Positions 1-64,000 of a DNA stretch of 64,000 nucleotides are shown here, piece by piece. The position numbers and the translations under genes were made by a program. Within the stretch, counting starts at the first letter, position 1. The number at the start of each line of letters is the position of its first letter. The notes beneath the pieces are model-generated. The model was not told the origin of the DNA, made no database searches, and saw nothing but the letters and a program-made list of their open reading frames with translations. This stretch comes from Candidatus Izemoplasma sp. (GTDB lineage: Bacteria; Bacillota_I; Bacilli_A; Izemoplasmatales; Izemoplasmataceae): the NCBI GenBank assembly GCA_007132465.1, contig SLOP01000012.1, positions 1-64,000 of the forward strand. Direction: 5' to 3'.

Positions 1-1410
1 GATAATGTTGGTGACAATGTGGGTGATGTGGCGGGCATGGGTGCTGACCTATTCGAATCGTACATCGGCTCGCTGATTGCCGCCATCACCTTAGGTATGT
101 TGCTGGGTGGTGACATGCAAGCGCAATGGATTCTTTTCCCATTAATCCTTGCTGCTGTCGGCATTGCTTCGGCGATTCTTGGCACGGTCACAATCCGAAC
201 CAAAGAAGCCGACGAACCACATAAAGTCCTCAAAAAGGGCACCTATGTCGCTGGAGCGATTTTCTTAACCGGCGCCGTGCTACTAACCTTATACTATGTA
301 AGCAACGATTTCTTTACGCAGTTCTCAGATAATTGGTTCGGTCAATGGGGTCCGTTGGTGGCGATATTCGCCGGGCTAGCAGTCGGGTTGATTATCGGCT
401 TTACCACCGAAATGTATACCTCAAGCGATTACTCAAAAGTGCGTGACATTGCCAAGCAATCGGAGACCGGTCATGCAACCAACATCATCGGCGGCATCTC
501 CATCGGCATGGAATCCACTGCCATTCCGATTGTGTTAATCGGTGTCACCATCTTCTTATCGCATCAAGCGGCCGGGCTTTACGGCATTGCGCTTTCGGCC
601 GTGGGCATGCTTGCAACGACCGGCATGACGATAGCCATTGATGCTTATGGCCCCATTGCCGACAACGCTGGGGGCATCGCCGAGATGTGCAACATGGATC
701 CTAAGGTGCGCACAATCACAGACAAACTTGACGCGGTTGGTAACACCACCGCCGCCATCGGCAAAGGGTTCGCCATCGGCAGCGCGGCGCTTACCGCCCT
801 TGCGCTCTTCAGTTCCTTTACGCAGGCTGCGGGGCTTACGGTCATCGACATCGCGTCGCCCAACGTCATCATCGGCATTCTGATTGGTGCCATGCTACCC
901 TTCTTGTTCAGTTCGCTGACCATGTCATCGGTCGGTCATGCAGCCAACAAGATGATTGAGGAAGTGCGTCGTCAGTTCAAAGAGATGCCCGGCATCATGG
1001 ATTACACCACCAAGCCAGATTATGCGCGTTGCGTCGACATTTCAACCAAAGCGGCACTCCGCGAGATGATTGTGCCTGGCATGCTTGCGGTCGGCGCACC
1101 CCTAGCGATGGGCTTCTTGCTGGGTGCTGAAGCACTCGGTGGCATGCTCGCAGGAGCCCTGGCAAGCGGAATTGCAATGGCGATTTTCATGGCCAACGCC
1201 GGCGGCGCTTGGGACAACGCGAAAAAATACATTGAAGACGGTCATCACGGCGATAAAGGCAGCTTTGCGCATAAGGCGAGCGTCACCGGTGACACGGTTG
1301 GTGATCCGTTCAAAGACACAAGCGGTCCATCAATCAACATTTTAATCAAGTTAATGACCATCATCAGCTTGGTCTTTGCGGCCCTCTTTGGCACTGGGTT
1401 AATCGGTTGA
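1..1410 (+). CDS. hppA: K+-dependent membrane-bound pyrophosphatase (C-terminal part, 5' end outside window)
   Basis: Integral membrane pump that couples pyrophosphate hydrolysis to H+ or Na+ export. The reading frame is open from base 1, so the N-terminal part lies upstream of the window. The first residues are the conserved Asp-rich pyrophosphate/Mg2+ loop [19 protein letters not shown], followed by many hydrophobic helices and a second loop with [15 protein letters not shown] near the C terminus. At 739-756 the motif GNTTAA has Ala where K+-independent enzymes carry Lys (GNTTKA), which by family knowledge marks the K+-dependent class. That class contains both Na+ and H+ pumps, and the transported ion cannot be decided from this fragment. 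The ending GTGLIG followed by a strong terminator is intact. The pump would save PPi energy in a fermenter. Confidence 0.96.
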
Positions 1411-1412
1411 TC

Positions 1413-1438
1413 AAGCGCGCTTCGGCGCGCTTTTCTTT
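1413..1438 (+). terminator. Intrinsic terminator of hppA
   Basis: Stem AAGCGCGC / GCGCGCTT with a TTCG tetraloop directly after the hppA stop, followed by TTCTTTT. Confidence 0.9.
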
Positions 1439-1442
1439 TGGA

Positions 1443-1465
1443 TAAAAAAAGACGCTTGCGCGTCT
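1443..1465 (-). terminator. Intrinsic terminator of the 169-residue membrane protein gene
   Basis: Stem AGACGC / GCGTCT, loop of 4, with a seven-T run on the minus strand. It overlaps the stop codon of the gene at 1464-1973 and lies back to back with the hppA terminator. Confidence 0.8.
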
Positions 1466-1973
1466 ATGTGGTTTCATTGGTTTGTCTGACCTTTCGACGC
1501 ATGATGGCGTCGTGAACATAGATGGCGATTTTCACAAACAACAACACCGCAAGCACATAGACGGTGATGTTTTGTGCAAGCACCTCACCGTTGTCGATGA
1601 CACGTTGTGAAAGAAAGCCGTCGACGCGCAAGTTGGTGTAGGTTTGTCCCGACAGCGCATACAGGTCGCTCATGTAAGATGCTTTAGCGACCAAGGCGAT
1701 GCCGAACCCATAGATGAGCGCCCAGCTTCGATGCTTCTGGATGAGCAATAACACCAATATCACCCCATAGATGAGGGCGAGAACCGGAAGATAAAGCGAC
1801 GTCGACCCCTGGGAAACAAACTCGAACTCCAAGGCGATGAAGCGGGTGTTGACGACGATGTCGGTGGCGACTTCGGGGTTGCGAAACGGGTAAAACACGG
1901 TAAAAAACAGTTGTAGTGCCACGATGATGATTACAATCAAGATATCCTTCTGATAGTGGTTAAGTTTAATCAT
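1464..1973 (-). CDS. Hypothetical four-helix membrane protein
   Basis: I do not recognise a family. The 169-residue protein has about four hydrophobic segments (residues about 10-28, 60-78, 83-100 and 136-155), a long polar stretch between helices 3 and 4, and a basic C terminus (MRRKVRQTNETT), suggesting a cytoplasmic tail. The start is ATG with GAGGTGACCC just upstream. It has its own promoter and a terminator that overlaps the stop, so it is a single-gene transcript convergent with hppA. Nothing in the neighbourhood suggests a role. Confidence 0.75.
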   Translation of the reverse strand: MIKLNHYQKDILIVIIIVALQLFFTVFYPFRNPEVATDIVVNTRFIALEFEFVSQGSTSLYLPVLALIYGVILVLLLIQKHRSWALIYGFGIALVAKASYMSDLYALSGQTYTNLRVDGFLSQRVIDNGEVLAQNITVYVLAVLLFVKIAIYVHDAIMRRKVRQTNETT

Positions 1974-2001
1974 GGGTCACCTCACGAATGGTTGCGATAT
2001 C

Positions 2002-2030
2002 ATTGTATCAAAGAACGGGTGTTGGCACAA
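2002..2030 (-). promoter_or_regulatory. Promoter of the 169-residue membrane protein gene
   Basis: Minus-strand -35 TTGTGC (2025-2030), 17-base spacer, -10 TACAAT (2002-2007), about 30 bases before the start codon. Confidence 0.6.
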
Positions 2031-2053
2031 CCGACTTAACGAGAACTTAACAA

Positions 2054-2776
2054 TCACGTACGTGGACGTGCTAAGTGAAGCAAGGTCTTTAACTCGTGCG
2101 GTCTGAGGTGTCGCACCTCACCTTTAGCCATCCCCTCGACGGTGACGCATCCAAAGCGCACGCGACGTAGTTTCGTCACCGGATGACCGACGGTATCAAA
2201 CATGCGTCTGACTTGACGGTTTTTGCCTTCGGTGAGGATGATGTGCAAGGTGGTGGATTCGGATTCTTTATGATACGTGACCCGTTGGATGCGTGCACGT
2301 CGGGTTTTGTGGCCATCCAGTTTGATGCCGCGTTCAAGCTTTCGACTGGTCTCTTTACGGACAAAGCCCTCAACATGGGCAACGTACTCTTTTTCAATGC
2401 CACTTTTTGGGTGGGTCATTTTATGGTTAAACTCGCCGTCATTGGTCAACAAAAGCACCCCGCTCGTGTCGTAATCGAGCCTTCCCACAGGATAGATACG
2501 TTCGTTGATCGGAACCAAATCAAGCACGGTCTTGCGACCTTTTTCATCGTCGGTGGTGCTGACGCAGCCTTCGGGTTTATAAAGCACATAGTAGACGGGT
2601 TCGACGGTGGTTATTGGTTGCCCTTCGACGACAATCGTGTCCTTTTTGCCGACCTTGGTTCCCAAGGTGGTGATGGTGACGCCATTAACCTGGACTTTGC
2701 CTTTTTCCATGAGTGTTTCGGCGTGGCGTCGAGAACAATACCCGCTGTTGGCAATTACTTTTTGCAGGCGGTCCAC
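2054..2776 (-). CDS. rluB: 23S rRNA pseudouridine synthase, RluB/RsuA family
   Basis: Converts a specific uridine in ribosomal RNA to pseudouridine during subunit assembly in the cytoplasm. The 240-residue protein has an N-terminal S4 RNA-binding domain (about residues 1-55, starting MDRLQKVIANSGYCSRR) and a synthase domain with the catalytic motif GRLDYDTSG, Asp101 being the expected nucleophile. The length fits RluB of Bacillota, although RsuA-type specificity for 16S rRNA cannot be excluded by eye. The start is GTG at 2776, overlapping by one base the TAG stop of the upstream CNNM/CBS gene, with GAGGAT about ten bases before it, so the two genes are probably translationally coupled. Confidence 0.93.
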   Translation of the reverse strand: MDRLQKVIANSGYCSRRHAETLMEKGKVQVNGVTITTLGTKVGKKDTIVVEGQPITTVEPVYYVLYKPEGCVSTTDDEKGRKTVLDLVPINERIYPVGRLDYDTSGVLLLTNDGEFNHKMTHPKSGIEKEYVAHVEGFVRKETSRKLERGIKLDGHKTRRARIQRVTYHKESESTTLHIILTEGKNRQVRRMFDTVGHPVTKLRRVRFGCVTVEGMAKGEVRHLRPHELKTLLHLARPRT

Positions 2777-4137
2777 TACGACTCATCCTCCTCGTTTTTA
2801 GCTGAAACTGGGCTGATTAGAATGTGAACGTGCTTGATGCGTCGTTCTTTAATTTCTCGAATCGTGAAGACGACGTCAATGGTGTCAGGCGCTTCTCGCT
2901 CGGTTTCATAGTTGACGATTTGCTGGCGAATGCGGTGATGCTTGTCAACTTCCGGAATGGCCTCGAATTGTTCAAAAAGCCATGCGCCAAGGGTCTTGTC
3001 AGCCTCCGGCGGTATGCCGAGGTTCAAGTCTTCAAACAAATCAGTGAGCGGAATGTCTGCGTTCACTTCGAACTCACCCTCGCCAACGTGCTTGATGAAA
3101 TCATCATCCACGTCATCGTGTTCGTCATAGATTTCTCCGACAAGTTCTTCAAGCGCATCTTCCATGGTGACAATGCCTGATGTGCCGCCAAACTCATCGC
3201 TGACGATGGCAAGATGGGTGTTTTCTCGTTGCAAGGTTTCAATCAGCGTGTCGACGCGCATTGATTTTGACACGAAAATCGGGGTTTTCATCAAATCGCG
3301 GACATCGATTGGCTTGTGTTGAATCAGGTGGGTGAAAAAGTCGCGTTCAGTGAGCACGCCAATGATGTTGTCCCGGTACCCTTCATAAACGGGCAACCGT
3401 GAAAACTGATGCTCGAAGAAAACGCCCTTAATCGTCTCCTCTTCAGCGTTAACGTTGATTGCCACCATGTCAACGCGCGGTGTCATGATTTCATACACCT
3501 TGCGTTGGCTTAAATCAAGGACGCTTTGCAACATTTCCGCTTCGTCTTCGTCGATCGATCCTTCTTCTTCCATGGTGTCGATGATGGTTTCAAGTTCGTC
3601 TTCCGTGACGCTGATGGTCACTCGGTTGTCGGGTTTGACAAACCACGATTTTATTTTTACAAAAATGTATGTGATCGGCCGCATCGCTTTAATGAGGACA
3701 TACATCAAACCGCTGATTTTCAAGGCGATCTGGTCAGCGTGTTGTTTGGCGAGACTTTTTGGGATAATCTCACCAAAGATAAGAATAATCGTCGTCATCA
3801 CAAACGTGTTCAACACCATCACCAAGGTTTCTTGTCCGGCGAAGAACGATGAAAAAACCCCCACACTGACGGTCGCGAGGGCGACGTTGGCGAGGTTGTT
3901 GCCGACGAGTATGGTCGAGAGGGTAAGGTCAAAATTATCGTGAATCCAATACGCCTTTTTCGCGCCCTTACGCTTTTCATCGATGTAGGTACGCACACGA
4001 ATGACGTTCATGCTGGAAAACACGGTTTCACTCATAGAAAAGAAACTCGAAACCAACAACATAATCACCAACAACACGATCAGCCCGATGGGCACGTTGC
4101 CCACGAGCATCATAATCCTTTCGGAATCAACCAACAA
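2776..4137 (-). CDS. CNNM/CBS-domain membrane protein of the HlyC/CorC family
   Basis: Member of the CorC/CNNM family, which is tied to Mg2+ or other divalent cation transport across the cytoplasmic membrane. Visible order: a DUF21/CNNM membrane domain (residues about 15-165, four hydrophobic segments with the SMSETVFSS motif near 34-42), a linker rich in Glu/Asp, a CBS pair starting near IMTPRVDM (about 218-340), and a C-terminal CorC_HlyC domain (about 350-440) ending in a charged tail. The 453-residue length is normal. The start is TTG at 4137 because AAGGAG stands six bases upstream; the ATG codons at 4113 and 4110 have a poorer site. It lies between efp and rluB in a tight minus-strand group. 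Substrate is unknown. Confidence 0.9.
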   Translation of the reverse strand: MLVDSERIMMLVGNVPIGLIVLLVIMLLVSSFFSMSETVFSSMNVIRVRTYIDEKRKGAKKAYWIHDNFDLTLSTILVGNNLANVALATVSVGVFSSFFAGQETLVMVLNTFVMTTIILIFGEIIPKSLAKQHADQIALKISGLMYVLIKAMRPITYIFVKIKSWFVKPDNRVTISVTEDELETIIDTMEEEGSIDEDEAEMLQSVLDLSQRKVYEIMTPRVDMVAINVNAEEETIKGVFFEHQFSRLPVYEGYRDNIIGVLTERDFFTHLIQHKPIDVRDLMKTPIFVSKSMRVDTLIETLQRENTHLAIVSDEFGGTSGIVTMEDALEELVGEIYDEHDDVDDDFIKHVGEGEFEVNADIPLTDLFEDLNLGIPPEADKTLGAWLFEQFEAIPEVDKHHRIRQQIVNYETEREAPDTIDVVFTIREIKERRIKHVHILISPVSAKNEEDES

Positions 4138-4149
4138 TGCTCACTCCTT

Positions 4150-4707
4150 CTATGCTTTGGTGCTGTATTTGCCCGTTTGTGTGCTGATGACAATGCGATC
4201 ACCGTTTTCGATAAACAGCGGAACCTGGAGGCGATAACCGGTTTCAACGGTGGCTTCCTTAGTTGCGTTGGTCACGGTGTTGCCGCGCACGCCGGGCGGG
4301 GTGTCGACGACTTCCAAGGTCACTTTTTCGGGTAGGTCGACGCCGAGTATTTCACCCTCAAAGCTGATGACATTAACGTCCATCATCTCTTTAAGAAAGT
4401 TAAGTTCATGTTCGATCTGTGGGGCGTGTATTTCGATTTGCTCGTACGTTTCTTGGTTCATGAATACATGCATGTCTCCGTTGGCGTACAAATACTGCAA
4501 CTTGTCCTTATCGATCATGGCGGTTTGAACCTTCTCCCCGGCACGCCATGTTTTTTCGGTGACAGCGCCGGTGCGCATGTTGCGAAGCTTACTGCGGACA
4601 AAGGCGCTTCCTTTACCTGGCTTCACGTGGAGAAACTCAATAATTTGGTATAGGTTGCCCTCGTGTTGAATGGTCAATCCGGTTTTAAAATCGTTGGTTG
4701 TTATCAT
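4150..4707 (-). CDS. efp: Translation elongation factor P
   Basis: Binds the ribosome beside peptidyl-tRNA and relieves stalling at consecutive prolines. The 185-residue protein has the three beta-barrel layout: a KOW-like N domain with [13 protein letters not shown], in which Lys32 sits at the usual tip-modification position, a central OB domain, and a C-terminal domain with [13 protein letters not shown]. The start is ATG at 4707 with GAGGAG seven bases upstream; an ATG five codons earlier (4722) overlaps that ribosome binding site and is unlikely. No EpmA/EpmB or other modification gene is visible nearby. It has its own promoter at 4733-4762. Confidence 0.97.
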
Positions 4708-4732
4708 GGTACCACTCCTCATGTCATGAGAC

Positions 4733-4762
4733 TATTATACTGATGCTACGTCGCTTTGACAA
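4733..4762 (-). promoter_or_regulatory. Promoter of efp
   Basis: Minus-strand -35 TTGTCA (4757-4762), 18-base spacer and -10 TATAAT (4733-4738), ending about 25 bases before the efp start. Confidence 0.75.
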
Positions 4763-4769
4763 CACGAAA

Positions 4770-5795
4770 TCACTTTTCAAACCAACTTGGGGCCACGAGG
4801 TTGTTCCAGCCGACGATGACCTGGCTAAAACGCATCGTAATCAACTGTTTTTGCGTGCCACGTGACACGACAAGTTCAAGCAAATCATTGTCTTTATCAT
4901 AGCTGCCTTCAAAAATTGTCGCCGATTTACCGGTCTGACGAATGTCGTGTGACGATTCGCCAACAAGGTTTCCTTTGTGTCCTTTATCGTCCAACTCATA
5001 GACTTTAATGTCGCTGAAATTCTCAAAAATCGCAACGGCCGAATCGGTTTTATGCGCTTTAAACGATGTGTTTTCGGGGTGATTGGGTTTCACATCGATG
5101 TGACTGAGGTAAAAAACGATGTGCTTTGCCTCGGTGAGTTGCACCTTGGCGATTTCGACGTTGAAAAAGATGATGTCTTCAAGGAAGCCCGGAGTCAGAT
5201 ACCGGTATTTCTTAATGAATTTTTCAAACAACTGCGACGTATCTTCATCCATCTCTTGGCTTTTTTGCTCCAGCAGAATGTCATCATCGGTAAAGGTCAC
5301 GGTAAACGGCACGGCCTCCTCGCGGAAAAAGCCCATGTACCGATATAGGTCGATTAGTTTGCGCAGCGCACCGTCGAAATCGTCAAAGGTCACGCTCATT
5401 GTACGGTTGTGGGTGTCACTCACAACAAGTGACGCCTCATCATCGGTCAGGTCAACGTTTCGGGTGTCTTCGTAGGCAAAGACTTTCGCTTTACCCAGGC
5501 CGGGATTAACAATCAACGCCTTATCTGAGACGACCACGCGTCGTCGGTTAACCGCACGGATATATACGATCGGTGGCACCAGTGTAACCATGGTGGTCAC
5601 GGCGTAGAAAGGCACGGAAAAGATGGTGGTGCTTAGCACGTTTGCCATCTCGAGTCCGAAGACAATCGATGCCAAGCCAAACAGCGCTAGCAGAACATAA
5701 GCCTGAAAATTAATCCGGGTTCGTGGCACGAACACCAAAAAATGTTTGAGCGGTTCTTTAAAACGTTCATAATAGGCCAAATCTGCTTTTTTCAT
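4770..5795 (-). CDS. Hypothetical membrane protein with a PH-like cytoplasmic part
   Basis: No family recognised with certainty. From the chosen ATG (5795, GGAG eight bases upstream) the protein has 341 residues: a basic N terminus, two hydrophobic segments (about 29-50 and 57-82), then a soluble region. Residues about 85-145 (RRRVVVSDKALIVNPGLG, VVSDTHNRTMSVTFDDF) look like a PH-like beta sandwich, and the last 190 residues are mixed alpha/beta with many charged residues and end in WNNLVAPSWFEK. It follows the small membrane gene at 5800-6129 by four bases and is probably co-transcribed with it. A membrane-anchored sensor or scaffold is possible, but this is a guess. Confidence 0.7.
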   Translation of the reverse strand: MKKADLAYYERFKEPLKHFLVFVPRTRINFQAYVLLALFGLASIVFGLEMANVLSTTIFSVPFYAVTTMVTLVPPIVYIRAVNRRRVVVSDKALIVNPGLGKAKVFAYEDTRNVDLTDDEASLVVSDTHNRTMSVTFDDFDGALRKLIDLYRYMGFFREEAVPFTVTFTDDDILLEQKSQEMDEDTSQLFEKFIKKYRYLTPGFLEDIIFFNVEIAKVQLTEAKHIVFYLSHIDVKPNHPENTSFKAHKTDSAVAIFENFSDIKVYELDDKGHKGNLVGESSHDIRQTGKSATIFEGSYDKDNDLLELVVSRGTQKQLITMRFSQVIVGWNNLVAPSWFEK

Positions 5796-5799
5796 ACCG

Positions 5800-6129
5800 T
5801 CACACTCCTCCAAACACGCGATACAACAACACAATCGTAAGCAAAGCCATCACGGCACCCGCAGGCACCATTACCTGAGAGCGCACCATGGCACGAGTCC
5901 AAAGTGCTTGAGACAAGTTGGTACGCCACGTAAGAATAATGGTTAAGCCGGCGTACGCCGGCCACAACACAAGGCCTGTGTAGACCATGATGGTGCCGAT
6001 GACGGTAACCTGCGCAGCGATGAAACGATACCCCAGCAAAAAAAGCGCGACCATCGTAAAGCCGACTAGCACGCCGATCCCGTAAGGCCAATGCGGCCTT
6101 TTACCATCTTGATTCGTGGGCATACACAT
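5800..6129 (-). CDS. Small hypothetical membrane protein
   Basis: Unknown family. The likely start is ATG 6129 or 6123 (MCMPTNQDGKRPHWPYG), giving about 109 residues; the frame stays open upstream to 6240 but that extension lacks a good ribosome site and runs through the divergent promoter zone. Three hydrophobic segments follow a short hydrophilic N terminus (about residues 17-36, 40-63 and 83-102). It precedes the gene at 4770-5795 by four bases and probably shares its transcript. A minus-strand TATAAT stands at 6158-6163. Its hydrophobic partner arrangement suggests a two-gene membrane module of unknown function. Confidence 0.55.
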   Translation of the reverse strand: MCMPTNQDGKRPHWPYGIGVLVGFTMVALFLLGYRFIAAQVTVIGTIMVYTGLVLWPAYAGLTIILTWRTNLSQALWTRAMVRSQVMVPAGAVMALLTIVLLYRVFGGV

Positions 6130-6217
6130 CACTCGATTGCATTCAATTGATGGCTTTATTATATCATATTTATCGACAATTGCTCGACCTGTACAAAATT
6201 TTCCCTCAACGCCTTCG

Positions 6218-6246
6218 TTGACTTTTACGAAGCGCTTCACTATAAT
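6218..6246 (+). promoter_or_regulatory. Promoter of the rhodanese-domain gene
   Basis: -35 TTGACT (6218-6223), exact 17-base spacer, -10 TATAAT (6241-6246). The predicted transcript starts near 6253, a few bases before GGAGG at 6256-6260, so the leader is very short. Confidence 0.85.
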
Positions 6247-6268
6247 GACAGTGATAGGAGGCTAGTTC

Positions 6269-6676
6269 ATGGATTTCTTTTACAACCTCTTGCCCTTTCT
6301 CGTGGTCATCATGCTCGGTGTGATGCTCGGGCAACTGTTTTCCAAGCGCGCCGTTTCGCGCACGGCACAAAAAGATCGCATCATTGTGGTGCCTTATGAG
6401 GAGTTTCGCAAACACATGCGCAAAGGGCAACTCATCGACATTCGCAAACAACGCGACTTTGAGGCTGACCGAATCAAAGGCGCCCGCAATTTTTCTCCCC
6501 GCTTTCTCCGAAGCAAGAAGCAAACTCTCGTGCGACGCGATCAAGATTTGTACTTGTATTGTCATCGCGGCATGCGTGCCAAACGGCTTGCGAAAAAATT
6601 ACTCAGCCGCTTTCACAGACGCATCATCGTGCTCGAAGGCGGATTTCAATCGACAAAAAAAGGAAACGATCGCTAG
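6269..6676 (+). CDS. Membrane-anchored rhodanese-domain protein
   Basis: Sulfurtransferase-like protein of 135 residues. Residues about 4-22 form one membrane helix, followed by a basic linker and a single rhodanese domain (about 40-130). The active-site loop is YCHRGMRAKRL with Cys98 as the expected persulfide carrier; it also shows LIDIRKQRDFEADRIKGARNF, the usual rhodanese substrate-entry segment. YtwF/YqhL-type membrane rhodaneses of Bacillota look alike. Start ATG is fixed by GGAGG eight bases upstream. The gene stands alone between a strong promoter and a terminator that overlaps its stop. Its sulfur partner is not identifiable here. Confidence 0.88.
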   Translation: MDFFYNLLPFLVVIMLGVMLGQLFSKRAVSRTAQKDRIIVVPYEEFRKHMRKGQLIDIRKQRDFEADRIKGARNFSPRFLRSKKQTLVRRDQDLYLYCHRGMRAKRLAKKLLSRFHRRIIVLEGGFQSTKKGNDR

Positions 6677-6697
6677 TCGTTTCCTTCTTTTTTTACT
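6653..6697. terminator. Bidirectional intrinsic terminator
   Basis: Stem GGAAACGA (6662-6669) / TCGTTTCC (6677-6684) with T runs on both sides. It serves the rhodanese gene on the plus strand, whose stop lies in the loop, and the 118-residue gene ending at 6693 on the minus strand. Confidence 0.88.
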
Positions 6698-7049
6698 TAA
6701 TAGAGGTGAGTTCAATCGCCGCAAACCATACTTCGCTGACCTCGCCGCTACTGCTTTCAAGCACCATGTGCAGGCCGTCATTTTCCTTGCGAATGTCAAG
6801 ATCGTGAATCACCATCACGTGTTGACCAACATCGGTGGCATTGATGAGCGTACGCGTGACCCCCAGCAATTTGAGTGCCACCATGGTGTCGGCACTAAGC
6901 AACGGGTTGTTGGACGCGAGAATGCGAATGACGAGCGTCATTTCATCGCCGTCGATGAGCACCCGGCGGAGGAATCCATCGTGGAAAACCGGGGGTCCGC
7001 CGAGTTGTTTGACGAGTTTCGTTTGTTTGATGACGTTGAGTTGATACAT
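6693..7049 (-). CDS. Hypothetical protein, weakly Imm50-like
   Basis: A 118-residue soluble protein with no signal or membrane segment. It is beta-rich, with GGPPVFHDGFLRRVLIDGDEMTLVIRI near residues 17-43, an aliphatic middle and SSGEVSEVWFAAIELTSI at the end. The FHD motif followed by alternating strands and a closing strand recalls the layout of Imm50-type proteins, but I cannot confirm this and no toxin gene is adjacent. Start ATG at 7049 follows AGGGAGG. It shares the bidirectional terminator with the rhodanese gene. The role is unknown. Confidence 0.65.
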   Translation of the reverse strand: MYQLNVIKQTKLVKQLGGPPVFHDGFLRRVLIDGDEMTLVIRILASNNPLLSADTMVALKLLGVTRTLINATDVGQHVMVIHDLDIRKENDGLHMVLESSSGEVSEVWFAAIELTSIK

Positions 7050-7072
7050 GGTTTTGCCTCCCTTATATCATC

Positions 7073-8179
7073 TTAAGTTTGTGGGAATGTGTAACCTGAT
7101 TTTTCAAACCGCTGACGGTTTTTAGAGAGTCGTGTGTAAAGCAGCGTCGGCAAGGTATCCGGATTAAGGCGCTTGTGCGCGGTATCATGCTGAATGGTCT
7201 CGCCCCACTTAGGATCGGCTAAAAGCGGCATGCCCGCAGCCACCAAATCATAACCTATCTCAAGAGCTTGTTTCACATCCTTCTTCGTCTCAATGCCACC
7301 GACACCAATCAAGGGTAAGCGGCGTTGCAACGCCCCTTGAACTGCATCAACGATGCGTCGCGTGTCCGCCGCATCGCGAATGGAGGTCTGATCATACCTG
7401 CCGAGCGAGATGTGTAAGAAATCAAGCGGCTCCTTGGCAAGCGAGGCAACGAGCGCTTCCGTGTCCGCCAACGTGATGCCCGGTGTTTCAAGTTCTTCGG
7501 GCGAGAAACGATACCCTAGCAAGAACCGTCCCGACGCATGCATGGTAACCACGCGGGCAGCTTCTCGAACCGTCTCAAGAATAAAGCGCATCCGTTTTTC
7601 CCGTGTGCCTCCATAAGCATCTTCGCGCCGGTTGGAATGCGGCGAGAAAAACTGTTGCAGCAAATACGTGTTCGCCCCATGCAGTTCGACGCCGTCAAAG
7701 CCAGCTTCAACTGCCCGGCGCGTCGCCTCAGCGTAATCTTTTATCGTGTGTTTGACCTCATCTTCGCGCATCGCGCGGGGTGTTTGAACGTTTTGTCTTG
7801 GTGCTTTGATGGCGCTCGCAGACACGATGTCGTTTGGGTCGTCAAACAGCGCAGGATCATTCATGCGCCCCCCGTGATGCACCTGCAACACAGCGAGCGC
7901 CCCATGGCGTTTGATGGTTTGAGCCAGTTGGTTAAGCGATGGGACGAAGCGGTCGTCTCCACAACTGATTTGGTTTTCAAACGCTTGAGCTTGTGTGTTG
8001 ATGGCACACGCCGCGGTGATGACCATGCCGATGGTGGTGGCACGTTGAGCATAATAAGCCAGCTCTTCTGCCGACACCGTGAGATCAGGATTGCCACTGT
8101 ACGTTGTCATCGGTGCCATCACCAGGCGGTTGCGCATCGTCAGTCCGTTTTTCCAGGTGTATGCGTTAAATGGATTCAT
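7073..8179 (-). CDS. NADH:flavin oxidoreductase, old yellow enzyme family
   Basis: FMN enzyme that reduces activated C=C bonds or related electrophiles with NAD(P)H. The 368-residue TIM barrel starts LTMRNRLVMAPMTTYSGNPD (FMN site) and has HGANTYLLQQFFSPHSN at residues 167-183, where His167 and Asn170 match the substrate-binding pair; LQVHHGGR (98-105) and GVGGIETKKDV supply further FMN contacts. There is no C-terminal 4Fe-4S or FAD/NAD domain, so it is the short OYE class (YqiG-like), not a 2,4-dienoyl-CoA or enoate reductase. Start ATG follows AAAGGGTGATC. It is divergent from tnaA. Substrate unknown. Confidence 0.9.
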   Translation of the reverse strand: MNPFNAYTWKNGLTMRNRLVMAPMTTYSGNPDLTVSAEELAYYAQRATTIGMVITAACAINTQAQAFENQISCGDDRFVPSLNQLAQTIKRHGALAVLQVHHGGRMNDPALFDDPNDIVSASAIKAPRQNVQTPRAMREDEVKHTIKDYAEATRRAVEAGFDGVELHGANTYLLQQFFSPHSNRREDAYGGTREKRMRFILETVREAARVVTMHASGRFLLGYRFSPEELETPGITLADTEALVASLAKEPLDFLHISLGRYDQTSIRDAADTRRIVDAVQGALQRRLPLIGVGGIETKKDVKQALEIGYDLVAAGMPLLADPKWGETIQHDTAHKRLNPDTLPTLLYTRLSKNRQRFEKSGYTFPQT

Positions 8180-8248
8180 TGGATCACCCTTTCATTTTTA
8201 AGTATATCACAGCCTCAAGCAAGCTGTGTCACGACGCGTTGAAAAACC

Positions 8249-8299
8249 TTAAAAGCGTTTTCATTTCGGGTTTATTTTTAGCCTTAAGTTGTGTATAAT
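8249..8299 (+). promoter_or_regulatory. tnaA promoter with cre-like site
   Basis: -10 TATAAT at 8294-8299; the -35 with a 17-base spacer is a weak TTTATT (8271-8276). Upstream, 8249-8264 read on the minus strand is ATGAAAACGCTTTTAA, which fits the CcpA cre consensus WTGNAANCGNWNNCW with one mismatch. Catabolite control of tryptophanase would make physiological sense but is inferred. Confidence 0.5.
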
Positions 8300-8329
8300 G
8301 AAACCAGCTTACATCAAAAGGAGCCCTCA

Positions 8330-9715
8330 ATGGATAAAAAATACACGGCAGAACCGTACCGGATCAAAATGGTCGAACCCATTCGGCAGACGACACGTGA
8401 AGAACGCATAACATTGCTGGAAAAATCGGGTTTCAACCCTTTCTCGCTAAGAAGTGAAGATGTCTACATCGATTTGCTCACCGATTCCGGCACCGGCGCC
8501 ATGAGCCACAATCAATGGGCCGCTTTGATGCGCGGTGATGAAGCGTATGCCGGCAGCCGTAGCTTCTACCGTCTTGAAAAAGTCATCAAGGACATCACCG
8601 GGTACCGCTACTTTATTCCCGCCCACCAGGGTCGCGGTGCCGAACAGGTTGTCTTGCCTCAGTTTGTGACAAAACCGGGCATGTCGTTTATTTCTAACAT
8701 GCATTTCGACACCACGCGTGCACACGTTGAACTTGCCGGCGCTCGCGCCATCGATTGCGTCATCGACGAATGCTTCGAGACACAAAACTATCATCCCTTC
8801 AAAGGAAACTTCCACCTTGAACGTTTGCGTGAACTGATTAAAGCCCGGGGTGCAGACAACGTTGCCGGCATCATCATGACGGTCACCAACAATTCCGCTG
8901 GCGGTCAACCGGTCAGCATGGAGAACCTGCGTCAAACAAGCGACATTGCCAAGGCGCATGACATTCCCATCATTATCGATGGAGCTCGTTACGCAGAAAA
9001 CGCGTATTTCGTCAAACAGCGTGAAAAAGGCTATGAAAACAAGTCCATCCACGAGATATCCAAAGAACTGTTCGGCCTGGCTGATGTGTTTTTGATGAGC
9101 GCCAAAAAAGACGGGCTCTCAAACATCGGTGGCATCATTGCCATTAAAGAAGATGATGCGTTGTTTGAACGATGCCGTACTTACATCGTGCCAATGGAAG
9201 GCTTTCCGACTTATGGTGGCATGACTGGGCGCGACATGGAGGCGCTCGCCGTTGGGCTTCAAGAAGCGCTTGAAGAAGATTACCTACGCCATCGCTTAGA
9301 CCAAGTGCGTTACCTTGGTGATCGTCTGCGAGACGCCGGTGTGCCGATTCAACACCCGGTTGGCGGCCATGCCGTGTTTGTCGACTGTAAAACGATGTGT
9401 CCCCACATTCCTTTCGATCAGTTTCCCGCCCAAAGTGTCGTCAACGCTGTCTACCTTGAAGCTGGCGTGCGCGCCGTCGAAATCGGATCGTTTCTCTTAG
9501 GCCGGGATCCCGACACCAAGGAAAACTTGCAAAGCCCTCTTGAGTTGATGCGTCTGACGATTCCTCGACGCACCTACACATACACACACCTTGATGTGGT
9601 GGCCGATGCAGTGATTGCCGTCTACGCGCGCCGCAATGAACTAAAAGGGGTAACGTTTGAGTACGAACCACCCGTGCTTAGACACTTTACCTCCAGACTT
9701 AAACCTGTCACATAA
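8330..9715 (+). CDS. tnaA: Tryptophanase
   Basis: PLP enzyme that splits tryptophan to indole, pyruvate and ammonia. 461 residues, matching the TnaA/TPL family from end to end. PLP is expected on Lys260 in MSAKKDG. The choice between tryptophanase and tyrosine phenol-lyase rests on three positions: Asp127 in FDTTR (Thr in TPL), AVEIGSFLLGRDP where TPL has its substrate Arg in MERG, and His in VLRHFTSRL (Phe in TPL). All three are tryptophanase-like. Start ATG at 8330 has AAAGGAG ten bases upstream; an ATG-less extension to 8291 overlaps the promoter. No tnaB permease or tnaC leader peptide is visible. It heads the amino-acid fermentation genes but has its own promoter and terminator. Confidence 0.95.
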   Translation: MDKKYTAEPYRIKMVEPIRQTTREERITLLEKSGFNPFSLRSEDVYIDLLTDSGTGAMSHNQWAALMRGDEAYAGSRSFYRLEKVIKDITGYRYFIPAHQGRGAEQVVLPQFVTKPGMSFISNMHFDTTRAHVELAGARAIDCVIDECFETQNYHPFKGNFHLERLRELIKARGADNVAGIIMTVTNNSAGGQPVSMENLRQTSDIAKAHDIPIIIDGARYAENAYFVKQREKGYENKSIHEISKELFGLADVFLMSAKKDGLSNIGGIIAIKEDDALFERCRTYIVPMEGFPTYGGMTGRDMEALAVGLQEALEEDYLRHRLDQVRYLGDRLRDAGVPIQHPVGGHAVFVDCKTMCPHIPFDQFPAQSVVNAVYLEAGVRAVEIGSFLLGRDPDTKENLQSPLELMRLTIPRRTYTYTHLDVVADAVIAVYARRNELKGVTFEYEPPVLRHFTSRLKPVT

Positions 9716-9716
9716 A

Positions 9717-9739
9717 AACGCCCTGTCGGGCGTTTTTTT
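9717..9739 (+). terminator. Intrinsic terminator of tnaA
   Basis: Stem AACGCCC / GGGCGTT with loop TGTC and a T run, immediately after the tnaA stop. Confidence 0.93.
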
Positions 9740-9809
9740 CGTCTCGTTTTCCCATAAACAAAGCGCTTTTTACGGTTTTCTATTTTTTCGTTCTTTTGCC
9801 GGAAATCCG

Positions 9810-9838
9810 TTGCCGTGTAAACGCTAACATGTTATAAT
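9810..9838 (+). promoter_or_regulatory. buk-ptb promoter with cre-like site in the spacer
   Basis: -35 TTGCCG (9810-9815), 17-base spacer, -10 TATAAT (9833-9838). The spacer holds GTGTAAACGCTAACA (9815-9829), which matches the CcpA cre consensus at every position except the first W. A regulator bound here would block RNA polymerase. Confidence 0.65.
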
Positions 9839-9877
9839 ACATATTGTTGTGTAAACGAAGCGATACTGGAGGTATTT

Positions 9878-10948
9878 ATGGCTTATAACATCCTTGCAAT
9901 TAACCCGGGTTCCACCAGCACGAAACTAGCCGTCTTTGAAAACAATCGGTGCGTTTTTAACGTTTCGGTTAAACACGATGCGAAGGAAATCGTCGCGTTT
10001 AAACGCATCATCGATCAATACGAATTTCGTGAAAAAGCCATTCTCGATAACCTAGAAAAATCAGGCATTGAGATTAAATCGTTGAACGCCGTGGTCGGCC
10101 GCGGCGGCATGCTTAAACCGATTGAGAGTGGCACGTACGCCGTCAACGAGGCCATGATTGAGTACATAAAAAAAGCCCCCCGTGGAGAACATGCCTCAAA
10201 CCTTGGATGCGTGCTTGCCAAAACCATTGGCGACCGTATCGGTGCGCCGAGTTTTATTGTCGATCCCGTGGCAGTTGATGAAATGGAAGACATTGCCCGC
10301 TACACTGGCATGCCAGAAATCAGACGCGACAGCTTGTTTCATGCCTTAAATCAAAAAGCCGTCGCACTCAAAGCCGCCGATGATCTCGGCAAATCGTACA
10401 CCGACCTAAACTTGATTATCGCTCACCTCGGCGGCGGCATCAGTGTGGGCGCACACCAAAAAGGGCGTGTGATTGACGTCAACAACGCCCTAGACGGGGA
10501 TGGACCAATGTCACCCGAGCGCAGCGGTTCAGTGCCGATGGGTCCGCTTTACAAGATGGTTTTTAGCGGGAAATACACGCTTGAAGAAATCAAGCGAAAA
10601 AACTACGGCCAAGGTGGGCTTGTGGCTTACCTTGGAACCAACGACGGACAAACCATCGAGCGTCGCATCAAATCAGGTGATGAGCACGCCAAGTTCATCT
10701 TCAGCGTCATGTGCTACCAAATCGCCAAAGAAATCGGGTCGTGTGCTGCAGTTCTCAAAGGTGATGTGGATGCGATTGTGCTGACCGGCGGTGTGGCCTA
10801 CGATAAGCTGGCTGTCGGGTTGATTAAAGAGCGCGTCGATTTCATCAGTCGTGTGCTTGTGTACCCAGGTGAAGACGAAATGGAAGCCCTCGCGCTTGGT
10901 GCCCTCCGTGTGCTTAAGGGCGATCAAACCGCGAAGGAATATGTGTAA
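9878..10948 (+). CDS. buk: Butyrate kinase
   Basis: Forms ATP and butyrate, or branched-chain fatty acids such as isovalerate, from the acyl phosphate. Member of the acetokinase/ASKHA fold; 356 residues is the usual length. The N-terminal phosphate loop is ILAINPGSTSTKLAVF, and IIAHLGGGISVGAH plus DGDGPMSPERSG mark the butyrate kinase branch over acetate kinase. ATG at 9878 follows TGGAGG. It is the first gene of a plus-strand group with ptb and a leucine-type dehydrogenase. The pairing with the dehydrogenase points to branched-chain substrates at least as much as butyrate. Confidence 0.95.
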   Translation: MAYNILAINPGSTSTKLAVFENNRCVFNVSVKHDAKEIVAFKRIIDQYEFREKAILDNLEKSGIEIKSLNAVVGRGGMLKPIESGTYAVNEAMIEYIKKAPRGEHASNLGCVLAKTIGDRIGAPSFIVDPVAVDEMEDIARYTGMPEIRRDSLFHALNQKAVALKAADDLGKSYTDLNLIIAHLGGGISVGAHQKGRVIDVNNALDGDGPMSPERSGSVPMGPLYKMVFSGKYTLEEIKRKNYGQGGLVAYLGTNDGQTIERRIKSGDEHAKFIFSVMCYQIAKEIGSCAAVLKGDVDAIVLTGGVAYDKLAVGLIKERVDFISRVLVYPGEDEMEALALGALRVLKGDQTAKEYV

Positions 10949-10964
10949 GGGAAGGGATGACACT

Positions 10965-11870
10965 GTGATTAAGAGCATGCAAGACATTGTAAACGAAGCG
11001 AAAACACGAACGAAAAAAACGTTAGTTGTCGCCGTGGCCAACGACCATCATGTGATGGAAGCAGTCGACATGGCCCGTAAAGAAGGTTTTATCGACGCGA
11101 TATTGGTCGGAAATCAAGTGGCGATTGAAGAAACCCTTGAGGATTTGTCCATCGACCAAAGCCACTACGACATCATGCATGTCGTCGACACCGTGCAAGC
11201 CTGTGAAGAAGCCGTTAAAGTAGTCAGTGCCAACGAAGGACATTTTCTGATGAAAGGCTATGTCGACACGGCCGTCATCTTGCGCGCCGCGCTCGACAAA
11301 GGTTATGGCTTGCGCACAAAGAACCGTTTGTCACATGTCAGCGTCCTTGAAATTCCGACGTATCACAAACTGCTCATAATGAGCGACGGCGCCATGAACA
11401 TCGATCCCGATGTCGATATCAAACAAGAAATTATTGAAAATGGCGTGAAAATCGCTCATGCGATCGGCATCGATAATCCCTCGGTGGGTTGCCTCGCCGC
11501 GGTTGAGAAAATCAACCCGAAAATGCAAGCCACCCTTGACGCTGAGGCGCTGATCAAACGCAATCAGCAAGGCGACATTAACGGCTGCACCATCGGCGGA
11601 CCGTTCGCCTTTGATAACGCGATTAACAAAGACGCTGCGGATCACAAAGGCATCACCGATCCGATGGCAGGCGACATTGATTTTGCGTTGATGCCGCAGA
11701 TTGAATCGGGTAACATATTTTACAAAGCGATGATGTTTCTCGGCAGCGCTAAAAGCGCCAGCGTCATCGCCGGCGCACAAAAACCCATCGTGTTGACAAG
11801 CCGCGCCGATTCAACGGAAAGTAAATTTTATTCGATCGCTCTGTCCGCGCTTGTGGCGGACACACAATAA
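10965..11870 (+). CDS. ptb: Phosphate butyryltransferase
   Basis: Exchanges CoA for phosphate on butyryl- or branched acyl-CoA to feed butyrate kinase. 301 residues, of the phosphate acetyl/butyryltransferase fold, with NDHHVMEAVDMARKEGFIDAILVG at the start of the domain, DGAMNIDPD in the middle and GSAKSASVIAGAQKPIVLTSRAD near the end, all typical of Ptb. The start is GTG 10965 with AAGGGA seven bases upstream; an in-frame ATG lies four codons later. The 16-base gap to buk shows co-transcription. The gene order buk-ptb is the reverse of the clostridial ptb-buk. Confidence 0.94.
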   Translation: MIKSMQDIVNEAKTRTKKTLVVAVANDHHVMEAVDMARKEGFIDAILVGNQVAIEETLEDLSIDQSHYDIMHVVDTVQACEEAVKVVSANEGHFLMKGYVDTAVILRAALDKGYGLRTKNRLSHVSVLEIPTYHKLLIMSDGAMNIDPDVDIKQEIIENGVKIAHAIGIDNPSVGCLAAVEKINPKMQATLDAEALIKRNQQGDINGCTIGGPFAFDNAINKDAADHKGITDPMAGDIDFALMPQIESGNIFYKAMMFLGSAKSASVIAGAQKPIVLTSRADSTESKFYSIALSALVADTQ

Positions 11871-11888
11871 AGGACAAAGGAGAATCCC

Positions 11889-13010
11889 ATGAAAAAGAAA
11901 AAAGAGGAGTACACGAACCAGGTGTTCGAGTACACCAACGAAGGTTTCGAGCAAGTCATCTATTTCCATAACAAAGAAACCGGCCTCAAAGGCATCACCT
12001 GCATCCATGATACACGACTCGGCCCCTCGTGTGGCGGCACTCGCTTCTACGATTACGCCAGTGAAGAGGAAGCCCTTTACGACGTGACTCGACTGGCGAA
12101 AGGCATGACCTATAAAAATGCCGCCGCAGGCCTCAACATCGGCGGCTGCAAAACCGTCATCATCGGCAACCCGAAGAAACTCAAAAACGAAGCGTTCATG
12201 CGTTCATATGGCCGCTACATCCAGAGCCTCGGTGGCCGCGTCTACACCGGTCAAGACATGAACATGACACTGCAAGATTGCGAATGGATGGACCTTGAGA
12301 CCGATTACGTCTCCGGCGTCGCCCGCAAAGGTGCTGGAAGCACCACCATCCTCACCGCCCGAGGAACGTATGTCGGCATGAAAGCCGCCGTCAAAGAGAA
12401 ACTCGGCCAAGACAACCTCGACGGACTCGTCATCGCCTTCCAAGGCGTCGGCGCCGTCGTTCGTGAAATGGTTCAGTACCTCAAAAAGCACAAAATCAAG
12501 AAAATCTACTTTACCGACGTCAACCCTGAGGCAGTTGAGCAGTTCCAAACCATGTACGAACTCGCCCGCTATGTTGAGCCTGATAAAATCTATGACATCA
12601 AAAGCGATGTTTTCAGTCCAAATGCCATCGGCGCTGTTATTAACGACGACACCATCGAGCGTCTTAACACCAAGGTTGTTGCCGGCGCTGCCAACAATGT
12701 CCTTAAAGAGCCAAAACATGGCGACATATTGCATGAAAAAGGGATTCTCTACGCCCCCGACTTCGTCATTAACGCCGGTGGGGTCATCAACGTTTACCAC
12801 GAAATGGTCGGCTACAACGAGCAAAGCGCTATTCAAACCACGGATGCCATCTATGACCGCCTGACCGATATTTTCACCATCGCACGCGATGAAGGCATCC
12901 CGACCTACAAAGCCGCAGACATTCTTGCTGAGCGTCGCATTGAAAAAATCATGAGAATTCACCAAGATGACGTGAAACGTCGCACATTCTTCCAGTGGAA
13001 CATCGAATAA
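11889..13010 (+). CDS. bcd: Leucine/valine/phenylalanine-type amino acid dehydrogenase
   Basis: NAD-dependent oxidative deamination of branched-chain or related amino acids to 2-oxo acids. 373 residues. The catalytic domain shows GLKGITCIHDTRLGPSCGGTRF and LAKGMTYKNAAAGLNIGGCKTV, where the Lys in KGMTYK is the expected substrate/catalytic Lys and the Gly-rich turn has Cys in place of the commoner Gly. The Rossmann segment is IAFQGVGAVV followed by an Asp at the strand end (FTDVNPEA), which favours NAD. ATG follows AAAGGAG. Placed after buk-ptb, it resembles the Bacillus bkd arrangement (ptb-bcd-buk), but no branched-chain oxo-acid dehydrogenase is present in this window. Exact substrate is undetermined. 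Confidence 0.9.
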   Translation: MKKKKEEYTNQVFEYTNEGFEQVIYFHNKETGLKGITCIHDTRLGPSCGGTRFYDYASEEEALYDVTRLAKGMTYKNAAAGLNIGGCKTVIIGNPKKLKNEAFMRSYGRYIQSLGGRVYTGQDMNMTLQDCEWMDLETDYVSGVARKGAGSTTILTARGTYVGMKAAVKEKLGQDNLDGLVIAFQGVGAVVREMVQYLKKHKIKKIYFTDVNPEAVEQFQTMYELARYVEPDKIYDIKSDVFSPNAIGAVINDDTIERLNTKVVAGAANNVLKEPKHGDILHEKGILYAPDFVINAGGVINVYHEMVGYNEQSAIQTTDAIYDRLTDIFTIARDEGIPTYKAADILAERRIEKIMRIHQDDVKRRTFFQWNIE

Positions 13011-13034
13011 AAAAGCAGTATCACTGCTTTTTTA
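13010..13034 (+). terminator. Intrinsic terminator of buk-ptb-bcd
   Basis: Stem AAAAAGCAGT / ACTGCTTTTT with a three-base loop, overlapping the stop region of the dehydrogenase gene. It separates the transcript from pckA, although read-through is possible. Confidence 0.85.
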
Positions 13035-13053
13035 TCGCACGAAAGGAGATACC

Positions 13054-14676
13054 ATGGCAACCAAAAGTTTTTTAGCACGATCAGAAATCGGCACCAAAAA
13101 CCCGAAACTCTTTAACCCTATCCGCACCACCATCGAAACCGCCTACTACCGCAACAACGTCATCCCAGTGACCAGCCTCGAAGAGGCCTATCACCTCGCG
13201 AAAAATTCTCCGGGCACCATCATCACCGACATGCCCGTTCACGAACCCGAAGCGCAGGGATTACCCTCGGATGCCAAGGTGCTAATATTCAACGACGGCC
13301 GCATCACCGGCCGCCAAGCGCAATCGCGTCGGCTTGTCGATGACAGCAACCGTGACGACTACGCGAAAATGCTGCGCGAAGCCGTCTACGAATCACGCGA
13401 CAAGACGATGTATCATGCCACGGCTATCATTGGCCTTCACGAAGATTTCACCGTCAAAGCCCACCTGTTGATTCCTGAGGGCTTCGAAAACACCTTGTAC
13501 TCCTGGCTGCTCAACTTCCAAATCTACACCGATGAGGTCAAGGCCATGTACGCCAACTCACGTGTCTTTGACGAAGGTGACATCCTGCTTTATTCCGACC
13601 CTGATTTATTCATTGACAGCTTTGATGATGGTCTGGCCCTATTCGATCGTGAACACAACGTCGGTGTGCTGCTTGGCATGCGCTACTTCGGTGAACACAA
13701 AAAAGGCTCGCTCACGATGGCGTGGTCGATTGCGCAACGCAACGGCTTCACGCCTTGTCACGGAGGACAAAAGCGCTTTGTTCGTCATCATGGCGACTCG
13801 TTTGTTTTAAGTGTCTTTGGGCTTTCTGGTTCAGGAAAAAGCACCATCACGCATTCGCGTCATGATGAAAAATACGACATCACCGTCTTGCATGACGATG
13901 CCTTCGTCATTGCCGATAAGGACACCTCGAGCGTCTCGCTTGAGCCTGCCTACTTCGATAAGGTTCAAGATTATCCGACCGATTCAGCCGACAACACGTT
14001 CCTCCTCACCATCCAAAACGTCGGCGCGACCCGCGACGAGAACGGCCTCATCGTCCCTGTCACCGAAGACATTCGCAACGGCAACGGCCGTGCGGTGAAA
14101 TCGAAACTGTGGGCACCTAATCGCCTTTATAAGTTCGAAGATAAAACCAACGCGATTATATGGATCATGAAAGATGAAACGTTGCCTCCCATGCTGAAAA
14201 TCAACTCGGCTACGCTCGCTTCTACCCTTGGCGCCACCTTGGCAACCAAGCGCACCAGCGCCGAACACGGTGCCGACCCGAACAAACTTGCGATGGTTCC
14301 CTATGCCAACCCCTTCCGTCTCTATCCACTGTCGCATGACTACACCAACTTTAAAGCACTCTTTGAGAATCACGACGTGTCATGCTATGTCATCAACACC
14401 GGGCATTTCGGTGAGAAAAAAATCACGCCTGCCGTCACGCTCGGCGCGATTGAAGGCATCGTTGAAAACACCAACACCTATAACCCTTTCACACCACTTA
14501 AAGACGTTGAATACGCCGTTATCGATGGCTATGAACCCGACTTCAACGACGCGGCTTACGTGGACCGTTTTGTCAAGCGCATGCAAGGACGCATCGAGTA
14601 CCTCACTAACCTCGACGCCCGCGACGCGCTTCCCGACGAAGCCAAACAAGCCATTGCCACACGACTCAAGCCATAA
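13054..14676 (+). CDS. pckA: Divergent ATP-type phosphoenolpyruvate carboxykinase
   Basis: Expected to interconvert oxaloacetate + ATP and PEP + CO2 + ADP. 540 residues, aligning by motif with ATP-type PEPCK: DGRITGR (substrate Arg), YFGEHKKGS (metal-binding Lys), a conserved His in TPCHGG, the P-loop GLSGSGKST (about 259-267) and the DD pair of HDDAFVI. Several usual signatures are altered: the KKGMFSMMNY block reads KKGSLTMAWS, and the Arg of the PVSRL motif appears to be Lys (MLKINSATLA). These differences place it in a divergent branch; activity is likely but not certain. ATG follows AAAGGAG. It sits between the amino acid dehydrogenase and an aminotransferase, consistent with a 4-carbon acid step of amino acid catabolism. 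Confidence 0.85.
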   Translation: MATKSFLARSEIGTKNPKLFNPIRTTIETAYYRNNVIPVTSLEEAYHLAKNSPGTIITDMPVHEPEAQGLPSDAKVLIFNDGRITGRQAQSRRLVDDSNRDDYAKMLREAVYESRDKTMYHATAIIGLHEDFTVKAHLLIPEGFENTLYSWLLNFQIYTDEVKAMYANSRVFDEGDILLYSDPDLFIDSFDDGLALFDREHNVGVLLGMRYFGEHKKGSLTMAWSIAQRNGFTPCHGGQKRFVRHHGDSFVLSVFGLSGSGKSTITHSRHDEKYDITVLHDDAFVIADKDTSSVSLEPAYFDKVQDYPTDSADNTFLLTIQNVGATRDENGLIVPVTEDIRNGNGRAVKSKLWAPNRLYKFEDKTNAIIWIMKDETLPPMLKINSATLASTLGATLATKRTSAEHGADPNKLAMVPYANPFRLYPLSHDYTNFKALFENHDVSCYVINTGHFGEKKITPAVTLGAIEGIVENTNTYNPFTPLKDVEYAVIDGYEPDFNDAAYVDRFVKRMQGRIEYLTNLDARDALPDEAKQAIATRLKP

Positions 14677-14679
14677 CCC

Positions 14680-14695
14680 GGGGTGATCCGCCATT
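14680..14695 (+). promoter_or_regulatory. Extended Shine-Dalgarno and apparent ATT start codon
   Basis: GGGGTGATCC at 14680-14689 pairs with nine of ten bases of the 16S tail (consensus GAGGTGATCC). It is followed by GCC and ATT at 14693. The frame has a TGA at 14684-14686 and no ATG, GTG, CTG or TTG until 14846, so ATT is the only start that fits the ribosome site and the protein's N terminus. Confidence 0.75.
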
Positions 14696-15964
14696 AAACT
14701 ATTCGTCAGCGAACTCGTACACGACAAAGAAATCATCGACACCGTCTTTGAAGCCAGCAAAGGCGCCATCGACGCCGCCCAGAAGTACGGCATTGAAAAC
14801 GTCGTCAACGGCGCCTTTGGCACCTATTTCGACGAGACCGGTAAATTGCTTACCTTCGACACCGTCTATCGCGCCTTCGACCGCGTCGATGACATCCAAA
14901 AAGCCAAATACGCCTCAAGCATCATGGGCCCACCCGAGTTTCAAGCCGCCGTCAAATCGTGGCTCTTTGAAAGCGCAGGCCTTGATGTTGACTGCGACAT
15001 CATCGCTACCCCAGGAGGCACCGGTGCTTTATCAAGCACCATTAAAAACACCCTCAAACACGGCGAAGCCGTCGTGTATCCTGACATCGGTTGGGGTCCT
15101 TACATCACCATCGCCAAAGAAGCCGGCGTGATGATTGAACCCTACACCTTGTTCGACGACAACCGATTCAACGTCGACTCATTCCGTGAGACATGTGAAA
15201 AAGTCATGCGTGACCAAGGTCGTGTGCTTGCGGTTATCAACGACCCATGCCAAAACCCCACCGGCTACACCATGAAGCTCGACGAATGGGAAAAAGTCAT
15301 TGAGGTTGTCAACGAACTCTCGGAAAAAGGCCCATTTATTTTGCTTCAAGACATTGCCTACGTCGACTTCACTACCCAAGGCGAAGCCTACAAGCGAAGT
15401 TTCTCGCGTTACGTGGGGCTTCCTGACAATGTGCTCATCATCATCGCCTTCAGCGGCTCTAAAACGTTAACCGCCTACGGCATGCGTGTGGGCGCTCAAG
15501 TCTTGATTTCAAGCAACGACGAGCAGCGAACGAAAATGAAACACGCTTGTGGCAACACCGCCCGTGGCGTCTGGTCCACCGTCAACAACGGTGCGATGCG
15601 TTTGTTCGCCGACATCGCACTTGATGAAAAACTTAAGGAAGCCTACATGCTGGAAAAACAAGGCTTTGTTCATTTGTTGAAAGAACGAGCGGACATCTTC
15701 GTGCGAGAAGCTGAGGAAGTCAACCTACCGATTTATCCTTACGAAGAAGGCTTCTTCATCACCTTGAAAATTGACGATCAAATCGTCAAAAACGAACTGC
15801 ATCTTAAACTGAAAACGTTGAACATCTTCTTCGTCAACGTCTACGGTGGTCTGCGTGTCGCCATCTGCTCAATTCCCATCAACAAAGTGAAAGGCCTCGC
15901 CAAGCGCGTGAAAGATGCCTATGACGATGTCATGCAAACCCACGACGAGAACGACGAAACATAA
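14693..15964 (+). CDS. Class I/II aminotransferase (aspartate/aromatic type)
   Basis: PLP-dependent transaminase of fold type I. Counting from the ATT at 14693 it has 423 residues, the normal length; starting at the first conventional codon (TTG 14846) would remove 51 residues that read as a regular N-terminal helix and strand. IIATPGGTGALSSTI (about 104-118) is the cofactor-phosphate segment of the AspC/TyrB branch, NDPCQNPTGYTM the carboxylate-binding segment, and AFSGSKTLTAYGMRVGAQ holds the PLP Lys. The exact donor is unknown; aspartate or aromatic amino acids are plausible given tnaA, the dehydrogenase and pckA upstream. It begins 16 bases after pckA, so it is probably on the same transcript. 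Confidence 0.88.
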   Translation: MKLFVSELVHDKEIIDTVFEASKGAIDAAQKYGIENVVNGAFGTYFDETGKLLTFDTVYRAFDRVDDIQKAKYASSIMGPPEFQAAVKSWLFESAGLDVDCDIIATPGGTGALSSTIKNTLKHGEAVVYPDIGWGPYITIAKEAGVMIEPYTLFDDNRFNVDSFRETCEKVMRDQGRVLAVINDPCQNPTGYTMKLDEWEKVIEVVNELSEKGPFILLQDIAYVDFTTQGEAYKRSFSRYVGLPDNVLIIIAFSGSKTLTAYGMRVGAQVLISSNDEQRTKMKHACGNTARGVWSTVNNGAMRLFADIALDEKLKEAYMLEKQGFVHLLKERADIFVREAEEVNLPIYPYEEGFFITLKIDDQIVKNELHLKLKTLNIFFVNVYGGLRVAICSIPINKVKGLAKRVKDAYDDVMQTHDENDET

Positions 15965-15965
15965 A

Positions 15966-15988
15966 AACATCCTCCGGGATGTTTTTTT
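15966..15988 (+). terminator. Intrinsic terminator of pckA-aminotransferase
   Basis: Stem ACATCC / GGATGT with loop TCCG and seven T residues, just after the aminotransferase stop. Confidence 0.88.
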
Positions 15989-16021
15989 AAAAAACAACGC
16001 ACGTCGCTAGGACGTGCGTTG
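15989..16021 (-). terminator. Intrinsic terminator of the HTH/DUF2975 genes
   Basis: Eleven-base stem CAACGCACGTC / GACGTGCGTTG with loop GCTAG that contains the stop of the HTH gene, followed on the minus strand by TTTTTT. Confidence 0.9.
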
Positions 16022-16222
16022 TTGGTTGTACTCCAAGAGGTCGGCCGGTTGACAGTTCAGCGCTTCGCAAATGGCTTCCAAGGTTGAGAAGCGGATGGCT
16101 TTCACTTTGCCGGTTTTCAATTTGGATAGGTTGACGATGCTGATACCAACTTTTTCAGCGAGTTGTGATAGACTCATTTTACGATCCGCGAGCACGCGGT
16201 CTAAGCGTACAATAATCGCCAT
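16007..16222 (-). CDS. Small XRE-family helix-turn-helix regulator (YozG-like)
   Basis: DNA-binding protein of 71 residues counted from MAIIVRLDRVLADRKM. Nearly the whole protein is one Cro/C1-type HTH domain (MSLSQLAEKVGISIVNLSKLKTGKVKAIRFSTLEAICEAL region), with the YozG-type ending CQPADLLEY. ATG 16222 lies one base after the TGA of the DUF2975 gene (TGACATG), so translation is coupled. The two-gene pair, a DUF2975 membrane protein followed by this regulator, recurs in Bacillota; it probably controls its own operon, though that is inferred from the family. Confidence 0.92.
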   Translation of the reverse strand: MAIIVRLDRVLADRKMSLSQLAEKVGISIVNLSKLKTGKVKAIRFSTLEAICEALNCQPADLLEYNQQRTS

Positions 16223-16223
16223 G

Positions 16224-16826
16224 TCACACCGTCTGGTCGACTTCGTCTTGGAGGTGTTTTCCGTAGCGGAACACGCTAGCAAGCACCCACACGAGCACGC
16301 CGGTTAAAAGCAAGTTATCATGCACGCTGTAGACGACACTGCTTTCGGCCACATCGACAAGTCGGATAAACTGCCCTCCCACAACCATCGCACATAGCGG
16401 CAAGATTACGGCGCCGGCGAACATCCAATAACTCATGTTAAACAACCGCATGACGTTCGCTTCAGAAAACGGCTTTTCCTTTGCTACGTCCGCAAAGAGT
16501 CCATGCATAAAGCGGATGATGGTGCCGAAGAACACTAAATATACTGCGCCTGCAAGCATGGCGCTGATGGCAAGCCACTTCACCATCACGTTGCCGTCGA
16601 TGAAGTCAATAGGCAGGGCAATGCGAACGTTCATGGTTTCAACACGCAACGTGTTGATTGAGTCCAGGCTAAAAGTTAACACCGATGCTGGAATAAACAA
16701 CGCAATGCCCGTGCCAAGCAAAGCCAAGGCGGCACCGAGGTACATGAGGACCATCAGGCCCATGGTGAAGAGTTTGCCGATGCGCACCACAATCATGAAG
16801 CGTTTGGGGTTGTAGGTGGTTTCCAT
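16224..16826 (-). CDS. DUF2975 membrane protein
   Basis: A 200-residue membrane protein with four hydrophobic segments (about residues 15-45, 85-103, 133-152 and 168-186). The family ending, VFRYGKHLQDEVDQTV, is the DUF2975 signature (aromatic-Arg-x-Gly followed by Leu-Gln and an acidic stretch). Function of the family is unknown. It is followed without a gap by the small HTH regulator and the pair shares the terminator at 15989-16021. ATG at 16826 has AAAGGAGTGATAC upstream. Confidence 0.88.
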   Translation of the reverse strand: METTYNPKRFMIVVRIGKLFTMGLMVLMYLGAALALLGTGIALFIPASVLTFSLDSINTLRVETMNVRIALPIDFIDGNVMVKWLAISAMLAGAVYLVFFGTIIRFMHGLFADVAKEKPFSEANVMRLFNMSYWMFAGAVILPLCAMVVGGQFIRLVDVAESSVVYSVHDNLLLTGVLVWVLASVFRYGKHLQDEVDQTV

Positions 16827-16910
16827 TGTATCACTCCTTTACACGACCATGATACCTCGGTTTTTAATTTATTTCAATACTTTTTTATCGTTTATCATTA
16901 ATTATTTAAC

Positions 16911-16937
16911 TTTAATAAAAGCGGCTAGGCCGCTTTT
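16911..16937 (-). terminator. Intrinsic terminator of the toroid gene
   Basis: Stem AAAAGCGGC (16917-16925) / GCCGCTTTT (16929-16937), loop TAG, followed on the minus strand by an AT-rich tract (TTATTAAAG). Confidence 0.7.
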
Positions 16938-17859
16938 AATCAGCGTGGGTTGTGAGCGCTTGGTGAAATGCCGTTTCATCGTATCGTTTAAGCACGCGCA
17001 ACGCACGCAGCGTGTTGAAACGTCCGAATCGCCCTTCTTCTAACGTAAAGGCAATCACACCTGGAATCGTTTTTCCCCTCAAAAAGCGCCCCTTTATCAT
17101 TTGTGCACGTAACCGCTCGAGGGCGTCGTGCATGCGGGAGTCGTTGGGATGGTTGTGGTTGGCAAGCAACACAAGCCCTCTAAGATAATCGTATTTCCAA
17201 CGCGGCGGGTAATGGGCCCGCGTCATGAAGTGATGGATGGGGGCTTTCGTGCCTTTTTTGTAGATCAGATTACGCGTCAGCAACGATTCGATGCCTCGAT
17301 TGATTGCGTGATTGACCTCGTCGATGCGATGTGTGTGTGCGCCCTGGGCGATGCGCACAAGGCCTTCAAGAACATTAATGGTGGTGTGGACAGAACTGAC
17401 CCGAGGCTTTTTTTCGCCTTCAATACGGCAGTTCCACCCGCCATCAGGCATCTGAAAATCAAGCAGATAATCAATGATCTCCTCGATGATGTTGTCATCG
17501 ACTTTGGCGTAGGCAAGCATCTCAAGCACCATGCCGGGGATGCATAAATCGATGTGGTAAACACCTCGAGGTAACCTTCCAGGCCACAGATGTGTCATGA
17601 GCGTCTTTAGTCCGGCTTGATACTCACGTGTGTTGGGGTCGACCTCAAGCGCCGTCAGTTCGACCATGGTATAGTGGGTGGATACCCATTTAGGTCCGTA
17701 GACACCGCCGCCAAAACGTGCGGTGACAGGATCAAAGCGTTGCAGGTGTTTTTCGATCAAACCTGTGTTGTCATGTGGCACCATCTCATTTAATAGATGT
17801 CTTCTTACCAAGGCGGCGACGGCTTTGTCGCCAGAAAGCAACCACTCGCGTACGTTCAT
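16936..17859 (-). CDS. Putative alpha/alpha-toroid protein, prenyltransferase/squalene-oxidase-repeat-like
   Basis: 307-residue soluble protein of no certain family. It is mostly helical and has one clear QW-like repeat, LLDFQMPDGGWNC at about residues 131-143, followed by VSSVHTTINVLEGLV, the helix pair seen in terpene cyclase/prenyltransferase toroids. YGPKWVSTHYTMVELTALEVDP near residue 53 may be a second repeat. The DXDD or DXDDTA catalytic motifs of cyclases are absent, so an enzyme of hopanoid synthesis is unlikely. Related proteins in Bacillota are annotated only by the repeat. ATG at 17859 follows GTGAGGTGAGG. It stands alone on the minus strand. Confidence 0.7.
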   Translation of the reverse strand: MNVREWLLSGDKAVAALVRRHLLNEMVPHDNTGLIEKHLQRFDPVTARFGGGVYGPKWVSTHYTMVELTALEVDPNTREYQAGLKTLMTHLWPGRLPRGVYHIDLCIPGMVLEMLAYAKVDDNIIEEIIDYLLDFQMPDGGWNCRIEGEKKPRVSSVHTTINVLEGLVRIAQGAHTHRIDEVNHAINRGIESLLTRNLIYKKGTKAPIHHFMTRAHYPPRWKYDYLRGLVLLANHNHPNDSRMHDALERLRAQMIKGRFLRGKTIPGVIAFTLEEGRFGRFNTLRALRVLKRYDETAFHQALTTHAD

Positions 17860-17992
17860 GCCTCACCTCACGACATTGGATGGTTTCATGGTAGCACGAC
17901 ATAAATCTGCTGACAATCTTTTTTTGGCTTCGCGTTTCTCACCGCAAGCGCATCGTGGTATGATTAAAGGGACCATTCTAGGAGGTATGCTC

Positions 17993-18496
17993 ATGAATAA
18001 TCCCCATAAAAATCGACAAGCCGAACTGACCATTCGCGCCGCAACGGAAAACGACGTGCCGCGTGTCCTCGAGTACATCAAGAAACTTGCCGTCTACGAG
18101 AAAATGGTGGATGAAGTCGTTGCGACCGAGACGCTATTGCATCAATCGCTCTTCGTCCACAAAGCCGCCGAGGTGTTGCTTGGAGAAGTGAATGGAACGC
18201 CTGTTGGCTTTGCGCTCTTCTTTCAAACGTTCTCGACTTTTGTGGGAACACCAAACGTCTTCTTAGAGGACCTTTTCATCGATGAAGGCCACCGCGGTCA
18301 AGGGTATGGGAAAGCGCTGCTTCGGGAAGTCGCCAAAGCGGCTCACGCTCGGGGCGCAAAACGACTAGAGTGGGTGTGTTTAAACTGGAACGCCGAGGCC
18401 ATCGCCTTTTACACCTTAATCGGTGCTAAGCCCATGGATGAGTGGACGCTGTTTCGGCTTGAAGGCGGAGCCATCAGAAACTTCATTAGATCCTAA
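17993..18496 (+). CDS. GNAT acetyltransferase, spermidine/spermine N-acetyltransferase-like
   Basis: 167-residue GNAT protein. Visible motifs are VFLEDLFIDEGHRGQGYGKALL (acetyl-CoA loop with R/Q-x-x-G-x-G/A), and LEWVCLNWNAEAIAFYTLIGAKPMDEWTLFRLEG, the C-terminal segment typical of the SSAT-like branch. The TFSTFVGTPNVFLED segment also matches that branch. A polyamine or related amine as acceptor is therefore plausible but unproven. Start ATG 17993 is set by TAGGAGG eight bases upstream; the longer open frame to 17723 runs antisense to the toroid gene and is not real. TATGAT at 17959-17964 may be its -10 box. Confidence 0.88.
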   Translation: MNNPHKNRQAELTIRAATENDVPRVLEYIKKLAVYEKMVDEVVATETLLHQSLFVHKAAEVLLGEVNGTPVGFALFFQTFSTFVGTPNVFLEDLFIDEGHRGQGYGKALLREVAKAAHARGAKRLEWVCLNWNAEAIAFYTLIGAKPMDEWTLFRLEGGAIRNFIRS

Positions 18497-18501
18497 CGAA
18501 A

Positions 18502-18528
18502 AAAGGGCGACATGCGTCGCTCTTTTTC
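18502..18528 (+). terminator. Intrinsic terminator of the GNAT gene
   Basis: Stem AAAGGGCGAC / GTCGCTCTTT (one G-T pair), loop ATGC, followed by TTCCTTT. Confidence 0.82.
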
Positions 18529-18570
18529 CTTTATATAAGCCATTAGGAGGTCAACCGTCACGGTTTCAAC

Positions 18571-20325
18571 TTAAATGCGCGCTTTGGTGCTGTAGGTTGT
18601 GTGAAGCAGTTCATGGGCCTTAGGGCTGCCAGGTTTTTCGAGGTAATCCTCGTACAGTTTCATGACCATGTCGTTTTCGTGAGATTTTCGCTTTTTCATG
18701 GCGCCATCGAGCTTATAAAGGGCTTGTTGGCGCTTTTTTAGTATGTCTGTGTTGCCGTGGTGGTAAGGTTGCCCGCCGCCGCCGATGCACCCACCTGGGC
18801 AAGCCATGATTTCGATGGCGTCAAAGTGATTTTTGCCGTCGCGAATCGATTCAAGGAGTTTTCGTGCGTTACCCAGTTCATGCGCGATGCCGATGCGTAA
18901 CGTCACATCACCGACCTCGACTTGGGCCTCGCGAATGCCCTCAAGCCCACGCATTTGCTTAAAGTTCACGTCCTTGAGTTCTTTGCCGGTGACCATTTCA
19001 TACGCGGTTCTTGTGGCGGCTTCGATGACGCCACCGGTGGTGCCAAAGATGGTCGCGGCGCCCGTGGATTCGCCAAGCAGCTCGTCAAACGATTCTTCCG
19101 GAAGTTTCTTAAAGTCGATGGCCGCTTCTTTGAGCATCCGCGAGAACTCCCGGGTGGTAAGCACAAAGTCAACGTCTTGAAGGCCTTGGCGGTTAAACTC
19201 TTCTCGCGCCGCTTCGGCTTTCTTTGCGACACACGGCATAATCGACACCATGACGATGTCTTTTGGGTCGATGCCGGTTTTGTCAGCGTAATAGCTCTTT
19301 GTGACAGCGCCCATCATTTGTTGGGGCGATTTGCAGCTTGAGGGGACTGATAAAAGTTCTGGAAACTGCGCTTCAATGAACTGCACCCATGCTGGGCAGC
19401 ACGATGTCAACATCGGCAGCGTACCACCTGTTTCAATGCGATTGATGAGTTCGTTGGCTTCCTCGATGATGGTCAAGTCCGCCGCGAAGTTCGTGTCAAA
19501 CACCTTGTCGAACCCAAGCCGTCTGAGGCCTGAAACGACTTTGCCGGTTGAAATCTCACCCGGGGCGTAACCAAACATCTCGCCCACCGCCACACGCACC
19601 GCGGGAGCGACTTGCACGACGACGTGGTTTTGCTTGTCATTCAACGCACGCCAAACCTTGGGTGCGTCGTTCATTTCGGCGAGGGCCCCGGTCGGACAAA
19701 CGCTCACGCACTGGCCACAATATGTGCAGCTTGTTTGACCGAGATCAAGATGGAACGCGGTCGCTACCACTACGTCAAAACCGCGTTTTAAGGGGCTTAA
19801 GACACCGACGGTTTGCACCTCATCACACATCGTGACGCAGCGGCGACACATGATGCATTTGTTGGTGTCTTTGGTGATACCGCGACTGGTTAAATCTTTA
19901 GGATGGCTCATCTTCTCGCCGTGATAGTGAATTTCTTTGATGTTCATCTCATAAGCAAGTGATTGAAGTTCGCAATCGAGGTTTTTCACGCAGGTCAAGC
20001 AATCTTGTGGGTGGTTGGATAAAAGCAACTCCAAACTCGTACGGCGAGCCATGACCGCCTTGAGCGAATCGGTTTGAATGCGCATGCCATCAGTGACCTT
20101 TTCGGCGCATGAGGGCACGAGTGTGCCGCGTTTTTCGTCTTCGACCATGCACACTCGGCAGTTGGCGTTTTGGTTGACAATGCCGACGTCATGCAAGTCG
20201 AGATGGCACAATGTCGGAACGTGGATACCGGCTTTCTCCGCAGCGTCTAGCACGGTCGAGCCAGCCTCAACGTTGACGGTGATGCCGTTAATTTTGCACT
20301 GAATCATTTTATCGATAAGCTTCAT
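18571..20325 (-). CDS. hydA: [FeFe] hydrogenase catalytic subunit, electron-bifurcating type
   Basis: Reduces protons to H2 with electrons from NADH and reduced ferredoxin in the HydABC complex. Domain order in the 584 residues: an N-terminal 2Fe-2S domain (Cys at 40, 56, 59 and 73), the His-Cys 4Fe-4S motif near 105-118, two 4Fe-4S clusters (157-167 and 200-210), and the H-cluster domain. All three H-cluster signatures are intact: TSCCPAW (307-313), IMPCVAKKAEA (about 363-373) and MACPGGCIGGGGQP (about 510). A small-subunit-like tail follows. ATG 20325 has GGAGGAG six to eight bases upstream. It is the last gene of hydCBA; hydB ends inside its ribosome site. Confidence 0.97.
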   Translation of the reverse strand: MKLIDKMIQCKINGITVNVEAGSTVLDAAEKAGIHVPTLCHLDLHDVGIVNQNANCRVCMVEDEKRGTLVPSCAEKVTDGMRIQTDSLKAVMARRTSLELLLSNHPQDCLTCVKNLDCELQSLAYEMNIKEIHYHGEKMSHPKDLTSRGITKDTNKCIMCRRCVTMCDEVQTVGVLSPLKRGFDVVVATAFHLDLGQTSCTYCGQCVSVCPTGALAEMNDAPKVWRALNDKQNHVVVQVAPAVRVAVGEMFGYAPGEISTGKVVSGLRRLGFDKVFDTNFAADLTIIEEANELINRIETGGTLPMLTSCCPAWVQFIEAQFPELLSVPSSCKSPQQMMGAVTKSYYADKTGIDPKDIVMVSIMPCVAKKAEAAREEFNRQGLQDVDFVLTTREFSRMLKEAAIDFKKLPEESFDELLGESTGAATIFGTTGGVIEAATRTAYEMVTGKELKDVNFKQMRGLEGIREAQVEVGDVTLRIGIAHELGNARKLLESIRDGKNHFDAIEIMACPGGCIGGGGQPYHHGNTDILKKRQQALYKLDGAMKKRKSHENDMVMKLYEDYLEKPGSPKAHELLHTTYSTKARI

Positions 20326-20337
20326 CTCGGTCTCCTC

Positions 20338-22161
20338 CTAAGGTTTGACGATGGCATTCGTCGGGCAGGCGTCATAACAGGCGCCGCAAGCGATGCAGTC
20401 GTTTTCGTTGATGGTGTGAACCTCGCGAACCTTTCCAGCGATGCAATCCACCGGGCATACGCGCGCACATTTCGTACAACCGATGCACTGTTTTCCGTCG
20501 ATGAGATAGCTTGTGCGTTTGGTTCGATAAGCGTAGGCTTCGTATTCTTCACGGAAAAACTTCATCGTGCTCAAAACCGGGTTGGGGGCGGTTTGCCCTA
20601 GACCGCAGAGCGATGCGTTCTTAATGTTTTCACCGAGCGTTTCAAGGCGTTCTAAATCTTGCGGGTCACCTTCCATGGCGGTCAGTCGCTCCAAAATCTC
20701 ATACATTCGCTTGGTGCCAATGCGACACGGGGTGCATTTCCCGCACGATTCATCTTGTGTGAAATCAAGGTAGAACTTGGCGATTTCAACCATGTCAGAA
20801 TCTTCATCCATGACTATCATCCCACCGCTTCCCATCATCGCACCGATGGCAATCAGCGAATCGTAATCGATGGGCGTGTCAAAGAAATCTTCTGTGATGA
20901 CACCACCGGAGGGGCCGCCAATTTGCACAGCTTTAATTTGTTTGCCTTCAGGGTGGCCGCCGCCAATGTCATAGATGATTTCACGGAAGGTTGTGCCCAT
21001 GGGCACCTCAACCAACCCGATGTTGCGGAGCTGACCGGCGAGCGCAAACACTTTGGTTCCTTTTGAGCGCTCAGTGCCTATTGAAGCAAACCAGTCGGCA
21101 CCACGCAAGATGATGGCCGGGATGTTCACGTAGGTTTCGACGTTGTTGACGCTGGTGGGTTTACCGCGGAACCCTGATTCGCTTGGAAAAGGCGGTTTTT
21201 TGTCGGGTTCACCGCGGTGGCCTTCCATCGAACGAATGAGCGCTGTTTCCTCACCGCAAACAAAGGCACCGGCACCTAGCTTGATGTGGATATCAAAGGA
21301 AAACTCGCTGCCGAAGATATGGGTGCCAAGGAACCCGTGCTCACGTGCTTTGTCAATCGCTAAGCGCAAGGGTTCAATGGATATTGCGTACTCGGCGCGA
21401 ATGTAAATATGTCCTTCACTGGCGCCGTTTGCGTAACCGGCGATAATCATCGCCTCAACGAGCGAATGCGGGTCGCCTTCGATGATTGAGCGATCCATGA
21501 ACGCGCCGGGATCCCCTTCATCGGCGTTGCAAATGACATACTTCTCATCGCTTTTGACCGAGGCCGTATACGCCCACTTTAACCCTGTGGGGAACCCACC
21601 GCCACCGCGGCCGCGAAGCCCGCTTTTACGGACAACGTTAATGACCTCGTCAGCACGCATGTCGCTAATGCAACGACGTAAGGCTTCATAGCCTTCACGA
21701 GCGACATACGCTTCGATGGAACGTGGATCAATGTCACCAACGTTGCGGAGCGCAATGCGCTGTTGTTTTTTAAAGAAATCCATGTCTTTTGGTGCCGGCA
21801 CGGTTTTGTTTTGTGCACCATCGACATAAAGCAAACGGTCGACGATGTGGCCGCGTAAGATGTGTTGTTCGAAAATATCGCTAACATCCTTTATGGTGAG
21901 GCGCACGTAGGCGATGTCGTCGGGGCTTATAAACATGATTGGGCCCTCGCCGCAAAAGCGCAAACAGCCGACCTTGACGAGGTTAACCTCGTTTTCAAGA
22001 TGGTTTTTTTCTATCTTCTCTCGCAACATTTCATCAATGATATCGCTTTCTGAAGACAAGCATGACGTCCCGCCGCAAAGCAAAATCGTCATGCGATAGG
22101 ATGTCTCATCAGGTAGTTGGGCTTTAAGTTGCATCAGGTCTTCACGAGTTTTAATCGGCAC
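20338..22161 (-). CDS. hydB: Hydrogenase NADH-binding flavoprotein subunit (NuoF-like)
   Basis: Subunit that oxidises NADH through FMN and passes electrons to HydA; the proposed site of bifurcation. About 607 residues. An N-terminal thioredoxin-like 2Fe-2S domain (CGGTSC and CLRFC within residues 30-80) precedes the NuoF core with GRGGGGFPTGLKW (NADH/FMN) and CNADEGDPGAFMDRS, then ESCGKCTPCRIG (4Fe-4S) and a C-terminal 2x4Fe-4S domain (CIGCTKCARVCP and CIACGACYDACP). This extended layout is that of HydB in trimeric HydABC, not respiratory NuoF. The likely start is GTG 22161, six bases after GAGGTG; a GTG three codons upstream abuts that site. It overlaps hydC by 11 bases. Confidence 0.95.
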   Translation of the reverse strand: MPIKTREDLMQLKAQLPDETSYRMTILLCGGTSCLSSESDIIDEMLREKIEKNHLENEVNLVKVGCLRFCGEGPIMFISPDDIAYVRLTIKDVSDIFEQHILRGHIVDRLLYVDGAQNKTVPAPKDMDFFKKQQRIALRNVGDIDPRSIEAYVAREGYEALRRCISDMRADEVINVVRKSGLRGRGGGGFPTGLKWAYTASVKSDEKYVICNADEGDPGAFMDRSIIEGDPHSLVEAMIIAGYANGASEGHIYIRAEYAISIEPLRLAIDKAREHGFLGTHIFGSEFSFDIHIKLGAGAFVCGEETALIRSMEGHRGEPDKKPPFPSESGFRGKPTSVNNVETYVNIPAIILRGADWFASIGTERSKGTKVFALAGQLRNIGLVEVPMGTTFREIIYDIGGGHPEGKQIKAVQIGGPSGGVITEDFFDTPIDYDSLIAIGAMMGSGGMIVMDEDSDMVEIAKFYLDFTQDESCGKCTPCRIGTKRMYEILERLTAMEGDPQDLERLETLGENIKNASLCGLGQTAPNPVLSTMKFFREEYEAYAYRTKRTSYLIDGKQCIGCTKCARVCPVDCIAGKVREVHTINENDCIACGACYDACPTNAIVKP

Positions 22162-22663
22162 GTTTCTCACCTCGGTATCTGCTTAAAATATCGTCAATTT
22201 GACCGACTTTGACCTTGCCGTAAACTTTTTCGTTGATGGTGACAACGGGCGCAAGGCCACACGCGCCAATGCAGCGAATGTCTTTAACCGTGAACAAACC
22301 GTCTGGGCTCATTTCGCCTTTTTTCGTGCCGAGGAGGTTTAGCGTTCGCTCGAGCACTTTATCCGCGCCTTTGACGAAACACGCCGTCCCCATGCACACG
22401 CTTGTGACGTATTTACCCACCGGTTCTTCGTTGAAAAAAGAATAAAACGTCACCACGCCGTTGACTCTCGCACCGGATAAACCAAGGGCGTGCGCGACAT
22501 ACAGTTGTAGGTTATGCGGCAGGTGTCCAAACAACTCCTGCGCTTTATGCAGCACGTGGATAAGTTGTTCTTGTTTATCGCCTTTCAGGGAATCAATGTA
22601 GGCGTCGAGTCGTGCCAAAAGGGCGGTGTCGAGCGTGCTTCGATCAAGGATTTTTTCTCTCAT
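22151..22663 (-). CDS. hydC: Hydrogenase 2Fe-2S subunit (NuoE-like)
   Basis: Small electron-transfer subunit of HydABC. 170 residues with a helical N-terminal bundle (about 1-75) and a thioredoxin-like 2Fe-2S domain. The cluster ligands are CMGTAC (about 95-100) and CIGAC (about 136-140), the Cys-x4-Cys and Cys-x3-Cys pattern of NuoE. First gene of the operon, preceded by CGGAGG and a well-matched promoter. Its 3' end overlaps hydB, so the three subunits are likely made in fixed ratio. The hydrogenase maturation genes hydE, hydF and hydG are not in the window. Confidence 0.96.
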   Translation of the reverse strand: MREKILDRSTLDTALLARLDAYIDSLKGDKQEQLIHVLHKAQELFGHLPHNLQLYVAHALGLSGARVNGVVTFYSFFNEEPVGKYVTSVCMGTACFVKGADKVLERTLNLLGTKKGEMSPDGLFTVKDIRCIGACGLAPVVTINEKVYGKVKVGQIDDILSRYRGEKRAD

Positions 22664-22699
22664 GTTATTCCTCCGTTTTGGTATAAAATGACCAAGAAC

Positions 22700-22728
22700 A
22701 GTATAGACGATAAAGCCCTATTTGTAAA
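22700..22728 (-). promoter_or_regulatory. Promoter of hydCBA
   Basis: Minus-strand -35 TTTACA (22723-22728), exact 17-base spacer, -10 TATACT (22700-22705). The predicted transcript start is about 30 bases before the hydC start codon. Confidence 0.82.
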
Positions 22729-22753
22729 TGTATTAGAGCAATATAATCTTGAT

Positions 22754-22800
22754 TTTGTATTACAAATTGTTGTAATACAAACTAATGTTTTGTATAACAT
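22754..22800 (-). promoter_or_regulatory. Array of palindromic sites upstream of hydCBA
   Basis: Three sites of the form TTGTA-W-TACAA: TTGTATTACAA (22755-22765), TTGTAATACAA (22770-22780), and an imperfect TTGTATAACAT (22790-22800). The first two also form one inverted repeat, TTTGTATTACAA / TTGTAATACAAA, spaced by ATTG. The array ends 26 bases upstream of the hydC -35 box. It does not match the Rex consensus TTGTTAANNNNTTAACAA. An upstream activator or co-repressor site is likely; the protein is unknown. Confidence 0.7.
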
Positions 22801-22812
22801 CTTTTGAGGCTA

Positions 22813-22835
22813 GAAAAAAAGCCGTTTTCACGGCT
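22813..22835 (-). terminator. Intrinsic terminator of mutL-miaA
   Basis: Stem AGCCGT / ACGGCT whose loop holds the miaA stop codon, with a seven-T run on the minus strand. Confidence 0.85.
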
Positions 22836-23733
22836 GACTGCGTTTATTTCTTTCCACTAACCTAATGGCTTCCTCGACCGTATCATCAAAGCGGTCAGGG
22901 TTGACGGCTAACCACGTGGCATCAAACTGATTTTTAAAAAACGTCAACTGCCGTTTTGCGTACCGGCGGGTGTTCGTTTTGATGCGTTCAATGGCGGTGT
23001 CCAATGGGTAGTCACCTTTAAGATGGCCGATAATCTCTTTGTAACCGATAGCCTCAAACGCTGGCCCATCTCCATACAACAAGTATAGACTCTCTACTTC
23101 CTCCAGCAAACCTTGGTCGACCATGGCGTCCACTCGATTGTTGATTCGTTTATATAGTGTGCTTCGATCCATGTCGAGGCCAATCATAAGATAATCATAG
23201 CGTGGTTCGCTCGCGGTGGTTTGTTCGCTTCGCGGTTCGCCTTCTTGGGCGCGATACAGCGCTTGGATGACACGAACACGGTTGTTGTGGTGAATCAAGC
23301 GGGCGCTCGTGGGGTCCGCTTCCTCAAGTAACGCGTGCAGTGCTTCGTTGGATAGGTGAGCGTGGTGTTGATCGAAACGCTTGGGACGGTGCGCGCCCGT
23401 AAAATCGTATGCGTGCAGCGCCGCGCGCACATAAAACCCGGTGCCACCGGCGATAATTGGAATGTTTCCTTGGGTTTCAAGATCGTCGATGTGGTGTCGG
23501 ACTAACCGCTGGTACTCCGCGACAGAGAATGGTTCGTTCGGTTCTAAAATATCCAGCATCCGATGCCTGATGCCGTTGGTTTCTTCGGGGGTGATTTTTG
23601 CGGTGCCGATGTTCATGTGTTTGTAGACTTGGACGCTGTCACCCGAGATGACATCGGTTTGATAGTGTGTGGCAAGCTTAACAGCCAGCGTTGATTTGCC
23701 CACAGCGGTGGGGCCAACCACGACAATAATCAT
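22828..23733 (-). CDS. miaA: tRNA dimethylallyltransferase
   Basis: Transfers a dimethylallyl group to N6 of A37 in tRNAs that read codons beginning with U; MiaB, encoded at 29525-30955, then adds the methylthio group. 301 residues. The P-loop GPTAVGKSTLA (7-17), SGDSVQVYKHMNIGTAK (the substrate-specific segment) and IIAGGTGFYVRAAL are characteristic. The C-terminal TKRYAKRQLTFF-like segment reads TRRYAKRQLTFFKNQFDATWL. It overlaps the end of mutL by four bases (ATGA), the usual Bacillota neighbour. Hfq, often next to miaA, is absent here. Confidence 0.97.
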   Translation of the reverse strand: MIIVVVGPTAVGKSTLAVKLATHYQTDVISGDSVQVYKHMNIGTAKITPEETNGIRHRMLDILEPNEPFSVAEYQRLVRHHIDDLETQGNIPIIAGGTGFYVRAALHAYDFTGAHRPKRFDQHHAHLSNEALHALLEEADPTSARLIHHNNRVRVIQALYRAQEGEPRSEQTTASEPRYDYLMIGLDMDRSTLYKRINNRVDAMVDQGLLEEVESLYLLYGDGPAFEAIGYKEIIGHLKGDYPLDTAIERIKTNTRRYAKRQLTFFKNQFDATWLAVNPDRFDDTVEEAIRLVERNKRSQP

Positions 23734-25457
23734 GACATCACCCGCTTGAACATGCGCTCAATCTCATGCGTGGTTAACTTAATCAGCGTCGGACGCCCGT
23801 GCGGGCAAGTGAAGGGGTTGTGTGCGTTAGCGAGATTGCGCATCAGCACGTTGATTTCATCCCGTGAGAGGTGTTTGTTTGCGCGGATGGAATGTTTACA
23901 CGAGAGTTCTTTCGCGACGTGATCGATGAGCGGCCCGATGGCGAGGTCACGTTCGTCAAGCACGGTTTCTATGGCCGCTTCTGTGTAGCGCTCGACATGG
24001 TCGGTTGGAAACCACGTCGGCACGGCTGTCACATTCGCGGCCGCGTCGGTGATGTCGAGATGAATGCCGATTGCTTCAAACACCGATTCGCTGCCTTGCA
24101 GGGCTATGCGTTCTGCGCCTGTCAGGTCAATGGCGATGGGCGTGAGCAACGTTTGCTGCGTCGTGCGGTCGGCTTGCATGGCGCGGTAGTATTGTTCGTA
24201 ACGGATTCGCTCGGCTGCGGCGTGTTGGTCGAGCATGTAAAGCCCTTCATCGTTTTGAAACAAAAGGTACGTGCCTGCGTACTGTCCGATGTATTCGATG
24301 TCGGGGAAGCGCGATGATGTCGCCTTTGTTTGGCGTGATTTCGGTTCGCTTGTTTCCTCGGGTTTGGGGGTTTGATAGGGCGTGTTAGGCTCTTCGATGG
24401 CGTCGGTTAAGTCCATGCGAGTTTGATCGGGTTGGTGATATGGCGTGGTTTTTTGTGCGGTCGGTGTCAAATCGGCGCGCACCAAGGTCTGCCGTACGTT
24501 GGTTTCAATCAACTCAATGAGCCGTCGTTCTTCGCTGAATTTGATGTCGAGTTTTTGCGGGTGAATGTTGATGTCGATGAGCAAGGGGTCGACGTCGATT
24601 TCAAGCAGCGCGATGGGGTATTGGTGGGTCGGAAGGTAGGTTTTATAGCCGTCGATAACCGCTTTGACGATGCGGGTGTTTTTAATCACTCGACCGTTGG
24701 TGATCAACGTCACATGACGCCGTGCGCTTCGTGTATGTGCCGGTTTGGCAAGCGTACCTCGGATGCTAAAATATGCGTTGTTCGCGGTAAATGTCATCAT
24801 CGACTTGGCGACATCGGCTCCATAAATCTGGTAGAGTATTTTTTGTGTGTTGCCATCGCCGGTGGTGTGAAAAAGTGTTTTTCTATCGTGCGTCAAGGTG
24901 AAACGCACACGCGGGTGAGCGAGGGCGAGTTTATGGATGTAATCAACGACCATCGACAGCTCTCGCGGTTCCCCTTTTAGATGTTTAAGCCGTGCTGGAG
25001 TGTTGTAAAAGAGGCCTTCGACACTAATCGCGGTGCCTTGCTTCATTGTACCTATCGTATCGCTTTCACGGCGACCGTTTTTGATGGTCAAACGGCGAGC
25101 CGTGGTGGCGCCATCGGAAGATTCAAGTGTTAACGTGGACACACTGGCAATCGATGGGAGCGCTTCGCCGCGAAAGCCAAGCGATTGAATATGATGAAGG
25201 TCATGTTCGGTTTTGATTTTGCTCGTGGCGTGGCGTTCGAGGGCGATGTCCACATCATCGTGCGCCATGCCTTCGCCGTCGTCGATGACGCGGATGCGTT
25301 TCATGCCGGCGCCTTCAAGGTCAACTTCGATGCGTGTGCTCTTGGCATCAAGAGCGTTTTCTACGAGTTCTTTGACGACGCTGGCAGGGTTTTCTACGAC
25401 TTCACCAGCAGCAATCATGTTTGCGAGTTTTTCGTCGAGTCGAATGATTTTTCCCAT
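23730..25457 (-). CDS. mutL: DNA mismatch repair protein MutL
   Basis: Links mismatch recognition by MutS to strand incision. The 575-residue protein has the GHKL ATPase N-terminal half: ENPASVVKELVENALDA (Asn-box Glu), IDDGEGM, and SLGFRGEALPSIASV, all conserved. The C-terminal dimerisation domain starts near residue 385 (RFPDIEYIGQYAGTYLL). DQHAAAERIRYE is the endonuclease motif DQHAxxExxxYE, and CPHGRPTLIKLT near the end matches the CPHGRP metal-site motif. So it has the nicking activity expected where MutH is absent. ATG 25457 follows GGCGGTGAAACG. Confidence 0.97.
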   Translation of the reverse strand: MGKIIRLDEKLANMIAAGEVVENPASVVKELVENALDAKSTRIEVDLEGAGMKRIRVIDDGEGMAHDDVDIALERHATSKIKTEHDLHHIQSLGFRGEALPSIASVSTLTLESSDGATTARRLTIKNGRRESDTIGTMKQGTAISVEGLFYNTPARLKHLKGEPRELSMVVDYIHKLALAHPRVRFTLTHDRKTLFHTTGDGNTQKILYQIYGADVAKSMMTFTANNAYFSIRGTLAKPAHTRSARRHVTLITNGRVIKNTRIVKAVIDGYKTYLPTHQYPIALLEIDVDPLLIDINIHPQKLDIKFSEERRLIELIETNVRQTLVRADLTPTAQKTTPYHQPDQTRMDLTDAIEEPNTPYQTPKPEETSEPKSRQTKATSSRFPDIEYIGQYAGTYLLFQNDEGLYMLDQHAAAERIRYEQYYRAMQADRTTQQTLLTPIAIDLTGAERIALQGSESVFEAIGIHLDITDAAANVTAVPTWFPTDHVERYTEAAIETVLDERDLAIGPLIDHVAKELSCKHSIRANKHLSRDEINVLMRNLANAHNPFTCPHGRPTLIKLTTHEIERMFKRVMS

Positions 25458-25515
25458 CGTTTCACCGCCTTTCTACGTGTTTTATTGTAACACAGTTCAG
25501 GTGTTTCGCATGGGT

Positions 25516-25541
25516 CAAAAACCGAACCGCAAGCGGTTCGG
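25516..25541 (-). terminator. Intrinsic terminator of mutS
   Basis: CCGAACCGC / GCGGTTCGG inverted repeat directly after the mutS stop, followed on the minus strand by TTTTTGA. Confidence 0.82.
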
Positions 25542-28097
25542 TCAGCGCTTTTTCCGTTTGTTGGCAAGGCGTTTGAGATCATACAAGATGGTTAAAGCCT
25601 CAATCGGTTTCATTGCGTCGGGTTCAAGCGCATCCAGTTGGTCGTATAGCTTTTTTTCTTCTTCGCTAAGCGTGGGTTCTTCCTCGACTTGTGTGAACAA
25701 GTTCGGTGTTACATCGACACCGTTAGCTTCAAGGTTTTTAAGCAACGCACGGCTGCGCTTGATGATGGTGTTAGGCAAGGCCGCTAGTTGCGCCACGTTG
25801 ATGCCGTAGGATTTGTCGGCTCGCCCCGGCTTAACTTGATGCAAAAAGATGATCGTGCCGTCTTTTTCTTCGGCGGCAACATGGATATTTTTCAACCTCG
25901 ACAGATGGTTTTCGAGGTCGGTGAGTTCATGGTAGTGGGTCGAAAATAGCGTTTTACACCCAATGTGTTGATGAATGTGTTCGATGATGGCTTGGGCGAT
26001 GGCCATGCCGTCGTACGTTGAGGTGCCGCGGCCTATTTCATCAAACACGATGAGTGACTTGGGGGTCGCGTGTTGGATAGCTTGATTGGCATCAAGCATT
26101 TCTACCATGAACGTCGATTTCCCACTAATTAAATCGTCGCTCGCGCCGATGCGGGTGAACAGTTGATCGAAAAGGGGAATGGTCGCGGTTTCCGCAGGCA
26201 CAAACGAACCGATTTGATTTAAGATGGCGGCGATGGCAAGTTGACGCATGTATGTCGATTTCCCGCTCATGTTCGGTCCGGTGATGATGGCGATGTCGGT
26301 GTTTTCATCGAAGTGGATGTCGTTGGGGACGAACGGTGCTTCCATGACGCGCTCAACCACCGGATGTCGTGAGCCTTCGATGTGAATCTCCTGCGTGTCG
26401 GTGATGGTGGGGCGGATGAACCGCTGGGTTTCGCTAACCGTGGAAAGCGCGATAAGCAAATCGGTTTCACTGATGATGTCGGCGTTGTGTTGGATGGTCG
26501 AGATGCGATGACGGATGCGGTCGCGAAGGTCAATAAAAAGCTCGTGTTCAAGGGCGACGCTTTTTTCGTCGCTTGTCAAAATAATATGTTCTTTTTCTTT
26601 CAGTGTTTCGTTGATGTAGCGTTCAGCGTTGGCGAGGGTTTGTTTCCGGGTGTAGCCAAAGCCATCTTTGACGTTCTCAACTTGGCCTTTAGGGACTTCG
26701 ATGTAGTAGCCAAAGACGCGGTTATAGCCAATCTTGAGTTTCTTGATGCCGGTCTTTTCTCGTTCTTCTTCCTCAAACCTTGTTAAAAACGCCTTCACAT
26801 CCAGACGAATATCCCGGAGTTCGTCCAACCCTTCATGATACCCGGGTTTAATCATGTTTCCTTCACGTATGGTCAGCGGTTGGTCGTCAAGCAATGCCTC
26901 ATGCAGCACTTTGACGGTTTCTTCAAGCGGGTCTAAAGCGTCCGCTAAGGTGCGTGCATAGGTGACGTCGAGCGAGCCGAGTTCGCTTTTGAATGCCGGA
27001 ATGATGTCAAGCGACTGGCGCAAACGCACCAAATCTTTGCCGTTGGTGTTGCCATAGGCGATGCGCCCGACGATGCGTTCGAGGTCATAGACGTTTTTAA
27101 GCAATGCGGTTAATGCGTTTTTTACCAAGAAGTTCTCGTTAAGGGCGGCGACCATGTCGTGGCGTGTCTCGATTGTGTCTTTGTTGAGAAGTGGTCGAAG
27201 CAGCTGTTGTTTGAGCAGGCGCGCTCCCATCGCTGTCGTGGTTTTGTTGAGCAACCAAAAAAGTGAGCCGTTCTCTTGGTTTTGGCGCATCGTTCGCGTC
27301 AGTTCTAGATTGCGGATGGTGTTGGCATCCATCTTCATCGTCCGGGTGGCTTCAATGTGTTTCGCTGCTTTGATGTGCATCAGCGCGCGTTTTTGCGTGG
27401 ATAAAACATAGCTCAGCAACCGCCGAGCGGTTTTCTTTTCAGCGTCGGTAGGTAAGGCGTCGAGCCGGTGTTCAAAGGCGGCGTCGATGTCGGTTGAGGG
27501 ATGCACCGAGACAAGGATGTTTTCGTGATTGGCATACGCTCTAATGTATTCGGTGTCGAAAGCATGGCCGACGACGAGTTCTCTTAGCGGTATGGCCGAT
27601 AGTTCGTTAAGCAGTGCGCCCGCGTCGCGGGGAACTTTAAGCGCGGCAAAGTCACCGGTCGCCACGTTGGCGTAGGCAAGGGTATAAAAATAGTCGGTGA
27701 AGCCAATCGCGGCGATGTAGGCATCGCCAGCGTCGGGTTCGTCGATGTTGGTGCCGGGGGTGACGATGCGAACCACATCGCGTTTGACGAGTTTTTTGCC
27801 TTGGCCGGCGTCTTCGGTTTGGTCACAGATGGCGACCTTATAGCCTTTCTCAATCAAGCGGTTGATGTACGATTCGGCGGCATGATGCGGGACGCCGCAC
27901 ATCGGCACGCGTTCTTTGGCGCCAGCATCGCGGCCGGTGAGTTGAATCTCAAGTTCTCGACTCGCAAGCAGTGCGTCTTCGAAAAACATTTCATAAAAGT
28001 CGCCGAGCCGAAAAAAGACTATAGCGTCGCTGTAGTCTTCTTTGATGGTGAGGTATTGCTGCATCATCGGAGTGTAGGCGGACTTGGCTTCAGGCAT
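25542..28097 (-). CDS. mutS: DNA mismatch repair protein MutS
   Basis: Recognises mispaired bases and small loops. 851 residues, the usual MutS1 length. The mismatch-reading motif is FFRLGDFYEMFFEDA (residues 29-43, containing the F-x-E wedge as FYEMF). The C-terminal ATPase has GPNMSGKSTYMRQ (Walker A), FDEIGRGTSTYDG (Walker B) and STHYHELTDLE. A C-terminal helical tail (EEEPTLSEEEKKLYDQLDALEPDAMKP) is present. It follows the SAP-like gene at 28110-29093 by 12 bases and is probably transcribed from that gene's promoter. ATG has GAGGTG upstream. Confidence 0.98.
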   Translation of the reverse strand: MPEAKSAYTPMMQQYLTIKEDYSDAIVFFRLGDFYEMFFEDALLASRELEIQLTGRDAGAKERVPMCGVPHHAAESYINRLIEKGYKVAICDQTEDAGQGKKLVKRDVVRIVTPGTNIDEPDAGDAYIAAIGFTDYFYTLAYANVATGDFAALKVPRDAGALLNELSAIPLRELVVGHAFDTEYIRAYANHENILVSVHPSTDIDAAFEHRLDALPTDAEKKTARRLLSYVLSTQKRALMHIKAAKHIEATRTMKMDANTIRNLELTRTMRQNQENGSLFWLLNKTTTAMGARLLKQQLLRPLLNKDTIETRHDMVAALNENFLVKNALTALLKNVYDLERIVGRIAYGNTNGKDLVRLRQSLDIIPAFKSELGSLDVTYARTLADALDPLEETVKVLHEALLDDQPLTIREGNMIKPGYHEGLDELRDIRLDVKAFLTRFEEEEREKTGIKKLKIGYNRVFGYYIEVPKGQVENVKDGFGYTRKQTLANAERYINETLKEKEHIILTSDEKSVALEHELFIDLRDRIRHRISTIQHNADIISETDLLIALSTVSETQRFIRPTITDTQEIHIEGSRHPVVERVMEAPFVPNDIHFDENTDIAIITGPNMSGKSTYMRQLAIAAILNQIGSFVPAETATIPLFDQLFTRIGASDDLISGKSTFMVEMLDANQAIQHATPKSLIVFDEIGRGTSTYDGMAIAQAIIEHIHQHIGCKTLFSTHYHELTDLENHLSRLKNIHVAAEEKDGTIIFLHQVKPGRADKSYGINVAQLAALPNTIIKRSRALLKNLEANGVDVTPNLFTQVEEEPTLSEEEKKLYDQLDALEPDAMKPIEALTILYDLKRLANKRKKR

Positions 28098-28109
28098 GGT
28101 GCACCTCGC

Positions 28110-29093
28110 TTAAGAGAGCATGGCAACAATCACGCTCGCGGCGATGATGATGACGGCAATCACCACGTTGCGGATAAGCGCGCGTCGCTTCTTCTTTTTC
28201 ACGTTGTAACGATGGGTGATTTCTTCGAACTTGGCTTCGTATAAATAGCCTTCGATGTTCATGCCTTCGAAGATTTTCATGCTTTCTTCATGCATGGGCA
28301 CATCGGAACGTTCGCGCTTGAGGAGAATGTACTCGATCATGTCGATTTTTTTGAGTTCGATGGAAATGTTGACACCGCGTTTTTTCGCGGTTCGTTCGAG
28401 CTCGAGAATCGATTGTTTGGCGAGGTCGTCTTGTTCGGTTTCCGACAGATCGAGTTTTAAGGCGATGATGTCGATTAGCTGGCGTTTGTTGATTCGGCGC
28501 GGAATGTCGATGCCGTATTTCTTGCCGAGGTCGCGGATGTCCGATAAGGTCGTGGAGTTAAGTAAGACTTCGGACGCATCCTCGGTTTTGCACCCTTCAA
28601 AATAGCCTTTCGGCTCGAAGTATATCCGGTCGAAATGTTGCTTCATTTCCTCGTAGCTTTCTTGGTTCTGACGTTGGTACTTCATCGTCAGATTCTGCAG
28701 TTTAACAAACTCGAGGTTATTGATGCCAAGATCGCGGCGATGACGGATCACGATGTCCCAAAAGTCTTTTTTGTACTCAGTCACGTCGATTTTGATTCGG
28801 TAACTCTCAGCGAGGCGTTCGAGTTGGAATATGGTGTAATCGTCGAACCACTTAAGACGGTGGCGCATTTCATCTGAAAATTTATCATCGTGGTCGGCGT
28901 TAGCGATAATGGGGGCGATGTTTTTACGAATTAACGCCTTGTGAATGTAGTTGGGTAAAAAGAGTTCTTTGTTTTTTAAGTACTTGACAACCTCGATCGA
29001 CGGAATCACGACGAACGATTCAATCAATTTATCGATCTTGACCTTTTTCGAGTACAGGTAGATGAACTCTTCTTGCTTTGTCGGTTTGGCCAT
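28110..29093 (-). CDS. Tail-anchored protein with two SAP/Rho-N-like helical motifs
   Basis: 327 residues, no recognised full-length family. The first 160 residues are helical and charged with many Arg/Lys-Glu pairs. Two later segments, LSDIRDLGKKYGIDIPRRINKRQLIDIIALKL (about 185-216) and a related one at about 227-258 (LERTAKKRGVNISIELKKIDMIEYILLK), have the helix-extended-helix pattern of SAP or Rho-N domains, which often bind nucleic acid. The protein ends with a basic cluster (KKKKRR) and one membrane helix (about 306-326), so the body faces the cytoplasm. It has its own promoter and leads into mutS. A membrane-tethered nucleic-acid binder is a possibility, not a demonstrated role. Confidence 0.72.
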   Translation of the reverse strand: MAKPTKQEEFIYLYSKKVKIDKLIESFVVIPSIEVVKYLKNKELFLPNYIHKALIRKNIAPIIANADHDDKFSDEMRHRLKWFDDYTIFQLERLAESYRIKIDVTEYKKDFWDIVIRHRRDLGINNLEFVKLQNLTMKYQRQNQESYEEMKQHFDRIYFEPKGYFEGCKTEDASEVLLNSTTLSDIRDLGKKYGIDIPRRINKRQLIDIIALKLDLSETEQDDLAKQSILELERTAKKRGVNISIELKKIDMIEYILLKRERSDVPMHEESMKIFEGMNIEGYLYEAKFEEITHRYNVKKKKRRALIRNVVIAVIIIAASVIVAMLS

Positions 29094-29119
29094 GAAGAAA
29101 CCCCCTTTACGTTAGTTTC

Positions 29120-29148
29120 ATTGTACCGCACGACCACGGGTAATTCAA
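29120..29148 (-). promoter_or_regulatory. Promoter of the tail-anchored gene and mutS
   Basis: Minus-strand -35 TTGAAT (29143-29148), 17-base spacer, -10 TACAAT (29120-29125), with AAAGGGGG before the ATG. Confidence 0.72.
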
Positions 29149-29184
29149 GGGGAATCGATTAAGCAAGCGATTTCCCATGCATGT

Positions 29185-29216
29185 AAAAACCCCGTCTACT
29201 GTCGGGTAAACGGGGC
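29185..29216 (-). terminator. Intrinsic terminator of the rny-ymdB-miaB-ylbF transcript
   Basis: Stem CCCCGT / ACGGGG enclosing the stop codon of the ylbF-type gene, followed on the minus strand by TTTTTACATG. Confidence 0.75.
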
Positions 29217-29528
29217 ATTGAGGGCGCTTTCTATCACGCCGGCGATGGTTTGAATCATCGCGTTGACGTCAGCTTGTAACATTAAAAACTGGTGGACGAT
29301 TGGGTCGGTGGTGATGGTGGCACGATAGGCCTCGTATGCTCGGCGCTTCTCCTCGGCATCCTTGGCGTTGGTTTCACGTGCTCGGACGTAGGCTTGTTGT
29401 TTGACCGTGAGGGCTGTGTACTTAGCTTTGTATGTAGGATTATCAAAGATGAGGCGTTCAAACGCTTTATACTGTTTGACCGTTTCGTCATGTTCCAGAT
29501 AATCTAACAGACGCTCGACATCGTTCAT
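29196..29528 (-). CDS. YlbF/YmcA-family protein (RNase Y specificity factor type)
   Basis: 110-residue all-helical protein of the Com_YlbF family. The pattern [29 protein letters not shown] followed by [36 protein letters not shown] is typical: a first helix pair, a charged linker and an amphipathic final helix. Bacillus YmcA lies next to miaB exactly as here and acts with YlbF and YaaT as the Y-complex that directs RNase Y. RNase Y is encoded at 32297-33880 in the same group. YlbF versus YmcA cannot be decided by eye; position favours YmcA. It overlaps miaB by four bases. Confidence 0.85.
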
Positions 29529-30955
29529 GTCGCTTCCCCCAACAAAAACCAGGTTTTCGCTTGGGTGATTTTCACAGGAACAATCGATCCCACCAGCGAC
29601 GCATCGCCTTCAAAGTTGACTAGTTTGTTGTGGGGTGAATACCCAGCGAGCATGGCCGGGTTGTTTTTGCTCACGCCATCGACGAGCACGTCCACAACCT
29701 CCCCTTCGAAGCGGGCGTGTCCACGACGATACCCGTCGTTGACAATTTCGTTCAGCGTTTGCAGGCGCGCTTTTTTCACTTTCATCGGGGTATCATCTTT
29801 GTATTTTGCCGCCGGAGTCCCTTCACGTGGTGAGAAAACAAAGGTGAACGCCCCCTCAAAACAGGCCTCGCGAACAAGGTCAAGCGTGTGCTCAAAATCT
29901 TCCTTTTTTTCACCGGGAAAGCCGACGATGATGTCGGTGGTGATGGCGGCGTGGGGGATTTGTTCATACAGGTCACGGACCACATTGAGATACGTAGCTT
30001 TTGTGTAACCCCGGTTCATCTTCTTCAACATGCGGTCGCTGCCCGATTGCACAGGCAGGTGAATGTGGGGCATCAGGTTACCGCCTTTGGCGAGCACGCT
30101 GATTGTTTCTTTGGTGAAATCTTTAGGGTGTGAGGTGGTAAAACGCACGCGGGCAAGGTCGGTTTTGTGAAGGTCATCTAAGAGCCTTGAAAAACGGTAG
30201 TTAATGTCGGTGAAGTCGTTGCCATAGGCGTTGACGTTTTGCCCAAGCAGCGTCACTTCCTTATACCCTTGGCTGAGGAGTTCGTCGATTTCTTGTAAGA
30301 TGTCCTCAGGGCATCGTGAGCGCTCTTTTCCGCGCGTGTAGGGCACGATGCAATACGTACAAAATTCATCACACCCATACATGATGGGAACAAACGCCTT
30401 GTGTTTGTGGTCGCGAACTTTTGGTTGGTTCTCAATGATTTCTCCTTCGTCGCTGAAGACTTCGACGACGCGTTCTTTGTTGTACAGGGCGGACTCCAAG
30501 TACGCAGGGAGTTTGTGGATGTTATGCGTCCCGAAGATAAGATCGACGTAGGGATATTTCTCAAGCAATGCGTCAAACACACGCTCTTCTTGTGGCATGC
30601 AGCCGGCGACGCCCAAGACGAGATCGGGGTTAGTGCGCTTGTACTGCTTGAGCCGACCGAGTTCGCCAAAAATGCGGTTTTCGGCATTCTCTCGCACGGC
30701 GCACGTGTTTAAGATGATGATGTCGGCCTCTTTTTCACCGCTGGCCGTGTCAAACCCGAGGCGCGAGAAAATGCCTCGCATCGTTTCTGTGTCGGCTTCG
30801 TTTCCTTGACAACCATACGTCACAATCAACGCTTTCTTGCCCTTACCGATGGCGTTAAGGTTGCTGGTGTCAAGCCGCACGATGTCGGTCGAGGTTCGTT
30901 GGCGTTTACGTGCTTTTTTTAGGGAGGGTTTGTTAAAGTATTTGGCGTAATCCAC
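29525..30955 (-). CDS. miaB: tRNA-2-methylthio-N6-dimethylallyladenosine synthase
   Basis: Radical-SAM enzyme that methylthiolates i6A37 in tRNA, acting after MiaA. 476 residues in three domains: UPF0004 (about 40-155) with cluster Cys in [18 protein letters not shown] and GVAGCMPQ; the radical-SAM core with [17 protein letters not shown] (the Cys-x3-Cys-x2-Cys motif); and a C-terminal TRAM domain ending in [10 protein letters not shown]. The N-terminal extension of about 40 residues is usual for Bacillota MiaB. The start is GTG 30955 with AAAGGTGATG upstream, 12 bases after ymdB. Confidence 0.97.
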
Positions 30956-30967
30956 GGGGCATCACCT

Positions 30968-31726
30968 TTAGTCTGATTTATTGATGGGAATTATCGTGCG
31001 GTTGTCAAGATCGATGAACACGGCGTTCAACTGAAGTTCACGTGCCGCTGAGGGGACGAGGCGCGTGGGTAATTTTGTGGTGAACTTGCGCAAGGCAATA
31101 TCTTTGTCGGCGCCTAAAATACCGAATTTCACACCCGTCATGCCGACGTCGGTGATGTATAAACTGCCTTTGGGCAGTTGCATCGCGTCGTTGGTGGGGA
31201 CGTGAGTGTGGGTGCCTAAAATGGCGTCGACACGACCGTCGAGGTAATGGGCGATGGCGAGTTTTTCGCTCGTTGTCTCCGCGTGCACATCGACGATAAT
31301 AACGTCCGCCTCAAGGCCTTCGAGTAACGCATCAAGCGTCGTAAAGGGATCGGCGAGCGGATCGTGCATGAACACTTGACCCATGATATTGATTATGGCA
31401 ATGATTTGATCGTTATGGTTTATTTTTAGCACGGTTTTTCCGGGTGTTGAGGGTGGGTAGTTGGCAGGACGAACGATATTGGCCTCATCGATAAAGTCGA
31501 ATAACTCTTTTTTGGAGAAGGCGTGGTTACCAAGGGTGACCCCGTGTACACCGCGTTCCATCAAGGCTTTGTAGTCGTTTTTACGGATGCCCAACCCATC
31601 GGCCATGTTTTCGCCGTTCGCAAGCAGCACGTGGTAGGGATGGTCGCGCTTAATGCTTGGCAAAAACTTGTCGATGGCTTCTAAGCCTTTCGCGCCGTAA
31701 ATATCACCGATAAACAATAGTTTCAT
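30968..31726 (-). CDS. ymdB: YmdB-family metallophosphoesterase
   Basis: 2',3'-cyclic nucleotide phosphodiesterase family (TIGR00282). 252 residues. Metal-site motifs are LFIGDIYGAKG (Asp8), LANGENMADGLG, LGNHAFSKKEL and a late DVHAETTSEKLA / LGTHTHVPTND pair. In Bacillus, YmdB follows rny and influences RNase Y-dependent expression, and the same order is kept here with a Nudix gene inserted. It overlaps the Nudix gene by four bases. ATG at 31726 is within that overlap. Confidence 0.95.
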   Translation of the reverse strand: MKLLFIGDIYGAKGLEAIDKFLPSIKRDHPYHVLLANGENMADGLGIRKNDYKALMERGVHGVTLGNHAFSKKELFDFIDEANIVRPANYPPSTPGKTVLKINHNDQIIAIINIMGQVFMHDPLADPFTTLDALLEGLEADVIIVDVHAETTSEKLAIAHYLDGRVDAILGTHTHVPTNDAMQLPKGSLYITDVGMTGVKFGILGADKDIALRKFTTKLPTRLVPSAARELQLNAVFIDLDNRTIIPINKSD

Positions 31727-32244
31727 CGTTTCCTCTTTTCTAGAACCCTAAAGTAATCCGGGTCGTTCATGAGATAAGGATAGTCCCAAAAGGTTTTGTC
31801 GCTAATCATGCGTTGTATGTGTGATAACGATGCGTGGGTTACATCAAGCACTTCGTTAGGGTTGACGCGCACATCATGGGTGCTGATGGCGTCCTCAACC
31901 AAGAACACATGGCAGATCGTCTGCCAACGTCCGCGTGTTGAGGTAATAATTTTCAGGCGTTGAAACGCGTTTTTATCAAACGTGAGGCCAAGTTCTTCTT
32001 CGGTTTCTCGTTGCGCAGCTTGCCGCGCATCTTCACCCACGGCGGCGCCGCCGGTGGTGGTCGCCCATAGATACGGGGTGGCGTCGGAGGGTTTGGCCCG
32101 GCGTTGAATGAGAAACTTACCTTCGGGGTTTTGGATCCACACATGAACAATAAGAAAGTATTCGCCGGCCTTGAGGGGAGCCCCGCGAGGAACGGTTTTG
32201 TCGGTTTTGTTTCCTAGCTCGTCATAGACGTCAAAATGTTCCAT
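31723..32244 (-). CDS. Nudix hydrolase (YfcD/IPP-isomerase-like)
   Basis: 173-residue Nudix protein. The Nudix box GGAAVGEDARQAAQRETEEELGL matches the Gx5Ex7REUxEExGU pattern completely. The N terminus MEHFDVYDELGNKTDKTVPRG and VHVWIQNPEGKFLIQRR are typical of the subgroup that also contains isopentenyl-diphosphate isomerase and YfcD, so the substrate may be an unusual diphosphate; it is not determined. Start ATG 32244 has GAGG six bases upstream; the open frame continues antisense through rny but that part is not coding. The gene interrupts the usual rny-ymdB neighbourhood. Confidence 0.88.
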   Translation of the reverse strand: MEHFDVYDELGNKTDKTVPRGAPLKAGEYFLIVHVWIQNPEGKFLIQRRAKPSDATPYLWATTTGGAAVGEDARQAAQRETEEELGLTFDKNAFQRLKIITSTRGRWQTICHVFLVEDAISTHDVRVNPNEVLDVTHASLSHIQRMISDKTFWDYPYLMNDPDYFRVLEKRKR

Positions 32245-32261
32245 GGCATGCCTCGCTTTCG

Positions 32262-32288
32262 TAGAAAGCCTCCCGCATGCGGGAGGCT
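32262..32288 (-). terminator. Strong hairpin between rny and the Nudix gene
   Basis: Ten-base arms AGCCTCCCGC / GCGGGAGGCT. The tail on the minus strand is only TTTCT, so it may be a weak terminator or a 3'-end stabiliser that lets some transcription through to the Nudix gene. Confidence 0.55.
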
Positions 32289-32296
32289 CTGGGTGT

Positions 32297-33880
32297 TTAT
32301 TTCGCGACATCCTGAGCGCGGGTTTCACGAATAACCGTGACTTTGATGGTGCCCGGATAGGAGAGGTCTTCTTCGATCTTTTTCTTGATGTCGCGGGCCA
32401 GTTTGTGAGCCAGCGTATCGTCGATTTGATCAGGTTTGACGATGACGCGCACCTCGCGTCCCGCTTGGATTGCGTAGGCATGGTCAACGCCTTTGAACTC
32501 GCGTGAGAGCGTCTCGAGTTGTTCGAGGCGCTTGATGTAAGAATCAAGCGATTCGCTGCGCGCACCCGGCCGAGCGGCTGAGAGTGCGTCGGCGGCAGCG
32601 ACGAGCGTGGCAATGATGGTTTGTGGTTCGACTTCGCCGTGATGTGAACGAATCGCGTCGATGACGGCGAGGGGTTCGTTGTAGCGGTTGGCGATGTTGA
32701 CGCCAATGTCAACGTGCGACCCTTCGATTTCGTGATCGACGGCTTTGCCGATGTCATGAATCAACGCGGCGCGGCGGGCGAGAATTTCATCTTCGCCAAT
32801 CTCGGCGGCCATTTTGCCCGCAAGAAACGCGCATTCAACGGAATGTCTGAGTACGTTTTGGCCATAGCTTGTGCGGAAATGCAACCGGCCAAGCAGTTTA
32901 ACCAAGTCGGGGTGAACTTTACCGATGCCGACTTCGAAGACGGCTTCTTCCCCTTTGTCGCGGATGTAGCGGTCGATTTCTTCACGTGATTTTTCTACGA
33001 CTTCTTCAATGCGGCCGGGATGGATTCGGCCATCGCTAACAAGCTGTTCAAGCGCCCGTTTGGCAATTTCACGACGGATTGGATCAAAGCCTGACAGCAC
33101 AACCGCTTCGGGAGTGTCGTCGATGATTAGGTCGACCCCTGTCAGTGCTTCAATGGTTCGGATGTTTCTGCCTTCGCGGCCGATAATTCGACCTTTCATG
33201 TCGTCGTTAGGCAGGGTGACGACGCTGACGGTGCGCTCGCTCGTGACGTCTTGTGCGTACTTTTGCATGGCGAACGCGAGAATGTGCTTCGCCTTTTTGT
33301 CAGCCTCATGCTTGGCTTCCTCTTCGGCGTCTTTAATGTACTGCGCAATTTCATGAGTCATTTCGTCTTCGACGCGGTTGAAGATAATCTTACGTGCGTC
33401 TTCAACACTGGTTTGGGCGATTTCTTGCAGGCGTTGGTTTTGTTCTTCAATCAAACTCTCGAGTGTGCTGTTTTTATCGTCTAAAGCTTTTTTGCGTTGT
33501 TCTAATGATTCTTCTTTGCGATCAAGGTTCGCTTCACGTTTATCGAAATTCAGCGAACGGTTATCTAACACCTGTTCGCGCTGAATCAACTTGTTTTCCG
33601 TGTTGGAGATTTCTTTCTTTCGCTCGCGGACCTCTTTTTCGAACTCCATGCGCTGGTTATGAATATCTTGCTTGGTTTCGAGCAGGGACTCTTTCTTGGT
33701 TCTATCCGCTTCCTTGATCGCTTCATCAACAACTTGCTTTGCTTGTTGTTGCGCTTTTCCAAAGCCTTTTTCGACGACAATTACCCGCACGACGACGCCA
33801 ATCACCGTGCCGATAATTAAAATTAGCAACCCGGAGATGATTAATACTGGGTCCACCGCCAACAGCGTAGCGTGTACCAT
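32297..33880 (-). CDS. rny: Ribonuclease Y
   Basis: Membrane-bound endoribonuclease that starts mRNA decay in Bacillota. 527 residues: N-terminal membrane helix (about 10-32), a long coiled coil (about 40-205, rich in Lys/Glu/Gln heptads), KH domain with [15 protein letters not shown] (about 226-240), then the HD domain with [11 protein letters not shown] and [14 protein letters not shown] holding the His-Asp metal pair. ATG at 33880 follows CGGAGG. It has its own promoter; the downstream ymdB, miaB and ylbF-type genes supply partner functions. Confidence 0.98.
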
Positions 33881-33970
33881 ATTAATTCCTCCGTTCGTAT
33901 TCGTTTACTCGTTTGCATGAAACCCCTGAGGGCAATATTTCAACGTGTTTCTGTAAAGTTTTACTGTTTC

Positions 33971-34000
33971 ATTATACAGGACGACCCCCGCAAAAGTCAA
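33971..34000 (-). promoter_or_regulatory. Promoter of rny
   Basis: Minus-strand -35 TTGACT (33995-34000), 18-base spacer with a GGGGG run, -10 TATAAT (33971-33976). The leader is about 85 bases. Confidence 0.82.
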
Positions 34001-34036
34001 CGAATATTGCTTGAGGCAAAAGCGCGTCATTGACAC

Positions 34037-34063
34037 AAAAAAAGCGCCCTATCCCAAGGGCGC
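34037..34063 (-). terminator. Intrinsic terminator of recA
   Basis: Stem GCGCCC / GGGCGC followed on the minus strand by seven T residues, seven bases after the recA stop. Confidence 0.88.
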
Positions 34064-34070
34064 GCGACGC

Positions 34071-35063
34071 TTAGATGTTTAGTTTTTCGCGGATGCTTGT
34101 CGTCAAGGTCTCAAGGAGGGCTGCGTTTTCCTCAAGATACGTTTTCACGTTCTCCCGACCTTGACCGATTTTCTCGTCGTTATAGGAAAACCACGACCCG
34201 CTTTTCTTGATAAGTTCATGTTCCACTGCGAGGTCGATAATCTCACCGGTTCGCGAGACCCCTTTGCCGTAGACAATATCTACCTCGGCCGTCTTAAACG
34301 GCGGGGCAACTTTGTTTTTGACCACTTTCACTCTGGTACGGTTGCCGATGACGTCGTTGCCAATTTTCAGTTGTTCGCCACGGCGTATGTCGACACGGAC
34401 ACTGGCGTAAAACTTAAGCGCGCGGCCGCCCGAGGTCGTTTCGGGGTTCCCGAACATGACGCCGACTTTTTCACGGATTTGGTTGATGAAGATGGCGATG
34501 GCATTCGATTTGGATATGGCGCCTGAGAGTTTACGCATCGCTTGGCTCATCAAACGCGCCTGTAAGCCGACGTGACTCGAGCCCATGTCGCCACGGATTT
34601 CCGCTTCCGGAACCAGGGCTGCGACGCTGTCGATGACAACGATGGATATTGCGTTCGAACGGATGAGTGCTTCAGCAATCTCAAGGGCTTGTTCGCCGGT
34701 GTCGGGTTGCGAGATAATCAAATTATCAATGTCAACGCCTAAGGCTTTGGCATATTTTGGATCTAGCGCATGCTCAGCGTCGATAAACGCGGCGTATCCA
34801 CCCAGTTTTTGTGCCTCGGCAATCGCGTGCAGCGCAAAGGTTGTTTTGCCCGAAGACTCCGGACCATAAATCTCAACGATGCGTCCTTTAGGATACCCAC
34901 CGATGCCAAGGGCAAGGTCTAAGGAGAGTGAACCGCTTGGAATGGCGTCCAAGTTTTTCATCCCAGCGCCTTCCCCAAGCAACATAATGCTTCCTTTGCC
35001 ATGTGCTTTTTCAATGTCTTTCATCGCCATGTCAATGGCTTTTTTGCGTTCGTCTTTTGCCAT
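34071..35063 (-). CDS. recA: Recombinase RecA
   Basis: Forms filaments on single-stranded DNA and catalyses strand exchange; co-protease for LexA where present. 330 residues with no intein. N-terminal helix [27 protein letters not shown], Walker [10 protein letters not shown] (about 65-73), Walker [12 protein letters not shown], loop L2 region [21 protein letters not shown], and a short C-terminal domain that lacks the acidic tail found in many RecA proteins. ATG follows GAGGAGTGGAATC. It is flanked by pgsA and rny as in Bacillus, but cinA, which usually lies between pgsA and recA, is missing. Confidence 0.98.
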
Positions 35064-35113
35064 GATTCCACTCCTCTCACCCTAATCATAAACATGACAA
35101 GGATGCATTGCTT

Positions 35114-35704
35114 TTATTTTTTGAAAACGTGCTGATTACGCACGTAGTACTCGATGCCTGACACGACCGTCAGCGCGACGCTAATGTAGAGTAGAATTTG
35201 TCCTACCCATAAAGCGAACGTCCCAAACCAAGGTAGCGTGAAGCCAATCCAGGGGAAACTCTCGTGACGAAACACGCTTGACTCATGCCAGATAAACAAG
35301 AGCACACCAAGCGCAACCATCGTGAAAGCCGTCTTGTACTTACCAAGCACACCGGCCGCGATGACGTTGCCATCGCCGGCGGCGACCAAACGGATGCCGG
35401 TGACAATAAACTCGCGAGACAGCACGATAAGCACGACCCACATAGGCACCATGCCAACGTCTTGCAACATCAATAGGGCAAACATCACAAGCAGCTTATC
35501 CGCTAGCGGATCAAGAAATTTTCCCAAGGTGGTGACAAGGTTGTGTTTTCGCGCTAAGTACCCGTCAAGCATGTCGGTAATGGCTGCGGAAACAAACAAG
35601 AACCCGATGACGAAATCATAAAAAGGAAACTTCCAGTAATAGATAACGACCAACACGGGGATGATTAAAACTCGTAAAAAAGTCAACTTATTGGGCACAT
35701 TCAT
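35114..35704 (-). CDS. pgsA: CDP-diacylglycerol-glycerol-3-phosphate 3-phosphatidyltransferase
   Basis: Makes phosphatidylglycerol phosphate, the first committed step to phosphatidylglycerol. 196-residue membrane protein with about five hydrophobic segments. The CDP-alcohol phosphotransferase motif D-x2-D-G-x2-A-R-x8-G-x3-D-x3-D is complete in ITDMLDGYLARKHNLVTTLGKFLDPLADK (about residues 42-70). N terminus NVPNKLTFLRVLIIPVLV is typical of PgsA. ATG follows GGTGGTGAGCG. A promoter lies directly upstream, and recA begins about 50 bases after the gene. Confidence 0.96.
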   Translation of the reverse strand: MNVPNKLTFLRVLIIPVLVVIYYWKFPFYDFVIGFLFVSAAITDMLDGYLARKHNLVTTLGKFLDPLADKLLVMFALLMLQDVGMVPMWVVLIVLSREFIVTGIRLVAAGDGNVIAAGVLGKYKTAFTMVALGVLLFIWHESSVFRHESFPWIGFTLPWFGTFALWVGQILLYISVALTVVSGIEYYVRNQHVFKK

Positions 35705-35725
35705 ACGCTCACCACCTTAGTTTTC

Positions 35726-35754
35726 ATTATATCATATCCCCCATACCACAACAA
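35726..35754 (-). promoter_or_regulatory. Promoter of pgsA
   Basis: Minus-strand -35 TTGTTG (35749-35754), 17-base spacer, -10 TATAAT (35726-35731). Confidence 0.72.
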
Positions 35755-35856
35755 CAAATAAAGGCCGTAAAAATGCCTTCTTTTGCGTGTGGAACCGCGC
35801 TCGAATAACTGGCGAAGCAAGCCCTCATAAAAAAGACAGACCGGCCAATGAAAACA

Positions 35857-35902
35857 TCTAAAACGTTTACATCTTCCATTTCCTTAAACGTGGTAGTATG
35901 AT
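35857..35902 (+). promoter_or_regulatory. glnA promoter region with cre-like element
   Basis: -10 TATGAT at 35897-35902; the -35 at 17-base spacing is a poor TTCCAT (35874-35879). Upstream 35857-35872 reads on the minus strand ATGTAAACGTTTTAGA, matching the left half of the cre consensus with two mismatches at the right end. No GlnR box (TGTNAN7TNACA) was found. Confidence 0.35.
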
Positions 35903-35938
35903 AAAAACAAGATATGCTTTACCACAAGGGGTGTAAGG

Positions 35939-37270
35939 ATGACCAAGAAAGAGATTCTTGAAGACGCTAAGAAACACGATGTGAAATACGTGCGTTTATG
36001 CTTCACCGACATTCATGGCGTTATTAAGAACGTTGAGGTTCCCATCCGAAACTTGGACGTCGCGCTCGATAATCAAATCATGTTCGACGGGTCTAGCATT
36101 GAGGGCTTTGCCCGCATTGATGAAGCGGACATGTACTTGTATCCCGATCCCAACACCTGGTTGATTCTCAGCTGGGAAAACCCTGCCTACGGCAAAGTCG
36201 CGCGACTCATATGCGATGTCTACTTGCCTGATGGCACCCCGTTTGAAGGCGACCCTCGCCACATTCTCAAACGCACCATGAAAACGATGCATGACATGGG
36301 CTTTACCGCGTTGAACATCGGTGTGGAACCGGAGTTCTTCCTCTTCAAACTCGATGAATATGGCGAACCCACCTTAGAATCAAACGACACCGGTGGCTAC
36401 TTCGACCTCGCGCCAATCGATGGCGCTGAAGATTGTCGTCGTGACATCGTGCTTGAACTTGAGCGCATCGGGTTTTCCATGGAAGCTTCACATCACGAAG
36501 TGGCCCCGGGCCAACATGAAATCAACTTTGAGTTCGATAACGCCCTGGAAGCCTGCGACAACCTTCAGACGTTTAAACTCGTGGTCAAAAACGTCGCCAA
36601 ACGCCATGGGCTTCACGCCACGTTCATGCCTAAACCGATTCAAGGCATCAACGGGTCGGGCATGCATACCAATTGTTCGCTTACTAACAAAGACGGTGAC
36701 AATGCCTTTTACGATCCGAAGGGCCCTTTGCAACTAAGCGAGGTTTGCATGCAATGGATTGCTGGCATCATGACTCATGCCCGTGGTTTCACTGCGATCA
36801 CCAACCCCACGGTGAACTCATATAAGCGGCTAGTTCCTGGTTACGAAGCTCCTTGTTATGTTTCTTGGAGCGATGCCAATCGTTCGACGATGATCCGTAT
36901 CCCCGCACGCCGTGGCAAACACACCCGCACAGAAATACGTTCTGTCGACCCTGCATGCAACCCGTATTTAGCCATGAGCGTCATCCTCGCCAGCGGACTT
37001 GACGGTATCAAGCGAAAACTTAATGGCCGCCAAGCCGTCAATAAAAACCTTTATGCCCTCAGCCGCGAAGAACGTGAATCGATGGGCATTGTCAACCTTC
37101 CTGAAAATCTTAAAGACGCGCTTAAAGCCTTAAGGAAAGATGAGACCATCACCACAGCTCTCGGTTCGCACATCACCGCTAAGTTTCTCATGGCCAAACA
37201 CACCGAGTGGGATAACTACCGAACCACGGTTTCACCATGGGAAATTGAGATGTATCTTAAAAACCTCTGA
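35939..37270 (+). CDS. glnA: Glutamine synthetase type I-alpha
   Basis: Makes glutamine from glutamate, ammonia and ATP. 443 residues, the short GSI-alpha length; the adenylylation Tyr region and the 25-residue insertion of GSI-beta are absent. Conserved segments: [49 protein letters not shown] (ammonia/ATP site), [24 protein letters not shown] and [26 protein letters not shown]. The gene stands alone on the plus strand with a terminator. Bacillota usually place glnR before glnA, but no such gene is here. ATG follows AAGGGGTGTAAGG. Confidence 0.98.
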
Positions 37271-37286
37271 ACACAGCCTACCCCAT

Positions 37287-37313
37287 AACCTCGCCATGCG
37301 GCGAGGTTTTTTT
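37287..37313 (+). terminator. Intrinsic terminator of glnA
   Basis: Stem AACCTCGCC / GGCGAGGTT, loop ATGC, and a T run. Confidence 0.92.
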
Positions 37314-37347
37314 GCGACTGTTATGCCAAGGCTGTTCGCTAACCATT

Positions 37348-37372
37348 AAAAAACGCTCGCGCAGGGCGAACG
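37348..37372 (-). terminator. Intrinsic terminator of the zinc-ribbon gene at 37394
   Basis: Minus-strand stem CGTTCGC / GCGAGCG (one G-T pair) with loop CCTGC, followed by TTTTTTAA. Confidence 0.75.
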
Positions 37373-37393
37373 GTTTCGTTGGCTTCGTTTACT

Positions 37394-37813
37394 TTAAGGA
37401 ATAAGCGCAGTCCACACAAAAATGTTGAAGACAAGCGCGATGATGCCAAGCACTACCGAGGCCGTGGCCGTGCCAAGATAACGCAGATGCTTTGATTGCT
37501 TCGCCTGTGTTCCTAACACGATAGCCCCAATGGACATCGCGATGTCCAAAAATGGGAAGGGTAAGAAAAACGATACGATGGCCAAAATCAACCCCGTGAC
37601 CGCCTTGGAATCGGCGTTGCGATCGTGCCGATGTGGCTGGCGCTTGGGTGGTGGGGTGTCGTATGGGTCGTCGTCAAACACGTAATCGTCCATGAACGGA
37701 TCTTGATAATCCGCTTTGTGCGTCGTGCGTTGCATCGGATACCCACAATGCGGGCATTTTTCGGCGCGTGTTGAAACTTCTCTATCGCATTCATTGCAAC
37801 GTATCAGTGCCAT
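37394..37813 (-). CDS. Zinc-ribbon membrane protein (DUF4190-like)
   Basis: 139 residues. The N terminus is a four-Cys zinc ribbon (CNECDREVSTRAEKCPHCGYP), followed by an acidic, low-complexity linker (DYQDPFMDDYVFDDDPYDTPPPKRQPHRHDRN) and two membrane helices (about 70-98 and 112-136) of the DUF4190 type. Many Bacillota have such small zinc-ribbon membrane proteins of unknown function. A shorter paralogue lies directly upstream at 37920-38258, with the same order of ribbon and helix pair, so the two probably arose by tandem duplication. ATG 37813 follows GGAGGATGAATC. Confidence 0.85.
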   Translation of the reverse strand: MALIRCNECDREVSTRAEKCPHCGYPMQRTTHKADYQDPFMDDYVFDDDPYDTPPPKRQPHRHDRNADSKAVTGLILAIVSFFLPFPFLDIAMSIGAIVLGTQAKQSKHLRYLGTATASVVLGIIALVFNIFVWTALIP

Positions 37814-37919
37814 GATTCATCCTCCTGCTCGTCATGTGCTGTTGGTTGATAACATGAGTATATTATACGCAAAGGGCTTGTGCTTGTAAACATGTGGCGA
37901 ATGGTTTTTCATATCTGTT

Positions 37920-38258
37920 TTAGGTGAACAATACCGGGGCCAACACGACAAGCCAAAAAAACACGTTCACGCACAGCGCCATAACGCCAACCCATAATGC
38001 GGCTAAGGCGGTTTTGTGGCGCGTGATGTGCGGATGGTTCATCGTTTTGATGCCGAGCCATGTTCCGGCTATCGCCATCAAGATATCGAGACCGGGAACG
38101 GGCAAAAATATTGAGGCAACGCCCAAGGTCAAGCCGGTTACGGCTTGTCTGTCCGCGCGCCTTAAAGAGGGCGTGTGGCACACGCGATAACCGCAGTGTG
38201 GGCACGCCATCACATTGTCATCAATCGGCCGTTGACATGCTTGGCATGTGGTGGGCAT
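37920..38258 (-). CDS. Zinc-ribbon membrane protein, paralogue of the downstream gene
   Basis: 112 residues from MPTTCQACQRPIDDNVMACPHCGYRV, a four-Cys zinc ribbon, then a short basic linker (PSLRRADRQAVTG) and two hydrophobic segments (about 42-68 and 82-108). The AVTGLTLGVASIFLPVPGLDILMAIAG stretch matches AVTGLILAIVSFFLPFPFLDIAMSIGA of the neighbour, confirming paralogy; the acidic linker is missing. Start ATG 38258 is set by GGAGG seven bases upstream. Function unknown. Confidence 0.82.
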   Translation of the reverse strand: MPTTCQACQRPIDDNVMACPHCGYRVCHTPSLRRADRQAVTGLTLGVASIFLPVPGLDILMAIAGTWLGIKTMNHPHITRHKTALAALWVGVMALCVNVFFWLVVLAPVLFT

Positions 38259-38344
38259 GACAACCTCCACGTTGTATGTGACGTGATGCATAAATCGCCA
38301 TCGGTTGATGCATGGTATCCTTAGAGAACGGTTCGTGTCTTACC

Positions 38345-38420
38345 CAGAGTGTCAGCTATTCACGGGCGACGATGCTTGCCGAGTTGATGTAAAATGGCAC
38401 TTCAGAGTGTCCGCTATTCA
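38345..38420. repeat. Pair of 18-base direct repeats
   Basis: CAGAGTGTCAGCTATTCA (38345-38362) and CAGAGTGTCCGCTATTCA (38403-38420) differ at one base and start 58 bases apart. The second copy overlaps the last codons of the YebC-family gene. The stretch between them has no gene. Confidence 0.8.
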
Positions 38421-39127
38421 ACAACGTTATGGTAGATTTTTTGAACATCATCCACGTCATTAATCATCGTCATAAACTTATCAAAAAGCATCCTGGCATC
38501 CTCATCAAGCACTACCTTCTCATGCGGATACCAACCCGCTTCAGCGTTCTCAATCACAGCGCCTTTAAGGGATTCTAGCGCAGATTCAACCTTATCCAAG
38601 CTAAACCCGTCGGCGGTGATGTGCACGCCGTCGTCGTCCGCTTCAATGTCGATAACGTTAAGGTCGGTTTTAAGCAAATGCTCAAGTACCGCTTCGTCAT
38701 CAACGTCCGTGACATGAATCAACGAAAGATGTTCAAACATGTGTGTGACCGAACCACTCACACCCATTTTTGAGCCAACTTTAGTAAAACATGCGCGCAC
38801 TTCGCTGACCGTGCGGTTGACGTTATCGGTGAGCGTGTCAATGATAAAAGCGCTACCTGAGGGTCCAAAACCTTCGTAGCGTTCATCGGTGTAGTTCTCA
38901 CCGCCAGCACCAGCGGCTTTGTCGATGTTGCGGTTGATGACATCCATCGGCACTTGTTCCTTTTTTGCGCGTTCAATTAAACGCTTAAGCGCCATGTTTG
39001 CCTCGGGATTGACACCGCGGTTGCGTGCGCAGACGTAGATTTCTTTGCCAAACCGCGAATACAACTTTGTTTTTTGCAAACCCGTTTTCATCATCGAATG
39101 CTTGCGAACTTCAAACTTTCTTCCCAT
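38414..39127 (-). CDS. YebC/PmpR/TACO1-family protein
   Basis: 237 residues of the YebC family, which includes DNA-binding regulators and factors that help ribosomes through proline stretches. Motifs: MGRKFEVRKHSMMKTGLQKTKLYSRFGKEIYVCAR at the N terminus, NPEANMALKRLIERAKKEQVPMDVINRNIDKA, and GFGPSGSAFIIDTLTDNVNRTVSEVR. The second-line N terminus without the AGHSKW motif points to the YeeN subfamily. ATG 39127 is preferred because GGTGAG precedes it; an upstream ATG-less extension is not supported. The distal end overlaps one copy of an 18-base repeat. Confidence 0.93.
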   Translation of the reverse strand: MGRKFEVRKHSMMKTGLQKTKLYSRFGKEIYVCARNRGVNPEANMALKRLIERAKKEQVPMDVINRNIDKAAGAGGENYTDERYEGFGPSGSAFIIDTLTDNVNRTVSEVRACFTKVGSKMGVSGSVTHMFEHLSLIHVTDVDDEAVLEHLLKTDLNVIDIEADDDGVHITADGFSLDKVESALESLKGAVIENAEAGWYPHEKVVLDEDARMLFDKFMTMINDVDDVQKIYHNVVE

Positions 39128-39182
39128 CGTCTCACCACGCTTCAATAAACCACCGCCATTATATACCATGGCGGCGGTGGAT

Positions 39183-40043
39183 TCAATCGTTTTTTATCGC
39201 GTGTGTTTCATGCGCGCCGGGTGTCGCAAGCCCTGCCTTGTAAAGGGTTCCTAAGGCGCGTTTGAACGCCGCCTTCGACATGTGGAACCGCTTGAAAATC
39301 GCATCCGGATCAGACTTATCACCAAAGGGTACCCTTCCACCCGCTTTTTTTATTTCCTCAAGCACTTTTTCGGCATCGCTTTCAAGCACCACTTCTTTTT
39401 GGTCAATGACCGAGGCATTGTAATGCCTATCATCTCGGATGACGGTCACGCGAGCTTCGAGTTTTTCGCCTAACCTCGGTGTGCGGCGCATGTGTTTCTC
39501 ATAGACAAAAAGCTCATGCCCATCGGCAGTGAATGTCACCACGCCTTCGTCGGTATGGTAAAACACAAAGGTGTCGACGGTGTCGCCTTTAGCCAAAGGT
39601 TTCTCCGGTTGAAAGTGGTCTCGCATGCGAAACCGACTCACCGGTTTGGCCACAATTTGATTGTGTCCTGGCTTAATAGTGCAAAAAAGCTTGTCGCCGG
39701 GTTGTGGCCAGTGTGCCTTTATGACCGGCAAATCGTCGCGTGAAACCAGCATGTCTTTATCCAACCCAACGTTCACAAACACACCAAGTCCGTGTTTGGT
39801 CTCAACAACGGCTAAAAGCGCCGCGTCGGTCGCCGTCGCATACGGTCGTTTCATCGTCGGTGCAACCTGTTTTTTGGAATTCACATACAAAAACGCCTCA
39901 ATGGTCTCGCCTTCCCTCAGCGATCGTGTCGCTTGCGAGGCCGGCAAAATTAACCGGGTGCCTTCGGTTTCAACAACGTAATCCTTATCGTTAATCTCGA
40001 TGACGGTGAAGCGGTAAAAGTCTCCTAGCATCAATGTGTCCAT
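39183..40043 (-). CDS. cvfB: S1-domain RNA-binding protein, CvfB family
   Basis: 286-residue protein of the CvfB (YitL) family: tandem S1-like OB domains (about 5-60, 65-130 and 140-210) followed by a winged-helix end (AIFKRFHMSKAAFKRALGTLYKAGLA, about 248-273). CvfB binds RNA and affects virulence-factor expression in Staphylococcus; its role here is unknown. LGVFVNVGLDKDMLVSRDDLP is the second S1 segment. ATG at 40043 has GGGTGATTGA upstream. It is transcribed away from rpsT. Confidence 0.93.
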   Translation of the reverse strand: MDTLMLGDFYRFTVIEINDKDYVVETEGTRLILPASQATRSLREGETIEAFLYVNSKKQVAPTMKRPYATATDAALLAVVETKHGLGVFVNVGLDKDMLVSRDDLPVIKAHWPQPGDKLFCTIKPGHNQIVAKPVSRFRMRDHFQPEKPLAKGDTVDTFVFYHTDEGVVTFTADGHELFVYEKHMRRTPRLGEKLEARVTVIRDDRHYNASVIDQKEVVLESDAEKVLEEIKKAGGRVPFGDKSDPDAIFKRFHMSKAAFKRALGTLYKAGLATPGAHETHAIKND

Positions 40044-40115
40044 TCAATCACCCGACCCCATTATACCAAAGCTGAGGGCAAAGCACACGTGCGACACTTA
40101 TCAAGGCGAAAACGG

Positions 40116-40144
40116 TTGCTTTTTAGGTGTAGCTTTGGTACAAT
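40116..40144 (+). promoter_or_regulatory. Promoter of rpsT
   Basis: -35 TTGCTT (40116-40121), exact 17-base spacer, -10 TACAAT (40139-40144). Confidence 0.75.
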
Positions 40145-40178
40145 AAGGACGCTGAATTCGAAAACTGGAGGTGACACC

Positions 40179-40442
40179 ATGGCCAACATTAAGCAGCAAA
40201 AAAAACGCGTCAAAACCGACGCCAAACGACGCCAACAAAACACCATGTTCAAATCAAGCCTTAAACTCGCGATGAGACGCGTCGAACAATACGTTGAACA
40301 AAACGATAAAGAAAAGGCGATCACGGCACTTAACAATGCCAATAAAAAACTGGATAAAGCCGTTGTTAAAGGGCTCCATCACAAAAACTACGTCGCAAAA
40401 CGCAAATCGCGTCTTGCCAAACAGGTAAACGAACTTTCGTAA
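40179..40442 (+). CDS. rpsT: 30S ribosomal protein S20
   Basis: 87-residue, very basic, all-helical protein that binds the 5' and 3' minor domains of 16S rRNA. N terminus MANIKQQKKRVKTDAKRRQQN and C-terminal VKGLHHKNYVAKRKSRLAKQVN are typical. Start ATG 40179 is set by TGGAGGTGACACC. It is transcribed opposite to holA, whose stop lies past the terminator pair; in Bacillus the two are adjacent too. Confidence 0.98.
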   Translation: MANIKQQKKRVKTDAKRRQQNTMFKSSLKLAMRRVEQYVEQNDKEKAITALNNANKKLDKAVVKGLHHKNYVAKRKSRLAKQVNELS

Positions 40443-40449
40443 ACCGAAG

Positions 40450-40472
40450 CCGTGTCGAGCACACGGTTTTTG
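40450..40472 (+). terminator. Intrinsic terminator of rpsT
   Basis: Stem CCGTGT / ACACGG, loop of 5, followed by TTTTTG. Confidence 0.8.
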
Positions 40473-40478
40473 TTTGCT

Positions 40479-40507
40479 AAAAAAACGACGCTCACGTGAG
40501 CATCGTT
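40479..40507 (-). terminator. Intrinsic terminator of the yqeG-holA strand
   Basis: Twelve-base stem AACGATGCTCAC / GTGAGCGTCGTT (minus strand) followed by a T run, just past the holA stop. Confidence 0.85.
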
Positions 40508-41470
40508 TTAGGTATGTAGAATAAAAAGTTCAAGCGCGACCTTTTTATCCACGCGGCCGCTTTTGATATGGTAGTCCAGTTTCTCAAGTTGCGTCAAATG
40601 GTTTTGAATGGTTTCCATTGAAGCGGATTTGGCGTTTTGAACCATGTAATACGCTCTCCCGCTAGAGACGTTGTAATACGCTTGAATGTCCGCTTGGGTC
40701 TTCCCTCTGTCCAACAGCGTTCGCGCATGCAACATTTCGCGGTATTTCGTCACAATGATATTTAAAATACGCAGTGGGTCTTCGCTGTGCGCAATTAAAT
40801 CACGGTAAACCTCAAGGGCGCGGCGGGCGTCTTTTTTTAAGAGCGCATTCGTGATTGCAAAGACGTTGTCTTCAACGTTCCTCGTCACCACTTTTTCAAT
40901 TGTCGCTAAGTCGATGTGCTTACCCTCATCGACGTAAAGCAACAGTTTCCGCATCTCAAGGTACGCGAATTCGGTGCTGTGTTCAACGCGTTTCATGAAC
41001 GCTTTAAGCGCATCTTCATCGACGTTGATGGCGTGTTGGCCAAACTGCCTCCGTGCCCATGCGACCAAATCTTGTGATGATTTCAGTTTGCACTCGACCA
41101 CTTCGTGCTTGCGAAATTGCTTGACAAGGGCGTGTTTATCGTCGAGTTGCTTCACCGGTGCCGTCACAATCAACAGTGTCTCCTCAGGTGGGTTTTGCAA
41201 GTACGCCCCGAGCATCGCTTCATCATGAGGCAGCGATTTTTTTGCTTTCTCCTTGCCCAAAAACCGGGCATTATGACAGATGACGACTTTCATATCGCTC
41301 ATAAACGGTATCGTCATCGCGTCAGCAACAGCGTCTTGCAAAAGCGTTTCATCTAAATCGTAATGCGTGATGTTGTATTCGTCTACGTCAAAACGCTTAA
41401 TGACTTTATTCATTTTTAGTTTTGTGTAAAACGTGTCTTCCCCGTAGAACAAAATCACTTGCGGGTCCAT
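40508..41470 (-). CDS. holA: DNA polymerase III delta subunit
   Basis: Clamp-loader subunit that opens the beta clamp. 320 residues from MDPQVILFYGEDTFYTKLKMNK. The N-terminal domain begins with ILFYGEDTF, the usual HolA phosphate-loop relic; the middle shows LLIVTAPVKQLDDKHALVKQF and the collar helices ILNIIVTKYREMLHAR and the terminal LEKLDYHIKSGRVDKKVALELFIL are typical. Start ATG 41470 has GGTGAT eight bases upstream; an in-frame ATG six codons earlier is less likely. It follows comEC by 43 bases as the last gene of the competence/ribosome cluster, the order of Bacillus yqeN. Confidence 0.92.
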   Translation of the reverse strand: MDPQVILFYGEDTFYTKLKMNKVIKRFDVDEYNITHYDLDETLLQDAVADAMTIPFMSDMKVVICHNARFLGKEKAKKSLPHDEAMLGAYLQNPPEETLLIVTAPVKQLDDKHALVKQFRKHEVVECKLKSSQDLVAWARRQFGQHAINVDEDALKAFMKRVEHSTEFAYLEMRKLLLYVDEGKHIDLATIEKVVTRNVEDNVFAITNALLKKDARRALEVYRDLIAHSEDPLRILNIIVTKYREMLHARTLLDRGKTQADIQAYYNVSSGRAYYMVQNAKSASMETIQNHLTQLEKLDYHIKSGRVDKKVALELFILHT

Positions 41471-41513
41471 CGTATCACCAGCTTTCATCACACCCATTGT
41501 ACCACAATCCACC

Positions 41514-43532
41514 TCAGGGCACGGTGGTTTTCGTTCGGGAACCCCAAAAATAACGAAACCACACCGTCCCTTCTTGATCAGTGCGATGCACACGCATTGC
41601 GTGCGCTTCAAGCCGCCTCACCACCACCGGCGAAGGATGGTTAAAGCGGTTATGCCGGTGCGCGCTAATAAGCGCCTCATCAGCGCCGACACGGCTCAAG
41701 AATGCCTCGCTGCTTGAGGTAATTGATCCGTGGTGCGCAACTTTTAGCAACGTCGCCCTTAAGTCTTCGTCGAGCATCGCCGCTTCACGCGGCCCTTCAA
41801 TGTCCCCCGTAAACAACAACACCTCGTTTTCCAACCATGCCTTCATCACCATCGATCGGTCGTTTTCCGATGTGAAAACCCCTTGCGTTGGAAACAGATA
41901 AAACATTAAATTCCCGCACGTAAAGACCTCCCCTTCCACCAACGCTTGGTTGACGTTGGTGATGGTGTGGCCGATGGGGAAGGCTTCAGACACGGCATCA
42001 TATGCACCGTAATGATCGGTGTGTCTGTGTGAGATAAACACATAGTCCAGCCGGGTGACATGCAATCCCCTCAAGCTTTGCACAAGCGCATCGGCGGTGT
42101 CGCCCTCACCGGTGTCAATTAACACCGTGCAACGGTTATGCGCATCGCGAAGCAAGGCTGCATCGCCGTGCACATGGAAGAAAATCGCGTGCGACCTCGG
42201 GTCTAAGTACGGCGTCAGATGCACCCCTATCATTAACACCCCAAGCGCCACCACGTAGCGAAATCGATGCGTTTGCGTGGCGTAAATCATCACAAAAATC
42301 ACATAGTAAAGCAGCACCACATACGGCGAAGAGAAATAAAGCCGAAACCGCCAAGAAAAAACCATTGAAACGGCTTCAATCACCGTTTCAAACGTTTGGA
42401 TTACCAGCAGAAACAACGGTTCCATCGCCGGCAACGCAAACGTGATGAATGCCAGTGGCAACACCACCGCCGACATCACGCCGACCACCACGACGTTCAG
42501 CACCACCGTCAAGGGATGAAGCGCTGCCTCAAATGTGCTCACAATCGGTACGGTTGCGAACCACGCGATCACGCTCACCCGCCAGGCTTGTTGAAGAGCG
42601 GTCTTGTGTTGCATGGTTTCACGAACTAAAAGGATGGAAGCCGCAACCAAAAAACTTAACTGAAAGGCCGCAAGCCGTATCACCAATGGGTTGATGAAAA
42701 GCGACACCACAAACGCAAGCGACAACGCATCAAACGTCGTATGGCGGGTGTGAAACTGTCGCATCGTCACGATAAACCCAACGAGCATCGCCGCACGCAT
42801 CGCCGAAGGCGAAAACGACGCCACAAGCGCATACATGAGCGCCACAACCGCCGCCGCGGCTTCAGCGAGGGCAGTGCGTTTACTCAATGCCATCACCGCC
42901 TTGCCAACCATCCCCGAAAGCAACGTCACATGCATGCCGCTGATTGCAAACACGTGAGCCACACCCAAAAAACGCGCCTGCCCAAGCACCCCTGTCGTTT
43001 CAATGCCTTCGCGTTCTGCCAATAAAAAAGCAGACAAATATGCGTGTGCCTCATCAAAGCGCATAACCCTTCGTTCAACGGTTTCGCGCAGTCGATAGAC
43101 GCTCGCACCACGTGCCAACACGTTAACCTCGGCATCATAAACGACACCGCCAATGCCATTGGCCTCCAAATACGCCGGATAATCGAAGGCACGCGGCATT
43201 CCCCGCGAGTCATGTCGACTAAGTCGACCGTCAATGCGAACATCGTCGCCCGAACGGGCGGCGGTCTGTTTCACATACACCCACGCGCGCACCCCATCCG
43301 CATCCACCACCAGACGTGTTCCGCCGCGTTCCACACGACAAACCCTCGCCGTGAAGGTTCCCGCATCTAAACGTTCAACTGAATACGTCGCCTGGCGCAG
43401 ACAAAAAAGCACACCTACGAGTAACGCCACCACCCACACCGGCTTCTCTAAGCGCCTCATGGTATAAGCAAACCAACCGACCAGGACCCACACCGGCCAA
43501 AACCAAAGCGAAAGCGCAAGCCCAAGGACCAT
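41514..43532 (-). CDS. comEC: DNA internalisation competence protein ComEC/Rec2
   Basis: Channel for single-stranded DNA during natural transformation. About 672 residues: N-terminal hydrophobic region and DUF4131-like OB-like domain (about 30-150), a competence domain with multiple membrane helices (about 180-450, including HVFAISGMHVTLLSG), and a C-terminal metallo-beta-lactamase-like domain with FISHRHTDHYGAYD and LLKVAHHGSITSSSEAFL. The ATG at 43532 is taken as start; the frame is open for 26 codons upstream but these overlap comEA. ATG 43532 has only a weak ribosome site. The MBL domain keeps its HxHxDH motif (HRHTDH). comEB, which follows comEA in Bacillus, is absent. Confidence 0.93.
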   Translation of the reverse strand: MVLGLALSLWFWPVWVLVGWFAYTMRRLEKPVWVVALLVGVLFCLRQATYSVERLDAGTFTARVCRVERGGTRLVVDADGVRAWVYVKQTAARSGDDVRIDGRLSRHDSRGMPRAFDYPAYLEANGIGGVVYDAEVNVLARGASVYRLRETVERRVMRFDEAHAYLSAFLLAEREGIETTGVLGQARFLGVAHVFAISGMHVTLLSGMVGKAVMALSKRTALAEAAAAVVALMYALVASFSPSAMRAAMLVGFIVTMRQFHTRHTTFDALSLAFVVSLFINPLVIRLAAFQLSFLVAASILLVRETMQHKTALQQAWRVSVIAWFATVPIVSTFEAALHPLTVVLNVVVVGVMSAVVLPLAFITFALPAMEPLFLLVIQTFETVIEAVSMVFSWRFRLYFSSPYVVLLYYVIFVMIYATQTHRFRYVVALGVLMIGVHLTPYLDPRSHAIFFHVHGDAALLRDAHNRCTVLIDTGEGDTADALVQSLRGLHVTRLDYVFISHRHTDHYGAYDAVSEAFPIGHTITNVNQALVEGEVFTCGNLMFYLFPTQGVFTSENDRSMVMKAWLENEVLLFTGDIEGPREAAMLDEDLRATLLKVAHHGSITSSSEAFLSRVGADEALISAHRHNRFNHPSPVVVRRLEAHAMRVHRTDQEGTVWFRYFWGSRTKTTVP

Positions 43533-43557
43533 GAGCGCCGGCCAGTGGAGCGTTCCC

Positions 43558-44100
43558 TCAAGGCACCACGTACGGTCGAATCGTTTCAAGTGTGCTCTCG
43601 CCGATGCCATTGACGTTCACAACCTCATCCACCGATTGAAACGGGCCGTGCTCGGTGCGGTATTCAATGATGCGTTCGGCCGTCGCTGGACCAATCGAAG
43701 GCAAACTAACCAACGCCTCCAGGGTTGCGGTGGAAAGCGATGTTTTCCCGTTATCGGTGATGTCCTCACCGACATAAGGCACGCGTATCATGCGTTGGTC
43801 AACCAACACTTGCGCCAAGTTCAATGCCTCCACGCAGGCATCGTTTCTAAGTCCGCCAGCCCGCTCAATCACTTCAAAAAGCCGTGTGCCTTGCGCCACG
43901 CGATAGACCCCAGGCATGCGCACTGCCCCTTTAAGATCCACCATCATCCACGTCTCCTCAGGTACATCCGAGACGACATCAACAAACAAGGTTTCGGGCG
44001 CTTCGTGAGTTCGCACACGGCTTACCACCAACAAAATGGCGAGCCCAAGCACGAGCGATGCCACCGCCAACGCGGTCTTCGTTGTTTTATCCAACACCAT
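43558..44100 (-). CDS. comEA: DNA-binding competence protein ComEA
   Basis: Membrane-anchored DNA receptor of transformation. 180 residues: one N-terminal membrane helix (about 10-28), an extracellular SLBB domain (about 52-100, VDLKGAVRMPGVYRVAQGTRLFEVIERAGG), and a C-terminal helix-hairpin-helix pair (LVSLPSIGPATAERIIEYR and VVNVNGIGESTLETI). ATG 44100 is preceded directly by seven T residues, and its ribosome site GGGG lies in the 3' arm of a hairpin (44101-44141), so expression may be gated by that structure. It precedes comEC with the stop 25 bases before the comEC ATG. Confidence 0.95.
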   Translation of the reverse strand: MVLDKTTKTALAVASLVLGLAILLVVSRVRTHEAPETLFVDVVSDVPEETWMMVDLKGAVRMPGVYRVAQGTRLFEVIERAGGLRNDACVEALNLAQVLVDQRMIRVPYVGEDITDNGKTSLSTATLEALVSLPSIGPATAERIIEYRTEHGPFQSVDEVVNVNGIGESTLETIRPYVVP

Positions 44101-44141
44101 AAAAAAACACCCCTTTCAACGCGATGATACGCGCGGGGTGT
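44101..44141 (-). promoter_or_regulatory. Hairpin carrying the comEA Shine-Dalgarno and a T tract
   Basis: Minus-strand arms ACACCCC (44135-44141) / GGGGTGT (44107-44113) with an inner CGCG pair, followed by TTTTTTT (44101-44107) and the comEA ATG at 44100. AAAGGGGTG, the only ribosome site of comEA, is the 3' arm. The element reads as a terminator of the methyltransferase gene fused to the comEA start signal. Confidence 0.72.
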
Positions 44142-44145
44142 CACA

Positions 44146-44808
44146 TTACTTTTGAAACACGACGTGGCATCGCGACGCCGTGTCATGTCGTGCAATCAAG
44201 CGAAGCGGCGACAGCAACGTCATCAAATCCTCGAGGACAAACGCACGCTGTCGGTGTTCAAACACCTGACCGTGTGCTTCGATGCGGTGGCGCACACCGT
44301 CACGTCCGAATGGCGCAACCGACCATCGCCACACAACGCCCTCAACGTTAATCGTTTCTTCGTGACCTACCAGCTGTCGGATGTAGTCGATTCGCAGCGC
44401 GTCAAACACGAGAATTCCCCGCGGATTTAACGCGTTAGACGCATGGTCCAACACGGCCTTGACATCGGCGATTTCAGTGAAATGATTCACCACATCCACG
44501 GCCAACACGACAACATCGTAGCCGCCGGCATACGCTTGAGTGGCGTCGTGATGAAACAAGGTGACACGCACCCCTTCTTCCCCGACGTGATATGCCGCAG
44601 CCTCAAGCATCGTTTCATTGCTGTCAAAGGCGTCCACCGTGTAACCAGACCGCGCCAAACGACGCGACACACCGGCGGTGCCACACCCCACTTCGAGCAC
44701 GCGACCACATGCGGCGTGTTGTTGAATCAGGGAGATGGTGGTGTCGATAATCGATTGATCAACCAACGCATCATACACGCTCGCCAACGCGTCATACGTG
44801 TGCTTCAA
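44146..44808 (-). CDS. yqeM: SAM-dependent methyltransferase, YqeM type
   Basis: Class I methyltransferase of about 220 residues. The SAM-binding motif I is GRVLEVGCGTAGVSRRLA (about residues 36-53), motif II VDAFDSNETML, and motif post-II YDVVVLAVDVVNHF. Target unknown. It stands between rsfS and comEA as Bacillus yqeM does. The start is taken as TTG 44808, overlapping the rsfS stop as TTGA and yielding the short N terminus (KHTYDALASVYDALVDQ) of the family; ATG 44844 with GAGAAG upstream would add 12 residues and is the alternative. Confidence 0.85.
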   Translation of the reverse strand: MKHTYDALASVYDALVDQSIIDTTISLIQQHAACGRVLEVGCGTAGVSRRLARSGYTVDAFDSNETMLEAAAYHVGEEGVRVTLFHHDATQAYAGGYDVVVLAVDVVNHFTEIADVKAVLDHASNALNPRGILVFDALRIDYIRQLVGHEETINVEGVVWRWSVAPFGRDGVRHRIEAHGQVFEHRQRAFVLEDLMTLLSPLRLIARHDTASRCHVVFQK

Positions 44809-45143
44809 AGTGTTGCCAGATCGATTTTTTCGACGTCCATCCACATCTTCTCAATGTTATAAAACGCGCGTTCCTCGGCGGTAAAGATGTTCACAACGAT
44901 GTCTTTGGCATCCATCAAAATCCACGCATTCGAGTGCGTTCCTTCGATGGCTGGCATCGGATATTTTTCTGCGGATAAATGGTCTTTCACATGGGTTACA
45001 GCGGCTTTAAGCTGACGGGTGTTTGTGGCCGTCGACAACACGAAATAATCAAAGAACGGGCTTCGTTCTCGCATGTCGTAAACAACTATGTCTTGGAGTT
45101 TTAGGTTGTCAAGCGCTTCAACAATCAGTTTGATTTTACTCAT
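44805..45143 (-). CDS. rsfS: Ribosome silencing factor RsfS
   Basis: Binds uL14 and keeps 50S subunits from joining 30S subunits under poor conditions. 112 residues from MSKIKLIVEALDNLKLQDIVVYDMR. Core family segments: SPFFDYFVLSTATNTRQLKAAVTHVKDHL, EGTHSNAWILMDAKDIVVNIFTAEERAFYNIEKMW. ATG 45143 has GGAGG seven bases upstream and overlaps the yqeK stop by eight bases, so translation is coupled. Upstream codons to 45206 lie inside yqeK and are not used. Confidence 0.96.
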   Translation of the reverse strand: MSKIKLIVEALDNLKLQDIVVYDMRERSPFFDYFVLSTATNTRQLKAAVTHVKDHLSAEKYPMPAIEGTHSNAWILMDAKDIVVNIFTAEERAFYNIEKMWMDVEKIDLATL

Positions 45144-45711
45144 GAGGGCCTCCTTGTTTGGCATAATGGTGGTGTGCGTCATAGGCGAGGTCCGGTATCT
45201 TCCCACCGACTTTTTCGTAATGGCGTATGCCCTCTTCCAGCGCCACCTTCACGGCTTCATCAAGATTGTTGAAGGCGATTTCTCGGGCTTTCACACAGGC
45301 TGGGTAAAGGCGTGTTGGTTCAATGTAATCGCTGATGAAAAGGATTTTTTCAATGAGGCTCATGTCAGGGCGTCCAACGGTGTGATGTTCAATCGCTTTT
45401 AGCACCATCTCATCGTCCACGCCATAGCTGTGTTTCGCAAGCGCCGCGGCACTGTAGGCGTGCCAAAGCGGTTTATCAAAACGCCGCAACGTTGCCTCAT
45501 CGACGCGTTTAAGCGCCCAGGTTCGTTGAAAGGCCTCGTTTTCATGTTTGGTGATGTCGTGCAAATACGCGGCCAACCGCAATTTATCAACATCAGCGCC
45601 GTGCAACTTCCCGAGTCGCACAGCCATGTCGCGGACGCCATAGACATGGCGCAACCGATCGGGTCGGTGGCGGTAGATGCGCCGCAAATCTGCTTTAATT
45701 CGTTCAATCAT
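45136..45711 (-). CDS. yqeK: HD-domain hydrolase YqeK, Ap4A hydrolase family
   Basis: 191-residue HD-superfamily phosphohydrolase; the YqeK family hydrolyses diadenosine tetraphosphate symmetrically. Metal ligands are RHVYGVRDMAVRLG (His), AAYLHDITKHE (His-Asp), WHAYSAAALAKHSYG and IEHHTVGRPDMSLIEKILFISDYIEPTR, the usual YqeK pattern. It overlaps yqeH by four bases and rsfS by eight. In Bacillus nadD precedes yqeK, but it is absent at this position. Confidence 0.95.
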   Translation of the reverse strand: MIERIKADLRRIYRHRPDRLRHVYGVRDMAVRLGKLHGADVDKLRLAAYLHDITKHENEAFQRTWALKRVDEATLRRFDKPLWHAYSAAALAKHSYGVDDEMVLKAIEHHTVGRPDMSLIEKILFISDYIEPTRLYPACVKAREIAFNNLDEAVKVALEEGIRHYEKVGGKIPDLAYDAHHHYAKQGGPHE

Positions 45712-46781
45712 ATCAGCGCCTCCCGTTTGTAGGGGTTGAGTCCTTTCGGTGTGTGAACCGTGACGCGCACAGGACCGTCTATGCTGATGAAAGCAAGACC
45801 GGGGATGACGATGTCATGTTTGCCTTGGCGCAGTGTGAAAGCCGTCTTCTGATTGAGCACGCCGGCACTAGGCGTTAGGTTTTTTCCTTCATGCGCGGTG
45901 AAAAACGCATCGGCTCCGTCGGTTTTCCGGCGATGCACGTGTATCGCATTGGCTGCGTAGGCAATCGCCGACACGGCGCTTTGCGCATCAATATCTAAGC
46001 GGGCCAACCCACCGATAAAGAGCGTTTGTGGCGAAGATAGTTGATAGACGCGTGGCTTGATTTCTTTGGTTGGTTGCACCAACTTGACCGCGTTCTCGTC
46101 TAAGAAAGCCGATGCGTGATTGGGGTTGTAAAGCCCCGGTGTGTCATACAGTGTCGCTTTCTCAAAAGGTATCGCGATGAGGCCTTGTGTCGTGCCACGG
46201 GCTTTGGAGACGGTAATGGGGTTGAGCGATCGCGATGCCGCCGCCGACAACATTGCATTGATCAGCGAACTCTTACCGACGTTGGTGGCACCAACAACAT
46301 AAATATCACGGCCTCGGGCCAGTTTTGCGATGGTGTCAATCAACCGATCAATGCCCTGTTTTTTCTCGGCGCTGACCACCACGGTGTCTTTCGCCAGGAG
46401 GCCCCGTCGCTTCAACATCGGTAACGCACGATGACGCAGTTTGGCATCGTTGACGCTTTGAGGTAGCACGTCGCGTTTGTTAAGGGCGACCAACACATCG
46501 CTTTGGTTGGTTAAAGCATTAATGTTAGGTAAGATCGATCCCTCGAGATCGAATAAATCGATGACGTTGACCACCAGCGCCCGTTGGATGTTCGTCTCAC
46601 GAAGCATGTCGGTGTAGGCGCGTGCATCAACCCTCGCAGGCAAAACCTCGCCGTAATGACGCATCCGATAACAACGTTGACAAAGCACGTCGTCGGAAGG
46701 TGTTTTAGGCGTGTAAAAGGGGGCGTCCAGGTCGGCGTTTTGGAGTGTGCCGCCACAACCATGACATTTAACCGCGCTCAT
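45708..46781 (-). CDS. yqeH: Ribosome biogenesis GTPase YqeH
   Basis: Circularly permuted GTPase needed for 30S assembly. 357 residues: N-terminal zinc finger (CHGCGGTLQ and CQRCYRMRHYG, residues 5-45), then the permuted G motifs in the order G4 ALNKRDVLP (about 135), G5, G1 VVGATNVGKSSLIN (about 160-173), G2 and G3 LYDTPGLYN (about 213-221), then a C-terminal domain. It starts inside the yqeG stop region (14-base overlap) and is translated with it. Spacing to yqeK is a four-base overlap. aroE and yqeI, which follow in Bacillus, are missing. Confidence 0.96.
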   Translation of the reverse strand: MSAVKCHGCGGTLQNADLDAPFYTPKTPSDDVLCQRCYRMRHYGEVLPARVDARAYTDMLRETNIQRALVVNVIDLFDLEGSILPNINALTNQSDVLVALNKRDVLPQSVNDAKLRHRALPMLKRRGLLAKDTVVVSAEKKQGIDRLIDTIAKLARGRDIYVVGATNVGKSSLINAMLSAAASRSLNPITVSKARGTTQGLIAIPFEKATLYDTPGLYNPNHASAFLDENAVKLVQPTKEIKPRVYQLSSPQTLFIGGLARLDIDAQSAVSAIAYAANAIHVHRRKTDGADAFFTAHEGKNLTPSAGVLNQKTAFTLRQGKHDIVIPGLAFISIDGPVRVTVHTPKGLNPYKREALI

Positions 46782-47334
46782 CGAGTTTTAACTCCTGATA
46801 GATTTCGGGGTACTTCTTTTCGATGCGTCTAAGCACGGAGGTTTCAATTTTTCGTAAAATGCGTGTGTACCATTTTTCGCTACGCCGTTTAATCGGTTGA
46901 ACCAATATCGCATCCAACCCACTGCGTTTAGCGCCATACACATCGGTCATCAGCTGATCGCCGACGACGATGACCTCCGCTTTTTCGTAATGTTTAGACG
47001 CCAAGCGCATCGCACGCTTAAAACCGCATTTCAGCGGTTTCTTTGCCGATCCCACGACGGTGATATCCAAAACCTCTTGCGCACGTTTGATGCGCAAGCC
47101 GTGGTTGTTGGACACAAGGATGATTTCGTAGCCGATGGCTTGCAGCTGACGAATCCAATCACGGTGTGTTTCGGTCGGCTCAAACACGTCGTAAGGAATC
47201 AGCGTGTTGTCCAAATCCAACAACAGAAGCCGTTTGCCGACGTTGTGGTAAAGGGTGTTAAAATCGATGGTTTCAACGGCCTCGTAATGGCCGCGTGGAA
47301 TGCATTTTTTTGTGCTAATCAAGCAACTAATCAT
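46768..47334 (-). CDS. yqeG: HAD-superfamily phosphatase YqeG
   Basis: 188-residue HAD class III phosphatase. Motif I LLLDLDNTLIPY has both catalytic Asp residues, motif II is ILVSNNHG, motif III CGFKRAMRLASKH with Lys, and motif IV VVGDQLMTDVYGAKRSGL. Physiological substrate unknown; it is always near yqeH in Bacillota. ATG 47334 is chosen because GGAG stands six bases upstream; ATG 47346 is the alternative but its site abuts the codon. It overlaps the preceding protease-like gene by eight bases. Confidence 0.93.
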   Translation of the reverse strand: MISCLISTKKCIPRGHYEAVETIDFNTLYHNVGKRLLLLDLDNTLIPYDVFEPTETHRDWIRQLQAIGYEIILVSNNHGLRIKRAQEVLDITVVGSAKKPLKCGFKRAMRLASKHYEKAEVIVVGDQLMTDVYGAKRSGLDAILVQPIKRRSEKWYTRILRKIETSVLRRIEKKYPEIYQELKLDERG

Positions 47335-48058
47335 GGCGTTCTCCATCCTTCAGGGCAGTCAATAGCCCGGCAAATCCTTCATACAGTAGCGCGTGACGCA
47401 GACGGTTTAACTGTTTGCGCAACGAGCGATGGTTGGGTGAGAGTTTATCCATCAGACCATAAAATCCCTCTTGATGATTAGGATAATCGAGATGGGCTAT
47501 TTCATGCAAGAAAATCATCTCGAGGAAAGGTTCGGGGTAGTGGGCGAGTTCCAAATTCAACGTGACACGTCCCGTGTCGGGTCGGCAACTGCCAAACTTG
47601 CTCTTCATCGGGCGCACCGTAAAACGCAAACTTCCAAGCGAACGGCGCCGCACGCATCCTTCATGGCGCTTTACAAGCTGCGTCACGGCTTCATTGAGGG
47701 CGTCTGTGAGCACCCGTCGGATATAACGACTGGTGTCGATGTCTGGTGGCACAACTACCTGTTTGACGCCAGAGACGGGCGATGCCCCTTTGCCCACTAG
47801 CACCGTTAAGGGCTTGCCAAAAAGGCTGATGGTATCGCCTGCTTCAAACTCGGCCGGGTATGTCGGCATCGGCATCGCTAACAACCGGTCTATGTTTTCC
47901 TCAATCACCGCTTCAATGAGCCGCCGCGAGGTGCGCTTCGGTACGGTGAGGCGAAACTCACCGGGGCGACTTGGACGCATGACAATGCGTTGTTGATGCC
48001 GGCGCCTGGTGACGTGAAAAGCGTATGGCACACCGTCGTGATGTTTAATGAGCCTCAT
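47327..48058 (-). CDS. YgjP-like (M48/DUF45) zinc metallopeptidase
   Basis: 243-residue soluble protein of the YgjP/DUF45 family. The motif RPMKSKFGSCRPDTGRVTLNLELAHYP is followed by FLHEIAHLDYPNHQEGFYGLMDKLSPN. HEIAH gives two zinc ligands with catalytic Glu, and the His in NHQEGFY the third. Substrate unknown. It sits between mtnN and yqeG, overlapping both by four and eight bases respectively, so the genes are co-translated. ATG 48058 lies in the overlap with mtnN. Confidence 0.88.
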   Translation of the reverse strand: MRLIKHHDGVPYAFHVTRRRHQQRIVMRPSRPGEFRLTVPKRTSRRLIEAVIEENIDRLLAMPMPTYPAEFEAGDTISLFGKPLTVLVGKGASPVSGVKQVVVPPDIDTSRYIRRVLTDALNEAVTQLVKRHEGCVRRRSLGSLRFTVRPMKSKFGSCRPDTGRVTLNLELAHYPEPFLEMIFLHEIAHLDYPNHQEGFYGLMDKLSPNHRSLRKQLNRLRHALLYEGFAGLLTALKDGERHD

Positions 48059-48741
48059 TGTTCCTCGAGCAACGCTTTCAGCAATGCCGCCGATCGGGCA
48101 GCGGCTTTGATTAAGAACGCCTTAAAACTCTCTACTTGGGCGTCCTTACCGATGACATCGGAAATCGCTCGAATAATTAAGAAAGGTACGCCCTCAAGCG
48201 TCGACACTTGAGCGATTGCCGCCGCCTCCATCTCAATGGCGTGCACATCATCGTAACTACCGAGCAGTTTTTCAATGGTATTCAGGTTAGTGACAAACGC
48301 GTCGCCTGACGCAATCAGTCCGGTTACGACGTCCAACCCTTGCGCTTTCGCAATGCGCTCGGCACGTTGAAGCAAGGCTGTGTCGGCCAAAAACGTCGGC
48401 TTAAACCCAGGAATTTGTCCGACTTCATAGCCGAACGCCGTCACATCGACGTCGTGATGCACCACAGCCCGTGAGAGCACGAGCGTGCCAACCTCAACGT
48501 TGAGCCCGCCGGCGACACCGCTGTTTATAATCAACTTAACGTCGTGATGATGAATAAGCACCGATGTGGCGTATGCGGCGTTGACCTTTCCAACCCCTGA
48601 GAGGACGCAAAAAAGCGTGTGCTCGCCGGCGTTGATCTCAGTGATGCGCACGTTTTTATGGCGGTGGGTTTTTGCCTCGTCGTTCCGCGACAAAAAAGCA
48701 TCCAGTTCTTCTTGCATCGCAAAGATTAATCCAATATGCAT
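48055..48741 (-). CDS. mtnN: 5'-methylthioadenosine/S-adenosylhomocysteine nucleosidase
   Basis: Cleaves adenine from MTA and SAH, recycling the by-products of SAM use. 228 residues. Family motifs: IGLIFAMQEELDAFL (Glu12 of the MQEE motif), LINSGVAGGLN-type IINSGVAGGLNVEVG, and ASGDAFVTN followed by AIEMEAAAIAQV with the catalytic/ribose Glu, and ISDVIGKDAQ near the end (Asp in S-D). ATG 48741 follows GGCAGGTGAGACG. It lies downstream of greA and upstream of the YgjP-like gene. Confidence 0.95.
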   Translation of the reverse strand: MHIGLIFAMQEELDAFLSRNDEAKTHRHKNVRITEINAGEHTLFCVLSGVGKVNAAYATSVLIHHHDVKLIINSGVAGGLNVEVGTLVLSRAVVHHDVDVTAFGYEVGQIPGFKPTFLADTALLQRAERIAKAQGLDVVTGLIASGDAFVTNLNTIEKLLGSYDDVHAIEMEAAAIAQVSTLEGVPFLIIRAISDVIGKDAQVESFKAFLIKAAARSAALLKALLEEQ

Positions 48742-48784
48742 CGTCTCACCTGCCTTCGACGAAAAAAAGAATGGCGAGCATTCT

Positions 48785-49255
48785 TTATTTCACGTCGACG
48801 ATTTTCACTTGAATCTCACGGTTTGCGTCGGTTTTGAAGGTGACGCTGTCACCTTTCTTATGACCGATAACCGCTTTACCAACCGGCGATTCGTTAGAAA
48901 TTTTGTTGTTGAGCGGGTCCGCTTCCAGCGTCCCGACGATGGTGTAGTCGGTGGAGGTGTTGCCGTTGATTTGCAGCACGACCGATTTGCCGATGTTCAC
49001 TTTACGCGTGTTGTCTTCTTTAATCAAGACCGCATGTTTCACGATGTTTTCCAACTCTTTGATGCGCTTTTCAATGCGGGCTTGTTCCTCGCGGGCCGCA
49101 TCATAATCGGCGTTCTCGCTCAAATCACCTTGGCTGCGTGCGTCTTTAAGCGCTTCCAAGTTACGCTCGCGTTCAACAGTCTTAAGCTTCTCGAGTTCTT
49201 GTTTCAGCTCCTCGAGGCCTTGTTTAGTTAATTTGTAGGAATTATTCATTTCCAT
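48785..49255 (-). CDS. greA: Transcription elongation factor GreA
   Basis: Rescues backtracked RNA polymerase by stimulating transcript cleavage. 156 residues: N-terminal coiled coil (about 5-77) with the catalytic tip SENADYDAAREEQ (Asp/Glu pair) and a C-terminal FKBP-like domain ending VGHKKGDSVTF-type IGHKKGDSVTFKTDANREIQVKIVDVK. ATG 49255 has GGAGG seven bases upstream. It lies near yrrO as in Bacillus; udk, which stands between them there, is missing. Confidence 0.97.
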   Translation of the reverse strand: MEMNNSYKLTKQGLEELKQELEKLKTVERERNLEALKDARSQGDLSENADYDAAREEQARIEKRIKELENIVKHAVLIKEDNTRKVNIGKSVVLQINGNTSTDYTIVGTLEADPLNNKISNESPVGKAVIGHKKGDSVTFKTDANREIQVKIVDVK

Positions 49256-49320
49256 GTGATGCCTCCATCTTATGCCTTATATTTCACAATTTTACCATGT
49301 TTTCATGCGCCTTACAACCG

Positions 49321-50517
49321 TTATTTCACGCGGGCACGACGCACCATGTCAAACGGCTCAAGCGGAATTGGTGTTGGCATGGTAAGCCGTTGTTTTGGGT
49401 GGCGCGCAACGTCGACCACCTCACCTGTGTCGGCATCTCTTAGCCCCTCGACTTTGAGGCTGACGGGCTCAAACCGCGGGCTTAACACCTCGAGAATATC
49501 GCCCGCCTCAAAGTAATTGCGCTGTTCAAACGTGACCGTGTGCGTCAACGCGTCATAGTCGATGACCAACCCGACGAACGCTTGGGTCGGTTGTTCGCTT
49601 CGAAGGTTATATAGCTGTTCATTGACTGATGTCATGCCCGCCATGAACCCGTGGCTCGTCAGCCGATTCTCGGCTTTCTTGATTTCCAGCAAATATTTAG
49701 GTAAATCAACCTCGATCTCATCACAGATGTCGTCGATCAGCTTACGGTATGTCCGCACGACCGTGGCGATGTAGTGGATGCTTTTCATCCGTCCTTCGAT
49801 TTTTAACGACGCCACACCAAGGTCAACGAGCTGGGATACATGCCGGACCGTCTGCAAGTCTTTCGACCCCATTGAAAACGGCATGGACGTGTTCAGCTTT
49901 ACTTCGCCGTCAAATAGGTCGTAATCCCAGCGACACGAATGCGCGCATCCACCACGATTGGCGTCGCGATCGGTCATGGTGTTTGAAAGCGTGCACTTGC
50001 CGGAATAGGATACACACATGCCGCCATGAATGAACACCTCAAGGTCAATGGAAGCCTTAGGACTCAGCATGCTCAACTCCTCAAGCGTCACTTCTCGGGC
50101 GAGCACGATGCGTTTCACGCCACGCTCCGCCCAAAAAGCAACGGCCTTCGAGTTGGTGATTGATTGTTGTGTTGAGAGGTGAATTTCGAGGTTGGTGTGC
50201 GTTCGGACAATGTCAATCATCGCCGCTGAGGCGCAGATGACGGCGTCCACCTGAAGGGCTTCGAGCTGTTTGACGTACTCGACAAACCCTGCTAAATCAC
50301 CGGCTTGCGGGATGATGTTGGTGGTGACATAAACCTTTTTGCCTCGGGCATGAGCGAACGTGACGGCGTCGGCAATCGTGTCAAGGTCGAAGTTGGACGC
50401 CCGCGCCCGAAGTGAAAAGCGTTTCCCACCAATAAACACCGCGTCGGCACCGTAAAGCAGCGCAATCTTAAGCTTTTCAAGGTCGCCTGCCGGTGCCAAG
50501 AGTTCCGGTTTTCGCAT
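49321..50517 (-). CDS. U32-family protein, TrhP2/YrrO type (tRNA U34 hydroxylation)
   Basis: Peptidase-U32-family protein of 398 residues. Members TrhP1/TrhP2 (YrrN/YrrO) take part in 5-hydroxylation of uridine 34 in tRNA rather than proteolysis. Motifs: LLAPAGDLEKLKIALLYGADAVFIGGKRFSLRA, the Cys set in FIHGGMCVSYSGKCTLSN and NRGGCAHSCRWDY (candidate 4Fe-4S ligands), and a C-terminal beta domain (EAGDILEVLSPRF). It starts within the stop of the smaller U32 gene (TGATG) with GGAGGATGTCTG upstream. Prephenate dependence is family knowledge, not visible here. Confidence 0.9.
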   Translation of the reverse strand: MRKPELLAPAGDLEKLKIALLYGADAVFIGGKRFSLRARASNFDLDTIADAVTFAHARGKKVYVTTNIIPQAGDLAGFVEYVKQLEALQVDAVICASAAMIDIVRTHTNLEIHLSTQQSITNSKAVAFWAERGVKRIVLAREVTLEELSMLSPKASIDLEVFIHGGMCVSYSGKCTLSNTMTDRDANRGGCAHSCRWDYDLFDGEVKLNTSMPFSMGSKDLQTVRHVSQLVDLGVASLKIEGRMKSIHYIATVVRTYRKLIDDICDEIEVDLPKYLLEIKKAENRLTSHGFMAGMTSVNEQLYNLRSEQPTQAFVGLVIDYDALTHTVTFEQRNYFEAGDILEVLSPRFEPVSLKVEGLRDADTGEVVDVARHPKQRLTMPTPIPLEPFDMVRRARVK

Positions 50518-51380
50518 CAGACATCCTCCTTCATGGTAACCGTGCGCTTGTCGTAAAACCCCGTGTCACAATGATCGTATGATTGTCTTGGTGCCTTCCC
50601 TGACAAGCTCGCGCGGTAATCGCTTAGCGTATCAAGAACGACGTCAGGCGAGAACCATAGCCCGTCAACAACGAGGGTGTCAACGACGTTTTTCAAGCGC
50701 TCTAACACCGCAAAACTCGCCGTCGGTTTGGCACGAAAAACGTGCGTTCCAAACCCGTCTTGCACAATCGGATACGCCTCCTCGCGTGTTGATTCAACAA
50801 GCGTGAGGGTTTTCTTCGTTTTAATCGTGTCGGGGGTGGCATCGCCGGTGTGTTCAACGTAGTGTTCTACCAGCGGGCGACGCGAATGAAACATCGGCAG
50901 GTGTCCGTGACCGACGATGACGACCGGCAGCGGTCCTTCGCTCATGGTCTCGATGGCGTCAATGGTCAACTCGCGCCCGGCGACGATGCCGCCGATACCT
51001 TCACGGGCGAAAAAAAGGCTATCGCCAAGGTCCGTGGCGTAGGTATCGGGGTGGTAAATCAGCCGGTTTGTGGCTTTGCCCGCCACGTTAAACACCGCCA
51101 AATCGGCGAACAACACCTTGTCAATGTCGGTTGCGAGCACCTCGTTCAGCGTGGTTTTGAGCATGTCAAGGTCGGGTTCGTGAATCGGCGCATTCAGGTT
51201 AGCCCAGCAGGCCATGCCACAGGCGTGTGCTGCCTTAACAACCCCTTCAAGCGCTTCCAGTGACAAGGGTGATTTCATCCGCATAGAAAAACGTTCGACG
51301 CCGACAATCACAATGTCGGCGCCGGCTTCTTTTTGCGCCTTCAACGTGGATTCATGATCATAGGTCACGGCCAGGTTCAT
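50517..51380 (-). CDS. U32-family protein, TrhP1/YrrN type
   Basis: 287 residues from MNLAVTYDHESTLKAQKEAGADIVIVG. It is the shorter partner of the adjacent TrhP2-like gene and aligns with its N-terminal half (AGADIVIVGVERFSMRM matches the YGADAVFIGGKRFSLRA segment), but lacks the Cys-rich segment seen in the partner (only scattered Cys remain). Two U32 genes in tandem, one short and one long, are typical of yrrN-yrrO. ATG 51380 follows AAAGGGTGAGGCG. It starts four bases upstream of the yrrM stop. Confidence 0.85.
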   Translation of the reverse strand: MNLAVTYDHESTLKAQKEAGADIVIVGVERFSMRMKSPLSLEALEGVVKAAHACGMACWANLNAPIHEPDLDMLKTTLNEVLATDIDKVLFADLAVFNVAGKATNRLIYHPDTYATDLGDSLFFAREGIGGIVAGRELTIDAIETMSEGPLPVVIVGHGHLPMFHSRRPLVEHYVEHTGDATPDTIKTKKTLTLVESTREEAYPIVQDGFGTHVFRAKPTASFAVLERLKNVVDTLVVDGLWFSPDVVLDTLSDYRASLSGKAPRQSYDHCDTGFYDKRTVTMKEDV

Positions 51381-51384
51381 CGCC

Positions 51385-52011
51385 TCACCCTTTCTTGATA
51401 GACACACTCATTCCGTCACCGACGGTGTAAATCATTGAATCGAAATCGTCTCGATCTAGCACATAACGATTGAAGCGGTCGATTTTGCGCACAAGCTGTG
51501 CAAGGTCTTTGGAATCAGGAGCTTGACCCACCAACCCGTGAAACAGCAAATTATCAGCAACGATCACGCCGCCTGTCTTGACATAAGGAGCAAAACGTTC
51601 AAAAAACCGAACGCCTTGTGCTTTTGCTGCATCGATGAAGACGAGATCATACGCGGTGTTAGCATCAGGCGTAAACGCCAACGCATCTTCGTGATGGACA
51701 CGCACACGCGTTATCAACGCGAGCTTGGACAGGTTGTGTTTTGCTTCGTTGACCAAGGTGATTCTTTTCTCCACGGTGTCGATGATGGCCCCATCGTAAG
51801 CGTATGCCATCACAGCAGCAGAAAACCCGATAGCCGTGCCGATTTCAAGCACGCGTGCCGGTTTTAACAGGGTGGTCAATTGACGTAAAAACGCTGCGCC
51901 TTCCTCAGTGATGATCGGCACATTACGCGTGGCTGCTTCGTCGCGCAAACGACGAAGTGCCGGGGCTTCAGCAATCCGCGAAAGCCCCGACAAGTAATCG
52001 TTACTCCTCAT
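51385..52011 (-). CDS. O-methyltransferase, YrrM/TrmR type
   Basis: 208-residue class I SAM methyltransferase. Motif I is VLEIGTAIGFSAAVMAYA, with IDTVEKRITLVNEAKHNL and YDLVFIDAAKAQGVRFFE (metal-binding Asp), the pattern of the O-methyltransferase family 3. In Bacillus the yrrM product TrmR methylates 5-hydroxyuridine 34 to 5-methoxyuridine in tRNA, and the U32 genes downstream make the hydroxyl group, so the trio forms one pathway. ATG 52011 overlaps the DUF1292 stop by 11 bases with a weak own site; coupling is likely. Confidence 0.9.
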   Translation of the reverse strand: MRSNDYLSGLSRIAEAPALRRLRDEAATRNVPIITEEGAAFLRQLTTLLKPARVLEIGTAIGFSAAVMAYAYDGAIIDTVEKRITLVNEAKHNLSKLALITRVRVHHEDALAFTPDANTAYDLVFIDAAKAQGVRFFERFAPYVKTGGVIVADNLLFHGLVGQAPDSKDLAQLVRKIDRFNRYVLDRDDFDSMIYTVGDGMSVSIKKG

Positions 52012-52258
52012 GGTCGTCGAGGTAGTTTTCAATCTTATCCTCGACTTCGTCCCATTCCTCGTCGTTTTCAATCGGCGTCAGTTTCCCGCCTTCGGTGTCG
52101 TTTTCGTCGAAAATGTAGGCATAAAGTTCTTCCGAATCCCCGGGTTCTTTGAAGACAACATAAGACTTTTTTGTCTTCTCCGAGGTGAAAGTAAACAAGA
52201 TTTCATAATCGTGTTCTTTGCCTTCGGCGTCTTCGACGCGCAGGGTGCGTTCATCCAT
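52001..52258 (-). CDS. DUF1292 protein (YrzB type)
   Basis: 85-residue acidic protein: MDERTLRVEDAEGKEHDYEILFTFTSEKTKKSYVVF, then ELYAYIFDENDTEGGKLTPIENDEEWDEVEDKI. It is of the DUF1292 family of unknown function, always found between ruvX and yrrL/yrrM in Bacillota. Start ATG 52258 is fixed by AGGAGG. It follows ruvX by 10 bases. mltG (yrrL), which in Bacillus lies between this gene and yrrM, is absent; the stop of this gene overlaps the next start. Confidence 0.92.
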   Translation of the reverse strand: MDERTLRVEDAEGKEHDYEILFTFTSEKTKKSYVVFKEPGDSEELYAYIFDENDTEGGKLTPIENDEEWDEVEDKIENYLDDHEE

Positions 52259-52268
52259 GGCAATCCTC

Positions 52269-52685
52269 CTATGATTTGGCATCGAGGTAGGCCTGTAAGA
52301 TAATGGTAGCGGCCTGTGTGTCGATGCGTGATTGACGTTTCTTTTTTCGCATGGTGGCGTCGATCATCTGACGCCGGGCGAGACGGCTGGTGAGCCGCTC
52401 ATCTTGATAGTGCAACGGCACACTGATTAACCGTTCAAGCAAGGCCCCAAACGATCTTGTCTTTGCCGCCTGTTCACCTTCGCTGCCATCCATGTTGATC
52501 GGTAAACCGATGACGATGGCGACGACGTTTTCACGGGCGGCGATAGTGACAACTTCGTAAGCGGCGCGTTCCCAATCACCCGCTTCAAAACGGATGGTCT
52601 CAAGCCCCCTGGCAAGCTGCCCCAGAGGGTCGCTCACCGCAACGCCGACAGTCCGGGTGCCGACGTCGAGACCGAGGGCTTTCAT
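52269..52685 (-). CDS. ruvX: Holliday junction resolvase-like RuvX/YqgF
   Basis: 138-residue RNase H-fold protein. MKALGLDVGTRTVGVAVSDPLGQLARGL holds the first Asp of the catalytic set; VAIVIGLPINMDGSEGEQA and LHYQDERLTSRLARRQM give the Glu and the loop, and IDTQAATIILQAYLDAK ends with the last Asp. The family is linked to pre-16S rRNA processing or junction resolution. It overlaps alaS by four bases. ATG is inside the alaS stop. Confidence 0.93.
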   Translation of the reverse strand: MKALGLDVGTRTVGVAVSDPLGQLARGLETIRFEAGDWERAAYEVVTIAARENVVAIVIGLPINMDGSEGEQAAKTRSFGALLERLISVPLHYQDERLTSRLARRQMIDATMRKKKRQSRIDTQAATIILQAYLDAKS

Positions 52686-55306
52686 GCGAGGGTCTCCTTG
52701 ACGTGACGGATGACGTCATCGATTTTCTCGACGTCACGGGCGCCGGCCTGCGCGAAATCTTGTCGGCCGCCTCCGCCACCGCCGGCACGCTTCGCTGCCG
52801 ATTTAACGAGGTTGCCCGCGTGCACATCCTCGCGTGTTGACTTAGCCACAAAAAGCAGTTTGTCATCAAGGCGGTTAGCGATAAAAACCACGCCCGTTGT
52901 GAGATGGTCCATCAAACGATCGGCAAGCAGCTTGACTGTCTTCGCATCCAAGTGATCCGTCTTGATGACGATGCGATCGTCTTCACGCATGTCGAGGTAG
53001 CGCTTCATGTCTTCAAGCGAAGCTTTTTCGCGCGCTTCATCCACCTGTTTTTCAAGATGCTTCACGGTTTTTTGTAGGCGGTCGTAGTAGGCACGTCGAT
53101 TGATGATGTCTTGATATGATCCTTTAACAGGTGCTTTTTCAGGAAGTTTGACCGTGATGGAGAAGCCTTCATGTTCCGCTTTTGTCATCAACGCATTAAT
53201 TTTTTCACGTAAAAACCGAACGTTTTCGTCAATGCCCGCGAAATAGTCGTCGATTCTGGCAACCTGATCTTTCGCCAGGCCGGTGATGCGGAAAACACCG
53301 GAGCCTTTGGATTCGATTGAAGCGATGGCAAAGCGTTCGATCTCGGCGGTGTTCTCCACGTGCGTGCCACCGCACAAGTCAAGGGTGTCACCCATGTCAA
53401 TCATCCGCACGCTGCGCGCGTATTTTTCACCGAACTCGGCGATAGCGCCCTGGGCTTTGGCCTCATCAACAGTGCCTTGGCGAATGTCGACGTCGATAGC
53501 TTGACGAATGCGTGCGTTCACGCGGCGCTCGATCTCAAGCAGGGTTTGGTCGTCAAGGTTTTCGTGGTGGTTAAAGTCAAATCGCAAATAATCGGGACCG
53601 ACAAGGCTCCCTTGTTGGCTGATGTGATCGCCAAGCACGTCGCGCAGCGTCGCATACAGAAGGTGGGTGACCGAATGGTGAGCCATCGTCCGGTGACGAC
53701 TGGTTTCATCAACGTACATGGTGATCGCATCACCGACATACAAGTCGTTGCCATCCACCGTGTGCAGATGCTGGTTGTTGGGCAGTTTTTCGACGTCGAG
53801 CACGTCGTATGAAACGCCGTCTTTTACCACCACACCGCGGTCGGACACTTGTCCGCCGCTTTCAGCGTAAAAGGGCGTTTCCTTAACCACGATGCCTTCG
53901 TTAAACACCTTAATAATCTCCGTTTCCACGCTAAGGGTGTCGTAGCCGACAAAGCGCGATGGTTCATGGAAGTTAAGGTAGGCTTCGTTTTGGTCCTTCA
54001 TGGTGCGCAAGGTCTTTCGGGCGTTTCTAGCGCGTTCTTTTTGCGCTTGCATCTCCATGTTAAATCCGTGTTTATCGACGGTGATGCCTTGTTGGGAGGC
54101 ATACTCTTCGGTCAGCTCAACGGGGAATCCATAGGTGTCGTATAGTTTAAACGCGTCGGCGCCGGAAATCATGGTCGGTTGGTTCATCATGATGTCTTCG
54201 AGCATTTTTTCGCCTTGGTGCAACGTTTCTAGAAATTTACGCTCTTCTTTTTCAATGACCTGCTTGGTGAACGTGTCGGTCTTACGCAAGGTGGGGTAGG
54301 CGTCTTCAAACATGGTGACAACGGTCTCCACAAGCTCTTTGAGAAACGGTCTTTCAATGCCGAGGGTCCGGCCGTGTTTGACCGCCCGCCGCAACAGTCG
54401 TCTCAGCACATAACCGCGGCCGTCGTTTGAAAGCGTAGCCCCATCAGCAACCGCAAAGGTGACGCTGCGGATATGGTCAGCGATGACCTTAAAACTCATC
54501 TCCCCACCATATGGTTTTTTGGCGATTCGGCCGATGTGTTTGATGATGGGAAAGAACAAATCGGTCTCAAAGTTGGTCTCCGTCTGCTGACTCACACAAG
54601 CGAGGCGTTCAAGGCCGGCGCCGGTGTCGATGTTCTTTTTCGGAAGTTCCGGGTATTCCTCGCGCGTTAAGCCCGCTTTGGCGTTGAATTGGGAGAAGAC
54701 GATATTCCATACTTCAATGAACCGATCGTTTTCCACGTCGTCTCGAATCAGCGACAAATCGCCTTCGCCAAACGCCGTGCCACGGTCATAAAATACTTCG
54801 GTGCAGGGCCCACAAGGGCCGGCGCCGATTTCCCAAAAGTTGTGTTTGCTTTCGATGATGCGTGCGTTGGGAATGCCCGCTTTTATCCAGGCTTGTTTGG
54901 TTTCGTGGTCGCTTGGGTAGACCGTGATGTATAGCTTCTTTGGATCCATGCCGAAATAGGTTTTATCCGTCAACAGTTCATACGCCCAAGGAATGACTTC
55001 GTCGCGAAAATAATCGCCAATCGAGAAGTTGCCGAGCATTTCAAAAAACGTGTGATGACGCGCGGTTTTCCCGACGTTGTCGATGTCGTTGGTGCGAATG
55101 CACTTTTGCGCGTTGACGATGCGTGGGTTCTCCGGCGTACGCGACCCATCAAAATACCCCTTAAGCGGAGCTACGCCAGCGTTGATCCACAAAAGCGAGG
55201 GGTCATTGATCGGAATCAAACTCGCGCTCTCTTCCACTTTGTGGCTTTTGGCTTCGAAAAATTCGAGCCAGATTTTACGGATATCGTGTCCAGACAGTTT
55301 GTTCAT
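52682..55306 (-). CDS. alaS: Alanine-tRNA ligase
   Basis: Charges tRNA-Ala and edits mischarged Ser and Gly. 874 residues: class II aminoacylation domain with FLEFFEAKSHKVEESASLIP and NAGVAPLKGYFDG, tRNA-recognition region, editing domain with HHSVTHLLYATLRDVLGDHISQQGS (HxxxH) and CGGTHVENT, coiled-coil linker, and a Gly-rich C-terminal domain (GGGGGGRQDFAQAG). ATG follows GGAGTGATAATAC. It is under a T-box leader and precedes ruvX. IreB (yrzL), which separates alaS and ruvX in Bacillus, is absent. Confidence 0.98.
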   Translation of the reverse strand: MNKLSGHDIRKIWLEFFEAKSHKVEESASLIPINDPSLLWINAGVAPLKGYFDGSRTPENPRIVNAQKCIRTNDIDNVGKTARHHTFFEMLGNFSIGDYFRDEVIPWAYELLTDKTYFGMDPKKLYITVYPSDHETKQAWIKAGIPNARIIESKHNFWEIGAGPCGPCTEVFYDRGTAFGEGDLSLIRDDVENDRFIEVWNIVFSQFNAKAGLTREEYPELPKKNIDTGAGLERLACVSQQTETNFETDLFFPIIKHIGRIAKKPYGGEMSFKVIADHIRSVTFAVADGATLSNDGRGYVLRRLLRRAVKHGRTLGIERPFLKELVETVVTMFEDAYPTLRKTDTFTKQVIEKEERKFLETLHQGEKMLEDIMMNQPTMISGADAFKLYDTYGFPVELTEEYASQQGITVDKHGFNMEMQAQKERARNARKTLRTMKDQNEAYLNFHEPSRFVGYDTLSVETEIIKVFNEGIVVKETPFYAESGGQVSDRGVVVKDGVSYDVLDVEKLPNNQHLHTVDGNDLYVGDAITMYVDETSRHRTMAHHSVTHLLYATLRDVLGDHISQQGSLVGPDYLRFDFNHHENLDDQTLLEIERRVNARIRQAIDVDIRQGTVDEAKAQGAIAEFGEKYARSVRMIDMGDTLDLCGGTHVENTAEIERFAIASIESKGSGVFRITGLAKDQVARIDDYFAGIDENVRFLREKINALMTKAEHEGFSITVKLPEKAPVKGSYQDIINRRAYYDRLQKTVKHLEKQVDEAREKASLEDMKRYLDMREDDRIVIKTDHLDAKTVKLLADRLMDHLTTGVVFIANRLDDKLLFVAKSTREDVHAGNLVKSAAKRAGGGGGGRQDFAQAGARDVEKIDDVIRHVKETLA

Positions 55307-55317
55307 GTATTATCACT

Positions 55318-55538
55318 CCAAATCAAATAAAAACGCCCTTAAAAAACACAGTAAGGACGAAAAAATTCCGCGGTACCACCTTGATTCTAATTTCTAGCAC
55401 TCTGTCGCCGTAACGGGGCGAAGTCGGGCGTATTTCACACGCCTCTCGAAAGGAGCTTCACGCACGACGCACGTTTGTTTTCACCAACCACAAACTCGCT
55501 ATAGATTGTCCATGCGCTACTCATCTTCGTCATCAATC
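55318..55538 (-). promoter_or_regulatory. T-box riboswitch of alaS
   Basis: Minus-strand leader of about 230 bases. The T-box sequence AAGGTGGTACCGCGG lies at 55368-55382, followed by the antiterminator closing segment TCGTCCTT. Downstream CGTCCTT pairs with AAGGGCG and a TTTTT tract to give a terminator (about 55328-55360). A stem I with a GATGAGTA-type kink near 55515-55525 is visible upstream. Uncharged tRNA-Ala would stabilise the antiterminator and raise alaS expression. Confidence 0.92.
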
Positions 55539-55544
55539 GCATTC

Positions 55545-55573
55545 ATTATACACAAGAACCGAAGAAATTGCAA
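55545..55573 (-). promoter_or_regulatory. Promoter of alaS
   Basis: Minus-strand -35 TTGCAA (55568-55573), 17-base spacer, -10 TATAAT (55545-55550), just ahead of the T-box leader and within 15 bases of the recD2 stop. Confidence 0.82.
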
Positions 55574-55587
55574 CGGTTATACGCCGG

Positions 55588-57915
55588 TCAAAAATCGTAA
55601 GGCGTCTTCCCTTCGAGGTCCTCGCCGTTTTCATCAAACGGCACATCCTCGCCGTCGAATGGTGTTGACTCATCAATGGTTTCGCGTTTAAGCGGCAGCG
55701 GCTCGTCGACACGTTTCTTCGTCGATTGCGCGTTCAATCGCGCGTGCAACAACGTGTGCCGTGCTTCTTCTAAGCGTTCGACGGCGTAAGCCAACCGATC
55801 CACGTCACCAAACACGACGAGTGTGGCTTTCGCCCGAGTGATGGCCGTGTAGATGAGTTTGCGCTTAAGCATGACCGCATGCCGTGAAAAGAGGGGAAGA
55901 ATCACGACCTTGTACTCGCTGCCTTGGGCTTTGTGGATGCTGATGGCGTAGGCGAGCGCGAGGTTCCCCAGGTCTTTGGTTTTATACGAGACGTTATGCC
56001 CATCGAAGTTGACCGTGATCATGCCACCTTCTTCATCGACCTGAACCACTTTTCCTTGATCGCCATTCATCACGTTGTCTTCAACTTGGTTAACCAACTG
56101 AAGTACTTTGTCGCCTTCTTTAAACGTGGTGTCGCCGTATTCCAATGTGCGTTTAACACCACTGTTATAGGTAGTTTGCATGAAACGGTTCAGCTCGTCG
56201 ATGCCGGAGGGACCGCGATACATTGGGATGAGCACCTGAATATCGTTGTGAAAATCATGACCTTGTTCAATCATGTAGTCGATGATGCGCTTGAGACGCG
56301 ATTGGACATTGGCCACGGTTTCTTTGAACACGTAGCGATCGGGATACACCTTATGCAGTCCCTTGGGAAGCCTTCCTTCGCGTATGTGGCTTGCGAGTTC
56401 AATGATTTTTGATTGCTTTTCTTGGCGGTGGATGACGTCGAGTTCAATCGAAGGCACGGCTCGTGAGTCAAGCAGGTCTTTAAACACTTGTCCCGGTCCG
56501 ACGCTCGGAAGCTGCGCATCATCACCGACAAGCACGACATGCGCGTAATCCGGAAGGCTTTCAAAGAGTTGCGCCGCCAAAAAGAGGTCGATCATCGAGG
56601 CTTCATCGACGATGAACAGCTTGCCCTCCACGGGGTTTAAGCGGTCGTGTTCAAACCGTCCATCATACCCGTACCCAAGCAGACGGTGAATGGTTTGCGC
56701 AGCGTGTTGCGTCGCTTCTTCCATCCGTTTAGCGGCGCGGCCCGTAGGAGCGATTAAGCGAATATCCGCGTCGCGATTACGAATGCCATGATAACGGCTA
56801 TAGGCATCGATGACAGCCTTGATGACGGTGGTTTTACCAGTCCCGGGTCCACCGGTGATAATCGTGAGACGGTGTTTGAGCGATTGGATAACGCCGTCTT
56901 TTTGTTTTTTCGTGTAGCGAACCTTTTCGCGTGCTTCAAGGGCGGATATCAAGGTTCGCGCCTTCGTCTCATCGATCGCGTTTTCTCCAGCATTAAGCGC
57001 TTCGACTTTTTCAACGATGCGTTTTTCAGCCCTCACAATCGAGCCTAAGGTCAACCGCCTGTCAACCTCGACAAAGGTTCCTGCTTTCAGCAACCTCGCA
57101 AGCTCCGTGTCAATCAAGTCATGACTGAGGTTGTCGATATCCTGTGTAAGCCTCTCGACGAGGGCGGCCATGAAGTCCTCCTTCTCAAGCACGGTGTGGC
57201 CTTGATGAAGGGCGAGCTGGGCGAAGGTGTGTTCGATGAAGGCGTTGATGCGCCGTGCGTCGGTGTCGTCAACGCCGAGTTTGCGGGCGATGAGGTCGGC
57301 TCGTTCAAAGCCGATGCCATCGACCTCACGAATCATTCGGTATGGGTTTTCCTCGAGTTTTCGCAACGTCGCCTCATGGTAGGTGTTGAAAATCCGCATC
57401 GCCAGTTTTCCGGAAATGCCGTATTCATAGAGTTTGATAAGGGTTTGTTCGCTGGCTTTGTGTGCCCTCAGTCCGGCGAGCAACGCGTCTTTTTGCTTGG
57501 CAGAAAGCCGGGGCACCGCATCGAGCGCGTCGCGATCGTCTAACGCTTTTTTGATGGCCTCGTTTCCTAACGTCTCAACAATACGTTCGGCAGTCTTTTC
57601 GCCAACGCCCGGGAACAAATCGCTTGATAGGTAGTCGATGAGTCCTGAGATACCGACTTCTTCGATTTTTTCAGCGCCGGTGGCGTTGAACTGTTCTCCA
57701 AAGCGGTCATGATGCACAAACTCGCCGGTGAAACGGTAGCGCTCGCCTTTGAGCGGTTTAGGGAAATACCCGGTTACGGTCACCACGCCTTCTTCAAGCG
57801 CGCTCAAAAGGCCGTGGCGGGCATCCGTGGTATCCACGTTAACCTTAACCACTGCGTACGCGTTTTCTTCATTATAGAACGTCACGTTACGCACTTCGCC
57901 TTCAAGCGTTGCCAT
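55588..57915 (-). CDS. recD2: ATP-dependent helicase RecD2
   Basis: Superfamily 1B 5'-3' helicase of RecBC-less bacteria. 775 residues from MATLEGEVRNVTFYNEENAYAVVKV, an OB-like N-terminal domain, then HhH repeats (ISGLIDYLSSDLFPGVGEKTAERIVETLG and later VDGIGFERADLIARKLG), helicase motif I ITGGPGTGKTTVI (about 342-354), motif II FIVDEASMIDLFL, motif III LVGDDAQLPSVGPG, and motif VI AYAISIHKAQGSEYKVVILP and LIYTAITRAKATLVVFG. ATG 57915 has GAGGTGAAG upstream. recD2 next to alaS is the Bacillus order. Confidence 0.96.
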   Translation of the reverse strand: MATLEGEVRNVTFYNEENAYAVVKVNVDTTDARHGLLSALEEGVVTVTGYFPKPLKGERYRFTGEFVHHDRFGEQFNATGAEKIEEVGISGLIDYLSSDLFPGVGEKTAERIVETLGNEAIKKALDDRDALDAVPRLSAKQKDALLAGLRAHKASEQTLIKLYEYGISGKLAMRIFNTYHEATLRKLEENPYRMIREVDGIGFERADLIARKLGVDDTDARRINAFIEHTFAQLALHQGHTVLEKEDFMAALVERLTQDIDNLSHDLIDTELARLLKAGTFVEVDRRLTLGSIVRAEKRIVEKVEALNAGENAIDETKARTLISALEAREKVRYTKKQKDGVIQSLKHRLTIITGGPGTGKTTVIKAVIDAYSRYHGIRNRDADIRLIAPTGRAAKRMEEATQHAAQTIHRLLGYGYDGRFEHDRLNPVEGKLFIVDEASMIDLFLAAQLFESLPDYAHVVLVGDDAQLPSVGPGQVFKDLLDSRAVPSIELDVIHRQEKQSKIIELASHIREGRLPKGLHKVYPDRYVFKETVANVQSRLKRIIDYMIEQGHDFHNDIQVLIPMYRGPSGIDELNRFMQTTYNSGVKRTLEYGDTTFKEGDKVLQLVNQVEDNVMNGDQGKVVQVDEEGGMITVNFDGHNVSYKTKDLGNLALAYAISIHKAQGSEYKVVILPLFSRHAVMLKRKLIYTAITRAKATLVVFGDVDRLAYAVERLEEARHTLLHARLNAQSTKKRVDEPLPLKRETIDESTPFDGEDVPFDENGEDLEGKTPYDF

Positions 57916-58048
57916 CGTCTTCACCTCGCCACCATTATAGCATATAAGATGCGTTTCAATGCTGAAAAATCTGTCGCCTGTCTCGTCAATATGACGCCGC
58001 GACATCGATGGCCTACAACAACCGTCAACATCACGTGTTCATCCAGGA

Positions 58049-58072
58049 AAAAAGCCCAAAGTGTTGGGCTTT
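58049..58072 (-). terminator. Intrinsic terminator of the nucleotidase gene
   Basis: Stem AAAAGCCCAA / TTGGGCTTTT with loop AGTG, just after the stop on the minus strand and ending in a T run. Confidence 0.85.
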
Positions 58073-58076
58073 TACC

Positions 58077-59777
58077 TCACTCAAATCCGTCTTCGCCGTA
58101 CCCTTCTTCATTCGGTAACAAAAGCGGGTTATTCGTGTCGAAGGAGTGGTATGTTTCTGCCTGCAAAAGCAGTTCATCGATGACGAGTTGCTGCATGTTG
58201 GTAAAGACGACCTCCGCCGTGTTGTTATCACGAAGCTGGCTCGACTCCCTAAAAAACAAGAAATCGGTTGTCGCAAGCACATAGTCACCCGACGGATGGA
58301 TGGTGCCTACGGTATTGACAGCAATGTTTTGTGAGGCAAGTCGGGTGACATCATCACCGCTGATGGTCGCGCGCATCACTTGATTGGGAAAGGGGAACAC
58401 CGCCAGCAGCGTCGCCAAGCTAACAGCCTCCCCCGAGTCGATGTCATGACGCGTGCCACCAAGGTTTTGCACGCCGACATCGGCGCCAGCCATCTGAAGC
58501 ATCAAATCAGCCATCCACGCGGCGAGGTCAGCGCGAGAAATGTACTGTTCGGCGTACAAGAGCGTGTCGTAATAATACGCCAGTTCATCTTGACGAATGT
58601 TAAGGAACGCTTCCACCTCGGCATCGGCCCGGCGCAAACGCTCGTCGTCGTTGCGCGTCAGGTTGTGTGCGTGCATGCGAACCACTTCTCCGTCCTTAAG
58701 GACAACGCGGACATGCCCGACATGGGATCCGTACCCTCCCGACTGAATGGCCAGGGTATCGCCCCCTTCAACCGTGGCAGACGGAGAGATTTCCTCTCGG
58801 TGGCTATGGCCGTTAAAGATGATGTCAATGCGCTCATCGCCGGTGAAGTTGCGCACTTGGGCGTTGAGGGTGTTGCCCGTGTCATGCGTTAAAAGCACGA
58901 CCATGTCAACCTGATAATCCACGCGAAGCGTCTGCGCAAGGTTACGAGCGATGGGCACCGGATCTAAAAACTCGTAAGGTTCAGCCATCAAGTATGAAAT
59001 CGACGATTCTAAGCCGTAACCGATAGTGCCAATCACACCGATGGTGATGTCGCCTTTTTCAAGCACGGTGTAAGGTTCGATCCCTTCGGGGATGATGGTG
59101 GTTCCTTCATAGACGATGTTTGCACCAAGAAACGGGTGTTGAGCTCGATAGACCGTTTCGTCCTCATCCAGGTAATACCGCGTGACCATGTCGAGGCCCC
59201 AATCGAACTCGTGGTTGCCCGCCACCGCGGCATCGAAACCGACCATGTCCATCAGTTCAACTAACGTCTCGCCGTAATCGTAATTCGAAATCAACGCTCC
59301 TTGAAGGATGTCACCCCCGGCTAAAATGACTGTCGAATCAGGCGCACTATTGCGCGCCTCGTTAAAGAGATTCCCTATGTATGCCATGCCGATGCCAGGG
59401 CCGGGAAGCATTTCCCCGTGGAGGTCGTTTAGATAATAAAAATCAATCATCGATTCGCCCGAATCAACCAACACGACCGTGAACCGGGTGCTTTGCCCGC
59501 CGAAACGCACTTCGATTTCATGCTCACCCACGCTTAACAACTTCGCCGCATCACCGCGTCTAAGCATGGTTTCATGTAAAGCAATGGTGTCAGAACCACC
59601 ATCGCGATATAAAACAACCAGCTGGATCTCACTTAGATCAAACACGTCGAGGGGGTAATAAGGCTCAAGCTGACCGGTGGGAATATAGATAGCGCTTGCG
59701 TCGCGCTCGGTGCTCACGCACGCGCTGGTTACACACACCATAATCACCAGCATAACGGTGAAAAATACACGTTTCAT
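58077..59777 (-). CDS. Lipoprotein 5'-nucleotidase/2',3'-cyclic phosphodiesterase (UshA/CpdB family)
   Basis: Surface nucleotidase of about 566 residues. The N terminus MKRVFFTVMLVIMVCVTSACVS is a lipoprotein signal with Cys20 as the likely modified residue (VTSAC; Thr at -3 is not ideal). A short beta domain (about 35-105) precedes the metallophosphoesterase with NDLHGEM, LAGGDILQGALIS, GNHEFDWG and HDTGNTLNAQ / NGHSHREE, then the 5'-nucleotidase C-terminal domain (about 400-530). It would salvage extracellular nucleotides as nucleosides and phosphate. ATG 59777 has AAGGA eight bases upstream. Confidence 0.92.
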   Translation of the reverse strand: MKRVFFTVMLVIMVCVTSACVSTERDASAIYIPTGQLEPYYPLDVFDLSEIQLVVLYRDGGSDTIALHETMLRRGDAAKLLSVGEHEIEVRFGGQSTRFTVVLVDSGESMIDFYYLNDLHGEMLPGPGIGMAYIGNLFNEARNSAPDSTVILAGGDILQGALISNYDYGETLVELMDMVGFDAAVAGNHEFDWGLDMVTRYYLDEDETVYRAQHPFLGANIVYEGTTIIPEGIEPYTVLEKGDITIGVIGTIGYGLESSISYLMAEPYEFLDPVPIARNLAQTLRVDYQVDMVVLLTHDTGNTLNAQVRNFTGDERIDIIFNGHSHREEISPSATVEGGDTLAIQSGGYGSHVGHVRVVLKDGEVVRMHAHNLTRNDDERLRRADAEVEAFLNIRQDELAYYYDTLLYAEQYISRADLAAWMADLMLQMAGADVGVQNLGGTRHDIDSGEAVSLATLLAVFPFPNQVMRATISGDDVTRLASQNIAVNTVGTIHPSGDYVLATTDFLFFRESSQLRDNNTAEVVFTNMQQLVIDELLLQAETYHSFDTNNPLLLPNEEGYGEDGFE

Positions 59778-59799
59778 GGAAATCATCCTTTTCGTAGGC

Positions 59800-59821
59800 A
59801 AAACCCGCCTATGCGGGTTTT
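59800..59821 (-). terminator. Intrinsic terminator of the M24 peptidase gene
   Basis: Stem AAAACCCGC / GCGGGTTTT with loop ATAG on the minus strand, between the peptidase stop and the nucleotidase start; the T tract is short. Confidence 0.7.
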
Positions 59822-59854
59822 GACCGGAGTGGTTTATTGGTTTTTGTGTGGCGA

Positions 59855-61123
59855 TTATTGCCGATAGGGTTTCATGAAGGCTTCGATGTCATCAATTTCC
59901 TTGATGATGCCTTCGCTGAGGTTTCGATACCCTTTTTCTGTGACGAGCACGTCATCTTCGATGCGGATGCCGATGCCTTCGTCTTTCACATACAAGCCCG
60001 GTTCTATGGTCAAAACCATGCCAGGTTTAAGCGGTAGATCATAATGACCAACGTCGTGCACGTCAAGCCCGATGAAATGGCCAATCGAGTGATAATAAAG
60101 TTCATTTATCTCGGCGTCGTTTTTGATGAGCCGGTGCTTTTTGGCTTGCTTAATGAGCATGGTTTTCGCAAACGCGTTGAGTTCCTTCCACGTGACACCA
60201 GGTTTGACCATGGCGATGGTGGCTTTGTTGACGTCGAGGACGATTTGATACAGGTCGCGCTGACGTTTGGTGAACTTGCCTGAAACCGGATACGTTCTAG
60301 AAATGTCAGCCGCGTAGTTATTGTGAAGCGCCCCGAGGTCAAACAAAATCAAGCTGTCTTTATCGAGGGCGTCGCGGTTGGCGACGTAATGGAGCACGGT
60401 GGCGTTCGCTCCACCAGCGGCAATCGTATCAAAAGCGTTCCCTTCGCTCCCCGCGAGGGTGATTTCATGCAGAAAATCAGCTTCAAGTTGGTATTCATGC
60501 GTGCGCGAGGGGAGGTTCTTCATGATGGTTTCAAGGCCCTTGCGTGTGTGTTCAATCGCCTTGGCCATCTCCGTGATTTCTACGTCGCGTTTAACCATAC
60601 GCAAGTACGAGGTATGCTCGTTGATTGCTTTAATATCAAGTTCTTTGTAATTGGCTAAAATGAAGCCCGCTTGGTCTAGGGCAATTGGCTTTTCATCAGG
60701 TTTGACATGATACAAGTCAAGGTACAACGTCTTCGGTGGTTTACCGATGACCGATCGGGCGTAGTTCATGACCTGGGCAACATAGGGCTTGAACTGTTTT
60801 TCATACATGATGTTTGATTCATCGATGCCAGAGAGTTCGGCCGCCTTCGCTTTTTCCATGCGGGCGCCTTCCCACTTGATGATGTGGTCGGTGTTTTCCT
60901 CGATGAACAAGCACGAGTGGGTGTCGTTTTCGCCCTTAAGCATCATCAACACCATGTTCGGTTCATTCACGTTGGTCAGGTAAAAAAAGTTGCGCTGTGG
61001 CGTGTAAGCATAATGCTGATCCGTGGTGCGATGCGGTGCTGAACCGCTCCAAATAAGCGCCATGGACCCTGCTTCCATGCGAGCAAGCAAGTTTTTGCGG
61101 TTTTCCATTGCGTGTGTCGTCAT
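59855..61123 (-). CDS. M24-family Xaa-Pro aminopeptidase (PepP-like)
   Basis: Cytoplasmic metallopeptidase that removes an N-terminal residue before proline. 422 residues with the two-domain PepP layout: an N-terminal domain (about 10-170, with SGSAPHRTTDQHYAYTPQRNFFYLTNVNEPN) and the pita-bread catalytic domain. Metal ligands are FDLGALHNNYAADISRTYPVSG (Asp-Asp), YYHSIGHFIGLDVHD (His), VLTIEPGLYVKDEGIGIRIEDDV (Glu-Glu). ATG follows TTGAGGTGATTGT. It has its own promoter and terminator; peptide breakdown fits the amino-acid-fermenting style of the genome. Confidence 0.93.
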   Translation of the reverse strand: MTTHAMENRKNLLARMEAGSMALIWSGSAPHRTTDQHYAYTPQRNFFYLTNVNEPNMVLMMLKGENDTHSCLFIEENTDHIIKWEGARMEKAKAAELSGIDESNIMYEKQFKPYVAQVMNYARSVIGKPPKTLYLDLYHVKPDEKPIALDQAGFILANYKELDIKAINEHTSYLRMVKRDVEITEMAKAIEHTRKGLETIMKNLPSRTHEYQLEADFLHEITLAGSEGNAFDTIAAGGANATVLHYVANRDALDKDSLILFDLGALHNNYAADISRTYPVSGKFTKRQRDLYQIVLDVNKATIAMVKPGVTWKELNAFAKTMLIKQAKKHRLIKNDAEINELYYHSIGHFIGLDVHDVGHYDLPLKPGMVLTIEPGLYVKDEGIGIRIEDDVLVTEKGYRNLSEGIIKEIDDIEAFMKPYRQ

Positions 61124-61141
61124 ACAATCACCTCAAACGGT

Positions 61142-61170
61142 ATTATATCATGTTTGTTGTGCATTTGTAA
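61142..61170 (-). promoter_or_regulatory. Promoter of the M24 peptidase gene
   Basis: Minus-strand -10 TATAAT (61142-61147), 17-base spacer, -35 TTACAA (61165-61170). Confidence 0.65.
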
Positions 61171-61319
61171 GCAGGACATAAAAAAGCATAAAGCACCTTC
61201 AACCTGGGTCACTTTACCTCAGGTGAGGGCACAAGTGCCTTACGGCACATGCGAATTATCGTCGGTAGTCGATGGTGTCATGATTTTCTCGATGCCTCAC
61301 AACAAGGAGTGATCGAATA

Positions 61320-61346
61320 GAAAAAACCGCCGACATAGTCGGCGGT
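61320..61346 (-). terminator. Intrinsic terminator of gapA
   Basis: Nine-base stem ACCGCCGAC / GTCGGCGGT with loop of 3 followed on the minus strand by TTTTT. Confidence 0.92.
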
Positions 61347-61351
61347 AAGGT

Positions 61352-62359
61352 TTACAACGTGGCGATGTGTTTGATGACACGCACCATTTGTGCAACGTAA
61401 CCCATCTCGTTGTCGTACCACATGACGACTTTCACGAGTTGGCCTTCGTCGGTGTCAAGCACGCTGGTCATCTGTGCATCGAACAGCGACCCGTATTCCA
61501 TGCCAATCGTATCGCTGGATACAATCGGATCCTCGGTGTAACCAAGTGACTCATTTGCGGCATCTTTCAACGCTTGGTTGATGGTTTTCACATCGACGTG
61601 CTTCGCGAGCTCGACAACAAGATCCACCGCCGAGCCGGTCACCGTGGGCACACGCAAAGCGATGCCGTCGAGTTTACCTTTAAGGTGTGGCATCACGAGC
61701 CCTATGGCAGCGGCGGCGCCTGTCGAAGTGGGCACGATGTTTGCGGCGGCGGCGCGGCCACGACGAGCACTGATCGGTTTTGAGTGCGGTCCATCCAGGG
61801 TGTTTTGGTCGTTGGTGTAAGCGTGTGCGGTCGTCATAAAGCCCCGTTTGACGCCAAAGCTATCATCGAGCGCTTTGACGACAGGTGCGAGGCAGTTCGT
61901 CGTGCACGATGCGGCACTGATAATCTGTTCACTACCGTCCAAAATGTCGTGGTTGACGTTGTAAACGACGGTTTTTAGATCACCTTTGGCCGGAGCGCTG
62001 ATGATGACTTTTTTAGCGCCGGCTTTAATGTGTTTTTCGGCTTTGTCTTTGCTGGTAAAAAACCCGGTGCATTCAAGCACTACATCCACGTTAAGCTCTG
62101 ACCAAGGTAAGTTTTCTGGATCGCGTTCAGCGTACACTTTAACCGCTTTTCCGTCGACGACGATGCCGTCGGCATCGTGGGTGATGGCGTCTTGTTTGTA
62201 ACGACCTTGGGCCGTGTCGTACTTCAAGAGATACGCCAGCGACTCGGCGTCGGTCAAATCATTGATCGCGACGATGTCGAACTCAGGGTTGTCGAACATC
62301 AGGCGAAACGCCAGACGACCGATGCGACCGAATCCGTTAATGGCTACTTTTACTCCCAT
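61352..62359 (-). CDS. gapA: Glyceraldehyde-3-phosphate dehydrogenase, NAD type
   Basis: Glycolytic enzyme; 335 residues. [17 protein letters not shown] is the Rossmann start, AINDLTD carries the Asp that selects NAD over [16 protein letters not shown] holds the catalytic Cys (about residue 151), and the second Cys and the His in [10 protein letters not shown] are in place. Later segments [15 protein letters not shown] and [16 protein letters not shown] are typical. ATG 62359 has GGAGG ten bases upstream. It stands alone with a promoter, an upstream cre-like site and a strong terminator. No pgk, tpiA or cggR is adjacent. Confidence 0.98.
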
Positions 62360-62395
62360 GTTTGATAGTCCTCCTTTGAATTTACGTTCACCTTA

Positions 62396-62455
62396 ATTAT
62401 AGCCAATAGGCCGTGAAAACACAACGTAAACGGGTCTTCTAAAAACGTTTTCAAA
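62396..62455 (-). promoter_or_regulatory. gapA promoter with upstream cre-like site
   Basis: Minus-strand -10 TATAAT (62396-62401), 17-base spacer, -35 TTGTGT (62419-62424). Upstream, TTTGAAAACGTTTTTA (62440-62455) fits the cre consensus with one mismatch and is centred about 58 bases before the predicted transcript start, a position typical of CcpA activation. Confidence 0.55.
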
Positions 62456-62469
62456 CATGGTTTTTCGTT

Positions 62470-62688
62470 TTAAACCGCTTAGGGCAAGGGCAACATCTTC
62501 GAAATATCCATGACTCATGACCACCATTAAACAGCGTGTCAGAGCGCTCGCATGGTTTTTATCCTGTTGGTAATCGACTCACACGGATGCCTAACCGCTC
62601 TGTTTAATACGTAAAACAAGCCCATCACCGTAGGTGTGGGCCATAAAACATGGGCATCCTTTGTGGCGGTGTCTAAACGTGCGCTCGA
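62470..62688. other. Structured non-coding gap between gapA and the AraC gene
   Basis: Most of a 330-base gap with no credible gene. Visible structure: a minus-strand hairpin GCCCACACC / GGTGATGGGC with GTTTT tail (62611-62641) that is probably the AraC gene terminator, and a long inverted repeat ATTAAACAG (62526-62534) / CTGTTTAAT (62600-62608) enclosing further short palindromes (AGAGCG / CGCTCT). The remainder holds the gapA promoter. Confidence 0.5.
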
Positions 62689-63393
62689 TCACGCTTCGCC
62701 GACCAAGTCAGCGCGGTACTGATTGGGTGTTTTTCCCATCACCTGTTTAAACGCACGTGTGTAGTGGCTTTGATCGCTAAACTTAAAAACGTGCGCAATG
62801 TCTGCAAGTGAAAAACTTGTGTTTTTCACGTAATTAATCGATAGTTCAACGCGTGTTTGCTTTAAGCATTGTGAGAAGGTCTTTCCCGTTTCACCTTTGA
62901 AACGACGGCCGAAATATCCGGGACTCATGTATACCTGACGCGCTACTTCCGAAAGTGTGATTGGCTCATGTGCATGAGAGCGCATGTAAGCCATGGCGCT
63001 CTCAACGAAAAAAGCTTCTTGTATGGTGTCTCCAAGAAATCCGAAGAAGCATTTTAACACGTGATTCATCCACACCAACAGAGCGTCGTTATCATCAATC
63101 GTCGCAAGATTCTGGCGTGCTTCATAGCCGAAGTCGAAAGCTTCATTGACCGATTGACGACAGACGGTTCGCGACATAAGCGTAATCAGCTCAGCACAGC
63201 GGTCTTTAATGTATTCGAGGCTGTGTTTGTCAGACGCGAACACCTGACCAAGTAGCGTGTTGAGTGTTTTTTTCGCGATGTCTAGTCGATGAGACCTGAG
63301 CGCTTGCATTAACGCGTTCTCTAGGCCTAACACCGCTTCCGTCTGGTGTATTGTCGGAGCTTGTTTAGCTGCAGTGTGCGTTTCAGTTCGCAT
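62689..63393 (-). CDS. AraC-family regulator with PocR-type linker but no sensor domain
   Basis: 234 residues from MRTETHTAAKQAPTIHQ. The last 100 residues are an AraC HTH pair (ITLSEVARQVYMSPGYFGRRFKGETGKTFSQCLKQTRVELSINYVKN followed by SLADIAHVFKFSDQSHYTRAFKQVMGKTPNQYR). The helical N-terminal part (about 20-120, ALMQALRSHRLDIAKKTLNTLLGQVF... IKDRCAELITLMSRTV) resembles the linker found in PocR-AraC proteins, but the PocR ligand domain is missing. ATG 63393 has GGGAG eight bases upstream and overlaps the preceding gene by 11 bases. It likely controls genes linked to the corrinoid protein next to it. Confidence 0.88.
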   Translation of the reverse strand: MRTETHTAAKQAPTIHQTEAVLGLENALMQALRSHRLDIAKKTLNTLLGQVFASDKHSLEYIKDRCAELITLMSRTVCRQSVNEAFDFGYEARQNLATIDDNDALLVWMNHVLKCFFGFLGDTIQEAFFVESAMAYMRSHAHEPITLSEVARQVYMSPGYFGRRFKGETGKTFSQCLKQTRVELSINYVKNTSFSLADIAHVFKFSDQSHYTRAFKQVMGKTPNQYRADLVGEA

Positions 63394-64000
63394 CGTCGTC
63401 ACTCCCTTCATAGGACACAAAATGCATCGAATCAACGTACGTTTCCATGAAATCCGGGTTTTGGGTTAACGTGATTGCCACAACACGCTCTTTTAAATCG
63501 GTCAACGCGTTGCTGGGTCGCGTGTGTCCAAGCAACGCATGCATGCCTATAAGCGGTGCATTCGCCAAAAGATTTATGTGCTTCGTTAAGGGTTTGTCAA
63601 GCAACCCGATGCGTGCCATATCACCAGCATTCAGCCGATTGCCGAGCGCGCCTGAAAGCACGACATGTTCAACAGATTCAACGGCGATGTTCGCCTTGCG
63701 TATGAGAGACTGGATACCGGCACGTATCGCCGCCTTAGCAAGCTGAATCTCACGGACATCTTCTTGGGTAATATAGAGATCCTCAGACACGACGAATTTT
63801 CCCTCAGCGTCGGTTTGCGTCAACCGGCCCATTTTGTCAACAATTCCTAATTCTCTCAAGCGTGCGAGAAGGGCTATGCAACCACTTCCATTGAATCCAA
63901 GCGGTTTATCTCCTTCATACATCAACGTAAAATCACATTCGTTTATCTTCACGTCATACACAGCGCCGTGTATTCCGCCGATGCCACACGTGATGTTTCC
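63383..64000 (-). CDS. RACo-like ASKHA protein, C-terminal part (5' end outside window)
   Basis: The frame is open to base 64000, so the N terminus lies beyond the window. The visible 205 residues match the C-terminal ASKHA half of corrinoid-activation proteins (DUF4445/RACo/RamA type): GNITCGIGGIHGAVYDV, FNGSGCIALLARLRELGIVDK, VVSEDLYITQEDVREIQLAKAAIRAGIQSLIRKANI and VVLSGALGNRLNAGDMARIGLLDK. Such ATPases reductively activate the cobalt of corrinoid methyltransferases. The N-terminal ferredoxin domain is not seen because it would be outside the window. It overlaps the AraC-type regulator by 11 bases, suggesting a methyltransferase locus beyond the edge. Confidence 0.82.
   Translation of the reverse strand, partial: GNITCGIGGIHGAVYDVKINECDFTLMYEGDKPLGFNGSGCIALLARLRELGIVDKMGRLTQTDAEGKFVVSEDLYITQEDVREIQLAKAAIRAGIQSLIRKANIAVESVEHVVLSGALGNRLNAGDMARIGLLDKPLTKHINLLANAPLIGMHALLGHTRPSNALTDLKERVVAITLTQNPDFMETYVDSMHFVSYEGSDDDAN

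Follow-up and report, generated by a model that had tools for sequence, protein, structure and literature searches.

An apparent ATT start codon behind an unusually long Shine-Dalgarno sequence in an aminotransferase gene of Candidatus Izemoplasma sp.

The odd start codon of infC, the gene for initiation factor IF3, is autoregulatory, and the AUU start of Escherichia coli pcnB reportedly limits translation. The class I/II aminotransferase described here shares its AUU with pcnB, in a different gene and a different phylum, and is a fresh but modest instance of a phenomenon already known in bacteria. In Staphylococcus aureus grown in poor medium, reporters carrying the AUU start of cvfC1 and the AUA starts of ccpN and citZ were expressed at about 10% of the level obtained with AUG, and the authors describe extended Shine-Dalgarno motifs in these mRNAs (PMC13009471). 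Like cvfC1 and ccpN, the aminotransferase has a weak start codon together with a Shine-Dalgarno helix that is extended and lies close to the start, but cvfC1 is conserved within staphylococci and the ccpN start is shared with B. subtilis, whereas we found the aminotransferase ATT in one species (PMC13009471). The citZ start, restricted to the S. aureus NCTC 8325 lineage, is likewise a lineage-restricted non-canonical start of a metabolic enzyme; it differs in being AUA and in having been found by ribosome profiling and tested with reporters, whereas the aminotransferase AUU is known from sequence alone (PMC13009471). The aminotransferase fits this pattern: its start codon is weak, its Shine-Dalgarno helix is long and reaches close to the start, its leader is unstructured and an upstream stop lies nearby.

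The gene lies in the window, the whole stretch of 64,000 nucleotides that was analyzed, which corresponds to contig C2 in a source assembly of 1.43 Mb (45 contigs, 99.14% complete); the named relatives recovered were ‘Candidatus Izimaplasma’ metagenome assemblies. It occupies positions 14693-15964 of the forward strand and encodes 423 amino acids plus a stop codon. Its product matches Pfam PF00155 with 112.9 bits (cut-off 19.7) over residues 41-405, placing it in the family across the catalytic domain, and the solved structures nearest in sequence are 4emy and 3rq1. The reading frame is bounded upstream by a TGA at 14684-14686, followed by TCC GCC and the ATT at 14693-14695, and continues with AAA CTA TTC. 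Read directly, the first ATG, GTG, CTG or TTG after the TGA is the TTG at 14846, 51 codons past the ATT, just as the preliminary description had stated.

To locate the start, we compared the gene with its orthologues. An aminotransferase match was present in 44 of 49 genomes of the family, or 43 without our own, and 40 of these had a readable N-terminus; the orthologues left out were G024, cut by a contig end, and G034 and G068, which are weak matches with approximately 22-25% identity. All 40 begin at the position aligned to the ATT or one codon downstream, 39 with ATG and one, G005, with TTG, which bears out the start position proposed earlier. The three same-genus relatives that carry the gene all use ATG; the fourth, G002 (87% complete), had no match. 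Residues 2-52 are identical to those three relatives at 42 to 45 of 51 positions, and the synonymous and nonsynonymous differences across the corresponding codons number 27/6, 29/8 and 23/9. Since the differences are mostly synonymous, codons 2-52 must be translated; judged by these counts, the first 51 codons are under purifying selection, in keeping with the earlier reading of them as a regular N-terminus of the family. One could argue that translation truly begins at 14846, where a TTG offers the frame its first canonical start, and that the 51 codons upstream are untranslated, but none of the 40 readable relatives starts at or near that position. Together with the conservation of codons 2-52, the orthologue starts contradict such a start, which we regard as extremely improbable and reject. 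No canonical start thus explains the conserved N-terminus, and translation of the aminotransferase starts at 14693, where the codon is ATT.

Conservation of the AUU itself, a supporting rather than a defining feature of such starts, was not seen in any of the 40 relatives, and a conserved regulatory role is therefore not supported. The aminotransferase matches in two relatives (G013:C2:179250-180473 and G025:C1:11371-12594) each contain one in-frame stop, TAA and TAG, respectively. Four small genomes of genus g5 in the family (G008, G023, G029 and G035) had no match to the aminotransferase.

The ATT is preceded, at a proper distance, by an extended Shine-Dalgarno sequence, GGGGTGATCC (14680-14689, forward strand), separated from it by a spacer of three bases (GCC). 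The in-frame TGA lies within this sequence, which is nothing odd, because several relatives also carry one there. Our search of the source assembly for 16S rRNA gave no match, and we therefore used the 16S tail of family genomes, GGATCACCTCCTTTCT, which was identical in all six genomes with a 16S match among 13 searched. A continuous helix of ten base pairs, one of them G-U and the other nine Watson-Crick, joins GGGGTGATCC to this tail, with an energy of -19.1 kcal/mol. None of 353 comparison starts of this genome pairs as strongly with the full tail (the next reaches -18.8), and ten contiguous pairs occur in eight of the 353, although the site had been picked beforehand as unusual, so that its rank at the top of the 354 sampled starts is not an unbiased test. 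The near-perfect ribosome binding site noted in the preliminary description is, with the full tail, indeed exceptional. The rank falls with shorter tails, with 15 of the 353 genes as strong for a 13-base tail and 179 for the 8-base core, where the site is average; the excess pairing therefore sits in the start-proximal GATCC extension. Among 38 orthologues, our own included, the site was the strongest with a 17-base tail (-18.9, against -11.3, -13.4 and -13.1 in the same genus). The G+C content of the window (0.51, versus 0.39-0.41 for the same-genus loci) may account for part of this difference from the relatives, whereas it has no bearing on how the site ranks in its own genome. We also sought an inhibitory structure in the leader and found none, the leader folding no better than its shuffles (z of 0.94 and 1.97).

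Is the T at 14695 real? It was read in one assembly of the species, and the main alternative is an error in the consensus, or the entry into it of a base from a minority strain, which would have turned a true ATG into ATT and would make the gene ordinary. All 40 readable relatives carry G as the last base of the start codon, the window comes from an assembly of 45 contigs with unknown read depth, and AUG-to-AUU switches are intrinsically very rare, with one in 61,358 in a survey of close relatives (PMC5622118). Yet that rate was obtained from close genomes, and given the long branch here (0.26 changes per column), one such switch is plausible. Several observations also speak against an error. 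The 464,000 bases that we surveyed contain no letters other than A, C, G and T, and each of ten neighboring genes with a match in same-genus loci aligns to it in one unbroken stretch, free of frame breaks. A clear loss of the start is seen elsewhere in the sample only in infC, whose ATT is ancestral. Moreover, an error would have no reason to hit the very start that, of all those sampled, pairs most strongly with the full 16S tail, or to yield one of the functional ATH codons. A search of viral_contigs for the site, leaving position 14695 free to be any base, gave no matches. Overall, we consider an error unlikely, though far from negligible, and the ATT quite likely to be a real, lineage-specific change from ATG. 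A real ATT that is private to one species might instead mark an early step of gene decay. However, the 423-residue frame is intact, the ribosome binding site is strong, and the branch shows no clear acceleration (0.26 versus 0.23 in its sister). Decay, which we judge very improbable, was rejected on the latter ground.

Turning to the rest of the genome, we found that infC, cited in the preliminary description as the known ATT-start case, uses ATT here as well, beginning GGAGGTGACACGC-ATT-AAC (G000:C39, ATT at 38828-38830). Matches to infC were obtained in 40 genomes, and we examined 30 loci of the family and order, our own included: by our reading, 22 start with ATT, three with ATA, one with ATC and four with ATT or ATC, and none of the 30 has a canonical start at that Shine-Dalgarno spacing, and the automatic annotation of infC in the family may therefore be wrong. 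Like infC in this genome and, by our reading, in all 30 loci examined, the aminotransferase has an AUH codon preceded by a long Shine-Dalgarno sequence; unlike the infC start, which is conserved, its ATT is private to one species.

We then assessed how widely such starts are used, combining a crude start survey with pattern searches. The survey covered 464,000 bases (32% of the genome) and 354 chosen genes, and a non-canonical start was clearly required only in infC (margin 12.4) and in the aminotransferase, which has no canonical candidate. A further 20 genes preferred a non-canonical codon, with margins of at most 5.7 and a canonical alternative in each, and were treated as scoring noise. 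Genome-wide, GAGGTG(5-8)ATT had 34 matches and GGGGTG(5-8)ATT had 26, and we looked at all of these loci. AGGAGG(6-10)ATH had 71 matches, of which 53 were scanned. Across the three patterns, infC and the aminotransferase were the only genes to stand out. The remaining 18 AGGAGG matches were set aside for an ATG inside the match, apart from the infC site, one GAGGTG-pattern site already examined, and C39:2329 and C43:15161, which fall in stretches covered by the start survey. Wider use of ATT or ATH starts in this genome was thus rejected, as the patterns and the survey point to these two genes only.

Immediately upstream lies a pckA-like gene of the ATP-type PEP carboxykinase family (13054-14676, forward strand), whose stop codon is 16 bases 5′ of the aminotransferase ATT. 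The adjacency of the two genes is conserved in all three same-genus relatives that have the region. The pckA-like protein matches PF01293 with just 65.8 bits, far under the NCBIfam cut-offs; from its sequence, it appears to be a divergent PEP carboxykinase branch. Further 5′ are genes for an amino-acid dehydrogenase, a phosphate acetyl/butyryl transferase and a member of the acetate kinase family. These neighbors suggest that the cluster serves amino-acid fermentation. The same-genus relatives keep the order acetate-kinase-like, PTA/PTB-like, amino-acid dehydrogenase, pckA-like and aminotransferase, corresponding to 9971-15964 in the window.

On the 3′ side of the aminotransferase, a terminator-like hairpin with an A-run and a T-run can be read from the sequence (15963-15989, forward strand). 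The promoter and terminator scan, which fell below its own shuffles and was uninformative, reports a stem at 15963-15986 on the minus strand only. Another hairpin with an A-run and a T-run lies in the gap between the dehydrogenase and pckA-like genes (13009-13034); it looks terminator-like by eye and is absent from the terminator scan. The pckA-like gene and the aminotransferase may form a separate or attenuated unit.

We regard as likely an overall account in which an ATT start at 14693, derived from ATG within the lineage, leaves initiation lowered but workable. An ancestral ATG would have changed to ATT in the lineage of this species. Pairing of the initiator tRNA with AUU, a weak match in the P site, would be imperfect, and initiation would therefore fall, probably reaching about one tenth of what AUG gives. 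Two things would keep initiation workable: the unusually long start-proximal Shine-Dalgarno helix, which would anchor the 30S subunit, and the end of pckA translation just 16 bases upstream, which may allow coupling. The factor discriminating against the aminotransferase ATT would be IF3, whose own gene is ATT-started here. The outcome is probably a low but tolerated production of the aminotransferase. We infer its expression level, its reduced synthesis relative to pckA, its sensitivity to IF3 and its coupling to pckA. That ATT starts limit expression, as had been claimed at the outset, agrees with the AUU and AUA starts of S. aureus, which give about 10% as much product as AUG (PMC13009471). 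Suboptimal GUG and UUG starts tend toward compensation by stronger Shine-Dalgarno sequences, with the caveat, stated in the same survey, that switches of both elements together were too rare for a firm conclusion (PMC5622118).

A more far-reaching interpretation, which we consider distinctly improbable, is that the aminotransferase is a second IF3-responsive gene beside infC, in which AUU and a strengthened Shine-Dalgarno sequence would tie an enzyme of amino-acid fermentation to the translation-initiation capacity of the cell, uncoupled from pckA output. For annotation, gene-calling programs that reject ATT as a start would shorten the aminotransferase by 51 residues (calling the TTG at 14846 leaves 372 amino acids), and infC is likewise prone to miscalling throughout the family. 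If the base is real, this branch, whose sisters start with ATG, would combine a natural ATG-to-ATT switch with an apparent strengthening of the Shine-Dalgarno sequence, and would thus offer a clean case for testing compensation between the start codon and the Shine-Dalgarno sequence.
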